DNA of 43,700 nt from an uncultured Chitinophagales bacterium (GTDB taxonomy: Bacteria > Bacteroidota > Bacteroidia > Chitinophagales > JAHDHT01), in the NCBI GenBank assembly GCA_938023075.1, contig CALHDG010000019.1, positions 1 through 43,700 on the forward strand, read 5' to 3'. The notes under the pieces were generated by a model. It had not been told where the DNA came from, did not search any database, and saw only the letters and a list, made by a program, of their open reading frames with translations. Positions 1-43,700 of the stretch are shown in pieces. Made by a program: the position numbers and the translations under genes. Every line of letters starts with the position of its first letter. Within the stretch, counting starts at the first letter, position 1.

Positions 1-21
1 AACCGCTGCAATCGGGGCTAG
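1..21 (+). repeat. Type I hairpin element, copy A (right end only)
   Basis: The window opens inside the 3' conserved block of the dispersed hairpin element described at 5820-5964: the ACCGCTGCAATCGGGGCTAG block is present without mismatch. The 5' half lies outside the window. After this block come two short TRCAA-loop hairpins and then a 37-nt block that also follows copy C near 22034. Confidence 0.8.
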
Positions 22-59
22 ATCGGTCAGTTCGCTCCTTCGTTAGTTGACTATTTTTT

Positions 60-107
60 GTGCGTTACAAACGCACTTCTCGAACATCCTCGTTGCAAAC
101 GAGGATG
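60..107. repeat. Two REP-like hairpins with TRCAA loops
   Basis: Two perfect hairpins sit side by side. At 60-76, GTGCGT and ACGCAC enclose TACAA. At 85-107, CATCCTCGT and ACGAGGATG enclose TGCAA. A third hairpin of the same design lies at 43459-43477. Stems differ while the loop stays TRCAA, as in REP-type elements mobilised by Y1 (IS200-like) transposases. No such transposase is visible here, so that link is inference. Confidence 0.5.
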
Positions 108-122
108 AGCTAAGAGCACTCG

Positions 123-159
123 AAAACAGGAAAGTATCAACTACCTTGATAAACTTGTC
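123..159 (+). repeat. 37-nt repeat shared with 22034-22070
   Basis: This 37-nt block beginning AAAACAGGAAAGTATCAAC matches 22034-22070 with three mismatches. It contains a short hairpin, ATCAA-N5-TTGAT, whose loop differs between the copies. Both copies lie about 30-100 nt after a type I hairpin element, so the two repeats probably travel or are maintained together. Confidence 0.6.
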
Positions 160-209
160 CAAAAGTGTAAACTATATTATGGTTTTGGATAAACTTTTAG
201 AAATAGTCC

Positions 210-238
210 ATTGGGTTTTCACTTGTGCTATACCCAAT
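210..238. repeat. Inverted repeat ATTGGGT/ACCCAAT
   Basis: Seven-base perfect arms at 210-216 and 232-238 enclose a 15-nt loop. It may be another degenerate hairpin in the repeat mosaic at the left end, or a weak terminator; there is no T-tract. Nothing in 1-526 looks like a real gene. Confidence 0.3.
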
Positions 239-257
239 TGACCATAAAATGCAACAC

Positions 258-355
258 AAATTTCGGTTTAATATTGGCGATCTCTTCGTTAAAAATACTC
301 GCCGTAGCCGCTGGCTATGCCTGCGTTTGAAGCTCACCAAATTAATTCCAAATTT
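258..355. repeat. Type II hairpin element, copy 1
   Basis: An imperfect inverted repeat of about 98 nt. AAATTT and TTGGCGA on the left pair with TCACCAA and AAATTT on the right. The central block at 299-326 (CTCGCC..TAGCC..CT.. then GCCTGCGTTT) resembles the centre of the larger hairpin at 35407-35540, although the outer arms differ. I read these as two members of one family of structured intergenic repeats with variable arms and a conserved core. Confidence 0.45.
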
Positions 356-526
356 TTTGTGTCACTTTTTACTGTCAAATTGGTATTAGATAGCCTTCAA
401 TGCTAATCTATCAATGTTCTATATTATTTTAGTAATTTGCCGTCGTTCAATTTCCATCACAAACAGAGTTTAGAAGTATATACAAACTTTAGGTTTGAGG
501 AAATTGTTTAATCAAAATAATTAAAG

Positions 527-1984
527 ATGAATAATTGGAAATTCCCTACCAATACAGAAAGTAAAGAGGATATTTACAAAGCCTTAAAAGAGCTAAAAAA
601 AGATGACCTTCCATGGAAAACAGGTAAGGTGATGGCTTATGTTTACCAAACTATTCCAGCAGCTCAGGAGCTTGCCCATGAAGCCTACACTTTGTATTTA
701 ACTGAAAATGGTTTAGATCCAAGTCAGTTTCCGAGTTTGTTGCAATTGGAAAGACAGGTAATTGCAATGGTAGCAGATTTACTAAATGGAGGTTCTGCTG
801 CTGTTGGTAACTGCATTAGTGGTGGTACCGAAAGTGTTATGTTGGCTGTAAAAACTGCCAGAGATAGAGCACGCCAATTATATCCAAAAATTACAGAACC
901 GGAAATTATTATTCCTGAAACGGCACATCCTTGTTTCTATAAGGCAGGGCATTATTTGAATGTGAAGGTTAAGACAACCCCGGTTAACAAAACAACTTTT
1001 AAAGCGGATGTTAAAGCGATGGAGGCTGATATCACCGATCAGACTATTTTATTGGCATGCTCGGCACCATCATATACCAATGCCGTAATTGATGATATTG
1101 AAGCCATTGCGGCAATAGCGAAAACCAATAACCTACTCTGCCATGTAGATGCTTGCGTGGGAGGCATGTTCATCCCTTTTGCAAAAATGCTCGGTTACTC
1201 CATGCCTTTATTTGATTTTAGCATAGCCGGTGTAACTTCAATATCTTGCGATTTGCACAAATATGGTTATGTGCCTAAGGGTTGTTCTACTATTATCTAT
1301 CGTAATAAAGCGTTGAGGCAATATCAGTTTTTTAGTTGTTCTGCCTGGCCCGGGTATACCATTCTTAATCCTACCGTATTATCAAGTAAAACGGGTGGAC
1401 CTATGGCAGCAGCATGGAGTCTTTTTAAATTTTTAGGAGTTGAAACTTATAAGCAGGCAGTTAAAGATTGTATGGATGCGCGAGATGTAGTGATAGCGGC
1501 ACTCACAGAGATTCCTGAACTCTACCTGTTAGGGCAACCTGAAATTAGTATGTTGTCTTTTGCCTCTAACTCTGCAAGTGTAAACGTATTTGAATTAGCT
1601 GAACGCATGAAAGCGAAAGGTTGGTATATTCAAACACAGCTAAAATCAACTATATCAGATGCCGGTATCCATCTGTCTATTTCTCATTTCAATGCACCGC
1701 ATATACCTGCATTAATGGAAGATTTGAAAGTTACGGTAGAAGCATTAAAAAAAGAGACAGACCGTTCTGTACAAGCTACTTTTAATCCAGCTATGATCGA
1801 GGATATGTTAACCAATTTTACACCAGAGGTGTTGGATAATTTAGAACAAATTTTAAGCAAAAACGAACAAGGCATTCCCGATAATTTTGTGCTTGTAAAT
1901 AATATACTCAATACGTTAGAACCTGCTCAACGTGATATGCTATTGACTGCTTTTGTGAATAAGATGTTTTCGGTTGAACAGTAA
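527..1984 (+). CDS. PLP-dependent lyase/decarboxylase, sphingosine-1-phosphate lyase type
   Basis: A 485-residue fold-type I PLP enzyme. The PLP lysine is K245 in DLHKYGYVPKG, the arrangement typical of sphingosine-1-phosphate lyases. D208 in HVDACVGGMF should hold the pyridine nitrogen, H134 (ETAHPCF) should stack on the cofactor, and SGGTES at 98-103 should bind phosphate. Family members cleave phosphorylated long-chain bases or decarboxylate amino acids. Because many Bacteroidota make sphingolipids, long-chain-base turnover is a plausible role, but substrate is inferred. There is no N-terminal membrane anchor such as eukaryotic S1P lyase has, so it is probably cytoplasmic. ATG start preceded by an AT-rich leader. 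It is convergent with nadC, 23 nt away. Confidence 0.8.
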   Translation: MNNWKFPTNTESKEDIYKALKELKKDDLPWKTGKVMAYVYQTIPAAQELAHEAYTLYLTENGLDPSQFPSLLQLERQVIAMVADLLNGGSAAVGNCISGGTESVMLAVKTARDRARQLYPKITEPEIIIPETAHPCFYKAGHYLNVKVKTTPVNKTTFKADVKAMEADITDQTILLACSAPSYTNAVIDDIEAIAAIAKTNNLLCHVDACVGGMFIPFAKMLGYSMPLFDFSIAGVTSISCDLHKYGYVPKGCSTIIYRNKALRQYQFFSCSAWPGYTILNPTVLSSKTGGPMAAAWSLFKFLGVETYKQAVKDCMDARDVVIAALTEIPELYLLGQPEISMLSFASNSASVNVFELAERMKAKGWYIQTQLKSTISDAGIHLSISHFNAPHIPALMEDLKVTVEALKKETDRSVQATFNPAMIEDMLTNFTPEVLDNLEQILSKNEQGIPDNFVLVNNILNTLEPAQRDMLLTAFVNKMFSVEQ

Positions 1985-2007
1985 ATTTAAATTTGTTTCT
2001 AACTCGT

Positions 2008-2841
2008 TCAATAAGCTTTTAAACTCATATCTAAACTTTTTACCGAATGTGTTAACGCACCTACTGAAACATATTGGATGCCAGTTTCAGCATAAGCTCT
2101 TACTGTTTTTAAGTTAATGCCACCGGAGGCTTCTGTTTCAAAAGTAGCTGGTATTAGTTCAAGGGCTTCCTTTATGGCTTCAGGACTAAAATTATCCAAC
2201 ATAATTCTATCAACTCTGTCATCATCTACTACAATTTTTAATTCTTCTACATTGCGTACTTCAATCTCCACCTTTAATGATAAGTTCTTTTCTTTAAGAT
2301 AATCATAAGTCCGGTTAATGGCTTTTACAATACCGCCTGCGTAATCGTGATGATTGTCTTTTATCATAATCATATCATACAAACCCATTCTATGATTATG
2401 GCATCCTCCAATTCTAACTGCCCATTTTTCAAAATAACGAATACCGGGTGTGGTTTTACGGGTATCTAAAATTTTGGTTGACAAATCTTTTACTTCATCT
2501 GCATATTGACGACTTAAAGTGGCAATTCCACTCATACGTTGCATTAAATTTAGCACAATGCGTTCAGCTTTTAAAAGGCTTTGAGCTCTACCTTTAACGG
2601 TAAACGCAATATCGCCATATTGAACATTGGTTCCGTCTTCTAAATAGCGTTCCATTGTTAAACCTTCATCTACAAAATGAAAAACATGTTTAGCCAACTC
2701 AACTCCGGCAATCACTCCATCCTCTTTTACAATTAACCGGGCTTGTCGTTCTGCCTCAGCCGGTATAGTTGCCAATGAAGTATGATCACCATCTTTCACA
2801 TCTTCTTGAAAAAAAATAGTCAATGCTTCTTTAATATCCAT
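2008..2841 (-). CDS. nadC: Nicotinate-nucleotide pyrophosphorylase (carboxylating), NadC
   Basis: This 277-residue protein matches quinolinate phosphoribosyltransferase throughout. It converts quinolinate and PRPP to nicotinate mononucleotide in de novo NAD synthesis. Diagnostic segments are the ILDTRKTTPG stretch with the phosphate-binding Arg and Lys, GGCHNHRMGL with the paired His, IKDNH, EIEVRN, IMLDNFSPE and the C-terminal ASGGI barrel motif. I chose the ATG at 2841; a TTG lies one codon upstream. Length is normal for the family. nadA and nadB are not in the window, so it appears to be a lone gene. Confidence 0.95.
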   Translation of the reverse strand: MDIKEALTIFFQEDVKDGDHTSLATIPAEAERQARLIVKEDGVIAGVELAKHVFHFVDEGLTMERYLEDGTNVQYGDIAFTVKGRAQSLLKAERIVLNLMQRMSGIATLSRQYADEVKDLSTKILDTRKTTPGIRYFEKWAVRIGGCHNHRMGLYDMIMIKDNHHDYAGGIVKAINRTYDYLKEKNLSLKVEIEVRNVEELKIVVDDDRVDRIMLDNFSPEAIKEALELIPATFETEASGGINLKTVRAYAETGIQYVSVGALTHSVKSLDMSLKAY

Positions 2842-2973
2842 CAAGCAAAAGTAAGGATATTCTTTGTGAATTCAATTTCATTTTCCCTAGGGATCGTAAA
2901 AATTACCATCCCTACGGTTCTTCGTAGTTTAGATCTAGACACCAGCCAACTGCCTTATTCCAGTTTAGTGTTT

Positions 2974-3201
2974 TTAAACGTTAGGTAAAAATACTGAAAA
3001 AGTGATCTCTTTCCCAAAATTAGAATGAATTTTAATATATCCGTTATGATTTTCTTCAACAATTCTTTTGCAAATGGCTAAACCAAAGCCGCTTCCCTCA
3101 CCCCCTTTAGTAGAATAATTTAAATAAGTACCTTTTCTGTTTGTGAAACTGTAAAATTGTCTTGCATATTGGGAATATTGAATTAAAAGTAAATATATCA
3201 T
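2974..3201 (-). pseudogene. Relic of a histidine kinase C-terminus
   Basis: The 75-codon frame encodes only the end of a sensor kinase ATPase domain: a G-box segment (GEGSGFGLAICKRIVEENHN) and the usual closing strand ending SVFLP. The dimerisation helix, the phospho-accepting His and the N box are absent, and nothing upstream continues the homology. I take it as the tail of a deleted kinase gene. Proximity to the response-regulator fusion at 13702 (about 10 kb away) is suggestive only. Confidence 0.6.
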
Positions 3202-3241
3202 GACTCAAAACAAAATATATTAAGTAAAAGTTCACTCCCCC

Positions 3242-5266
3242 CTACCCCGGCAACAAGCGCAGCAACAATATCTCAATAGCCAAAAAGGTAAGTGCTAAAA
3301 TAACGCACAACTTCCAAAGTACAATGCCTTTATCAATTTCGCCAACCATTTGGGTAATATCATCTTTAAAATTTTCAATGAAAAAGACTTGATCACCGAA
3401 AAATTGTGCCTTCAATTCGGATAAGGAAAAATGATCTAAAATTGATTCTTTACGATTAAAATTAAAACCAAAGAAAGAAAGTTGATCTTCCGTATCCGTC
3501 ACTAATTCATAAATTCCGGCATCTTGCATTTGGTTGTTAATCGCTAAATTAATTTTAGAGCCATAGGCTTTTTGTCCGGGTATAAATTCTTTGGTTTCTC
3601 CTTTTAACTTGTATACCGCATCCTGATTTTTTTTGGTATTGGCAACTTCAATATTATTATTCCCTCCAACGGTAAAGGCTAATGAATTATTCTGAGCACC
3701 TACCAAAACCATTTTCAACAACATGGGCACAAAAATAGCGTGTGAGCCAACATTACCATAATCGGCATTTAGGGGTGTAGCAGCCATATAAACTTTTCCA
3801 GATTTATAATTGTACTTACTCAAAAACGATTTTTGATCATTAAAGCGTAACAACACTTCCTCATTGGTCGATGAAAAGCGCGTCATATCAAAACTTTTAA
3901 TCGCTTTCGGCAAATCAATATTTCGTGGAATCCGTTCAAACACATCACTAAAAATTTCTTGCTTGGTATTGATATAATTAACCGTGCGTTCGTTATAATT
4001 CAGTTCTTCGTAGTTGTTAATATTTAAGGCTTTGGTTAGCTCTTTATAAGAAGAAGCATCCATTTTACCATTAGGGAAAATCAACACACTACCACCATCA
4101 ACCAAATACTGTTGCAACTCGTAAATCAAGCCAGAAGCCATGCTTTTGACACCATTCAAAATCACCAACTGATAAGTGGGTATGCTGGCATATTCTACTT
4201 TTCCAGCAGATTGATTATCTAAGGTAATTTGATTTTGATTACTAAACAAAGCACTTACATAATTACTTTTCTTACCTTCATTAATACTCAGTACTTTTAT
4301 TTTTTCTGGTATGAAAAAGGTAAAGAAATAACTATCATCAAAATTGATGGGATAATCGGCAATAGTTACTTTCGATTTATGCCAACCCGTAGTACCAATT
4401 CTAAAACTTATGGTATCAATTTTAGTAGTTTTAGCCGGTAACGATACATTGTTAATAGCTTTTACCTCATTATTTACACTCAACTCAATCCGTGTATTTT
4501 CAATGGCTGCATCGCCGGTGTTGTTTATTCTAACCAACAACTTATTGGTTTGATTAATCAGTTGAACCGGTGCTTCAAACCAAAGCGAATCAACAAACAC
4601 ATTTTGTTGATTAACCGATTGTAAAGGCACAAAATAGTAATTGTACATGGTATCCGTTTCAAAGTCAACTATCGACTTTTGAAAATCAGAGATCACAAAA
4701 ATATTTTTTTGTGCCGCTTCAAATTTTTCTAATACTTGTTTTTGCCGGGAAAGCACATTAGACAAACTGTTCACATTGGCACTTACCTCTAATTGTTCTA
4801 ACTCGGTTAAAAAAGCATCTTTCGATAACATCCGCTGATGCTTGCCTTCCATATCGTGCGTAATAAGTTGAAACTTATCTTCCGGTCCAAAAGCCTCGGC
4901 AACTTCTCTTGCCTTTTGCCTTGCTTTTTCAAACAACGATACGTCTTGGCTTTGTGCTTTCATGCTAAACGAATTATCTACAAAAACGCTGATGCCTTTT
5001 TTACCCGTCACCACATCATGGTCTTGCTTAGGCAAAAAGGGTTGAGCAAATGCAAATACTAAAAAAGCCAATGCCAGCAAACGCGATAATAAGACTAACC
5101 AATGCTTTAATCGCGAACGTGAAGCGGTTTCTTCTTTTACCTCCCGCAAAAATTGCACGTTGGTAAAATAAACTGTTTTAAATCTTCTAAAATTAAAAAG
5201 ATGAATGATGATGGGAATGGCTAATGCCAGCAACGCCCATAAAAACAATGGATTTACAAATTCCAT
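3242..5266 (-). CDS. BatA-domain membrane protein with VWA-like domain
   Basis: A 674-residue protein. It opens with the aerotolerance-regulator N-terminal (BatA) module: an N-out TM helix (LFLWALLALAIPIIIHLFNF), the RRFKTVYFTNVQFLREV stretch and a second TM at about 58-80. A VWA-like region follows with a metal-ion-dependent adhesion motif, DNSFS, around 92-96. A large presumably periplasmic portion of beta-rich sequence leads to a final TM helix near the C-terminus. Bacteroidota carry several such genes of unknown biochemical role near Bat operons. No MoxR or BatB partners are seen here. DUF3467 lies 36 nt upstream on the same strand, so the two may be cotranscribed. Confidence 0.75.
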   Translation of the reverse strand: MEFVNPLFLWALLALAIPIIIHLFNFRRFKTVYFTNVQFLREVKEETASRSRLKHWLVLLSRLLALAFLVFAFAQPFLPKQDHDVVTGKKGISVFVDNSFSMKAQSQDVSLFEKARQKAREVAEAFGPEDKFQLITHDMEGKHQRMLSKDAFLTELEQLEVSANVNSLSNVLSRQKQVLEKFEAAQKNIFVISDFQKSIVDFETDTMYNYYFVPLQSVNQQNVFVDSLWFEAPVQLINQTNKLLVRINNTGDAAIENTRIELSVNNEVKAINNVSLPAKTTKIDTISFRIGTTGWHKSKVTIADYPINFDDSYFFTFFIPEKIKVLSINEGKKSNYVSALFSNQNQITLDNQSAGKVEYASIPTYQLVILNGVKSMASGLIYELQQYLVDGGSVLIFPNGKMDASSYKELTKALNINNYEELNYNERTVNYINTKQEIFSDVFERIPRNIDLPKAIKSFDMTRFSSTNEEVLLRFNDQKSFLSKYNYKSGKVYMAATPLNADYGNVGSHAIFVPMLLKMVLVGAQNNSLAFTVGGNNNIEVANTKKNQDAVYKLKGETKEFIPGQKAYGSKINLAINNQMQDAGIYELVTDTEDQLSFFGFNFNRKESILDHFSLSELKAQFFGDQVFFIENFKDDITQMVGEIDKGIVLWKLCVILALTFLAIEILLLRLLPG

Positions 5267-5302
5267 TAACTAACTATAGTGGTTTAAGTTTGTATAAAAA
5301 AA

Positions 5303-5626
5303 TTACGCCTGAGCAGTTGGTCCACCAAAATTCATTGGTATACCTTGTATACCATCACTTTCTTGTATGGTTCCGTGTTGTTTTTCAAATTTTTTGATGT
5401 TATCGCCTAACGACCGTAACAAGCGTTTGGCATGCTGCGGTGTTATCACTATACGCGACTTCACCTTTGCCTTTGGCAAACCCGGCATAATCTTCACATA
5501 ATCTATTATAAACTCCGAATTAGAATGTGTAATAATTGCCAAATTTGAATAGACGCCATCAGCAATATCTTCCGGTAGTTCAATATTCAATTGATTTTTG
5601 TTTTTAACTTTTTTTTCTTCTGCCAT
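5303..5626 (-). CDS. DUF3467 domain protein
   Basis: A 107-residue small acidic protein typical of the DUF3467 family: NQLNIELPEDIADGVYSNLA, then an ITHSNSEFIIDYVKIMPG core and SRIVITPQHAKRLL. Function is unknown; it has no signal peptide. The family start is the ATG giving MAEEKK at 5626; an upstream in-frame ATG at 5674 would add 16 residues that do not fit the family. It probably shares a transcript with the downstream BatA-domain gene. Confidence 0.85.
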   Translation of the reverse strand: MAEEKKVKNKNQLNIELPEDIADGVYSNLAIITHSNSEFIIDYVKIMPGLPKAKVKSRIVITPQHAKRLLRSLGDNIKKFEKQHGTIQESDGIQGIPMNFGGPTAQA

Positions 5627-5819
5627 AAAATTTATCGTCTTATCGTCGCTACTTCTAAATAGGTACAACGGCAAAGTTACGTTAATTAGTTCGTTTTAGA
5701 TAAAATATTGGAAAGCACTTATAATGCAAGCATTGGCTTTACCTTCAAATACCTGCTCAATAAACTGTGTACAATTAATCGCCTTCTTTTTTTGTTAATC
5801 TGAAAATAAAATAAAGAGA

Positions 5820-5964
5820 TTTTTTTTGAAGCGAAATCATCAACTACTTTCAAAGGGGCAGCCCGCTTTCCGCTCAAATACCATTTGGCAAACGCTGCAA
5901 TGCCTCCGCCACAAATGGTATAACCGCTGCAATCGGGGCTAGTTTTCTAGCCTCGCCCGGCTTC
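5820..5964 (+). repeat. Type I hairpin element, copy B
   Basis: T-tract, then GAAGCG (5828-5833), about 28 variable nt, the 5' block CCCGCTTTCCGCTCAAAT, a 10-bp stem ATACCATTTG (5878-5887)/CAAATGGTAT (5912-5921), the 3' block ACCGCTGCAATCGGGGCTAG, and GCTTC (5960-5964) pairing with the opening GAAGC. The distal stem has A-T where most copies have G-C, a paired change. This is the one complete copy with no same-strand gene just upstream; the flanking genes are both on the minus strand. Confidence 0.85.
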
Positions 5965-6050
5965 AATAACACGTTTAAATATTACTCAATTCCATATATT
6001 CAATTGATAATCAAACTTTATATACTACCGTAATTTGTTGGAAATGAAAC

Positions 6051-6551
6051 TTAGTGTTTATGGTTGTGATCGTGTTTATGATCATGTTTAAAATAAGCAT
6101 GTTCAAAATTTTGAACTGCTTTACGCATACTTGCTATATGATCTAACTCGGTGGTTTGCTTACTCTTCATCGCATATACCAAAATTTCATGCAAACTGCT
6201 TAATTGAGTTATATACTTTTGATAAGCAGCCATATCCGTTTTATCCGTAACTTTTACCCGTTGATGTAAAAAGTATTGACTAACGATTTGTTGAATTTCC
6301 TCAGCATGTTTTTCTTTGTTGTTCACCCACCTAACCAATTGATTGATGTGGGCTGTAGGATCTTTAGACAATTCATTCACCTGATTCATGGCTTTTTCAA
6401 TAGTTGTAATATGCTCTTTAATTAAGCTAATCCGTAACGAATCTTCATAAATACCACAAGGTACTTCGCAATGTGGGTTTGCTAAAACCGGATTCGTAAA
6501 TAAAAACAGGGTAACTAATATAGCAAGGCTTTTACTAATTAAAATTTTCAT
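6051..6551 (-). CDS. sodN: Exported nickel superoxide dismutase
   Basis: This 166-residue protein has the nickel-hook motif HCEVPCGIY at 27-35, the N-terminus of mature Ni-SOD, followed by the family's helical bundle (region 36-155). His1, Cys2, Cys6 and Tyr9 of the hook are all present, so superoxide dismutation is expected. In Streptomyces a dedicated protease (SodX) removes the leader to expose His1. Here the leader is a Sec signal peptide with a good cleavage site after VLA (residue 24), which would leave Asn-Pro before His27. The C-terminus carries a His/Asp tail, HDHKHDHNHKH, likely to bind metal. No SodX-like protease gene is adjacent. Symbol assigned by family; confidence in the family is high from the hook alone. 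Confidence 0.88.
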   Translation of the reverse strand: MKILISKSLAILVTLFLFTNPVLANPHCEVPCGIYEDSLRISLIKEHITTIEKAMNQVNELSKDPTAHINQLVRWVNNKEKHAEEIQQIVSQYFLHQRVKVTDKTDMAAYQKYITQLSSLHEILVYAMKSKQTTELDHIASMRKAVQNFEHAYFKHDHKHDHNHKH

Positions 6552-6672
6552 TTTTAAATATTTTTTTATCTTTATATTATTAATTATCTAACAAAATTAT
6601 TAATGAAAGCTAAGTAACGACATTTTGAGTTAAAAATAATAGTTATTCTTGTGTTAAATTTAAATTAATAAG

Positions 6673-6876
6673 ATGAAAAAATTTGCAATTATGTTAAGCC
6701 TTATCACATTGGTAATGGCAGGGTGTTCTTCGGGTTCAGAAAAAAAAGTACAAGAGAGCCAGCAAAAGGGAGCAGAGCAATACGATGATTTACTGAAAAA
6801 TTTAGAACAAAAAACCAAATCAACTAAAAAAGAAGCTCCAAAAAAAGAAGCAGCAACAACTCAAAAATCAAAATGA
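6673..6876 (+). CDS. Small Lys/Glu-rich lipoprotein
   Basis: A 67-residue protein with a lipoprotein signal: MKKFAIMLSLITLVMAGC places the lipidated Cys at residue 18. The mature part is charged and low in complexity (Lys, Glu, Gln, Ala), with no recognisable domain. It is divergent from the Ni-SOD gene, about 120 nt between starts. Function unknown; a membrane-anchored spacer or entericidin-like role would be a guess. Confidence 0.65.
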   Translation: MKKFAIMLSLITLVMAGCSSGSEKKVQESQQKGAEQYDDLLKNLEQKTKSTKKEAPKKEAATTQKSK

Positions 6877-7161
6877 TTATTTGTATTTGAATAGGTTAAA
6901 TTTTATACTTTTCAACCAAGGCTTTTATGCGCTTACAGTTCTTCAAAAAATGTGTTCATCGCCCGTCTATGAATATGTTTTTGAGTCGTCTAAGTTGTCA
7001 ACACAGCTCGTGCTTTAGTAAAAAAGTTCAAAATTCAGCATAAGAAAGTATAATAAATCCCCAATATTTACAGAACGTTTCTAGCTCTAATACATTCAAA
7101 GTAGTGCTAATTGAAATTGTACTTAGAGAAACGAAACAAGACTTACTGTCATATTTATAAA

Positions 7162-7190
7162 GGTACTATAATTTAAAAAGTTATAGTACC
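7162..7190. repeat. Perfect inverted repeat, 10-bp arms
   Basis: GGTACTATAA (7162-7171) and TTATAGTACC (7181-7190) pair perfectly around a 9-nt loop. There is no T-tract to make it a canonical terminator. It could be a protein-binding palindrome or a remnant repeat. Confidence 0.4.
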
Positions 7191-7294
7191 TGCTTCATTT
7201 AAGCTTACTTACTTAAGTTTCGGTAGTAAAATAATTGCTGTTCCAATAGAACCTGTTCCATTGTGTTAACAAAAGCAAAGCCACTTTACTACAA

Positions 7295-7314
7295 CAAGTG
7301 AACAGGTTCACTTG
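7295..7314. repeat. Perfect palindrome, 9-bp arms with 2-nt centre
   Basis: CAAGTGAAC and GTTCACTTG are separated by AG. The tight spacing suits a dimeric regulator site more than an RNA hairpin, but no gene starts nearby: the closest is the lysoplasmalogenase start 266 nt to the right. Confidence 0.35.
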
Positions 7315-7579
7315 GATGATTTTATGCTTTATATGTTGAATTAAGTTTACTTAACCTCATGGAGTACTTCAATTTCCATAAATAATTTATATTCAAGTTG
7401 TTATGAAATGAATACTACTGCCGATACTTAAGTTACTTATCAATTAATCAAACATATACCCTTCTATTTGTGGTTTAACTTTAGAATAAATTCTTCCAAG
7501 TAGAAACCTATTGAAATCTATTGTTGTACGGTTTTAGATGGGAATCCTTAAAAAATAATTATTTTTAGTTCATATTAAT

Positions 7580-8260
7580 ATGATGATGATTGAAAATTTG
7601 AAACTTCGAACGGTTTCTTTAAGCCTGTTTGTGCTTAGTTTAGGCTTGGTTATTATTAGTGGAATATTTACTGATTTGAATTGTTTAAACATAATAGGTA
7701 AACCACTTTTAATGCCCTTTTTAGCCTCGTATTTTATAAGCTTTAAACCAATTAAAGGCAACAAAGCAGTTTTGGCAGCACTTTTATTTTCTTGGTTTGG
7801 TGATTTATTATTAATGTTTCAACAAAACCATGAGCTGTTTTTTATAGCCGGTTTACTCAGTTTTTTAATTGCCCATATTGCCTATATTATTGCTTTTAGG
7901 TCATCCATAAAAAATTACCATCTGTTAAAAGAAAAGCCATGGTTTATCCTTTTAATTTTTATCTACGGAATTCTATTTTTATATTTTTTATATCCTAATT
8001 TAAATGATTTGCTAATACCCGTTACAGTTTATGCCATCGTTATTTGTGGTATGCTTATTTTTGCCATACTTCGTTTTAAAAATGTAAAAACTAATAGTTT
8101 TTGGCTAACACTCCTTGGCGCATTGCTCTTCGTTTTGTCAGATTCTACTATTGCCATCAATAAATTCTTATATCCATTTAGCTTAGCTTATCCGGTAATA
8201 ATTGCTAGCTATGCTATTGGTCAATACTTAATTATTAAAGGATTGGTGAGTAACAATTGA
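7580..8260 (+). CDS. Lysoplasmalogenase, YhhN/TMEM86 family
   Basis: A 226-residue integral membrane protein with about eight hydrophobic segments. The family pattern is visible: a SWFGDLLLMF helix with the acidic residue after Gly, FFIAGLLSFLIAHIAYIIAF, and a late GALLFVLSDSTIAINKF segment with its Asp. Family members hydrolyse the vinyl-ether bond of lysoplasmalogens in animals; the bacterial substrate is often unclear. Three near-consecutive ATG codons mark the start, and the first is given. It stands alone, with a tail-to-tail acyltransferase 50 nt downstream. Confidence 0.8.
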   Translation: MMMIENLKLRTVSLSLFVLSLGLVIISGIFTDLNCLNIIGKPLLMPFLASYFISFKPIKGNKAVLAALLFSWFGDLLLMFQQNHELFFIAGLLSFLIAHIAYIIAFRSSIKNYHLLKEKPWFILLIFIYGILFLYFLYPNLNDLLIPVTVYAIVICGMLIFAILRFKNVKTNSFWLTLLGALLFVLSDSTIAINKFLYPFSLAYPVIIASYAIGQYLIIKGLVSNN

Positions 8261-8310
8261 TGTAGAAATAAAATCTTTTTAAGGTTTTAAGCAGCTTCAA
8301 ATATTCGCAC

Positions 8311-9474
8311 TTACTTAGTTCTTTTAAAACCTCTTAACGCAATAGGCAACCAACCGATAATTGGTATATAAAACCAGATGAAAAACGGATTTTTGATCAA
8401 ATATTTAAAAAAGGCTTTCCAGCCAAATTCCATATCAAAATTACCGGTTTGGTCTAATTGAAACCGGCGTTCAAACTCCGCATATAAAAGAGGCCAGCCA
8501 AATGGCGTAGTTAATGGAAATAGTTTTTTTCTTTTAAATAGATTTTTAAAATAATGTTTCCATTCTATAGCTTTTTTGCCATAATGCTCTACTTGCTCGG
8601 TTAACTGTTGTTGGTATTTTTTTTGTACAATACTAACAATTTCTACAATGTCTTTTTCAGTAATGTCGCCCGGTGCTTTGTTAATCAACTCCCAAGGTTT
8701 AAAAAGTTTACCTTTGATATAGGTAATACGTGCTGGCCAAGAATAATAGAACAACCAAGGAAAAAACAATAGAAAAGGCAACATAAAACCAACAGGTAAA
8801 AAAGGCAAACCCGTTTTTTGAGCAACCCGGTTGGTTAATCGATAGATATACGTATAGGGATTAATATACTCTGCATTTACCGTAAAAATTGGGCAAACAG
8901 CTGCTTTATACTGACAAGCCAAACGAATAAAACTAGTAGCAAAGGGCTGCACCTGATAGCGTTTGTTGAAGCCCTTTCCAATACCTTTAATGCCTTCCGG
9001 ATAAACCATTAAGTGTGTATTTTTTTGATGCATCATCGTTTCAAAATTCATATAATTCGCATCAATAGCCCCTACTCTTTTCCATAAATCTTTAATTAAA
9101 AAAGGGTTCAAAATTTTTAACGACGACAATACCGGTGCAATTAATGGACGCAAAAATTTTGAAAGGTTATATTGATTAAGCTGAAAAGAACGCGAACACA
9201 TTAACATGCCATCCCAAGGGAATGCCATTCCGCTATGATTGCTGTAAAATATAGTTGGTGCCTCCTCTTTATCTCTTTGTTCTATATGTTCAAAACCTAT
9301 ATAACGCGATCTGAAATAAGCTTGATCAACCGGTAAGATGACCTTATCTACTAATTTGCTAACGAAATTTAAGTCAAAATAATTGGTGAAGATTGGCTTA
9401 TTGTTATTAATAGCCGCTTCTTTATCTTTATCGCTTAAATCAGTTAAAATTTTACCGCTTGAAGAAAGTGTCAA
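8311..9474 (-). CDS. Lysophospholipid acyltransferase-like protein
   Basis: A 387-residue member of the PlsC-type glycerolipid acyltransferase superfamily. Motif I reads NHSGMAFPWDG, and motif III is VYPEGIKGIGKGF followed by the RYQVQPFATSFIRLA stretch. In this family the His and Asp of motif I catalyse acyl transfer. The spacing is HX7D rather than the textbook HX4D; longer spacings (NHSGGxPWDA-like) occur in the NHSG subgroup, so activity is still likely. Hydrophobic stretches near 220-245 and at the C-terminus suggest membrane association. The substrate cannot be told from sequence. No obvious operon partner. Confidence 0.75.
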   Translation of the reverse strand: MTLSSSGKILTDLSDKDKEAAINNNKPIFTNYFDLNFVSKLVDKVILPVDQAYFRSRYIGFEHIEQRDKEEAPTIFYSNHSGMAFPWDGMLMCSRSFQLNQYNLSKFLRPLIAPVLSSLKILNPFLIKDLWKRVGAIDANYMNFETMMHQKNTHLMVYPEGIKGIGKGFNKRYQVQPFATSFIRLACQYKAAVCPIFTVNAEYINPYTYIYRLTNRVAQKTGLPFLPVGFMLPFLLFFPWLFYYSWPARITYIKGKLFKPWELINKAPGDITEKDIVEIVSIVQKKYQQQLTEQVEHYGKKAIEWKHYFKNLFKRKKLFPLTTPFGWPLLYAEFERRFQLDQTGNFDMEFGWKAFFKYLIKNPFFIWFYIPIIGWLPIALRGFKRTK

Positions 9475-9568
9475 TAATTCAAATTTTTTGAAATATACTA
9501 AAATAGTACAATACTTTCTTCAATTAAATGAAAAGTATATTTTCTGTAAAAAAATAACTTGAAAACCG

Positions 9569-9718
9569 CTATACTTTCGCTTCTGTTTCGGTTACTGTCT
9601 CTGCTTCGGTTTCTTTTACCTTTAAAACGGTTACTTTGTTAGGTTTTGCACTTCGGTATTTTCCAAAAGTACCTTTTGCAATTTTGCCTCTTTTTGAACG
9701 TCTGTCTCCTTTACCCAT
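9569..9718 (-). CDS. 30S ribosomal protein THX, with acidic extension
   Basis: A 49-residue protein too short for most gene callers. It begins MGKGDRRSKRGKIAKGTFGK, the signature of the Bacteroidota/Thermus THX protein, which sits in the 30S head. Usual length is roughly 25-45 residues. After the basic core (to about residue 35) there is a Thr/Glu-rich tail, ETEAETVTETEAKV, that I do not associate with the family. The frame is clean from ATG at 9718 to TAG at 9569. Confidence 0.85.
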   Translation of the reverse strand: MGKGDRRSKRGKIAKGTFGKYRSAKPNKVTVLKVKETEAETVTETEAKV

Positions 9719-9802
9719 AAAAACTATTTTTCGCAAAATTACTAATATTGATTAGATATATCAAGTTAAAAGCACAAATAAAGAGAATCGCCAAAAAACC
9801 CT

Positions 9803-10309
9803 TTATCTTGTAAACATCTTACTCCATCCAAATTTAATTATTAAAAATAGAGCTATGAATATAATAGCAATATATTGGACTGGAATAAAAGTTATCGCAA
9901 AAAGCCGTGTTCGGTCAATAAACCACATAATACCAAAAGTAGCCAGCAACATCAATAACAGACCGGTTAATCTGCCAAAACCGGGTATATTACTCAAATC
10001 CGCATTTTTGGTGACTAAAAAGATAGTTAATATCATAGATAACACTGGAATTAGCTGGGTATAAATATCCATATTCATAATACCACGCCGTTCAAACAAA
10101 AAAGCATACATATTTAAAGCTACCGCAAAAATACCAGGCACACAAACCAGATAAATTAGGCTGGCATATAAATACTTCCAAGGTGAAGTATTGCCTTCTC
10201 CCCTGCCCAAAAACCATGCTATTAAAGCTGTTAATGGAATCAATGAAAAATACACCAATAAGTAAAATGGGTTAGTTGAAAGCGAATCTAAAAATTCTTT
10301 TAAAGTCAT
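9803..10309 (-). CDS. Conserved four- or five-TM membrane protein
   Basis: A 168-residue hydrophobic protein with segments around 14-34, 44-70, 83-100, 112-131 and 136-160. No catalytic motif is apparent. PGFGRLTGLL and the short polar loops resemble uncharacterised membrane proteins often found in Bacteroidota genomes. It is divergent from mutS, with about 170 nt between the starts. Function unknown. Confidence 0.6.
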   Translation of the reverse strand: MTLKEFLDSLSTNPFYLLVYFSLIPLTALIAWFLGRGEGNTSPWKYLYASLIYLVCVPGIFAVALNMYAFLFERRGIMNMDIYTQLIPVLSMILTIFLVTKNADLSNIPGFGRLTGLLLMLLATFGIMWFIDRTRLFAITFIPVQYIAIIFIALFLIIKFGWSKMFTR

Positions 10310-10482
10310 TTCTTAATCGAATTGAGGGCAAATATAGATTAAGTTGATTACAATTACTACTTCGTTTTTGTCATAATAGTCCACTTCTTTTATCATTAAA
10401 TACGCATCATCACTGTTCATAAATTGATTGAAGCATTTACATTTTAAAAATTATCTTTATCACGAATTTTAGTAATCATATT

Positions 10483-13119
10483 TTGGCAACAAAAACTTCA
10501 CAAACAAAAACGGTTAAAAAGGCGAAAAAAGAAACGCCTTTAATGCAGCAGTATAACCAAATTAAAACCAAACATCCGTCGGCATTGCTGTTGTTTCGAG
10601 TTGGTGATTTTTATGAAACTTTTGGTGAAGACGCCATTAAAGCTTCACGTGCCTTAGGTATTACCTTAACCAAACGAGCCAATGGTTCGGCTTCGCATAT
10701 TGAGTTGGCTGGTTTTCCATATCATGCCTTAGATACGTATTTGCCTAAGCTGGTGCGTTCTGGTTTTCGGGTAGCAATTTGCGAACAATTAGAAGACCCT
10801 AAAAAAACAAAAAAACTGGTTAAGCGCGGAGTAACCGAATTAGTGACTCCTGGCGTTGCCATTAACGATAAAATTTTAAATCATAAACAAAACAATTATC
10901 TCGCCTCTATTCATTTTGCACAAAAGCAATTGGGTATTGCCTTATTAGATGTATCCACCGGAGAGTTTCTCGTTTCAGAAGGCGATAAAGATTATATTGA
11001 TAAATTGCTTCAAAGTTTTCAACCCTCAGAAACCATTTTTGCCAAACCCTATCAACAAAAATTTAAAGAAGATTTTGGAAACAAATGGTATACTTTTACT
11101 ATTGATGATTGGATTTTTGGAGAAGACTACAGCTTAGAAAAATTACTTAATCATTTTAAAGTTAACTCTTTAAAGGGATTTGCCATTGAGCAATTAAAAG
11201 CTGCGACTGTTGCTGCCGGTGCCATCTTACATTATTTAGGCGAGAATCAATTTTCTAACCTCAATCAAATTACCAAAATACAACGTATTGCTAAAGATCA
11301 ATATGTTTGGTTAGATCGTTTTAGTATCAGAAATTTAGAGTTGTTGTACCCGATGCATCCCGATGGAAAATCGTTGTTAGAGGTGTTAGACTTTACTTTA
11401 TCACCAATGGGCGCACGTCTGTTAAAAAAATGGATTGTTCTTCCCTTGAAGTCTGAAGCAAAAATTAATGAGCGATTGGATATGGTGGAAGGCATTTTAA
11501 GAGACCCGGAATTGGCAGATGACATTCGCGCAGAAGTGAAATCTATTGGTGATTTAGAAAGATTAATTACCCGCATTGCTCTAATGAAAGCCAACCCACG
11601 AGAAGTATTGCAGTTAAAAAGAGGCTTAGAAGCCATCGTAAAAATAAAAGAACAATTACAAACCGCTTCCTTTAAACCACTGCAGAGTTTTTCGCAAAAA
11701 TTAGCCGCTCAAATTCCATTAATTGAAAAAATTGAAACCCAACTGTTACCCGATGCGCCTGCGCAATTAAATAAAGGGAATACGATTGCTACGGGAGTTT
11801 CTGCAGAATTAGATGAGTTGCGCAACATTAGCACTTCGGGTAAAGATCATTTAGCTAGCATACAACAAACGGAAGCCGAACGAACAGGTATCTCTTCTTT
11901 AAAAATTGGTTTTAATAATGTGTTTGGCTATTACTTAGAAGTGACCAATACACATAAAGATAAAGTACCTGAAGAGTGGATTAGAAAACAAACCTTAACC
12001 AATGCCGAGCGTTACATCACCGAAGAATTAAAAGTATATGAAGAAAAAATACTGGGTGCAAAAGATAAAATTTTGGTTTTAGAACAACATCTTTTTAACC
12101 GCTTATTAGAATTTCTATCTGGTTATATTAGTGACATTCAGAAAAATGCAGCGGCTATTGCTCGTTTAGATTGCTTATTGTGCTTTGCCGAAGTTGCGTT
12201 TAAACATGAATACCGAAAACCGGAAATGAATGATGGTTTAGCAATTGATATTAAAGCCGGGCGGCATCCTGTAATTGAACAGCAGTTGCCTTTAGGTGAA
12301 CAATATGTTCCTAATGACGTGTTGTTAGATTCAGAAAATCAACAGATTATTTTAATTACCGGACCCAACATGTCAGGCAAATCGGCATTGCTGCGCCAAA
12401 CCGCTTTAATTTGTTTAATGGCGCAAATGGGTAGTTTTGTGCCTGCCGAAAAAGCGCAGATCGGTTGGTTAGACCGGGTGTTTACCCGTGTTGGGGCATC
12501 CGATAATATTTCGAGTGGCGAATCGACCTTTATGGTTGAGATGAATGAAACGGCAAGCATCATCAATAATATTTCTGAACGTAGTTTAATTTTGTTAGAT
12601 GAGATTGGCAGAGGTACTAGCACCTATGATGGCATTTCGATTGCTTGGAGTTTGGCGCAATATCTGCACAACAACAACATTGCCCATCCTAAAACATTAT
12701 TTGCCACCCACTATCATGAGTTAACGGAGTTGTCTAATCATTACGAGCGCATCAAAAACTACAGCATTCAAACCAAAGTATTAGGCAATAAAGTGGTTTT
12801 TCTGCGCAAGTTTATACCCGAAGCCACTAAGCATAGTTTCGGTATTCATGTAGCCGAAATGGCAGGTATGCCCAAAGCGATTATCAATCAGGCAAACAAA
12901 ATTTTAAAACAGTTAGAATCAAAAAATGTACAAGAAAACATTGGGGAAACTTTGAAAGAATTACCCAAGCACGATATGCAGTTGAGCATTTTCCAATTAG
13001 ATGATCCGCTTTTATTAGAATGTAAAAAAGTGTTAGAGAATTTGGATATTAATACCCTAACTCCGGTGGAAGCCTTGATGAAGTTGAATGAATTGCAACG
13101 GATGTTGCTGGGGCAGTGA
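10483..13119 (+). CDS. mutS: DNA mismatch repair ATPase MutS
   Basis: An 878-residue full-length MutS. Domain I carries the mismatch-reading Phe-Tyr-Glu in GDFYETFGEDA (near residues 43-53). The Walker A motif GPNMSGKS is at about 627-634 and the Walker B/DEIGRGTS segment at about 706. The C-terminal LTPVEALMKLNELQRMLLGQ is complete. It recognises mispairs and recruits MutL. It starts at TTG (no ATG nearby fits). A decayed second copy of its 3' end lies at 14802-14940, beyond the toxin-antitoxin module inserted after its stop. Third-position differences between the two copies suggest its 3' end may have come from another lineage. Confidence 0.97.
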   Translation: MATKTSQTKTVKKAKKETPLMQQYNQIKTKHPSALLLFRVGDFYETFGEDAIKASRALGITLTKRANGSASHIELAGFPYHALDTYLPKLVRSGFRVAICEQLEDPKKTKKLVKRGVTELVTPGVAINDKILNHKQNNYLASIHFAQKQLGIALLDVSTGEFLVSEGDKDYIDKLLQSFQPSETIFAKPYQQKFKEDFGNKWYTFTIDDWIFGEDYSLEKLLNHFKVNSLKGFAIEQLKAATVAAGAILHYLGENQFSNLNQITKIQRIAKDQYVWLDRFSIRNLELLYPMHPDGKSLLEVLDFTLSPMGARLLKKWIVLPLKSEAKINERLDMVEGILRDPELADDIRAEVKSIGDLERLITRIALMKANPREVLQLKRGLEAIVKIKEQLQTASFKPLQSFSQKLAAQIPLIEKIETQLLPDAPAQLNKGNTIATGVSAELDELRNISTSGKDHLASIQQTEAERTGISSLKIGFNNVFGYYLEVTNTHKDKVPEEWIRKQTLTNAERYITEELKVYEEKILGAKDKILVLEQHLFNRLLEFLSGYISDIQKNAAAIARLDCLLCFAEVAFKHEYRKPEMNDGLAIDIKAGRHPVIEQQLPLGEQYVPNDVLLDSENQQIILITGPNMSGKSALLRQTALICLMAQMGSFVPAEKAQIGWLDRVFTRVGASDNISSGESTFMVEMNETASIINNISERSLILLDEIGRGTSTYDGISIAWSLAQYLHNNNIAHPKTLFATHYHELTELSNHYERIKNYSIQTKVLGNKVVFLRKFIPEATKHSFGIHVAEMAGMPKAIINQANKILKQLESKNVQENIGETLKELPKHDMQLSIFQLDDPLLLECKKVLENLDINTLTPVEALMKLNELQRMLLGQ

Positions 13120-13147
13120 GCCTTTTCAAATAAAAACTTTAGCCAAA

Positions 13148-13705
13148 CTAAAAATACTCTACAGACTTCGTTAAACCGCATTTTTTTAAAATGGCTTTCA
13201 ATTGTGTTTTTGTTTTTGGAGGATCTCTTAGAGAAGCCAACTGATTTTCAAAGCCAATGATTACTCGCTTTTCGTCTAACTCCAATAAGTTTAGTAAAAA
13301 CATATCAGGATGTACAACTATAATATCAAATTGATTTAAATAGTGCTGTGGAAAATCTTTAAGATTAAAGGTAACAATCAAATCTGCTTTACATTTAATT
13401 GCTGCCGCTAAAATATGCCGGTCATTTTCGTCTGGTAATTCTATTGTATCGATAATATCTTCAAAAGTATATACCATAGCATCAGGAAAAAACTGGTTCA
13501 TGGCTTGTTTTGTTTTTTCCAAATTCTCTCTACGGATATCAGGTCTATTCAAAAGTAAGTTTTCAATCCATTCCTCTTCAATCTTAGGAGACCATTTAGG
13601 TACATAAAGTTCCTGTTCAGCTAAATTCAATAAAATATCGCGAAGAGGTGCAGAATAAAGTACACAAGCATCTAAAATAACAATTAAGCCTGTGGTGTAA
13701 TTCAT
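13148..13705 (-). CDS. PIN-domain toxin
   Basis: A 185-residue PIN-domain protein, longer than a minimal VapC (about 130). Candidate metal-binding acidic residues are D12 (VILDACVLYSAPLRD), E44, D92/D95 (PDENDRHILAAAI) and D117 (TFNLKDF). The LDACVLY-APLRD opening is typical of a PIN group paired with excisionase-type antitoxins; such toxins are ribonucleases. It starts inside the stop codon of the upstream antitoxin gene (4-nt ATGA overlap), so translation is coupled. It is convergent with mutS, whose stop is 28 nt away. RNase activity is inferred from the fold and the residues. Confidence 0.8.
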   Translation of the reverse strand: MNYTTGLIVILDACVLYSAPLRDILLNLAEQELYVPKWSPKIEEEWIENLLLNRPDIRRENLEKTKQAMNQFFPDAMVYTFEDIIDTIELPDENDRHILAAAIKCKADLIVTFNLKDFPQHYLNQFDIIVVHPDMFLLNLLELDEKRVIIGFENQLASLRDPPKTKTQLKAILKKCGLTKSVEYF

Positions 13706-14733
13706 TCGTAACCTAAACCTAAATCTTGAGCTTCTTTGCTTAAGATATCCAAATTTTTTCTCATCGTTTTTTTAAATTCAGCTTTGAAGGCTAACAAGTC
13801 ATCCAATTTAATTTTTTTATGGTTTCCAATTTTTGTAAACGGAATCTTTCCTTGTTCTAATAACTTTCCAATGTAAGACCGTGATACATTTAATAATTCT
13901 GATGCTTGTTGTGCACTTAATATGGAATCTGTCGGTAGCAAATTTGCTGATTTTCCTTTCGCTAAATTAGATAAAGCTGTTTTTAGATGTAAAAAAACAC
14001 TCATAGGTATATCTATAGTTTCATCACTTCTGCTAAAACTTATATGTACAACTTTTTCATTTTTATTTAATTTTTCCTTTTCATAATTTTCCAAAATTTG
14101 CAATGATTTAGCGGCTAATTGTTGCTCATCTAAAGCAATGTAATGTTTCTCATCAATAATTTTATTTAGTAAATTTTTCCAGTGTTTTTCAACCGCATTT
14201 TTAGATAAGAATAGTTCGGCAGCAATTTCCTCATTGCTCCACCCTTCCGCAATTAAATTAATAACTTCCCCAGCAACTTTGTTATTTGTGTTGTCTTTTG
14301 GATTTTTTGAAAATTCAGTAATTAAATTTCTCACTCTCTCGCAAAAGTAGGTTTCTCCGGTAGATACTTTTTCATATGCCATCAGCAATTCTTCGGTGTC
14401 AATATCCTTGAGTAAATAACCATCTGCTCCTGCTTTTAGCGTATTTTGCACAGTCATGAGATCGTGATAATTGGATAAAATAATTACATAAATATTAGGA
14501 TATAATTCTTTTACTTTACGAGTAGCTTCTATGCCATCCATAACAGGCATTTTTATATCCATTGAAATTATTTTGGGTTGAACTTTTTCTAATTTCTCTA
14601 ATAAATCCTCTCCATTTTCTGCTGTAAATAGAATATCCGTTTTCCCTTGCTGTTCAAGCAAAGCTACTAAAGCATTCGAAAACAGCTGACTATCTTCTGC
14701 AATAGCTATTGGTATTTTTGAATCATTTTCCAT
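13702..14733 (-). CDS. Response regulator fused to excisionase-type antitoxin
   Basis: A 343-residue three-part protein. Residues 8-125 are a REC domain: E13/D14 acidic pair, phospho-acceptor D59 in ISMDIKMPVMDG, S87 switch, K109. Residues about 150-192 are a LuxR/NarL helix-turn-helix (EGWSNEEIAAELFLSKNAVEKHWKN). Residues about 228-343 match antitoxins that pair with PIN toxins: an N-terminal strand region, then an excisionase-type HTH at 271-315 (SAQQASELLNVSRSYIGKLL, then GNHKKIKLDDLLAF), and a C-terminal toxin-binding-like tail ending LGLGYE. The toxin gene follows with a 4-nt overlap. The fusion implies that phosphorylation could control promoter binding, antitoxin stability or both; this is inference. 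No histidine kinase is encoded next to it. Confidence 0.85.
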   Translation of the reverse strand: MENDSKIPIAIAEDSQLFSNALVALLEQQGKTDILFTAENGEDLLEKLEKVQPKIISMDIKMPVMDGIEATRKVKELYPNIYVIILSNYHDLMTVQNTLKAGADGYLLKDIDTEELLMAYEKVSTGETYFCERVRNLITEFSKNPKDNTNNKVAGEVINLIAEGWSNEEIAAELFLSKNAVEKHWKNLLNKIIDEKHYIALDEQQLAAKSLQILENYEKEKLNKNEKVVHISFSRSDETIDIPMSVFLHLKTALSNLAKGKSANLLPTDSILSAQQASELLNVSRSYIGKLLEQGKIPFTKIGNHKKIKLDDLLAFKAEFKKTMRKNLDILSKEAQDLGLGYE

Positions 14734-14801
14734 TGATTTATTTCAATTATTATTGTATTTGAAGACCAATTACTTAACAAAAATACTATAAATAAATTAC
14801 A

Positions 14802-14940
14802 ATGCCCAAAGCCATTATCAACCAAGCAAACAAAATATTAAAACAGTTAGAATCAAAAAATGGTTATGAAAATATTGGAGACTCCCGAAGGGGCATTAAT
14901 GAAGTTGAATGAATTACAGCGGATGTTGCTGGGGCAGTAA
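14802..14940 (+). pseudogene. Relic of the mutS 3' end
   Basis: A decayed duplicate of the end of mutS, in the same orientation. 14802-14862 matches 12868-12928 with 4 differences in 61, all synonymous (Ala, Asn, Gln, Ile third positions). 14893-14940 matches 13072-13119 with four synonymous changes and TAA for TGA. Between these blocks the relic lacks about 120 nt and changes frame. The synonymous pattern shows the two copies diverged while both were functional mutS, so this is more likely the displaced native end than a recent tandem copy. Confidence 0.9.
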
Positions 14941-15026
14941 TTAAGGTTTATTATATGAAACTGATTGGCTTGTAATAATTTTTTATTGTTTATTTGCATC
15001 ACCTTAAAAGTGATCAGTTTTATTTT

Positions 15027-16313
15027 ATGAATGTAATGGTATTGGGATCTGGAGGAAGAGAGCACGCCTTTGCTTATGCTATTTCCAAAAGTTCGCTCCT
15101 TAGCAAACTCTATATTGCACCGGGCAACCCCGGCACCGCGCAATGCGGTATTAATGTGGATATTGCCTCTAACAATTTTGAAAAATTATCGAATTTTTTA
15201 GCACAAAATCACGTCAATTTATTGGTGGTCGGTCCTGAACAACCTTTGGTTGAGGGCATTCGAGATTATTTGGAAAAAGATAGTCGCTTGGCTGAGTTAA
15301 AAATTATTGGACCCGGCAAACAAGGTGCACAATTAGAAGGCAGCAAATCCTTTTCTAAAACATTTATGGAAAAACATGATATACCTACAGCCAAATATAA
15401 AGAAGTAACCGACCAAAATATTGAAGAAGGCGAAGCCTTTATTGATGAGCAAACCTTGCCTATTGTATTAAAAGCAGATGGACTTGCTGCTGGCAAAGGC
15501 GTTTTAATTGTCAACAGCAAGGCAGAAGCTAAAATTGAATTAAACAACATCTTAAATGGAAAATTCGGAACCGCTGGCAATAAAGTAATTATTGAAGAAT
15601 ATTTGCAAGGATTAGAGTTTTCTATTTTTGTGTTAACCGATGGCAATACCTATAAAGTTTTGCCTATTGCTAAAGATTATAAAAGAATTGGTGAAGCCGA
15701 TACCGGACTAAACACCGGCGGAATGGGAGCAGTTTCTCCCGTGCCGGTTGTTGCCGGTAAGCTGATGTTTCAGATTGTAGAAAATATTATTGAACCAACT
15801 ATTAAAGGACTTCAAAAAGATGAAATTCCTTATCAGGGTTTTATTTATTTTGGTTTGATGAGTACTCAAAACGGACCCTATGTATTAGAATATAACATCC
15901 GGCTTGGCGACCCTGAAACCCAAGTGGTTTTACCAAGAATAGAATCAGATTTTTTAGAACTGTTAGCTAGTTGTGGCAATGGAACTTTAGATGCTCAACG
16001 CATTAAAACAAATGAAGGTTTTGCCGTTACAGTAGTTTGTGCTTCTGAGGGCTATCCACAAACTTATGAAAAGGGGAAAACCATTGAAGGCTTAAACGAG
16101 GTGACCAACAGCATCGTATTTCAAGCAGGTACTATAAAAGAAAATGAACAAATTAAAACCAATGGTGGCAGAGTGTTAGCTGTAACTAGTTTGGGTAGTA
16201 CTTTACAAGAAGCTTTATCTACCTCTTACCAAAGTATTAATCAATTATGTTTTGAGGGTATTTATTACCGAAAAGATATTGGCTACGAATTTAAAGATAA
16301 TGTTGTTTTTTAA
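15027..16313 (+). CDS. purD: Phosphoribosylamine-glycine ligase PurD
   Basis: A 428-residue GAR synthetase, the second step of purine synthesis (phosphoribosylamine + glycine + ATP). The start motif MVLGSGGREHAFAYAI, the LLVVGPEQPLVEGI segment, the ATP-grasp region (ADGLAAGKGVLIV, about 155-167) and the NTGGMGAVSPVP and EYNIRLGDPETQ motifs are all present. I start at the ATG at 15027; an upstream ATG at 14994 would add 11 non-conserved residues. Without the insertion it would lie directly downstream of mutS. Confidence 0.96.
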   Translation: MNVMVLGSGGREHAFAYAISKSSLLSKLYIAPGNPGTAQCGINVDIASNNFEKLSNFLAQNHVNLLVVGPEQPLVEGIRDYLEKDSRLAELKIIGPGKQGAQLEGSKSFSKTFMEKHDIPTAKYKEVTDQNIEEGEAFIDEQTLPIVLKADGLAAGKGVLIVNSKAEAKIELNNILNGKFGTAGNKVIIEEYLQGLEFSIFVLTDGNTYKVLPIAKDYKRIGEADTGLNTGGMGAVSPVPVVAGKLMFQIVENIIEPTIKGLQKDEIPYQGFIYFGLMSTQNGPYVLEYNIRLGDPETQVVLPRIESDFLELLASCGNGTLDAQRIKTNEGFAVTVVCASEGYPQTYEKGKTIEGLNEVTNSIVFQAGTIKENEQIKTNGGRVLAVTSLGSTLQEALSTSYQSINQLCFEGIYYRKDIGYEFKDNVVF

Positions 16314-16369
16314 GAATACTCAAAAACAATACAATTACTAACAATACTTCATTTTATGCAGATATAGCG

Positions 16370-16377
16370 TATCTTCG
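16370..16377 (+). promoter_or_regulatory. Possible -7 box for typA
   Basis: TATCTTCG matches the Bacteroidota -7 consensus TAnnTTTG at seven of eight positions and lies 12 nt before the typA start. A matching -33 TTTG at 19-21 nt spacing is not evident. Confidence 0.25.
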
Positions 16378-16389
16378 CGGCTTAAATTT

Positions 16390-18168
16390 TTGAGCAAATT
16401 GAATTCTATTAGAAATATAGCTATTATTGCCCACGTAGATCACGGCAAAACTACATTAGTTGACAAAATTATTCACGCATGTGAAACTTTAGACAAGCGA
16501 ACCGATCACGGTGAATTAATTTTAGATAACAATGATCTGGAACGGGAACGTGGTATTACCATCTTATCAAAAAACGTATCTGTTAATTATAAAGATGTAA
16601 AAATCAATATTATTGATACCCCTGGTCACGCTGACTTTGGAGGTGAAGTAGAGCGGGTTTTAAAAATGGCAGACAGTGTTTTGCTTTTGGTAGATGCCTT
16701 TGAAGGACCTATGCCACAAACCCGTTTTGTTTTGAGCAAAGCCTTAGAGTTAGGCTTAAAACCTATTGTAGTGGTAAATAAAGTAGACAAAGAAAATTGC
16801 ACGCCCGATGAAGTACAAGAAAAAGTATTTGATTTGATGTTTCAATTGGATGCCACCGAAGAGCAATTAGATTTTCAAACCATTTTCGGCTCTTCTAAAT
16901 TTGGGTGGATGAGTTACGATTGGAAAGAAAAGACGGATAACATCATACCTTTATTAGATACCATTTTAAAACACGTACCCGAAGCACCTTATAAAGAAGG
17001 TACGCCACAAATGCAAATTACTTCCTTAGATTTTTCTAAATTTATTGGGCGAATAGCTATAGGTAGAATTTACCGTGGCGATTTGGAAGCCGGTAAAGAT
17101 TATATGCTGATGAAGCAAGATGAGCAAAAGAAAGTCCGCATAAAAGAGTTGTTTGTTTTTGAAGGTTTGGGCAAAACGAAAGTACAAAAAGTAAGAAGTG
17201 GCGATATTTGTGCCATCGTTGGTATTGAAGATTTTGAAATTGGCGATTCTTTAACTGATATTGAAAAGCCCGAAGCCTTGCCAAGAATTAAGGTAGATGA
17301 ACCCACCATGAGTATGTTGTTTACCATTAACAACTCTCCATTTTTTGGTAAAGAAGGTAAGTTTGTGACTTCACGACACATTCGAGATCGCCTGTTCAAA
17401 GAAACTGAAAAAAACCTTGCCTTACGGGTTGAAGAAACGGACAGTGAAGATAAATTTAATGTATACGGAAGGGGCATTTTGCATTTATCCGTTTTAATTG
17501 AAACCATGCGCCGTGAAGGTTATGAGCTGCAAGTTGGTAATCCGCAAGTAATTATTAAAGAAGAAGATGGCGTAAAAAAAGAACCTTACGAAATATTGGT
17601 AGTGGATGTACCCGATGAATTTTCGGGCAAGGTAATTGAAATGGTAACCCAACGAAAAGGCGATTTGTTGGTAATGGAAAGTAAACGCCAAATGCAACAT
17701 TTAGAGTTTGATATTCCTTCGCGGGGTTTAATTGGTTTGCGAACTAATATGTTAACGGCTACTGCCGGGCAAGCGGTAATGACTCATCGTTTTAGAGCTT
17801 TTGAACCCGTTAAAGGCGAAATTCAAGGGCGGTTTAGTGGCGCTTTGGTTTCCAGAGAAGCCGGGCAGGCTTTAGCTTTTGCTATTGACCGCTTACAAGA
17901 CCGCGGCAAATTTTTTATCGAACCCGGCGAAAAGGTTTATGTAGGTCAAGTAATTGGTGAAAACACGCGCGGTAACGATTTAGCTATTAACGTAATTAAA
18001 GGTAAAAAACTAACCAATATGCGTGCCTCCGGCTCTGATGATAAGGTAAAGTTGGCTCCTAAAATTCAATTTTCATTAGAAGAGGCTTTAGAATATATCC
18101 GCGAAGATGAATACTTAGAGGTTACCCCGGTTAGTATGCGCATGCGTAAGATTCAGTTTGTGGCTTAA
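16390..18168 (+). CDS. typA: Ribosome-associated GTPase TypA/BipA
   Basis: A 592-residue translational GTPase. G1 is AHVDHGKTTL, G2 RERGITI, G3 DTPGHADFGGEVERVL, G4 NKVDKE. The EF-G-like domains and the family-specific C-terminus (GRGILHLSVLIETMRREGYELQVG, then ASGSDDKVKLAPKI) follow. TypA assists ribosome assembly and stress adaptation and binds 70S in the presence of GTP. It starts at TTG (TTGAGCAAATTG); no ATG precedes RNIAIIAHVDHG. Length is typical. Confidence 0.96.
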   Translation: MSKLNSIRNIAIIAHVDHGKTTLVDKIIHACETLDKRTDHGELILDNNDLERERGITILSKNVSVNYKDVKINIIDTPGHADFGGEVERVLKMADSVLLLVDAFEGPMPQTRFVLSKALELGLKPIVVVNKVDKENCTPDEVQEKVFDLMFQLDATEEQLDFQTIFGSSKFGWMSYDWKEKTDNIIPLLDTILKHVPEAPYKEGTPQMQITSLDFSKFIGRIAIGRIYRGDLEAGKDYMLMKQDEQKKVRIKELFVFEGLGKTKVQKVRSGDICAIVGIEDFEIGDSLTDIEKPEALPRIKVDEPTMSMLFTINNSPFFGKEGKFVTSRHIRDRLFKETEKNLALRVEETDSEDKFNVYGRGILHLSVLIETMRREGYELQVGNPQVIIKEEDGVKKEPYEILVVDVPDEFSGKVIEMVTQRKGDLLVMESKRQMQHLEFDIPSRGLIGLRTNMLTATAGQAVMTHRFRAFEPVKGEIQGRFSGALVSREAGQALAFAIDRLQDRGKFFIEPGEKVYVGQVIGENTRGNDLAINVIKGKKLTNMRASGSDDKVKLAPKIQFSLEEALEYIREDEYLEVTPVSMRMRKIQFVA

Positions 18169-18180
18169 TGGAAATTATTC

Positions 18181-19053
18181 ATGAGGTTTGTTGTTATTAT
18201 ACCCGCTTACAACGAAGAGGAATTTATTGCTTCTTGCTTAGATAGTATAACTAATCAAACTTTACTTCCCAATCAGCTTATTGTTGTTAACGACAATTCA
18301 ACTGACCAAACCTTATCTATCATAAAACAATATAAAGAGCAGTATGATTTTATAGAGATTGTTTCTACTAATGCCAAGGCTGTTCATATACCTGGCTCTA
18401 AAGTAATTCAAACTTTTTATAAAGGCTATGAAGCTATCTCAATAGATTATGATGTTATTTTTAAGTTAGATGCAGACTTAGTTTTTCCTGTAAATTACTT
18501 TGAAGATATCATTAAAGTATTTAAAAATGACAGTGCGGTCGGAATGGCAGGTGGTGTAGCAACCATACTCAAAAATGGTGCTTGGGAAATTGAAAACCTG
18601 ACTAATTTCGATCATATAAGAGGAGCTTTAAAATCTTACAGCAAAAACTGTTTTGAACATATTGGAGGATTAAAGAAAGACTTGGGTTGGGATACGGTTG
18701 ATGAACATTTATCTCGATATTTCAACTTTAAAATTGTAGTTGATCCAAATTTAAAAGTACAACACTTACGACCTACTGGTGAAAGTTATTCCAAAAACGT
18801 TGCTTTTAAGCAAGGGAGTGCTTTTTATAAGATGGGCTATGGATTGCTGTTGAGTTTTCTGGCATCTTTAAAAATGGCTTTAAAAAAAAGAAGTCTTACT
18901 ATGTTTATTGGCTACTTAAAAGGATATTTAACTGCTATTAAAAACAATGATCCTAAGTTTGTTAATAAAGAACAATCAAAGTTTATTCAAAAATATCGAT
19001 GGAAAAAAATATTGAATCGATATTTTTACTCCCGAGTCACAGCACTAATTTAA
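18181..19053 (+). CDS. Family 2 glycosyltransferase
   Basis: A 290-residue GT-A fold protein. It begins VVIIPAYNEEEFIASCLDSI, the nucleotide-sugar-binding opening of GT2, and carries FKLDADLVF with the DxD metal-binding motif near 97-102. GWDTVDEHLS near 183 likely includes the catalytic base region. No clear transmembrane helix except a hydrophobic stretch near 225-240. It starts 12 nt after typA. Sugar and acceptor are unknown; the gene is isolated from any visible polysaccharide cluster. Confidence 0.8.
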   Translation: MRFVVIIPAYNEEEFIASCLDSITNQTLLPNQLIVVNDNSTDQTLSIIKQYKEQYDFIEIVSTNAKAVHIPGSKVIQTFYKGYEAISIDYDVIFKLDADLVFPVNYFEDIIKVFKNDSAVGMAGGVATILKNGAWEIENLTNFDHIRGALKSYSKNCFEHIGGLKKDLGWDTVDEHLSRYFNFKIVVDPNLKVQHLRPTGESYSKNVAFKQGSAFYKMGYGLLLSFLASLKMALKKRSLTMFIGYLKGYLTAIKNNDPKFVNKEQSKFIQKYRWKKILNRYFYSRVTALI

Positions 19054-19217
19054 TGAAAGTCTGTTCATAGCTGCAATTATTTACATCTTGAGCAAATGAA
19101 AATATAGAAAATTGTAGGTTTTTCATGTTTGTAAGAAATTAGTTTCAAAAGTAAATCTAAATATAATTAAAAACCAAGATCAACAGTAAAATAGTTGATA
19201 TCTTACCTTTTACAATA

Positions 19218-20717
19218 TCAACCACTAATCAAAACCGTACCTTCTCGCCTCAAATCTCCACAACCATCTAAAACGCCCTTTTCGCTTCGGGTGGCGCAAT
19301 GTACGCCGCCGAAAAACATGGCTCGTTCTTTCCAAATGTTCAATTCTTCATCATTCATCAGTTTAATTGATTGGATGGATGCTTCATTTAAACCTGGTTC
19401 AACTTCCAGTTTGCCAAATTCTAAATGCATTCTGGGGTATTCTACCGCTTCTTGTACCGGCATCTTATATTTTACCATATTTTGGATAACCTGCATAATA
19501 GCCATTCGTATTCGGTTACTTCCGCCAGAGCCTAAAGCAGCTTCTACCCCAGCCTTACCTAAAACTAAGCTCGGCGACATCATAGAAGAAACCCGTTGAT
19601 TACAGGTCCAATTGTGGAAGCCTTCAGGTAACAAATCGGCTTCGCCTAATATATTATTGATCATAATACCGGTATGTGCGGGGCAATAGCCGCTGCCTTC
19701 ACCATGCGTTGTGGTGGTACTTGCGGCGTTACCGGCTTCATCAATTACACTAATATGGGTTGTATTACCGAGCATATTTAAGACTTCAACAGATTCGGTT
19801 AATCCTTGTGCCCGTATTTTTTTATCTAAACCTGCTTTCCGTTGCTCATTAATTTTTCGCATCGTTTTTACTGTAGTATTCCAATCACGTTTTGTGGCTT
19901 CGGTATCATCGGCTAAGCGCAAAGCTAATTCAATCAACGAGCCTCCTAAACTTGGTGGCGGATTAGTTAAGATAGTTTTACCTTGATATATAAAACTAAC
20001 CGGTTGCCGTTGTATAGTTTCGTAATTCAAAAAATCTTCGATAGTCAAATAGCCACCTCTTTCTGTACAATCTGCAACTATTTTCTGAGCAATTTCCCCT
20101 TCATAAAACTCTCTTATACCATGGTGTGCAAAATACTCGAAACTATCAGCAATTCTTTTTGCATAAGCAATGTCGCCTTCAACCAATAATTTGTTATTTA
20201 TTTTAAAGAAAAAATCTTCTTCATTAGCGTGCTCCCAAACAGGCACTACCATTTTGGCTACTTTCTCAGAAAAAGCAGAAAATTGAAAACCGTTATTGCC
20301 TAACTCAATTGCCGGTTGCAAGACCTCTTTAAAAGGCAAACGCCCCAACTGTTGCTGTATTTCAAACAATCCCTTAATGTTGCCCGGCACAGTCATCGCA
20401 CCTAAACCAATATGAAATTCTTGGGTTGCTCCACTAAAGTCAAAATCAATTGGAAAAAAATCAAGCTCTTCCACAGGACGTTTTTGTAAGGGAGTCTGCG
20501 AAAAAAAATCGTATAAAACCGGTTTATGATGAAGTTGTTGTGCCAAAAAAAAACCACATCCTCCTGCCGAAGTTAAGGTTGGCTCTGTAATAAAACTGGC
20601 AAAACAAGCCGCAACTGTCGCATCAAAAACATTTCCTCCGCTTTGCATGATGTCAATACCGGCTTGTGCCGTATATTTGTTGCCAGCGGCAATAACTCCT
20701 TTAGTTTTTTGGAACAT
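19218..20717 (-). CDS. ggt: Gamma-glutamyltransferase family protein
   Basis: A 499-residue Ntn-hydrolase precursor. Self-cleavage should occur before Thr319 in NTTHISVID, making large and small subunits. Other marks are SAGGCGFFL near 50-58, NPPPSLGGS at about 252-260, and SMMSPSLVLG and GSGGSNRIRM in the small subunit. Family members cleave glutathione and other gamma-glutamyl bonds. Unlike periplasmic E. coli GGT there is no signal peptide: the protein begins directly with MFQKTKGVIAAGN, so a cytoplasmic or non-classical location is likely. It is divergent from the DUF457 gene by 50 nt. Confidence 0.85.
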   Translation of the reverse strand: MFQKTKGVIAAGNKYTAQAGIDIMQSGGNVFDATVAACFASFITEPTLTSAGGCGFFLAQQLHHKPVLYDFFSQTPLQKRPVEELDFFPIDFDFSGATQEFHIGLGAMTVPGNIKGLFEIQQQLGRLPFKEVLQPAIELGNNGFQFSAFSEKVAKMVVPVWEHANEEDFFFKINNKLLVEGDIAYAKRIADSFEYFAHHGIREFYEGEIAQKIVADCTERGGYLTIEDFLNYETIQRQPVSFIYQGKTILTNPPPSLGGSLIELALRLADDTEATKRDWNTTVKTMRKINEQRKAGLDKKIRAQGLTESVEVLNMLGNTTHISVIDEAGNAASTTTTHGEGSGYCPAHTGIMINNILGEADLLPEGFHNWTCNQRVSSMMSPSLVLGKAGVEAALGSGGSNRIRMAIMQVIQNMVKYKMPVQEAVEYPRMHLEFGKLEVEPGLNEASIQSIKLMNDEELNIWKERAMFFGGVHCATRSEKGVLDGCGDLRREGTVLISG

Positions 20718-20767
20718 TTATCGTTATAATCTGTTATACTAATTGAAATAATTATAAGAGCAAGAAA

Positions 20768-21793
20768 ATGGATTCTTTAACTCAATTTACCTTAGGTGCT
20801 GCCGTTGGTGAGGCAGTGTTGGGGCGCAAGATAGGAAATAAAGCCATATGGCTGGGTGGAATTTTTGGTACGATACCAGATTTAGACGTAATGTTAAATT
20901 TCGCCCTGGAAACCACCGAAAAATTACGCATACACCGGGGCTTTTCTCATTCAATTATATTCGCAATTTTGTTTGGGGCTTTTGCCGCATGGCTGCTGAG
21001 TAAATTGTTTAAAAAAGACCAACTTGATTTGAAGCATTGGTATGCCTTTACTTTTCTAACACTCTTTACGCATCCTATTTTAGATTCTTTTACCACTTAT
21101 GGCACTCAACTATTTTTACCATTTACCGATTACCGGGTTGCCTTTAACAACATTTTCGTGGCTGATCTCTTTTATACCATTCCTTTATTAATCGGAGTAA
21201 TTGCTGCGCTGTTTTTTGCCAGACAACAAAACAAACGCCGTTGGGTTAATTGGTTAGGTATTGGCATTTCAAGTTTATATATGCTGTTTACTTTTGGAAC
21301 TAAATTTTACACCAATGGTGTATTTGAAAAAAATCTACAAACACAAAATATACCTTATGAACGATACACTACCAGCCCAACGCCCTTAAATGCTTTTTTC
21401 TGGGGAATAACTGCCGAAGGAAAAGATGGCTATTGGTTGGGGCATTATTCCATTTTTGATGAGTCAGACGATATTGAATTTACCTATTTAGAAAAACGAC
21501 CAGCCTTACGACAGCAATTGGGAAATAATAAACAGTACGAAACCTTAAAATGGTTTAGCAGCGATTATTTTATCTTAACCCAAAACAGCAATCGAATTGA
21601 TTATGTTGATTTGCGTTTTGGTCCAATGGATTATCAACAGATAGACCGGACTACTTTTCCTTTTTACTTTAAGATCTTTCCAAAACCAGATGGTATTCGG
21701 GTAGAAGAATCGAGAGAAGTTCCTGACTTTGATGGCACCTTTCGAGAGTATTTTAATCGCTTTTGGGCTCGGGTGTTTGGCAAGGTTGGATGA
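20768..21793 (+). CDS. DUF457 (YdjM-type) membrane-bound hydrolase-like protein
   Basis: A 341-residue protein opening MDSLTQFTLGAAVGEAVLGR and carrying PDLDV, HRGFSHSIIF and THPILDSFTTYGT: the His/Asp set shared by LexA-regulated YdjM-like metal-dependent hydrolases (DUF457). About four TM helices lie at 55-75, 85-105, 120-145 and 165-180. The C-terminal half is soluble and not assignable. Enzymatic activity is unproven for the family. It is followed 77 nt later by type I repeat copy C. Confidence 0.75.
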   Translation: MDSLTQFTLGAAVGEAVLGRKIGNKAIWLGGIFGTIPDLDVMLNFALETTEKLRIHRGFSHSIIFAILFGAFAAWLLSKLFKKDQLDLKHWYAFTFLTLFTHPILDSFTTYGTQLFLPFTDYRVAFNNIFVADLFYTIPLLIGVIAALFFARQQNKRRWVNWLGIGISSLYMLFTFGTKFYTNGVFEKNLQTQNIPYERYTTSPTPLNAFFWGITAEGKDGYWLGHYSIFDESDDIEFTYLEKRPALRQQLGNNKQYETLKWFSSDYFILTQNSNRIDYVDLRFGPMDYQQIDRTTFPFYFKIFPKPDGIRVEESREVPDFDGTFREYFNRFWARVFGKVG

Positions 21794-21870
21794 GTTTAAA
21801 TTAAAATACCCAACAAGAAATTTATTTTCTCTGCATTCCTAAACAATAAAGTACTTGACCTTTTTTTATA

Positions 21871-22001
21871 TTTTTTGAAGCGAAACTATGTAGCTTTGTA
21901 GTAAGGCTTGTCCCGCTTTCCGCTCAAATGCCATTTGCCTGCGCTACAAAGCCACTCAAAAATGGCATAACCGCTGCAATCGGGGCTAGTTTAAAAACTT
22001 C
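21871..22001 (+). repeat. Type I hairpin element, copy C
   Basis: T-tract, GAAGCG (21877-21882), then the 5' block GTCCCGCTTTCCGCTCAAATGCC, a distal stem ATGCCATTT/AAATGGCAT, and the 3' block ACCGCTGCAATCGGGGCTAG. It begins 77 nt after the DUF457 stop codon on the same strand, and is followed by the 37-nt repeat at 22034. Confidence 0.85.
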
Positions 22002-22033
22002 GGTTCTTCGTAAAAGAAAAACGCATGCGCTCC

Positions 22034-22070
22034 AAAACAGGAAAGTATCAACCACTTTGATGAACTTGTC
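22034..22070 (+). repeat. 37-nt repeat shared with 123-159
   Basis: 34 of 37 positions match 123-159, including both arms of the ATCAA/TTGAT hairpin. The interval from the preceding type I element is about 50 nt here and about 100 nt at the left end, where two TRCAA hairpins fill the difference. Confidence 0.6.
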
Positions 22071-22241
22071 AAATATTCGGTCAAATTATTAGAAATTAAA
22101 CATTTCTTTGCAAGTATAATAGGACTGATAAGATACAAAACGTATAATGTTAATAACGAAACAAAAACCCGTAACAAAATAGGGTTCGGATTTACTTATT
22201 AAAAGATAAACTGTTTTATTTGTAGCTTGATATTAGCAGAT

Positions 22242-24236
22242 ATGAAAAAAACTATTTTACTATTTATTTTAACTACCGCTATTGGTGTAGCAACCGCTCA
22301 AACCGTTCGTGTTGATTCTTTACAAGAAAGTACACCATTAATAACCTTAGACTCCATTGAAGTAACGGCAACTAAAATTCCGACTTCCATTAGTAAAACG
22401 GGTAAACATATAACGGTCTTTTCTAAAGAAGACATTCAAAAAATGCCGGTCACTTCGGTAGATGAATTGTTTCGATTTGCTGCTGGTTTAAATATCAACG
22501 CACGTCAGGCATTTGGCGTGCAAAGTGATATTGGTATAAGAGGCAGCACCTTTTCACAAGTATTAATTGTGGTAGATAATGTGCGTTTAAATGACCCTTT
22601 AACCGGGCATTTCAATAATAATATTCCAATACCTTTATCAGAGATAGAACAAATTGAAATTGTTCGAGGTCCTGCCGGTGCCTCTTATGGCTCCGATGCT
22701 GTAGGTGGTATGATTCATATCAAAACAAAACATTACGAGGCTAAACGTGCTGAAGATACCTTACAACTTACAGCACAAATCGGTTTAGGTCAACATCAAC
22801 TTTATTTTTCTGATTTAAATTTGCGGTATCAACAAAATAACATATTAGCCACTGCTGGTGTACAAACTAATATTGCTAAAGGTGAAGAGCTAACTAATCG
22901 AAACTTTGGAGTTTCTGGTGGTGATAGCTTGTATAACAATTATTTTAATGTACAAACCTATTCTGCCGCTTTAAGTTATTTTCTTGATGAGCAATATACT
23001 GTAAATTTTCGATCATCTATCGATCGTAGAGATTTCAATGCTAAATATTTTTATACGAATAATGAGCTTGATGAATCAGTTGAAAGTGTAAACAATTCCT
23101 GGAATCAATTAGGTATCCGGCGAAAAACAGACCAGGAAGTTTCAGAAGTTAATATCGGTTTAAAAACAAATAGAGATGAATATATTTTCAATCCATCTCC
23201 AAGATTTACAATTAATCAACACCAAACAAGGCAATTTCAACTTGGTTTAAACCATCAATATCATCTTTCTAACCTGGCTCAAATTGGGGGCGGTTTACAA
23301 TTTATTAATAAACGAATTAAAAGTAATGATAGAGGAAATCATGTTAATCGATCTATTGCGCTATATGCAGATGCCGTATATCCGCTAACTTTTAATACTA
23401 TGGCTAATGGTAGTTTGCGCTTAGAATATGATGGTAATTTTGGCTTTGAAGTACTACCACAGTTAAGTATATCTTATAATAAAACAAATTATATTTTGCG
23501 CGCTTCCGCCGGCAAATCTATTCGTGCTGCCGATTTTACGGAACGTTTTGTGTCTTCTACCATTTTAGATTTAACGCCGGGCAGAAATATTGGCAATCCT
23601 GATTTAGAAGCCGAACGCTCTTGGTCATTTGAAGTGGGTGGCGATTATTATTACGACCCTTCACTAAAAGGTTCTGCTACAATTTTCTACCGTACTTCAA
23701 AAAATTTGATAGATTACATTTATATTAATTCAAATACTATTAATAACATATATACTTTACAAGAAAATGAATTTTATTTTTATGCCATAAACGTTTCACA
23801 AACCCGTACTACCGGATTAGAATTAAATGTTAACAAACAATGGCAATTTAACAATTGGTTAACTATAAATGGACAATTTGGCTATACTCTACTTAACACC
23901 AATACACCTGGCACTCAAACTGTATCGAAGTATTTAGCTAACCACCCTAAGCATAATTTTAATTGGATAGTAGATGCCTCGATTCCAAAGTTTCAGTTAG
24001 TTTCAAATGCCAATTTCATTAATAGAAATGCTGATTTTTCGGAAACTATTGGAGCTGAAATTAAAAAGAATTACTTCATCACCAATTTTAAATTATTATA
24101 CAAACCTTTTGAAGATACTTTTGGTGTATTTTACAAAGTTCATAATTTAACCAACACACAATACAGTGAAATTTTAGGTGCACAAATGCCTGGTAGATGG
24201 AATATGTTTGGCATTCAGGGTAGTTTATCCAAATAA
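22242..24236 (+). CDS. TonB-dependent outer-membrane receptor
   Basis: A 664-residue receptor. A signal peptide (MKKTILLFILTTAIGVATAQ) precedes a short linker, the plug domain (DELFRFAAGLNINARQAFGV; DIGIRGSTFSQVLIVVDNVRLNDP; EIEIVRGPAGASYGSDAVGG) and a beta-barrel ending with an aromatic-rich last strand. The order and size (BtuB/cirA-like, no carboxypeptidase-like extension) suggest uptake of a small chelate or cofactor rather than a SusC glycan importer. I start at the ATG at 22242. No partner lipoprotein or ABC transporter lies next to it, so the ligand is unknown. Confidence 0.85.
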   Translation: MKKTILLFILTTAIGVATAQTVRVDSLQESTPLITLDSIEVTATKIPTSISKTGKHITVFSKEDIQKMPVTSVDELFRFAAGLNINARQAFGVQSDIGIRGSTFSQVLIVVDNVRLNDPLTGHFNNNIPIPLSEIEQIEIVRGPAGASYGSDAVGGMIHIKTKHYEAKRAEDTLQLTAQIGLGQHQLYFSDLNLRYQQNNILATAGVQTNIAKGEELTNRNFGVSGGDSLYNNYFNVQTYSAALSYFLDEQYTVNFRSSIDRRDFNAKYFYTNNELDESVESVNNSWNQLGIRRKTDQEVSEVNIGLKTNRDEYIFNPSPRFTINQHQTRQFQLGLNHQYHLSNLAQIGGGLQFINKRIKSNDRGNHVNRSIALYADAVYPLTFNTMANGSLRLEYDGNFGFEVLPQLSISYNKTNYILRASAGKSIRAADFTERFVSSTILDLTPGRNIGNPDLEAERSWSFEVGGDYYYDPSLKGSATIFYRTSKNLIDYIYINSNTINNIYTLQENEFYFYAINVSQTRTTGLELNVNKQWQFNNWLTINGQFGYTLLNTNTPGTQTVSKYLANHPKHNFNWIVDASIPKFQLVSNANFINRNADFSETIGAEIKKNYFITNFKLLYKPFEDTFGVFYKVHNLTNTQYSEILGAQMPGRWNMFGIQGSLSK

Positions 24237-24265
24237 ACTATTACCTAATATTATCGATAATGCTG

Positions 24266-24373
24266 TTTTAAGTTAAAAGCCTTTTTGATCTTATTGACGT
24301 AATCTAATTTTTCCCAACCAATGGTTTCGACAGTATTTTCGTTTACCTTAATCTTGTCTTTTTTCCTCTCCAT
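24266..24373 (-). pseudogene. Relic of the metK 3' end
   Basis: Thirty-six codons align without a gap to the last 36 sense codons of metK at 25485-25592: 87 of 108 bases and 25 of 36 residues are identical, including VNENTVETIGWEKLDY against [16 protein letters not shown]. Similarity stops at the Met codon, and upstream sequence is unrelated. The frame runs past metK's stop into four extra codons. It lies on the far side of the sulfotransferase gene, in the orientation of metK. Confidence 0.85.
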
Positions 24374-24622
24374 TGTCAGGATATTCTCAGAGAAGACTCT
24401 GATAAAATTGTTTTGTGACATACTTAATTTTGGAAGGATTTCAACATTCAGATAGTACATATTTAATAATTAAAATTTGTAATTAGATACAGTTATGTAT
24501 CATTTGGTTATCAACAATTTAGATAATTATTAATTCATTAATGAGTTAAGCTGAGTTGAGCTAATTTACTACTTGCTTTAATTGGCATAAAAATAGATAG
24601 TAAATCAGTTTAAAAAACATAA

Positions 24623-25474
24623 ATGAATAGCTATTTTATTGGCATAGGTGTGGCTAAAGCTGGAACAACTTGGTTAGGTGAATACTTTAAAAGTCATCCA
24701 GAAATTTGTTTTAGTCCAGTAAAGGAAATTCACTATTTTGATGCTTTGTATCTTAGCAAAAATAAAAAAATAGAAAATAAAAGAATTGGAAATATAAAAA
24801 ACAACCTCAAAAGACTCAACGTAAAAACCAATCAATCTGTTTTATTTAACTTACAGCAAAACTGCTTTTTTGTGCAGATGCTTTCCAACCCCCTTAACTA
24901 TCATAAATACTTTAATTGGCTAAAGAATGATGGTGAAAAAATTTGTGGAGAAATTACGCCTGAATATTCTTTATTAGGTCTTGAAGGATTTAAAAATATC
25001 AAAACCTTATTAAACAATCCTAAAATCATTCTAATATTGCGTAATCCTGTTGATAGACAATGGTCTCAAGTTCGATTTCACAGAAAATTTGAAACCCATT
25101 TGTTGTGTGATGAATACTTTATTAAATCATTGAATTTAAAACGGTTTATATTGTGGAGTAGCTACCAAGTAATTATTGAAAGGCTTTATTCAATATTTAA
25201 TAAACAAGATGTACATATCATTTTTTACGAAGACCTTTTTAATAAAAATTCTAATGAGATAGTTATCCAAAATTTATGTAGTTTTTTAGGTGTAACTTAT
25301 CAAAACCCACAACTTAAAAACAAAATCAATGTATCTCCTAAAGAAAAATTGAAAGCTAAATTGAGACGTTTGGGTATTCAAAAACTAAGTAAATCATACC
25401 AATACGTTTATGAAAATTTTGATGTATTGCCAAACAATTGGATGAGCGACATTAAACAAATAAAGAATATTTAA
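24623..25474 (+). CDS. Sulfotransferase family protein
   Basis: A 283-residue cytosolic-type sulfotransferase. The 5'-phosphosulfate loop is VAKAGTTWLGEYF near residues 10-22, and the 3'-phosphate site is ILILRNPVDRQWSQVRFH near 137-154 with its Arg and Ser. KEIHYFD supplies the usual acceptor-side His/Asp. It should move sulfate from PAPS to a sugar or lipid; the acceptor is unknown. Its stop is only 7 nt from metK's stop. The gene is flanked by metK on one side and a metK relic on the other, so it looks acquired. Confidence 0.8.
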   Translation: MNSYFIGIGVAKAGTTWLGEYFKSHPEICFSPVKEIHYFDALYLSKNKKIENKRIGNIKNNLKRLNVKTNQSVLFNLQQNCFFVQMLSNPLNYHKYFNWLKNDGEKICGEITPEYSLLGLEGFKNIKTLLNNPKIILILRNPVDRQWSQVRFHRKFETHLLCDEYFIKSLNLKRFILWSSYQVIIERLYSIFNKQDVHIIFYEDLFNKNSNEIVIQNLCSFLGVTYQNPQLKNKINVSPKEKLKAKLRRLGIQKLSKSYQYVYENFDVLPNNWMSDIKQIKNI

Positions 25475-25481
25475 TTTCCTT

Positions 25482-26750
25482 CTATTTTATATTAAAAGTT
25501 TTTTTGATCTTTTTGATGTAATCTAACTTTTCCCAACCAAAAGTTTCGAAAGTTTTGCCATTTACCTTAATCTTGCCGGGTTTTCTACCCATGTGTCCAT
25601 ACGCGGCAGTATCTTTAAAAATAGGATTTTTCAATCCGAAACGTTCCACAATAAAGGCTGGTCGCATATCAAAAATCTCGTTGATTTTTTCAGCAATGTC
25701 TCCATCACTTAGCTCCACTTTTGCGGTACCATAAGTATCCACATATAAACCCACCGGTTTTGCTACGCCAATAGCATAGGCAACCTGCACTAACATTTGA
25801 TCTGCTAAACCTGCAGCCACACAATTTTTTGCGATATGACGGGTAGCATAAGCTGCAGACCGGTCTACCTTTGAAGAATCTTTACCAGAAAAAGCACCGC
25901 CTCCGTGAGCACCTTTACCACCATAAGTGTCTACTATAATTTTACGACCCGTTAAACCCGTATCTCCATGTGGACCACCAATTACAAATTTACCCGTTGG
26001 ATTAACATGATATTTAATATCAGCTGCATCAAACAGTTTTTTTATTTTTGCCGGCTGACCTTTTTTTACCATAGGGATTAAAATGTTCTTCACATCTTTG
26101 GTAATTTGATCCTGCATTTTCTTTTCTGCCTTTTTCGCGGCATCTTTTGCTTTGCCTTTTGGCATTACAAATTCATCGTGTTGAGTAGAGACAACAATAG
26201 TATCAATTCTTAAAGGCTTGTGGTTATTATCATATTCAATAGTTACTTGCGATTTAGAATCTGGACGCAAGTAGTTCATTTTTTTGCCTGCCTTTCTAAT
26301 TTTTGCCAAACTTTCTAAAATGGCATGCGACAAATCTAAGGCTATCGGCATATAGTTACTGGTTTCGTTGGTAGCATAACCAAACATCATACCTTGATCG
26401 CCGGCACCTTGTTCTTCTTTTTTGGCTCTTTCAACACCTTGATTGATATCAGCAGATTGCTCATGCAAAGCAGAGATAACACCACAAGAGTCCGCATCAA
26501 ATTGATACTCTGAACGATTGTAGCCTATATCACGAATTACCTGTCGAGCAGTTTGTTGTACATCAACATAAGCTTTGCTTTTCACTTCGCCACTTAGCAC
26601 AACTAAACCCGTAGTTACTAAAGTTTCGCAAGCAACTTTCGAGTTGGGGTCTTGCTTTAAAAATTCATCTAATATTGCATCGGATATTTGATCACTTACT
26701 TTGTCCGGATGTCCTTCAGAAACAGATTCTGATGTAAAAAAATATGGCAC
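25482..26750 (-). CDS. metK: S-adenosylmethionine synthetase MetK
   Basis: A 422-residue enzyme making S-adenosylmethionine from methionine and ATP. It begins with [20 protein letters not shown], contains [12 protein letters not shown], the phosphate-binding region [20 protein letters not shown] and [19 protein letters not shown]. The ATG at 26750 is supported by these first residues. The C-terminus [17 protein letters not shown] is full length. A diverged copy of its last 36 sense codons persists beyond the adjacent sulfotransferase gene. Confidence 0.97.
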
Positions 26751-26779
26751 TTGATTCTTTTTTTTTGATTTAAACGGGG

Positions 26780-26787
26780 CAAATGTA
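26780..26787 (-). promoter_or_regulatory. Possible -7 box for metK
   Basis: On the minus strand TACATTTG fits TAnnTTTG exactly, 29 nt before the metK start. I see no convincing -33 TTTG at the expected spacing. Confidence 0.3.
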
Positions 26788-26822
26788 ATTAATTCTGCAA
26801 GAACTCATTCATCAATAGGAAG

Positions 26823-28049
26823 TTAATTTATGTTGAATATATCCATTACTTCATTAACTGACTTTTTATGTGGAAAAAAATCTAACAATTTTAACATAAC
26901 CTGTTCAATAGTAGCATCCGGACAAGAAGCACCACAAGTTAAAATAATAGTAATGGGTGTTTTGTCTGGCAGAAAATTGGTGCTGGAAATTTCATTTTTG
27001 GTATGTAAATCAAAATGATGGATTAAGTTTCGATGTTCAATTTTTTTGGCATGATTGATAAAATATGAAGGCATTTTTTCTTCACATAACTCTACTATAT
27101 GAGAAGTGTTTGAACTATTATACCCTCCAACTACAATTGCAATATCTGCTCCCTTTTCTAATAAACCATAAGTTGCTCTTTGGTTGTCGTTTGTAGCGTA
27201 GCAAAGGGTGTCACGAGTATCGGCAAAATGATCTTTCGCGTTTTCTTCACCAAATTTTTCAATTAAGGTTTTTTTTAAATAGTTGGAAATTTCTTGAGTT
27301 TCGGTAGCCAGCATAGTGGTTTGATTTACTACTCCTAAACGATTTAAATGAATGGTAGGATTAAAATCATCAGAATACTTCCCTTTAAATATTTGTTCAA
27401 AATCATCTAATGATAATTCACCTTTTATAAAAGCTGCCAATTGTTTAGTCTCCTCTAAGTCACGCACAATTATAGAAGGTCCTTCTGAAGTGCTATGTGA
27501 GAAAGTCGCTCTGGTTTCTTCATGGCGGGCTTTACCATGAATTACAATGGCATAACCTTCTTGCCCTAATTTGTAGGATCGTTTCCAAACTTTGGTTACA
27601 AACGGACATGTTGTATTATAGGTTTGTACTTCAATTCCTTTTTCTTGTAATATATTTTCAATTTCAATTGTTGTACCAAATGCCGGAATAATTACAATAT
27701 CATTACTTTTTAATTCATCAAAAGGCATTAAAGGATTGCCAAAAGTATCCATTAAAAATTGTATGCCCCGTTCAACCAAATCACGATTGACTTCTGGATT
27801 ATGAATCATTTCGCTCAATAAAAAAATACGTTTGCCAGGGTTTTCTTCAATGGCTTTGTATGATATTTCAATAGCATTTTCTACTCCATAACAAAAGCCA
27901 AAATGCCGGGCGATAGCAAATTTAACCGGACCAAAATCTAATATTGTTGGACTAAAGTCTTTTTTTAAGGGATCATTTTTTTTACGGTACTGTTTAATTT
28001 TTGAAATAATGGTACTTCGATAAATAACCGGTATGTCAAATGATTTCAT
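26823..28049 (-). CDS. ispH: 4-hydroxy-3-methylbut-2-enyl diphosphate reductase IspH
   Basis: A 408-residue IspH of the long type. It reduces HMBPP to IPP and DMAPP, the last step of the MEP isoprenoid pathway. The three [4Fe-4S] ligands are visible: C53 in HFGFCYGVENA, the Cys in TTCPFV, and CYATNDNQ. GGYNSSNTSHIVELCEE and the C-terminal CGASCPD segment complete the family pattern. An extra N-terminal region of about 40 residues is typical of the plant/cyanobacterial/Bacteroidota form. It follows metK on the same strand, 73 nt apart. Confidence 0.93.
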   Translation of the reverse strand: MKSFDIPVIYRSTIISKIKQYRKKNDPLKKDFSPTILDFGPVKFAIARHFGFCYGVENAIEISYKAIEENPGKRIFLLSEMIHNPEVNRDLVERGIQFLMDTFGNPLMPFDELKSNDIVIIPAFGTTIEIENILQEKGIEVQTYNTTCPFVTKVWKRSYKLGQEGYAIVIHGKARHEETRATFSHSTSEGPSIIVRDLEETKQLAAFIKGELSLDDFEQIFKGKYSDDFNPTIHLNRLGVVNQTTMLATETQEISNYLKKTLIEKFGEENAKDHFADTRDTLCYATNDNQRATYGLLEKGADIAIVVGGYNSSNTSHIVELCEEKMPSYFINHAKKIEHRNLIHHFDLHTKNEISSTNFLPDKTPITIILTCGASCPDATIEQVMLKLLDFFPHKKSVNEVMDIFNIN

Positions 28050-28053
28050 GTTA

Positions 28054-28061
28054 CAAAGGTA
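28054..28061 (-). promoter_or_regulatory. Possible -7 box for ispH
   Basis: Minus-strand TACCTTTG is an exact TAnnTTTG match just 5 nt before the ispH start, which would give a nearly leaderless transcript. No clear -33 box. Confidence 0.25.
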
Positions 28062-28150
28062 AAGTATTGTGGTTTTAAAATTTGGATGTACTTGTTAAAT
28101 GTTGTGATGTTGTTTTGTTAGAAAAAAATAGTGCGTGCTTGGTGGCTTAT

Positions 28151-28294
28151 GAAGCGGTGCGAGGCTGGAAAATTAGCCCCGATTGCAGTGGTTATGCCGC
28201 CTGTAGCATAGGCAATGTAGCATAGCGGCGGCATTTGAACGGAAAGCGGGACCCTCCTTAATTAAACACCTTCATGTTTCGCTTCAAAAAAAAA
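28151..28294 (-). repeat. Type I hairpin element, copy D
   Basis: Read on the minus strand: T-tract, GAAGCG, 5' block CCCGCTTTCCGTTCAAATGCC, distal stem ATGCCGCC/GGCGGCAT, 3' block ACCACTGCAATCGGGGCTA, and closing CGCTTC, which pairs perfectly with GAAGCG. CCGCT to CCGTT in the 5' block is matched by ACCGC to ACCAC in the 3' block, a C-G to T-A compensatory change. It begins 18 nt after the tyrS stop. Confidence 0.88.
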
Positions 28295-28312
28295 GAAATT
28301 ATATTAAACAAT

Positions 28313-29590
28313 TTATTGTACTTCTAACAGGAAATAATTTTTCTTTCCTTTTTGAACTAAGATGTACGTGTCGTTCAAAAGATCAGCCGTGCTAACTTGT
28401 GCTTCTAAACCAACTTTTTCTTTATTAATACTAATCGAATTTTCTTTTAAACTTCTGCGGGCTTCTCCTTTTGAACTGACAATAGTTGTTTTATCAGCCA
28501 TCAAATCGACTACCTCAATACCGTGTTCCAAATCCGTTTTTTGAATGGTAAAAGTGGGTACGCCTTCAAACACTTCTTGTATCGCTTGCTTTGAAAGTTG
28601 TTGTAAATTTTCTTTAGTGGATTTACCGAACAAAATACCAGAAGCGGTGATCGCCAAGTCTAAATCTTCTTTTGAATGAACCAAGGTTGTTACCTCTTTA
28701 GCCAACCGGTTTTGAACAATGCGCCTGCCAGGATTGGCGCGGTGTTCTTCAATCAATTCATCAATTTCTGCTTTTTCTAATAAGGTAAAGCGCTTGATGT
28801 ATTGCTCGGACATATCATCGTCTTGGTTAATCCAAAACTGATAAAATTTATACGGTGAAGTTTTTTCGGCATCTAACCAAACATTATCATTACCATCGCT
28901 TTTCCCAAATTTTGATCCATCTGCCCGGGTAACTAAAGGTGCTGTCATGGCATAGGCTTTGCCTTCCGCTTTCCGGCGTATCAACTCGGTGCCGGTTACA
29001 ATGTTGCCCCATTGATCGCTGCCGCCCATTTGAAAAGTGCAATTGTGTTTTTCGTACAGATGTAAAAAATCATTGCCTTGTAATAATTGATAAGAAAATT
29101 CGGTAAAGGACAATCCAAACTCAAGCCGCTTTTTTACCGAGTCTTTAGAGGTCATATAATTAACGGTTAGATGCTTACCTATATCCCGGATGAAGTCTAA
29201 AAAAGTATAGTCTTTCATCCAATCGTAGTTGTTCACCATATTAATGGTCCCTTCTCCCCCAGCCTTTTCTAATAAATATTTTAACTGATGATGAATACCT
29301 GCAACATTTTTGTTGAGCTCTTCTTCATACAACAATTGACGTTCGTTAGTTTTATCAGTCGGATCGCCCACCATACCGGTTGCCCCACCAACCAAAGCAA
29401 TCGGTTGATGACCACAATGGGCAAAATGCACCAACAACATTGCCGTAGATAAATGACCGACGTGTAGTGAATCGGCAGTGGGATCGAAGCCGATATAGCC
29501 GGCTCTTTTGCCTTCCAACAAATGTTCTTCGGTGCCGGGCATTACATCGTGCAACAAACCCCTCCAACGCATTTCTTCAATAAAATTCAT
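28313..29590 (-). CDS. tyrS: Tyrosyl-tRNA synthetase
   Basis: A 425-residue class I synthetase. The HIGH-type motif is HVGHL in GFDPTADSLHVGHLSTAM, and the KMSKS-type motif is KFGKS. Tyrosine-pocket residues appear in QLLQGNDFLHLYEKHNC and QMGGSDQWGNI. The C-terminal S4 RNA-binding domain (about 360-425) is complete. I place the start at the ATG at 29590 (MNFIEEMRWRGLLHDVMPG); an upstream in-frame codon at 29677 would add 29 hydrophobic, non-conserved residues. Confidence 0.96.
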   Translation of the reverse strand: MNFIEEMRWRGLLHDVMPGTEEHLLEGKRAGYIGFDPTADSLHVGHLSTAMLLVHFAHCGHQPIALVGGATGMVGDPTDKTNERQLLYEEELNKNVAGIHHQLKYLLEKAGGEGTINMVNNYDWMKDYTFLDFIRDIGKHLTVNYMTSKDSVKKRLEFGLSFTEFSYQLLQGNDFLHLYEKHNCTFQMGGSDQWGNIVTGTELIRRKAEGKAYAMTAPLVTRADGSKFGKSDGNDNVWLDAEKTSPYKFYQFWINQDDDMSEQYIKRFTLLEKAEIDELIEEHRANPGRRIVQNRLAKEVTTLVHSKEDLDLAITASGILFGKSTKENLQQLSKQAIQEVFEGVPTFTIQKTDLEHGIEVVDLMADKTTIVSSKGEARRSLKENSISINKEKVGLEAQVSTADLLNDTYILVQKGKKNYFLLEVQ

Positions 29591-29607
29591 AAATAAATTA
29601 TATGTGG

Positions 29608-29615
29608 CAAAGATA
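29608..29615 (-). promoter_or_regulatory. Possible -7 box for tyrS
   Basis: Minus-strand TATCTTTG matches TAnnTTTG exactly, 17 nt before the tyrS start at 29590. It supports the shorter start, because the longer frame would begin upstream of the promoter. Confidence 0.3.
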
Positions 29616-29736
29616 AGGGCTTTGATGTTTTTTAGTAGGATTAACGAAAGATTTGAGCAAAAAAACGAGCTAACCATATTTATCTGTTAAATTGTAATAT
29701 TTCAATTTGCTTGTTTGTTTTCAACCACCAATAAGA

Positions 29737-31116
29737 ATGTTAACATCTATTGCACAAAAATTTAAAATAAGTGCTATTTTTGAAACTCGAATAAACGGTA
29801 TATATTCAATTTTGATAGCACAAATTATATTTATTATTTTATTATTGGTTACGGGATTTTTGTTTTTCAGAAAAGCCAAAGAAATTTACCAAAATATACA
29901 GTTAGGCAGAGCAGCGACACTCAATAATACAGGGGGCGTTAAAAATATGCTACTACTCGCTCTCGGGCAGAAAAAGATGTTTCAAAACATGTTGCCTGCG
30001 GTGATGCACGGCTTTATTTATGTGGCATTTATCATAACACAAATTGAATTGTTAGAAATTTTTGCCGATGGTGTATTAGGCGAACACCGATTATTTTTAA
30101 AATCTTTTGGCGATGGTTTTAAGGGCTTCTATACTTTTATCATCAGCTTTATTGAAATATTGAGTGTGTTAGCCTTAATCGCAACTTTCGTATTTCTTGC
30201 CCGGCGTAATTTATTGAAAGTGCCCCGCTTAGTAATGCCAGAAATGAACGGTTGGCCCAAGTTAGATGCCAACCTCATTTTAATATGGGAAATTTGGTTG
30301 GTTGTTCATATTTTTTTAATGAACGGAGCAGATGCCGCTTTACATCCCGATAAATACAACTTTGCCATATCAGCAAATTTTGTAGCTCCACTATTAAGTG
30401 GTTTCTCAGATGGTACTTTACAATTTTTAGAACGATGGGGTTGGTGGGGACATATAATTGGCGTGTTGGCTTTTTTGGTATATATCCCTTATTCTAAGCA
30501 CTTACACATTATTTTAGCCTTTCCAAATGCTTATTTTTTAGATGAAAAACCAGCAGGCAAAGTAGATAATATGCCAACCATTACCAACGAGGTAAAGGCT
30601 ATGTTCGATCCGACGTTTACGCCAGAGCCTGTTACAGACACTAACGGAACCACTCAAAAATTCGGAGCAAAAGATGCTACAGATTTAACATGGAAAAATT
30701 TGTTAGATGCCTATAGTTGCACTGAATGTGGACGATGCACCGCCGCTTGTCCGGCAAACCAAACCGGCAAACTCTTATCTCCTCGAAAAGTAATGATGGA
30801 TACCCGAGACAGAATTGATGAAATTGGCAAAGGCATGCAAAAAGAGGGCAAAGATTTTGAAGATGGCAAAGCCTTATTAGGGAATTATATTAGCAACGAA
30901 GAAATAATGGCTTGCACCAGTTGCAACGCTTGCGTTCAAGAATGTCCGGTAACGATTAATCCTTTAGATATTATTTTACAATTAAGAAGATACCAGATTT
31001 TAGAAGCTGCTCAATCATCGGAGGAGTGGAATGTGATGTTTAATAATATTGAAAACAACCAGGCACCTTGGCAATTTTCGCCAATGGATAGAGATAAATG
31101 GCGAACTGAAATATGA
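29737..31116 (+). CDS. Membrane Fe-S oxidoreductase subunit with two 4Fe-4S clusters
   Basis: A 459-residue protein. Residues 1-280 hold about five TM helices resembling the NarI/HdrE-like membrane cytochrome region. The C-terminal part has two ferredoxin-type cluster motifs, CTECGRCTAACP and CTSCNACVQECP. I use the ATG at 29737; a TTG at 29707 is the alternative. Together with the following CCG-domain gene it resembles HdrDE/LutA-type complexes that pass electrons between quinones and a soluble donor. It is divergent from tyrS. The exact redox partner is unknown. Confidence 0.8.
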   Translation: MLTSIAQKFKISAIFETRINGIYSILIAQIIFIILLLVTGFLFFRKAKEIYQNIQLGRAATLNNTGGVKNMLLLALGQKKMFQNMLPAVMHGFIYVAFIITQIELLEIFADGVLGEHRLFLKSFGDGFKGFYTFIISFIEILSVLALIATFVFLARRNLLKVPRLVMPEMNGWPKLDANLILIWEIWLVVHIFLMNGADAALHPDKYNFAISANFVAPLLSGFSDGTLQFLERWGWWGHIIGVLAFLVYIPYSKHLHIILAFPNAYFLDEKPAGKVDNMPTITNEVKAMFDPTFTPEPVTDTNGTTQKFGAKDATDLTWKNLLDAYSCTECGRCTAACPANQTGKLLSPRKVMMDTRDRIDEIGKGMQKEGKDFEDGKALLGNYISNEEIMACTSCNACVQECPVTINPLDIILQLRRYQILEAAQSSEEWNVMFNNIENNQAPWQFSPMDRDKWRTEI

Positions 31117-31158
31117 GTTATCAAATAATCATAATTCATACTTAATAAGTAAAAAAAA

Positions 31159-31944
31159 ATGACAGAATTGAATATACCAACAATGGCAGAGTTGTTGGCA
31201 AAAGAAAAAGAACCCGAAATTTTATTTTGGGTAGGCTGTGCGGGAAGTTTTGATGACCGGGCAAAAAAAATCACTAAAGATTTTTGCAAAATATTAAATG
31301 CCGTAGGTATTGAGTTTGCCATTTTAGGGCAAGAAGAAGCATGCACAGGCGATCCAGCCCGCAGGGCTGGCAACGAATTCCTCTTCCAAATGATGGCTTT
31401 GCAAAATATTACTACCTTAAATGGATACAACATCAAAAAAATAGTAACCACTTGTCCACATTGTTTTAATACTTTAAAAAACGAATATCCTGAATTAGGC
31501 GGTAATTATGAGGTAGTTCATCATAGCCAATTATTACAAGAATTAATTGATAGCGGCAAACTAAAAATGCAAGGTGGTGGTACTTTTAAAGGCAAAAAAA
31601 TCACCTTTCACGACAGTTGTTATTTGGGTAGGGCAAATGGAATTTATGAAGCACCAAGAGCCGTTTTACAACAATTAGATGCCGACTTAGTAGAAATGAA
31701 ACGCTGCAAAACCAAAGGATTATGTTGCGGAGCCGGTGGTGCACAAATGTTTAAAGAAGAAGAAAAAGGCGAACAAAGGATCAATCAATTACGTACAATA
31801 GATATGATGGAGAGTGGTGCCGAAGTAGTTGCCGCAGCTTGCCCATTTTGTATGACCATGCTTTCCGACGGTTTAAAAGAAAAAGAACACCAAGCAGAAG
31901 TGTTGGATTTGGCAGAGATTATCGTAAGCCAAAACCAATTGTAA
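31159..31944 (+). CDS. CCG-domain Fe-S protein (HdrD/GlpC/LutA-like)
   Basis: A 261-residue protein with two cysteine-rich CCG domains: VGCAGSFDDR ... TTCPHCFNTLK, then HDSCYLGR ... CCGAGGAQMF ... ACPFCMTML. These bind an unusual Fe-S cluster and accept or donate electron pairs. It begins 42 nt after the membrane Fe-S gene on the same strand and is very probably its partner subunit. LutB/LutC or glycerol-3-phosphate dehydrogenase genes, which would fix the pathway, are absent. Confidence 0.85.
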   Translation: MTELNIPTMAELLAKEKEPEILFWVGCAGSFDDRAKKITKDFCKILNAVGIEFAILGQEEACTGDPARRAGNEFLFQMMALQNITTLNGYNIKKIVTTCPHCFNTLKNEYPELGGNYEVVHHSQLLQELIDSGKLKMQGGGTFKGKKITFHDSCYLGRANGIYEAPRAVLQQLDADLVEMKRCKTKGLCCGAGGAQMFKEEEKGEQRINQLRTIDMMESGAEVVAAACPFCMTMLSDGLKEKEHQAEVLDLAEIIVSQNQL

Positions 31945-32068
31945 ACAGTCCTAAAAAATATTATTAGCCAAAAAATGTCACCATATGCTATTTTTTGATC
32001 TTAATATCGTTATAAATGAACGAAATTGATGATCTTTTTCGTTAAAATTTAAGATAAAAACATAAGTT

Positions 32069-32551
32069 ATGACATACTACGATGACATGCCCTTTGAATC
32101 AAAGGTGTGGATTTACCAAAGCGACCGCGATTTTAGAGATGCCGAAGTGCAAGGTATCCGGCAGCGCATGCGCGAGTTTATGGAAGAATGGTCGGCTCAT
32201 GGCAATGCTTTAAAAGCCTTCGGTGATGTCTATTACAACCGCTTTTTGGTAGTTATGGTAGATGAAAGTGTAGAAGTTGCCAGCGGATGCTCCATTGATA
32301 AATCGGTACATTTAATTAAGGAAATTTCTGCTGCTTTTGAAGTCAATCTGTTCGACCGGCTGTCTATCGCCTATATGCAAGGCTCCGATGTTTTTGTGGT
32401 TTCCAAAGCTGAATTCCAGCAAAAGGTTGACAAAGGAGAAATCAACGAACAAACCTTAGTGTTCAATAATCTCGTCAACACCAAAGCAACTTTTGAAAAT
32501 ATGTGGAAAATACCCCTGAAAGAGCATTATTTGTTCAAAGTAGTGGTATAG
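32069..32551 (+). CDS. Conserved Bacteroidota protein, 160 residues
   Basis: Starts MTYYDDMPFESKVWIYQSDR and has a well-conserved central RFLVVMVDESVEVASGCSIDKSVHLIKEI. Proteins like this are widely labelled ABC transporter ATPase, but there is no Walker A, Walker B or signature motif here, so I do not support that name. Cytoplasmic by sequence, function unknown. It is followed 27 nt later by type I repeat copy E. Confidence 0.75.
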   Translation: MTYYDDMPFESKVWIYQSDRDFRDAEVQGIRQRMREFMEEWSAHGNALKAFGDVYYNRFLVVMVDESVEVASGCSIDKSVHLIKEISAAFEVNLFDRLSIAYMQGSDVFVVSKAEFQQKVDKGEINEQTLVFNNLVNTKATFENMWKIPLKEHYLFKVVV

Positions 32552-32578
32552 CAATTCTACAAATACTTGTTTCTTAAA

Positions 32579-32703
32579 TTTTTTTTTGAAGCGAAACAGT
32601 GGGTCAACTAAAAAACGGTTGTCCCGCCATCCGCTCAAATGCCGTCACTACGTGAACGGCATAACCGCTACTGTCGGGGCTAATTTTCCAACCCTCTGCT
32701 TCG
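32579..32703 (+). repeat. Type I hairpin element, copy E
   Basis: T-tract, GAAGCG (32588-32593), 5' block GTCCCGCCATCCGCTCAAATGCC, a compact distal hairpin GCCGT-CAC-TAC-GTG-A-ACGGC, 3' block ACCGCTACTGTCGGGGCTA, and GCTTCG. Relative to the other copies TT becomes CA in the 5' block while AA becomes TG in the 3' block, restoring two pairs. It is the shortest complete copy and starts 27 nt after a stop codon on the same strand. Confidence 0.9.
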
Positions 32704-32787
32704 TACAATTCGTATTACAAATTGGTATAATGCATTAAATTCTTATCAATAAAATGATATATTCGTCCGTTTTAAAAATAAGATCAG

Positions 32788-33624
32788 TTGAATACAGAAT
32801 TTATATTACAGGTACAATGTGCCGACTGCCCCGGCTTAATTCATAAAATTACGGGGGTGCTTTTCAACCATAATTTAAATGTGGTTCGAAATGATGAATA
32901 TGTTGATCCGCAAAGCAATACATTTTTCAATCGTGCGCAATTTACAGGAGACTTTAATAGAGATCAACTAAATACAGAGTTAAAAGCTGCTTTATCTCCA
33001 TCGGCACAAATTAAACTGCTTAGAAGTCGACAAAAAAAAATTGTGGTGTTAGTTACTAAAGAACATCATTGTATATCAGACTTATTGACCCGGCACGAAT
33101 TTGGCGATCTCGGCGCAGAAATTAAAGCCGTTATTGGCAACCACGATGTTTTACGTAGCTTAGTTGAAAAATTTGACATCCCGTATTTTAATATAAGTCA
33201 TCTAAACATGGACAGGGCGGCGCATGAAGATTTAGTCATCAAAAAAATAAATGAATTTGAATTTGATTACATTGTATTAGCAAAATATATGCGCATACTA
33301 ACCGCCAATTTTGTTGAGCAGTTTCAACATAAAATGATCAACATTCACCATTCGTTTTTACCGGCATTTATTGGTGCCAATCCATACCGGCAAGCCTATA
33401 ATAGAGGGGTAAAAATTATTGGGGCAACTGCCCATTTTGTAACTGCCGATTTAGATGAAGGACCCATCATTGAACAAGGTATTCACAGAATCAATCATCA
33501 ATACTCCGTAAAAGAAATGGCAAAAGCCGGCAAAGATGTTGAACGCGATGTATTATTTAAAGCATTAAAAAAAGTATTTGAAGATCGTGTAATGATTAAC
33601 GGGCACAAAACTATTGTTTTTTAA
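32788..33624 (+). CDS. purU: Formyltetrahydrofolate deformylase PurU
   Basis: A 278-residue two-domain protein: an N-terminal ACT domain (about 1-80; VQCADCPGLIHKITGVLFNHN) and a formyltransferase-fold hydrolase domain. Catalytic features are INIHHSFLPAFIGANPY with the key His, and HFVTADLDEGPII with the Asp. It releases formate from 10-formyl-THF and so balances one-carbon pools. It starts at TTG (32788), with no ATG before the conserved opening. Confidence 0.94.
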   Translation: MNTEFILQVQCADCPGLIHKITGVLFNHNLNVVRNDEYVDPQSNTFFNRAQFTGDFNRDQLNTELKAALSPSAQIKLLRSRQKKIVVLVTKEHHCISDLLTRHEFGDLGAEIKAVIGNHDVLRSLVEKFDIPYFNISHLNMDRAAHEDLVIKKINEFEFDYIVLAKYMRILTANFVEQFQHKMINIHHSFLPAFIGANPYRQAYNRGVKIIGATAHFVTADLDEGPIIEQGIHRINHQYSVKEMAKAGKDVERDVLFKALKKVFEDRVMINGHKTIVF

Positions 33625-33628
33625 ACTC

Positions 33629-33670
33629 TATACGAGCAGAACGTCTTATTATTTGCACACTTGTCGTATA
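33629..33670. repeat. Inverted repeat after purU
   Basis: TATACGA (33629-33635) and TCGTATA (33664-33670) flank a 28-nt loop just downstream of the purU stop. It may be a weak transcript-end hairpin; there is no T-tract. Confidence 0.25.
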
Positions 33671-33718
33671 ACAAACCCTTGCATATTAAGAAAATCAGCT
33701 TAATATCAGATACTGCGA

Positions 33719-33747
33719 TTGTTTATGTATATTTTTTTCTATTTTCG
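33719..33747 (+). promoter_or_regulatory. Bacteroidota-type promoter for the AGCS gene
   Basis: TTG at 33719-33721, an 18-nt spacer, and TATTTTCG at 33740-33747 approximate the TTTG-N19-TAnnTTTG consensus. The start codon follows 21 nt later. The best-spaced promoter I found by eye in the window. Confidence 0.4.
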
Positions 33748-33767
33748 ACCTCATAATTTTTAGCAAT

Positions 33768-35363
33768 ATGAAAAAATGGTTAGCACTCCTATTATTTAAT
33801 TTTACTAACATCATTCTTTATGCACAAAATGAGATGGGCATAGATGAGCGCATTGACGAATTGTTTGGTCAAGCAACCGGCTGGTTTGTACAATTTATTT
33901 TTTATGCGATTCCTATCTCTAAAGGAGTTGCCGTTCCTTGGGTTTTGTTTCCTTTAGTTTTGGGTGCTTTGTATTTTACTATACGTTTTTCTTTTCCTGG
34001 TTTCAGGCTTTTTGGTACTGCCATTAATACCGTAAGAGGAAAATATGATGATGTAGAAATACATAAAACCGACTTGAACGTAGCAGATGGCGATAATCCA
34101 GATACCATAAGAATTGAAGGACAAGAAGGAGAAGTATCGCACTTTCAGGCGTTAACCGCTGCCTTAAGTGCTACGGTTGGTCTCGGTAATATTGCCGGTG
34201 TTGCGGTAGCTGTAGTTATTGGCGGTGCCGGTGCTACTTTTTGGATGATTGTTTGCGGCTTAATTGGTATGGCTTCAAAATTTGTAGAATGTACGCTTGG
34301 GGTTAGATACAGAGAAGTGGATGAAACCGGCAAAGTCTATGGTGGACCAATGTATTATTTAAGCAAAGGGCTTGGAGAAAAAAATATGGCTGGCTTTGGT
34401 AAAATTCTGGCAGTTTTGTTTGCTATTATGTGTATTGGTGGCAGCTTTGGTGGTGGAAATATGTTTCAGGCTAACCAGGCTGCGAGTATCTTTTTAAATA
34501 CTATTGGTTTTAGTTCGCCTGCCAGTGGAGCCATTTTTGGTATTATCATGGCTGTGTTGGTTGGTATTGTAATTATTGGTGGTATTAAACGTATTGCCTC
34601 CGTTACCGAAAAGGTGGTTCCAATTATGGCAGCCATTTACGTGGGTGCGGCTTTAATTATATTAGTTATGAATATTGGATTGGTTCCTAAAGCCTTTGCA
34701 ACCATTATTTCAGAAGCTTTTGCACCAACTGCAGTAGCTGGAGGTTTTTTGGGTGCCTTAATTCAAGGTTTTAAACGAGCGGCTTTTAGTAACGAAGCTG
34801 GTATTGGCTCTGCAGCCATTGCACACTCGGCAGTTAAAACGAACGATCCGGCTAGTGAGGGTATTGTTGCTTTATTAGAACCCTTTATTGATACTGTAGT
34901 AATTTGTACCATGACCGCCTTGGTTATAGTAATTGCCAGCTTAAAAGGAGATTTTGCTTTGGGTGCTGCCGACGGGGCTACAAAGTTAGCTAATGGAGGA
35001 GCTTCTTTAAGCGGTGTTGATTTAACTAACTATGTTTTTAATAGTACCATCCCAGGTTTTACTTATGTATTAACTTTAGCTGTTGTTTTATTTGCTTTTA
35101 GCACCATGATTAGTTGGAGCTATTATGGTTTACAAAGCTGGACTTTCTTATTTGGGCGAACAAAAACGATGGAAAATTTGTACAAATTTATCTTTTGTAT
35201 TTTCGTAGTAATTGGTGCAGCTGCTAGCTTAGGCAACGTTATTGACTTTAGTGATGCCATGATTTTTGCTATGATGGTACCGAATATGATCGGTTTGTTT
35301 ATTCTTGCTCCTAAAGTAAAAGAAGAGTTAGATAAGTTTCTTGCCAAAATTAGAAATGTATAA
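33768..35363 (+). CDS. Alanine/glycine:cation symporter, AGCS family
   Basis: A 531-residue polytopic protein with about ten TM helices. Family marks include HFQALTAALSATVGLGNIAGVAVAV, GGPMYYLSKGL, GFKRAAFSNEAGIGSAAIAHSA and STMISWSYYGLQ. These transporters import alanine, glycine or related amino acids with Na+. The first 20 residues look like a cleavable signal (ending LYAQ), which is a common Bacteroidota feature of this family. Single-gene unit; a large hairpin element lies 44 nt downstream of the stop. Confidence 0.92.
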   Translation: MKKWLALLLFNFTNIILYAQNEMGIDERIDELFGQATGWFVQFIFYAIPISKGVAVPWVLFPLVLGALYFTIRFSFPGFRLFGTAINTVRGKYDDVEIHKTDLNVADGDNPDTIRIEGQEGEVSHFQALTAALSATVGLGNIAGVAVAVVIGGAGATFWMIVCGLIGMASKFVECTLGVRYREVDETGKVYGGPMYYLSKGLGEKNMAGFGKILAVLFAIMCIGGSFGGGNMFQANQAASIFLNTIGFSSPASGAIFGIIMAVLVGIVIIGGIKRIASVTEKVVPIMAAIYVGAALIILVMNIGLVPKAFATIISEAFAPTAVAGGFLGALIQGFKRAAFSNEAGIGSAAIAHSAVKTNDPASEGIVALLEPFIDTVVICTMTALVIVIASLKGDFALGAADGATKLANGGASLSGVDLTNYVFNSTIPGFTYVLTLAVVLFAFSTMISWSYYGLQSWTFLFGRTKTMENLYKFIFCIFVVIGAAASLGNVIDFSDAMIFAMMVPNMIGLFILAPKVKEELDKFLAKIRNV

Positions 35364-35406
35364 TCTTGTAATTACTTGTTAGAAATTTACATTTAAGAAC
35401 GATGAG

Positions 35407-35540
35407 AAAATAAATTTATAAACTCTGATAAAGCCATTTTTTGATAGACGAGTTGAAAAACGCAGGCTTAGAGGGGCTTAGACGAGGCTTTTCAAGGAAG
35501 TATATCGGAAAATGGCAAAGTCAGATGGTAAATTTATTTT
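35407..35540. repeat. Type II hairpin element, copy 2 (134 nt)
   Basis: A long imperfect inverted repeat. Pairs in order are AAAATAAATTTA (35407-35418)/TAAATTTATTTT (35529-35540), TCTGA/TCAGA, GCCATTTT (35433-35440)/AAAATGGC (35509-35516) and TTGAAAA/TTTTCAA. The centre reads, on the minus strand, CTCGTCTAAGCCCCTC followed by TAAGCCTGCG, resembling the core at 299-326. The T-run at the right end could terminate transcription of the symporter gene, but the size suggests a mobile or structured element. Confidence 0.6.
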
Positions 35541-35660
35541 TTTAACGTTCCCAAGCAATAAAAGATAACCTAAAAGTTCAATTAACAATGTTGAACTTTA
35601 TATACGTTTCCATAGTTATGTTTGATATACATTCATAATTTTAACTCAAAAGCATATTAT

Positions 35661-36407
35661 ATGAAACTTTTAAAATTATTGACCTTAATAGTAGTTGCGC
35701 TATGGTCGTTATCGGGTTGTGTTTTTATCAACTATCAAAAAAAGATAAAAAAAGATCCCCTTTCCGTTAAAAAAATTGATTTGACCAATCGTTTTTTAAA
35801 AGAAGTTCCAAAAGCGGTTTTCGCTTGCAAAAATTTAGAAACTTTAATTCTGTTTAGAAATCGAATTAAAACGGTACCGCCTGAATTGTTTGAATTACCC
35901 AATCTAAAAAAATTAGTATTAGACAATAATCAGTTAACCGTATTACCGGCTGACATTGGGAAGCTCAAAAAGTTAGAACACTTGTCTGCCCGCTTTAATA
36001 ATATTGATTCGATTCCACCCGAAATTGGAGCTATACCCGGATTAATTAACTTACGGTTAGACTATAACAAGTTATCTAAACTACCGCCCGAAATGTTTAA
36101 TTTAACAAGCTTAGAATGGTTAACCCTCGCCGATAATTTTATTGAAGCCATACCAGCAGAAATTGGACAATTAGAAGTGATAGAATTTTTAGACCTAGGT
36201 GGAAATAATTTGGAGGCTATACCAGAAAGTTTTAGTAATTTATCTTCATTAATCGAGTTAAAAATAACTAAAAACGCGGGTTTATTAGAAATTCCACCTC
36301 AAATGTGTGGCTTGCGAAATTTAGAAACCATTTTTTTAGACCAAGCTGCTTTGGTCCCTCCTTGTTTGTTTACCGGCAGAAACAGTAGATTTCGATTAGT
36401 TTATTAA
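35661..36407 (+). CDS. Leucine-rich-repeat lipoprotein
   Basis: A 248-residue protein. A lipoprotein signal places the lipidated Cys at residue 20 (LWSLSGC). About seven leucine-rich repeats follow from roughly 45 to 215, with the PxxLxxLxxLxxLxLxxNxL pattern (e.g. LPNLKKLVLDNNQLTVLPAD). It probably binds a protein ligand at the cell surface or periplasm. I use the ATG at 35661; an in-frame ATG at 35622 would put 13 polar residues before the signal. Confidence 0.8.
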   Translation: MKLLKLLTLIVVALWSLSGCVFINYQKKIKKDPLSVKKIDLTNRFLKEVPKAVFACKNLETLILFRNRIKTVPPELFELPNLKKLVLDNNQLTVLPADIGKLKKLEHLSARFNNIDSIPPEIGAIPGLINLRLDYNKLSKLPPEMFNLTSLEWLTLADNFIEAIPAEIGQLEVIEFLDLGGNNLEAIPESFSNLSSLIELKITKNAGLLEIPPQMCGLRNLETIFLDQAALVPPCLFTGRNSRFRLVY

Positions 36408-36454
36408 GGTTGAAATTAAACATTAAGTAGGTTATAAATAATGCATAAATTTAG

Positions 36455-36517
36455 CCTAACTTTTACTGTTTAATAGAGATCAAAAGGTAATTAATATTGT
36501 AAAATTTGTGAAAATAT
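36455..36517 (+). pseudogene. Possible relic of a T9SS sorting-domain tail
   Basis: AAAATTTGTGAAAATAT at 36501-36517 is identical to 39421-39437, the KFVKI end of the haloperoxidase gene. Looser similarity (CTTTTACT, then CAAAAGGTAATT) extends upstream. It sits just before the haloperoxidase start in the same orientation. It could be the tail of a lost tandem gene; the match is short and AT-rich. Confidence 0.35.
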
Positions 36518-36586
36518 GTTACATAATTAAGATATTTGCAAAACGAGGTTGGTAGACCGCAAAAAATAAGCGAAATTTGCGTATAT

Positions 36587-39439
36587 ATGAAACAAACTCG
36601 TCTATATCAATATGTTACTATTTTACTTGTAAGCATTATGAGTTTACAAGCCAATGCCCAAAAGCATTCAGTAGCTCATAAATGGAGTGAAGTTTTATTG
36701 CAAGCCATTCGAGAAGATTTTGCTAGGCCCACCGTGCATGCCAGAAACCTCTTTCATACTAGTATCGTCATGTACGATGCTTGGGTAATTTTTGATACGA
36801 CCAACACCGCAAAAACATACCTGCTAGGTAATACCTTAAATAATTTTGAATGTGATTTTGATAAATCAATAGCTACCGACCCTAACCTAGACGATTTACA
36901 AGCTGCCAGAGAGATGGCGATTAGTTATGCTGCTTTCCGCTTGCTAAGGCACCGGTTTAGAAACTCGCCGGGAAGATTAAATTCTTTACCTCGTTTTGAC
37001 TCATTAATGATTGCCTTTGGTTATGATAGAAATTTTGGTTCTACCTTCTATGCAAATGGTAATCCTGCTGCTATTGGTAATTACATAGCCAAATGTATGA
37101 TAGACTATGGTTTGCAAGATGGAGCTAATGAATCAGGCTCTTATCGAAATACTTTTTACCAACCGGTTAATGAACCTTTTTCTCCTTTTTTACCCGGTAA
37201 TCCTGAAATTGATGACCCTAATCGATGGCAGCCATTATTACTAAATATTAGTGTTGACCAGAGTGGCAACCCCTTACCTTCGGGTGAAACTATTGCCTTA
37301 AGTCCGGAGTGGGGCATTACCCTACCCTTTTCGCTTTCGCCATTAGAATTAAATATTTATGAACGAGATGGAGATGAGTATTATGTTTATAAAGATCCTG
37401 GTTCGCCACCATACATGAATTTTGATGAACCGGATTCACTGTCTAATCCTTATCGTTGGGGTAATGAGTTAGTTTTAGTATGGTCAAGTCATTTAGACCC
37501 TGCTGATGGAGTAATGATTGATATTTCTCCTGGTGCTTTTGGCAATAATAAACAACTGCCTCCTACTATAAAAGATTATGAAATTTATTATGATTTTTAC
37601 GAAGGAGGCGATATTGGAAGGGGACACGAGTTGAATCCTTCAACAGGTGAACCTTATGAACCAAATATAGTACCGAGAGGGGATTATACGAGAGTGTTGG
37701 CAGAGTTTTGGGCTGATGGTCCTGATTCAGAAACCCCGCCGGGTCATTGGTTTTCTATTTTAAATTATGTAAATGATCATGAACTTTTTGAAAAACGTTA
37801 CCGGGGAGAAGGCGAAATTTTAGATGACTTAGAATGGGATGTAAAAGCCTATTTTTTGATGGGTGGAGCAATGCACGATTGTGCGGTTGCCGCTTGGGGT
37901 TTAAAAGGTTGGTACGATTATATTCGTCCGGTTTCAGCTATTAGAATGATGGCAGATAGAGGGCAATGTACCGATGCTAATAAAATTAGTTATGATGCCT
38001 TTGGTATTGATTTAATTGAGGGTTATATTGAATTAGTGGAAGAAGGAGACGACATGGCTGGAAACAATAATGAAGATGTTGGTAAAATAAAAGTAAAAAC
38101 CTGGAAAGGACCGGATTACATTGATGAGCCAGAAACTGATAAGGCTGGGGTAGATTGGATTTTGGCAGAAAATTGGTGGCCCTATCAGCGCCCCTCTTTT
38201 GTAACCCCACCTTTTGCCGGTTATGTTTCCGGGCATTCTACTTTTTCGCGTGCCGCTGCTGAGGTATTGACTATTTTAACTGGGGATGCATATTTCCCTG
38301 GAGGAATGGGCGAATTTGCAGTAAAGAAAAATGAATTTTTGGTTTTTGAAGAAGGTCCAAGCGTAGACTTTACCTTGCAATGGGCTACCTACCGTGATGC
38401 CTCTGACCAAACTAGTTTGTCGCGTATTTGGGGCGGTATTCATCCACCCGCAGATGACATTCCTGGTAGGTTAATTGGCGAAGAAATTGGAACCGAAGTG
38501 TTTGATTTTGCGGAACAATTCTTTTTTGCTGATGTAGATAAGGATGGCTACAATGCCACCATTGATTGTAACGATAACGATGAAAATATTAATCCTGATG
38601 CCGAAGAAATAGCTAATAATGATATTGATGAAGATTGTGATGGTATCGCTCAAATAATTGATTTGGATATGGATGGTTATCATTCAGATGAAGATTGCGA
38701 TGATTTCAATTCTGCCGTTCACCCCGGATTATTAGAAATTGCCAATAATGACATAGATGAGAATTGCGATGGAATCGTTTTGATTATTGATACGGATGGC
38801 GATGGTTTTAATTCTGCTGTAGACTGCAATGATAATAATCCTAATATAAACCCTGAAGCTATTGATATACCGAACAACGGAGTTGACGAAAATTGCGATG
38901 GCATTTTTGAGATTATCGATGAAGATTTAGATGCCTTTCACTCAGGTATTGATTGTAACGACAATGACCCCAATATTAATCCTTACGTAGATGAAATACC
39001 TAATAATGAGGTAGATGAAAATTGTGATGGAATTGCTTTAATCATCGATGTAGATAGTGATGGGTTTAATTCTGATGAAGATTGTGATGATGCGAATCCG
39101 AATGCCTATCCGGGAGCAGTTGAAATTTTGAATAATGGGATAGATGAAGATTGTGATGGGAAAGATAATATTACTTCAATACCAAATTTATCAGTTAACT
39201 ATTTTAAGATTTATCCAAACCCGGCTACTGATTTTATTACGATTGATACTGACAATAAATATTTATTAAGTTGGGATATTTTTAATTTGAAAGGACAGCG
39301 TTTATTAACCAATACACAAGATAAAATTTTTAATGATACGATAACTGTTTCAATTGAAGATTTGAAAACCGGTACATATGTATTGAGCTTTACTTTGCCG
39401 GATGGCAACAAGGCAATTTCAAAATTTGTGAAAATATAG
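36587..39439 (+). CDS. Secreted vanadium haloperoxidase-like protein with MopE repeats and T9SS signal
   Basis: A 950-residue protein. The signal peptide ends ANAQ. Residues about 25-640 resemble vanadium-dependent haloperoxidases/PAP2-type phosphatases: VSGHSTFSRAAAEVL near 547-561 and SRIWGGIHPPADD near 612-624 supply the vanadate- or phosphate-binding His residues. Residues about 647-860 hold five MopE-type metal-binding repeats (D.DGDGF.S..DCND.NPNI.P...E..NNGVDENCDG). Residues 865-950 form a type IX secretion sorting domain ending KFVKI. It is therefore probably exported and anchored at the cell surface. I start at the ATG at 36587. Oxidation of halides versus phosphatase activity cannot be decided from sequence. 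Confidence 0.85.
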   Translation: MKQTRLYQYVTILLVSIMSLQANAQKHSVAHKWSEVLLQAIREDFARPTVHARNLFHTSIVMYDAWVIFDTTNTAKTYLLGNTLNNFECDFDKSIATDPNLDDLQAAREMAISYAAFRLLRHRFRNSPGRLNSLPRFDSLMIAFGYDRNFGSTFYANGNPAAIGNYIAKCMIDYGLQDGANESGSYRNTFYQPVNEPFSPFLPGNPEIDDPNRWQPLLLNISVDQSGNPLPSGETIALSPEWGITLPFSLSPLELNIYERDGDEYYVYKDPGSPPYMNFDEPDSLSNPYRWGNELVLVWSSHLDPADGVMIDISPGAFGNNKQLPPTIKDYEIYYDFYEGGDIGRGHELNPSTGEPYEPNIVPRGDYTRVLAEFWADGPDSETPPGHWFSILNYVNDHELFEKRYRGEGEILDDLEWDVKAYFLMGGAMHDCAVAAWGLKGWYDYIRPVSAIRMMADRGQCTDANKISYDAFGIDLIEGYIELVEEGDDMAGNNNEDVGKIKVKTWKGPDYIDEPETDKAGVDWILAENWWPYQRPSFVTPPFAGYVSGHSTFSRAAAEVLTILTGDAYFPGGMGEFAVKKNEFLVFEEGPSVDFTLQWATYRDASDQTSLSRIWGGIHPPADDIPGRLIGEEIGTEVFDFAEQFFFADVDKDGYNATIDCNDNDENINPDAEEIANNDIDEDCDGIAQIIDLDMDGYHSDEDCDDFNSAVHPGLLEIANNDIDENCDGIVLIIDTDGDGFNSAVDCNDNNPNINPEAIDIPNNGVDENCDGIFEIIDEDLDAFHSGIDCNDNDPNINPYVDEIPNNEVDENCDGIALIIDVDSDGFNSDEDCDDANPNAYPGAVEILNNGIDEDCDGKDNITSIPNLSVNYFKIYPNPATDFITIDTDNKYLLSWDIFNLKGQRLLTNTQDKIFNDTITVSIEDLKTGTYVLSFTLPDGNKAISKFVKI

Positions 39440-39490
39440 GTTTATAGCAGCATAAATTGCCTTATCATTTTTACTATTTGAAACCTTACA

Positions 39491-39632
39491 ACGAGGGAGA
39501 AAAGTAACCAAACTAGCCCCGATTGCAGCGGTTATGCTGCCTGAAGCGCAGGATTTTGTCGCCTAGCCGCAGCATTTGAGCGGAAAGCGGGACTGCACTT
39601 TTTACGTGCCTCATGGTTTCGCTTCAAAAAAA
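39491..39632 (-). repeat. Type I hairpin element, copy F
   Basis: Minus strand: T-tract, GAAGCG (ending 39625), 5' block GTCCCGCTTTCCGCTCAAATGC, distal stem ATGCTGC/GCAGCAT, 3' block ACCGCTGCAATCGGGGCTAG. The far end lacks a clear GCTTC partner. It begins 13 nt after the lgt stop on the same strand and fills the space between lgt and the convergent haloperoxidase gene. Confidence 0.85.
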
Positions 39633-39645
39633 TAAATTCAAAAAA

Positions 39646-40782
39646 CTATCGGATTCTTTTTTTAAAATAAACCATCAGTATAACTCCAAAAGCAACTAAG
39701 CCTAAGGCTATAAACTGACTTAACGATAAGTTGAACGCATACCGATCATTGACTCTGATAAATTCAATTAGAAATCGTTCAATGCCGTTTAACACCAAAT
39801 AAATACCGAACAACATACCGGGTATCGTTATTTTTTTTCGAATGGCAACCAGAAAAGCAAAAATACCGGTGCCCATTACAAATTCGTAAACTGAAGTGGG
39901 CCAAACTGGTTCAGCCAATTTCGTGCTCATCGTTCCATCTGCCATTTCAAAGGGGATGCCTCTGCCTAAAACATTGTTAGGGTAATCATAAGCCCAAGCC
40001 CAATTGGGTAATCCAGGATTTTCTAATAAGTTCGGTTTGCCCCAATCGCCATCGCCACTAAAATGGCAACCTAAGCGACCTACCGCATAACCTAAAATTA
40101 AGGCGGGTGCGGCAACATCTAACATATGTACAAAAGAGAGTGCGCCTTTTTTCTTTTTCACATACCATGCTAAGGCTAAGCCGGCAGTAATTAAACCACC
40201 ATAAAACGTTAAGCCGCTAAATGAAAATATTTGCCCCATGGGGTCTGCAAAAAAGTCTTCGTAATTTTCGATTAGACTCAGCAATTTCGCACCACCAACT
40301 CCGGTAATGGCAGCCAACACAATTAAATCGCCTACCAAATCGTGTGGACGGATAGTTTCCGTAACATCTACCGGTTTGGGATATTGTTTTTTTTCGGTAA
40401 GATGATTATAGTAAACCAAGCCTCCTAAAATTAAGGCTCCTAATAAGCCACCAATCATGTTTCCTTCAGACGATAAAATAAAGGCTTGCGGGTTTTCGAC
40501 CAAAGTCATATAATTTATGCCACCATGCACTAACTTATATCCTAATAGAAAGCCAATTACCGCATTGCTAATCACACTCCATATTGAAAGTGGTTTTCCT
40601 CTGGTTATTTGCCGGGTAGTTGCTTTAAAAATTCCTAAGGTTTCCATTCTTCGAAATTCGTACTGTAGCCAAAGTGTGCCAGCTACAAAACCCAACGCCA
40701 TAAAAAAACCGAAGGTTTGTATGGGTAATGGAAGGGTAAATCCGGTTAGGTCGTAAATTAAGTCTGTAATTGTTGGATACAT
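39646..40782 (-). CDS. lgt: Prolipoprotein diacylglyceryl transferase
   Basis: A 378-residue integral membrane protein with about seven TM helices. The Lgt signature region [18 protein letters not shown] and the catalytic-helix stretch [22 protein letters not shown] are clear. Lgt adds diacylglycerol to the lipobox Cys of prolipoproteins, so it serves the lipoproteins at 6673 and 35661 among others. It is about 90 residues longer than E. coli Lgt, with an extended loop after TM2, as is usual in Bacteroidota. It starts 3 nt after the mtaB stop, so the two are one transcript. Confidence 0.9.
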
Positions 40783-40785
40783 TGG

Positions 40786-42135
40786 CTAAGTTAATATCTT
40801 ATTTGACGATTGAGTAATTTTACCTTTAACGGTAAGATCTTCAGTTAATTGATTAAGAAAAATGTATTTAACGGAATTTAAGTGCGTGCCATCCTCCGGC
40901 ATCTCCACTTTAATATAATTGTCCGTAAAACCTTGCATCATACTTTTGGTTTTACTTTTTTCAAATAAAACAGGTTTGGTTTGTGTAAGATGGCTTTCGT
41001 AAAATGCCCTTTTTTTCTTTTCGGATAAGATGCGTAATTGTTTGCTTCTTTTATGCCGGGTTTCTATTGGAACTGCTTCATCCATTTCAATAGCTAAAGT
41101 ATTGGCTCTTTCTGAATAGGTGAAAACATGTAAGTAAGAAACTGGCAGTTCATTTAAATACTGATAGGTCTTTAAAAACAATTCATCCGTTTCACCGGGA
41201 AAGCCAACAATTACATCAACCCCAATACAACAATGTGGCATTACTTGTTTTATGTAATTGATGCGTTCTGTATACAAATCCGTTAAATAACGGCGGCGCA
41301 TTTTTTTTAACAACACATCGGAACCCGATTGTAACGGAATATGAAAATGCGGCATAAATTTTTTGCTGGAGGCAACAAAATCTATAATGTCAAAATTCAA
41401 TAAGTTGGGTTCAATAGATGAAATGCGGAAACGTTCAATATATTCAATTTCATCTAAAGCTTTAATTAAATCTAAAAACGATTCGGTTGCTTTCCGGTTA
41501 CCAAAATTACCTTTGCCAAAATCGCCGATGTTTACGCCGGTTAATACAATTTCTTTTGTACCCTGTAGCGCAATTTCTTTGGCTTGTTTAACAACATTTT
41601 CTATAGTTGCACTTCTACTTTTTCCTCTTGCCAAAGGAATGGTACAAAAGGCACAACCATAATCACAACCATCTTGCACTTTTAAAAAAGTACGGGTACG
41701 CTCACCCGAAGAGTAAGATGGAATAAAAGCATCTACCTCTTCAATTTCGCCGGCAATGTATTTTGTATAATTACCATAATTTATCTTTTCATCTAATGCA
41801 ACTAAATGCTTGTGCAGGTTAAATTTTTCTTTTGCACCCACCACCAAATCAACACCTTCAATTTCCGAAATTTCTTTGGGTTGCAGTTGGGCGTAACAGC
41901 CTATCATAATTACTTTTGAATTGGGTGCCACTCGTTTTGCTTGCCTCACTATTGAGCGACATTTTTTATCGGCATTGTCTGTAACCGAACAAGTGTTAAT
42001 TACATAGTAATCCGCTCTATCTTCAAACGACACTTTTTCGTAGCCTTGTTCTCCTAATCTCTTTTCAATTGAAGAAGTTTCTGCGTAGTTGAGTTTGCAG
42101 CCTAAGGTATAATATGCTATAGTTGGTTTGATGAT
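40786..42135 (-). CDS. mtaB: tRNA t6A37 methylthiotransferase MtaB, no canonical start codon
   Basis: A radical-SAM methylthiotransferase converting t6A to ms2t6A in tRNA. The N-terminal MTTase domain has TLGCKLNYAET, INTCSVTDNADKKC and IGCYAQLQ cysteines; the radical-SAM cluster is CDYGCAFC; a TRAM domain closes the protein. The first cysteine codon is at 42097-42099. Between it and the preceding stop (42136-42138, the toxin's TAA) there is no ATG, GTG or TTG. The codons are ATC ATC AAA CCA ACT, and ATC occupies the place expected for ATG. The first canonical start (GTG at 42033) would remove the first cluster cysteine. Either AUC/AUA initiation, coupled reinitiation, or loss of function must apply. 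Confidence 0.85.
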   Translation of the reverse strand: MIKPTIAYYTLGCKLNYAETSSIEKRLGEQGYEKVSFEDRADYYVINTCSVTDNADKKCRSIVRQAKRVAPNSKVIMIGCYAQLQPKEISEIEGVDLVVGAKEKFNLHKHLVALDEKINYGNYTKYIAGEIEEVDAFIPSYSSGERTRTFLKVQDGCDYGCAFCTIPLARGKSRSATIENVVKQAKEIALQGTKEIVLTGVNIGDFGKGNFGNRKATESFLDLIKALDEIEYIERFRISSIEPNLLNFDIIDFVASSKKFMPHFHIPLQSGSDVLLKKMRRRYLTDLYTERINYIKQVMPHCCIGVDVIVGFPGETDELFLKTYQYLNELPVSYLHVFTYSERANTLAIEMDEAVPIETRHKRSKQLRILSEKKKRAFYESHLTQTKPVLFEKSKTKSMMQGFTDNYIKVEMPEDGTHLNSVKYIFLNQLTEDLTVKGKITQSSNKILT

Positions 42136-42549
42136 TTACTTTTTTATGATTTCTTCAAATTGTTTTAAAGTTACGATTTGGGTGTTTTTTACTTTTTTTA
42201 GGATTAATAAATCTTTATCTCCTGTAATGAGGAAATTTGCGTTTCCATCAATACTGAGATTGAGTAAGAAGTTATCTTTTGGATCTCTGCACAATTTTAA
42301 ATTTGTCTTTACTGATATTAATTTCCCTTTACTTCTGATAAAATCAATCAATAGTATAATTTTCTCACTTGTAAAATATTTACGAAACTTTTCTTTTAGT
42401 GCAGTATCTACAATCTCAGAAATTAACTTATTTGAAAAAAGAAGTTGGACTTCATCCTTAGAAATTAATTCCTTTAAAAATGATCCTGTGGAAGAAATCA
42501 AAAAACTGATCCATAAATTACTGTCTATGACTATTTTTTTGATTTTCAT
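42136..42549 (-). CDS. PIN-domain toxin (PIN_3/COG1569 type)
   Basis: A 137-residue PIN protein. KKIVIDSNLWISFLIS carries the first acidic residue, CRDPKDNFLLNLSIDG the central pair, and LITGDKDLLIL the last Asp. Such toxins are RNases held in check by a cognate antitoxin. Its start overlaps the antitoxin gene by 32 nt, and its stop codon is immediately followed, in frame, by the mtaB coding sequence. It may therefore have displaced the native mtaB leader. Confidence 0.85.
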   Translation of the reverse strand: MKIKKIVIDSNLWISFLISSTGSFLKELISKDEVQLLFSNKLISEIVDTALKEKFRKYFTSEKIILLIDFIRSKGKLISVKTNLKLCRDPKDNFLLNLSIDGNANFLITGDKDLLILKKVKNTQIVTLKQFEEIIKK

Positions 42550-42757
42550 ATCTTTCGGCTCTTACTTTTTCAACCTCTTCTGTAATCTCTTCTAATGAAA
42601 TGGGATGTTCTTTTCCTATCTCTCTTATTTCTTCAACAGCTTCCCAAAATTTCTCTTCTATTTCTTTTTTATCAATTTCAATCAAATTCAGTGCTTCCCA
42701 CTCTTTAAGTGTTTGCTTCACTTTAGGATCTAAAACTGTAATGGTTAATCTTTCCAT
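42518..42757 (-). CDS. Antitoxin of the PIN toxin
   Basis: A 79-residue acidic protein. ERLTITVLDPKVKQTLKEWEALNLIEI is the strand-helix opening common in small Bacteroidota antitoxins, followed by a long charged helix that probably wraps the toxin. No helix-turn-helix is obvious. It precedes and overlaps the toxin gene, the usual antitoxin-first order. Family name not assigned. Confidence 0.7.
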   Translation of the reverse strand: MERLTITVLDPKVKQTLKEWEALNLIEIDKKEIEEKFWEAVEEIREIGKEHPISLEEITEEVEKVRAERYENQKNSHRQ

Positions 42758-42815
42758 AATTTAAAGATAAGCTATTTATTTATAAAGTTGTTTTCTTGCG
42801 CTTCCACGAAAAACC

Positions 42816-42947
42816 GAAGCCTGTAAAATAGCCCCGATTGCAGCGGTTATGCTATTTTTATGAGGGCTTGCAGCGTTGGCAAAATAGCATTTGAGCGGAA
42901 AGCGGGACCAAAATTCTTTACGAGTTCCTACCTTTCTGCTTCAAAAA
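42816..42947 (-). repeat. Type I hairpin element, copy G
   Basis: Minus strand: T-tract, GAAGC, canonical 5' block, a 10-bp distal stem ATGCTATTTT/AAAATAGCAT, canonical 3' block, and GCTTC pairing with the opening. The loop (GCCAACGCTGCAAGCCCTC) resembles that of copy B. It begins 41 nt after the bacilliredoxin stop on the same strand. Confidence 0.88.
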
Positions 42948-42988
42948 CAATTAGCATAAATTTTTATATTTCAATCAATCAATACAAA

Positions 42989-43399
42989 CTAACAATACTT
43001 GTCAAAAGCTGCTTTAATATTTTCGGCAATCATTTCTGCACTATTGCCTTCTATATGATGACGCTCAATAAAGTGTACCAATTCCCCATCTTTCCACAAA
43101 CCCATACTTGGCGAAGAAGGAGGAAAGGGCATGCTGTGTTCACGAATACGATTAATCGCTTCGGTATCAAACCCGGCGAAAGCGGTAACGGCACGGTCGG
43201 GTTTTTTCTCCCCTTGAATAGCCATTTTTGCTGCCGGACGGGCATTTGCCGCCGCACAACCACAAATAGAATTAATGACTACAAAAGTTGTGCCTTCTGC
43301 TTTTATAGCAGTGTCCACATCTTCTGTATTTAAAACCTCGTTAAAACCAAATTCAGTTAAGTCTTGTTTTCTGGGCATTACATGTTCTGCTGGATACAT
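42989..43399 (-). CDS. Bacilliredoxin, BrxA/BrxB (YphP/YqiW) family
   Basis: A 136-residue thioredoxin-fold protein with the CGC motif at 46-48 (NSICGCAAANARPA) and the family segment REHSMPFPPSSPSMGLWKDGELV. Bacilliredoxins remove bacillithiol from S-bacillithiolated proteins after oxidative stress. The genes for bacillithiol synthesis are not in the window. An Rrf2-type redox or Fe-S regulator is encoded 88 nt upstream on the same strand, which fits a redox-related unit. Confidence 0.9.
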   Translation of the reverse strand: MYPAEHVMPRKQDLTEFGFNEVLNTEDVDTAIKAEGTTFVVINSICGCAAANARPAAKMAIQGEKKPDRAVTAFAGFDTEAINRIREHSMPFPPSSPSMGLWKDGELVHFIERHHIEGNSAEMIAENIKAAFDKYC

Positions 43400-43458
43400 T
43401 ATATATTTATTTTTTATGTTATTAAATTAATTTCATAAAATGCAAGCATTTTATTTAA

Positions 43459-43477
43459 GGTCGCATACAATGCGACC
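43459..43477. repeat. REP-like hairpin with TACAA loop
   Basis: GGTCGCA and TGCGACC pair perfectly around TACAA. The loop matches the two hairpins at 60-107 although the stems are unrelated. It lies between the Rrf2 and bacilliredoxin genes. Confidence 0.5.
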
Positions 43478-43487
43478 TCTATTACAA

Positions 43488-43700
43488 TCAATCAAAATTT
43501 AAATTTTGTATAACTGTTTGTTTAAACTCTTCTTCGGGGCTAATTAGTTCGGCAAGGGTCATTGGAGCTACCACTTTATCTACCGACAATTGAATCAACT
43601 GCCACAATGAGCGGATAGTACAATCAATAGAATTGTTGCACAACTTACCTACGCCTTTAAAGTTATCGCAAAATTGTTCGTCGTAAATATTGCCACCTAA
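43488..43700 (-). CDS. Rrf2-family regulator, C-terminal part
   Basis: The last 70 codons and stop are in the window; the N-terminal winged helix lies beyond it. The segment has the cysteine cluster of Rrf2 proteins (EQFCDNFKGVGKLCNNSIDC) followed by TIRSLWQLIQLSVDKVV and TLAELI. These Cys residues bind an Fe-S cluster in IscR-like members, giving control by redox state or Fe-S supply. Which genes it regulates is unknown. Confidence 0.8.
   Translation of the reverse strand, partial: LGGNIYDEQFCDNFKGVGKLCNNSIDCTIRSLWQLIQLSVDKVVAPMTLAELISPEEEFKQTVIQNLNFD

Follow-up and report, generated by a model that had tools for sequence, protein, structure and literature searches.

The window, a 43,700-nucleotide stretch of DNA from an uncultured Chitinophagales bacterium, carries on its reverse strand an open reading frame with an ATG start (positions 6051–6551, −) that encodes a 166-residue Ni-SOD. 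The protein matches the Pfam family Sod_Ni (PF09055) with 95.7 bits (E = 4.1e-27; curated cut-off 25), scores 34.7 bits against the sodN equivalog TIGR02753, under the cut-off of 90, and finds its best fold matches among solved Ni-SODs. It begins with a signal peptide (residues 1–24, MKILISKSLAILVTLFLFTNPVLA; 6480–6551, −), recognized by a hydrophobic core and a sole acceptable −3/−1 site, VLA|NP. Residues 22–26 read VLANP, such that Asn25 and Pro26 (6474–6479, −) stand between the signal-peptidase site and the nickel hook HCEVPCGIY (residues 27–35; 6447–6473, −), which follows the pattern H-C-x-x-P-C-G-x-Y and whose H1, C2, P5, C6 and G7 are invariant across 21 aligned exported Ni-SODs. The C-terminus is a His-rich tail, HDHKHDHNHKH (residues 156–166; 6054–6086, −). 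The reading frame, the Sod_Ni match and the residues themselves confirm what the original prediction had described at this locus, an exported Ni-SOD with Asn-Pro ahead of the hook and a His-rich tail, and both the residues before the hook and the tail exceed chance. The gene is the only Ni-SOD in its genome, and the family is rare: among drawn genomes, with the window's own included every time, matches over the family cut-off were found in 3 of 395 at the level of the phylum, 4 of 398 for the order and 3 of 395 for the class. Elsewhere in the window, a gene for a BatA-type aerotolerance protein (PF07584; 3242–5266, −) lies two genes from the Ni-SOD gene, and there are two PIN-domain genes (PF13470; 13148–13705, − and 42136–42549, −).

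Since a single-sequence search of solved structures with the window protein gave no match and an alignment-profile search recovered Ni-SOD weakly (E = 0.019), we examined the fold through an AlphaFold model of the form beginning at His27. The model (mean pLDDT 88.6) is a four-helix bundle, as judged against the reference Ni-SOD structures 1T6U and 1Q0D. Ni-SOD chains ranked first in Foldseek, but with a weak E-value (0.12), and also came first in VIA-align with Z = 12.8, other helical bundles reaching up to 12.3.

Signal sites were called with a simple −3/−1 rule rather than a trained predictor. By this rule no site but VLA|NPHC is acceptable around the end of the hydrophobic core; it lies two residues ahead of the hook, which supports the earlier proposal that signal peptidase leaves Asn-Pro in front of His27. 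Signal peptidase I is not known to accept Pro at −1, and Pro26 speaks against a normal cut right before His27. A sequencing error is an unlikely origin of Asn-Pro, as the insertion would comprise two whole codons within an open frame.

To place these two residues in context, we drew Ni-SODs from genome collections and inspected the residues preceding the hook in 65 exported proteins. In 54 of them the residue directly before His1 is Ala, Ser, Gly or Thr, so that His1 can be freed by a single signal-peptidase cut. In the other 11, the window protein included, this position is occupied by Pro, Val, Asp, Glu, Arg, Trp or Leu, none of which is known to be accepted at −1 by signal peptidase I. Counted from the likely signal site up to the hook, the extra residues of this pro-segment class number from 2, in the window protein, to about 28, with about 5 to 28 in the remaining members (L006, L008, L011, L026, L027 and L028; L086, L087, L090 and L091). 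The survey that the original prediction had proposed thus uncovered a segment in a minority of exported Ni-SODs, but the Asn-Pro type recurs nowhere: a dipeptide of the kind removed by DPP-IV (X-Pro or X-Ala) precedes His1 in the window protein alone among the 65. The class makes up 7 of 19 Bacteroidota sequences versus 4 of 46 others (Fisher p = 0.011; the sequences are not independent). In three members (L006, L008 and L028) the signal sites expose Gln 25–28 residues upstream of His1, and Gln exposed in this way turns into pyroglutamate in Bacteroidota (PMC5837995). The segments of these three would accordingly begin with pyroglutamate, a start that would block stepwise N-terminal trimming and require an endoprotease. 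We found no paper in the open-licence literature describing exported Ni-SODs in which residues separate the signal site from the hook.

Plasmids yielded one Ni-SOD, from Ilyobacter and of the directly cut type, and a search for phage or viral relatives found none. One protein (L107; G795:C111) has a direct site, LFG|HC, and is fused to a C-terminal region of about 250–290 residues that follows a KKHLHSHK stretch. Another locus (L114; G1485:C95) holds a Ni-SOD remnant with neither signal peptide nor hook beside the end of another reading frame, and is probably a broken gene.

In a tree of the mature domain, the rows nearest to the window protein are L028 and L026, which belong to the same order and carry segments of about 25–26 residues before His1; the window protein's own placement is not well supported. 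On this tree the pro-segment trait requires five changes, of which well-supported branches force at least two, indicating that the segment arose or was lost repeatedly, and a single common origin is not supported. An all-against-all blastp comparison of 27 loci revealed no protease gene common to the neighbourhoods of pro-segment Ni-SODs. In three genomes of the same order, P1B-type ATPase genes adjoin the pro-segment Ni-SOD genes (L096:3151–5178, L097:1232–3319 and L098:1440–3578), the L096 copy having a CPC motif and matching the copper-translocating family TIGR01511; no such gene was seen beside the Ni-SOD gene of the window.

We then considered which peptidases could be responsible for releasing the hook. 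SodX (TIGR02754) has no match in the window genome, in agreement with the proposal that this exported Ni-SOD follows a route other than SodX. In the 52 genomes whose Ni-SODs are all of the exported kind, no SodX match exceeds the cut-off or adjoins the gene. That the search works is evident from a cytosolic-type control of 13 planctomycete genomes, in 12 of which SodX lies downstream of sodN at a distance of up to about 500 bases; eight of these matches exceed the curated cut-off. At the thirteenth locus, sodN sits at a contig end. The 13 cytosolic-type proteins have an HCD hook and no signal peptide, and 12 of them have A-x-A before His1. Matches to SodX under the cut-off in the exported-only genomes were read as signal-peptidase-like proteins, being mostly to part of the profile, elsewhere in the genome, and also obtained in E. 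coli and B. subtilis controls. For the pro-segment minority, a two-step maturation without SodX appears to be the best reading.

The window genome encodes one DPP-IV homologue (L041:1082–3385; PF00930, 258.5 bits). It has a signal peptide with the site TA|QEDR, exposing Gln as is usual in Bacteroidota (PMC5837995). Its best solved relative is a DPP-IV (329.9 bits, E = 3.5e-97), and it contains the motifs DWVYEEEF, GWSGG, GTADDNVH and RAHG with an apparent catalytic triad. In DPP-IV the DWVYEEEF motif binds the substrate N-terminus. The specificity of the homologue is not certain, given that it reads GWSGGG where the solved DPP-IV has GWSYGG. All 12 Bacteroidota genomes searched encode DPP-IV homologues, also the eight among them whose Ni-SOD requires no trimming, so that presence of the enzyme says little. 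The DPP-IV route of the original prediction is tenable for this protein, with an exported homologue bearing the expected motifs in the same genome and Asn-Pro|His a suitable substrate, but is not supported as one of general use: in most exported Ni-SODs His1 directly follows Ala, Ser, Gly or Thr and a second protease is unnecessary, and the longer, different segments of ten others are beyond DPP-IV. It cannot remove those segments, which need another protease, and the protease required by the nearest long-segment relatives could serve the window protein too. Judged on motifs and N-terminal residues, the window protein is the only one for which DPP-IV makes a good candidate, with chances about equal to those of all other enzymes together.

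We propose that the window protein is an envelope Ni-SOD matured by two cuts. Signal peptidase I would cut after Ala24 to leave an Asn-Pro-His-Cys N-terminus, and a second envelope peptidase would strip Asn-Pro, freeing the amine of His27 to bind nickel. The likeliest second peptidase in this organism would be the exported DPP-IV homologue, because an X-Pro N-terminus resists ordinary aminopeptidases. We give this scheme as a whole slightly less than an even chance. That a free His1 amine matters is suggested by model peptides: when their N-terminus is blocked, they hold nickel via two amides (bis-amidate) and are inactive (PMC5722923). The window protein would be the shortest case of the minority class, the longer segments being served by some other protease. 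More tentatively, this minority class, with members in Bacteroidota and Planctomycetota, may consist of pro-enzymes whose activation in the envelope falls to a protease that is neither signal peptidase nor SodX, with the window protein as the shortest, DPP-IV-activated member.

A competing explanation, which we consider somewhat unlikely, is that a dedicated or general envelope endoprotease reads the hook side (HC[EQ][VI]PCG) and makes its cut directly before His1 throughout the class, in the window protein as well, with DPP-IV uninvolved. The variable residue before His1 next to an invariant hook would fit such an enzyme, as would the three members whose predicted pyroglutamate would block stepwise trimming. 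However, the neighbourhoods share no protease gene, and a class that is scattered over the tree and over two phyla does not suggest one dedicated enzyme. It is less probable still that the extra residues are retained, with nickel bound via two amides or not at all, in a protein that works poorly, works otherwise or stores nickel. This would agree with a class that lacks a known protease and has none linked to it by neighbourhood, but all 11 members retain His1, Pro5, Tyr9 and the two Cys, suggesting a working hook, and blocked model peptides are inactive, as noted above. A signal-peptidase cut between Pro26 and His27 after all is highly improbable. The 8 residues from the hydrophobic core to His27 do fall inside the range of 5–15 seen in directly cut relatives, but Pro stands at −1 and, two residues before, VLA|N offers an excellent site.

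The His-rich tail is genuine and recurs among exported Ni-SODs. At least two His occur among the last 12 residues in 46 of 61 exported proteins versus none of 13 cytosolic-type Ni-SODs, and six His occur there in the window protein and L007. The last 10 residues of the window model have pLDDT under 50, as for a disordered stretch. It is fair to infer that the tail probably binds metal in the envelope; nickel as that metal, and nickel loading by the tail, are putative. The link between export and the tail is strong, and it is relevant to the question of how enzymes outside the cytoplasm obtain nickel.

Hook release is a defining step of the Ni-SOD enzyme, and SodX is, to our knowledge, the only established dedicated processor. 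With the cytosolic system of Streptomyces, cyanobacteria and, here, Planctomycetota (SodN, TIGR02753, with SodX, TIGR02754), the window protein shares the Sod_Ni domain, the HCxxPCGxY hook, the four-helix bundle and the need for a free His1; it differs in being exported, in having no SodX, in reading HCE rather than HCD, in its His-rich tail and in scoring under the TIGR02753 cut-off. The literature already contains exported Ni-SODs whose His1 directly follows the signal peptide, for example that of Roseiconus lacunae (WP_230780104.1), used in PMC12537917. These share with the window protein a signal peptide, the same hook, mostly a His-rich tail and no SodX over the cut-off, but signal peptidase can free their His1 in one cut, whereas the window protein would retain Asn-Pro. 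Like the window protein, exported Ni-SODs with longer pro-segments have no signal-peptidase residue before His1 and keep the hook, yet their segments are not a DPP-IV-type dipeptide. Read from their N-termini, Ni-SODs split three ways, into a SodX type, a signal-peptidase type and a type whose hook is preceded by a segment and for which no processor is known. This last class, the window protein included, is the more interesting outcome: the longer extra pieces at the same spot in some relatives hint at a maturation step so far undescribed, and the class makes the question of hook release testable in a few proteins.
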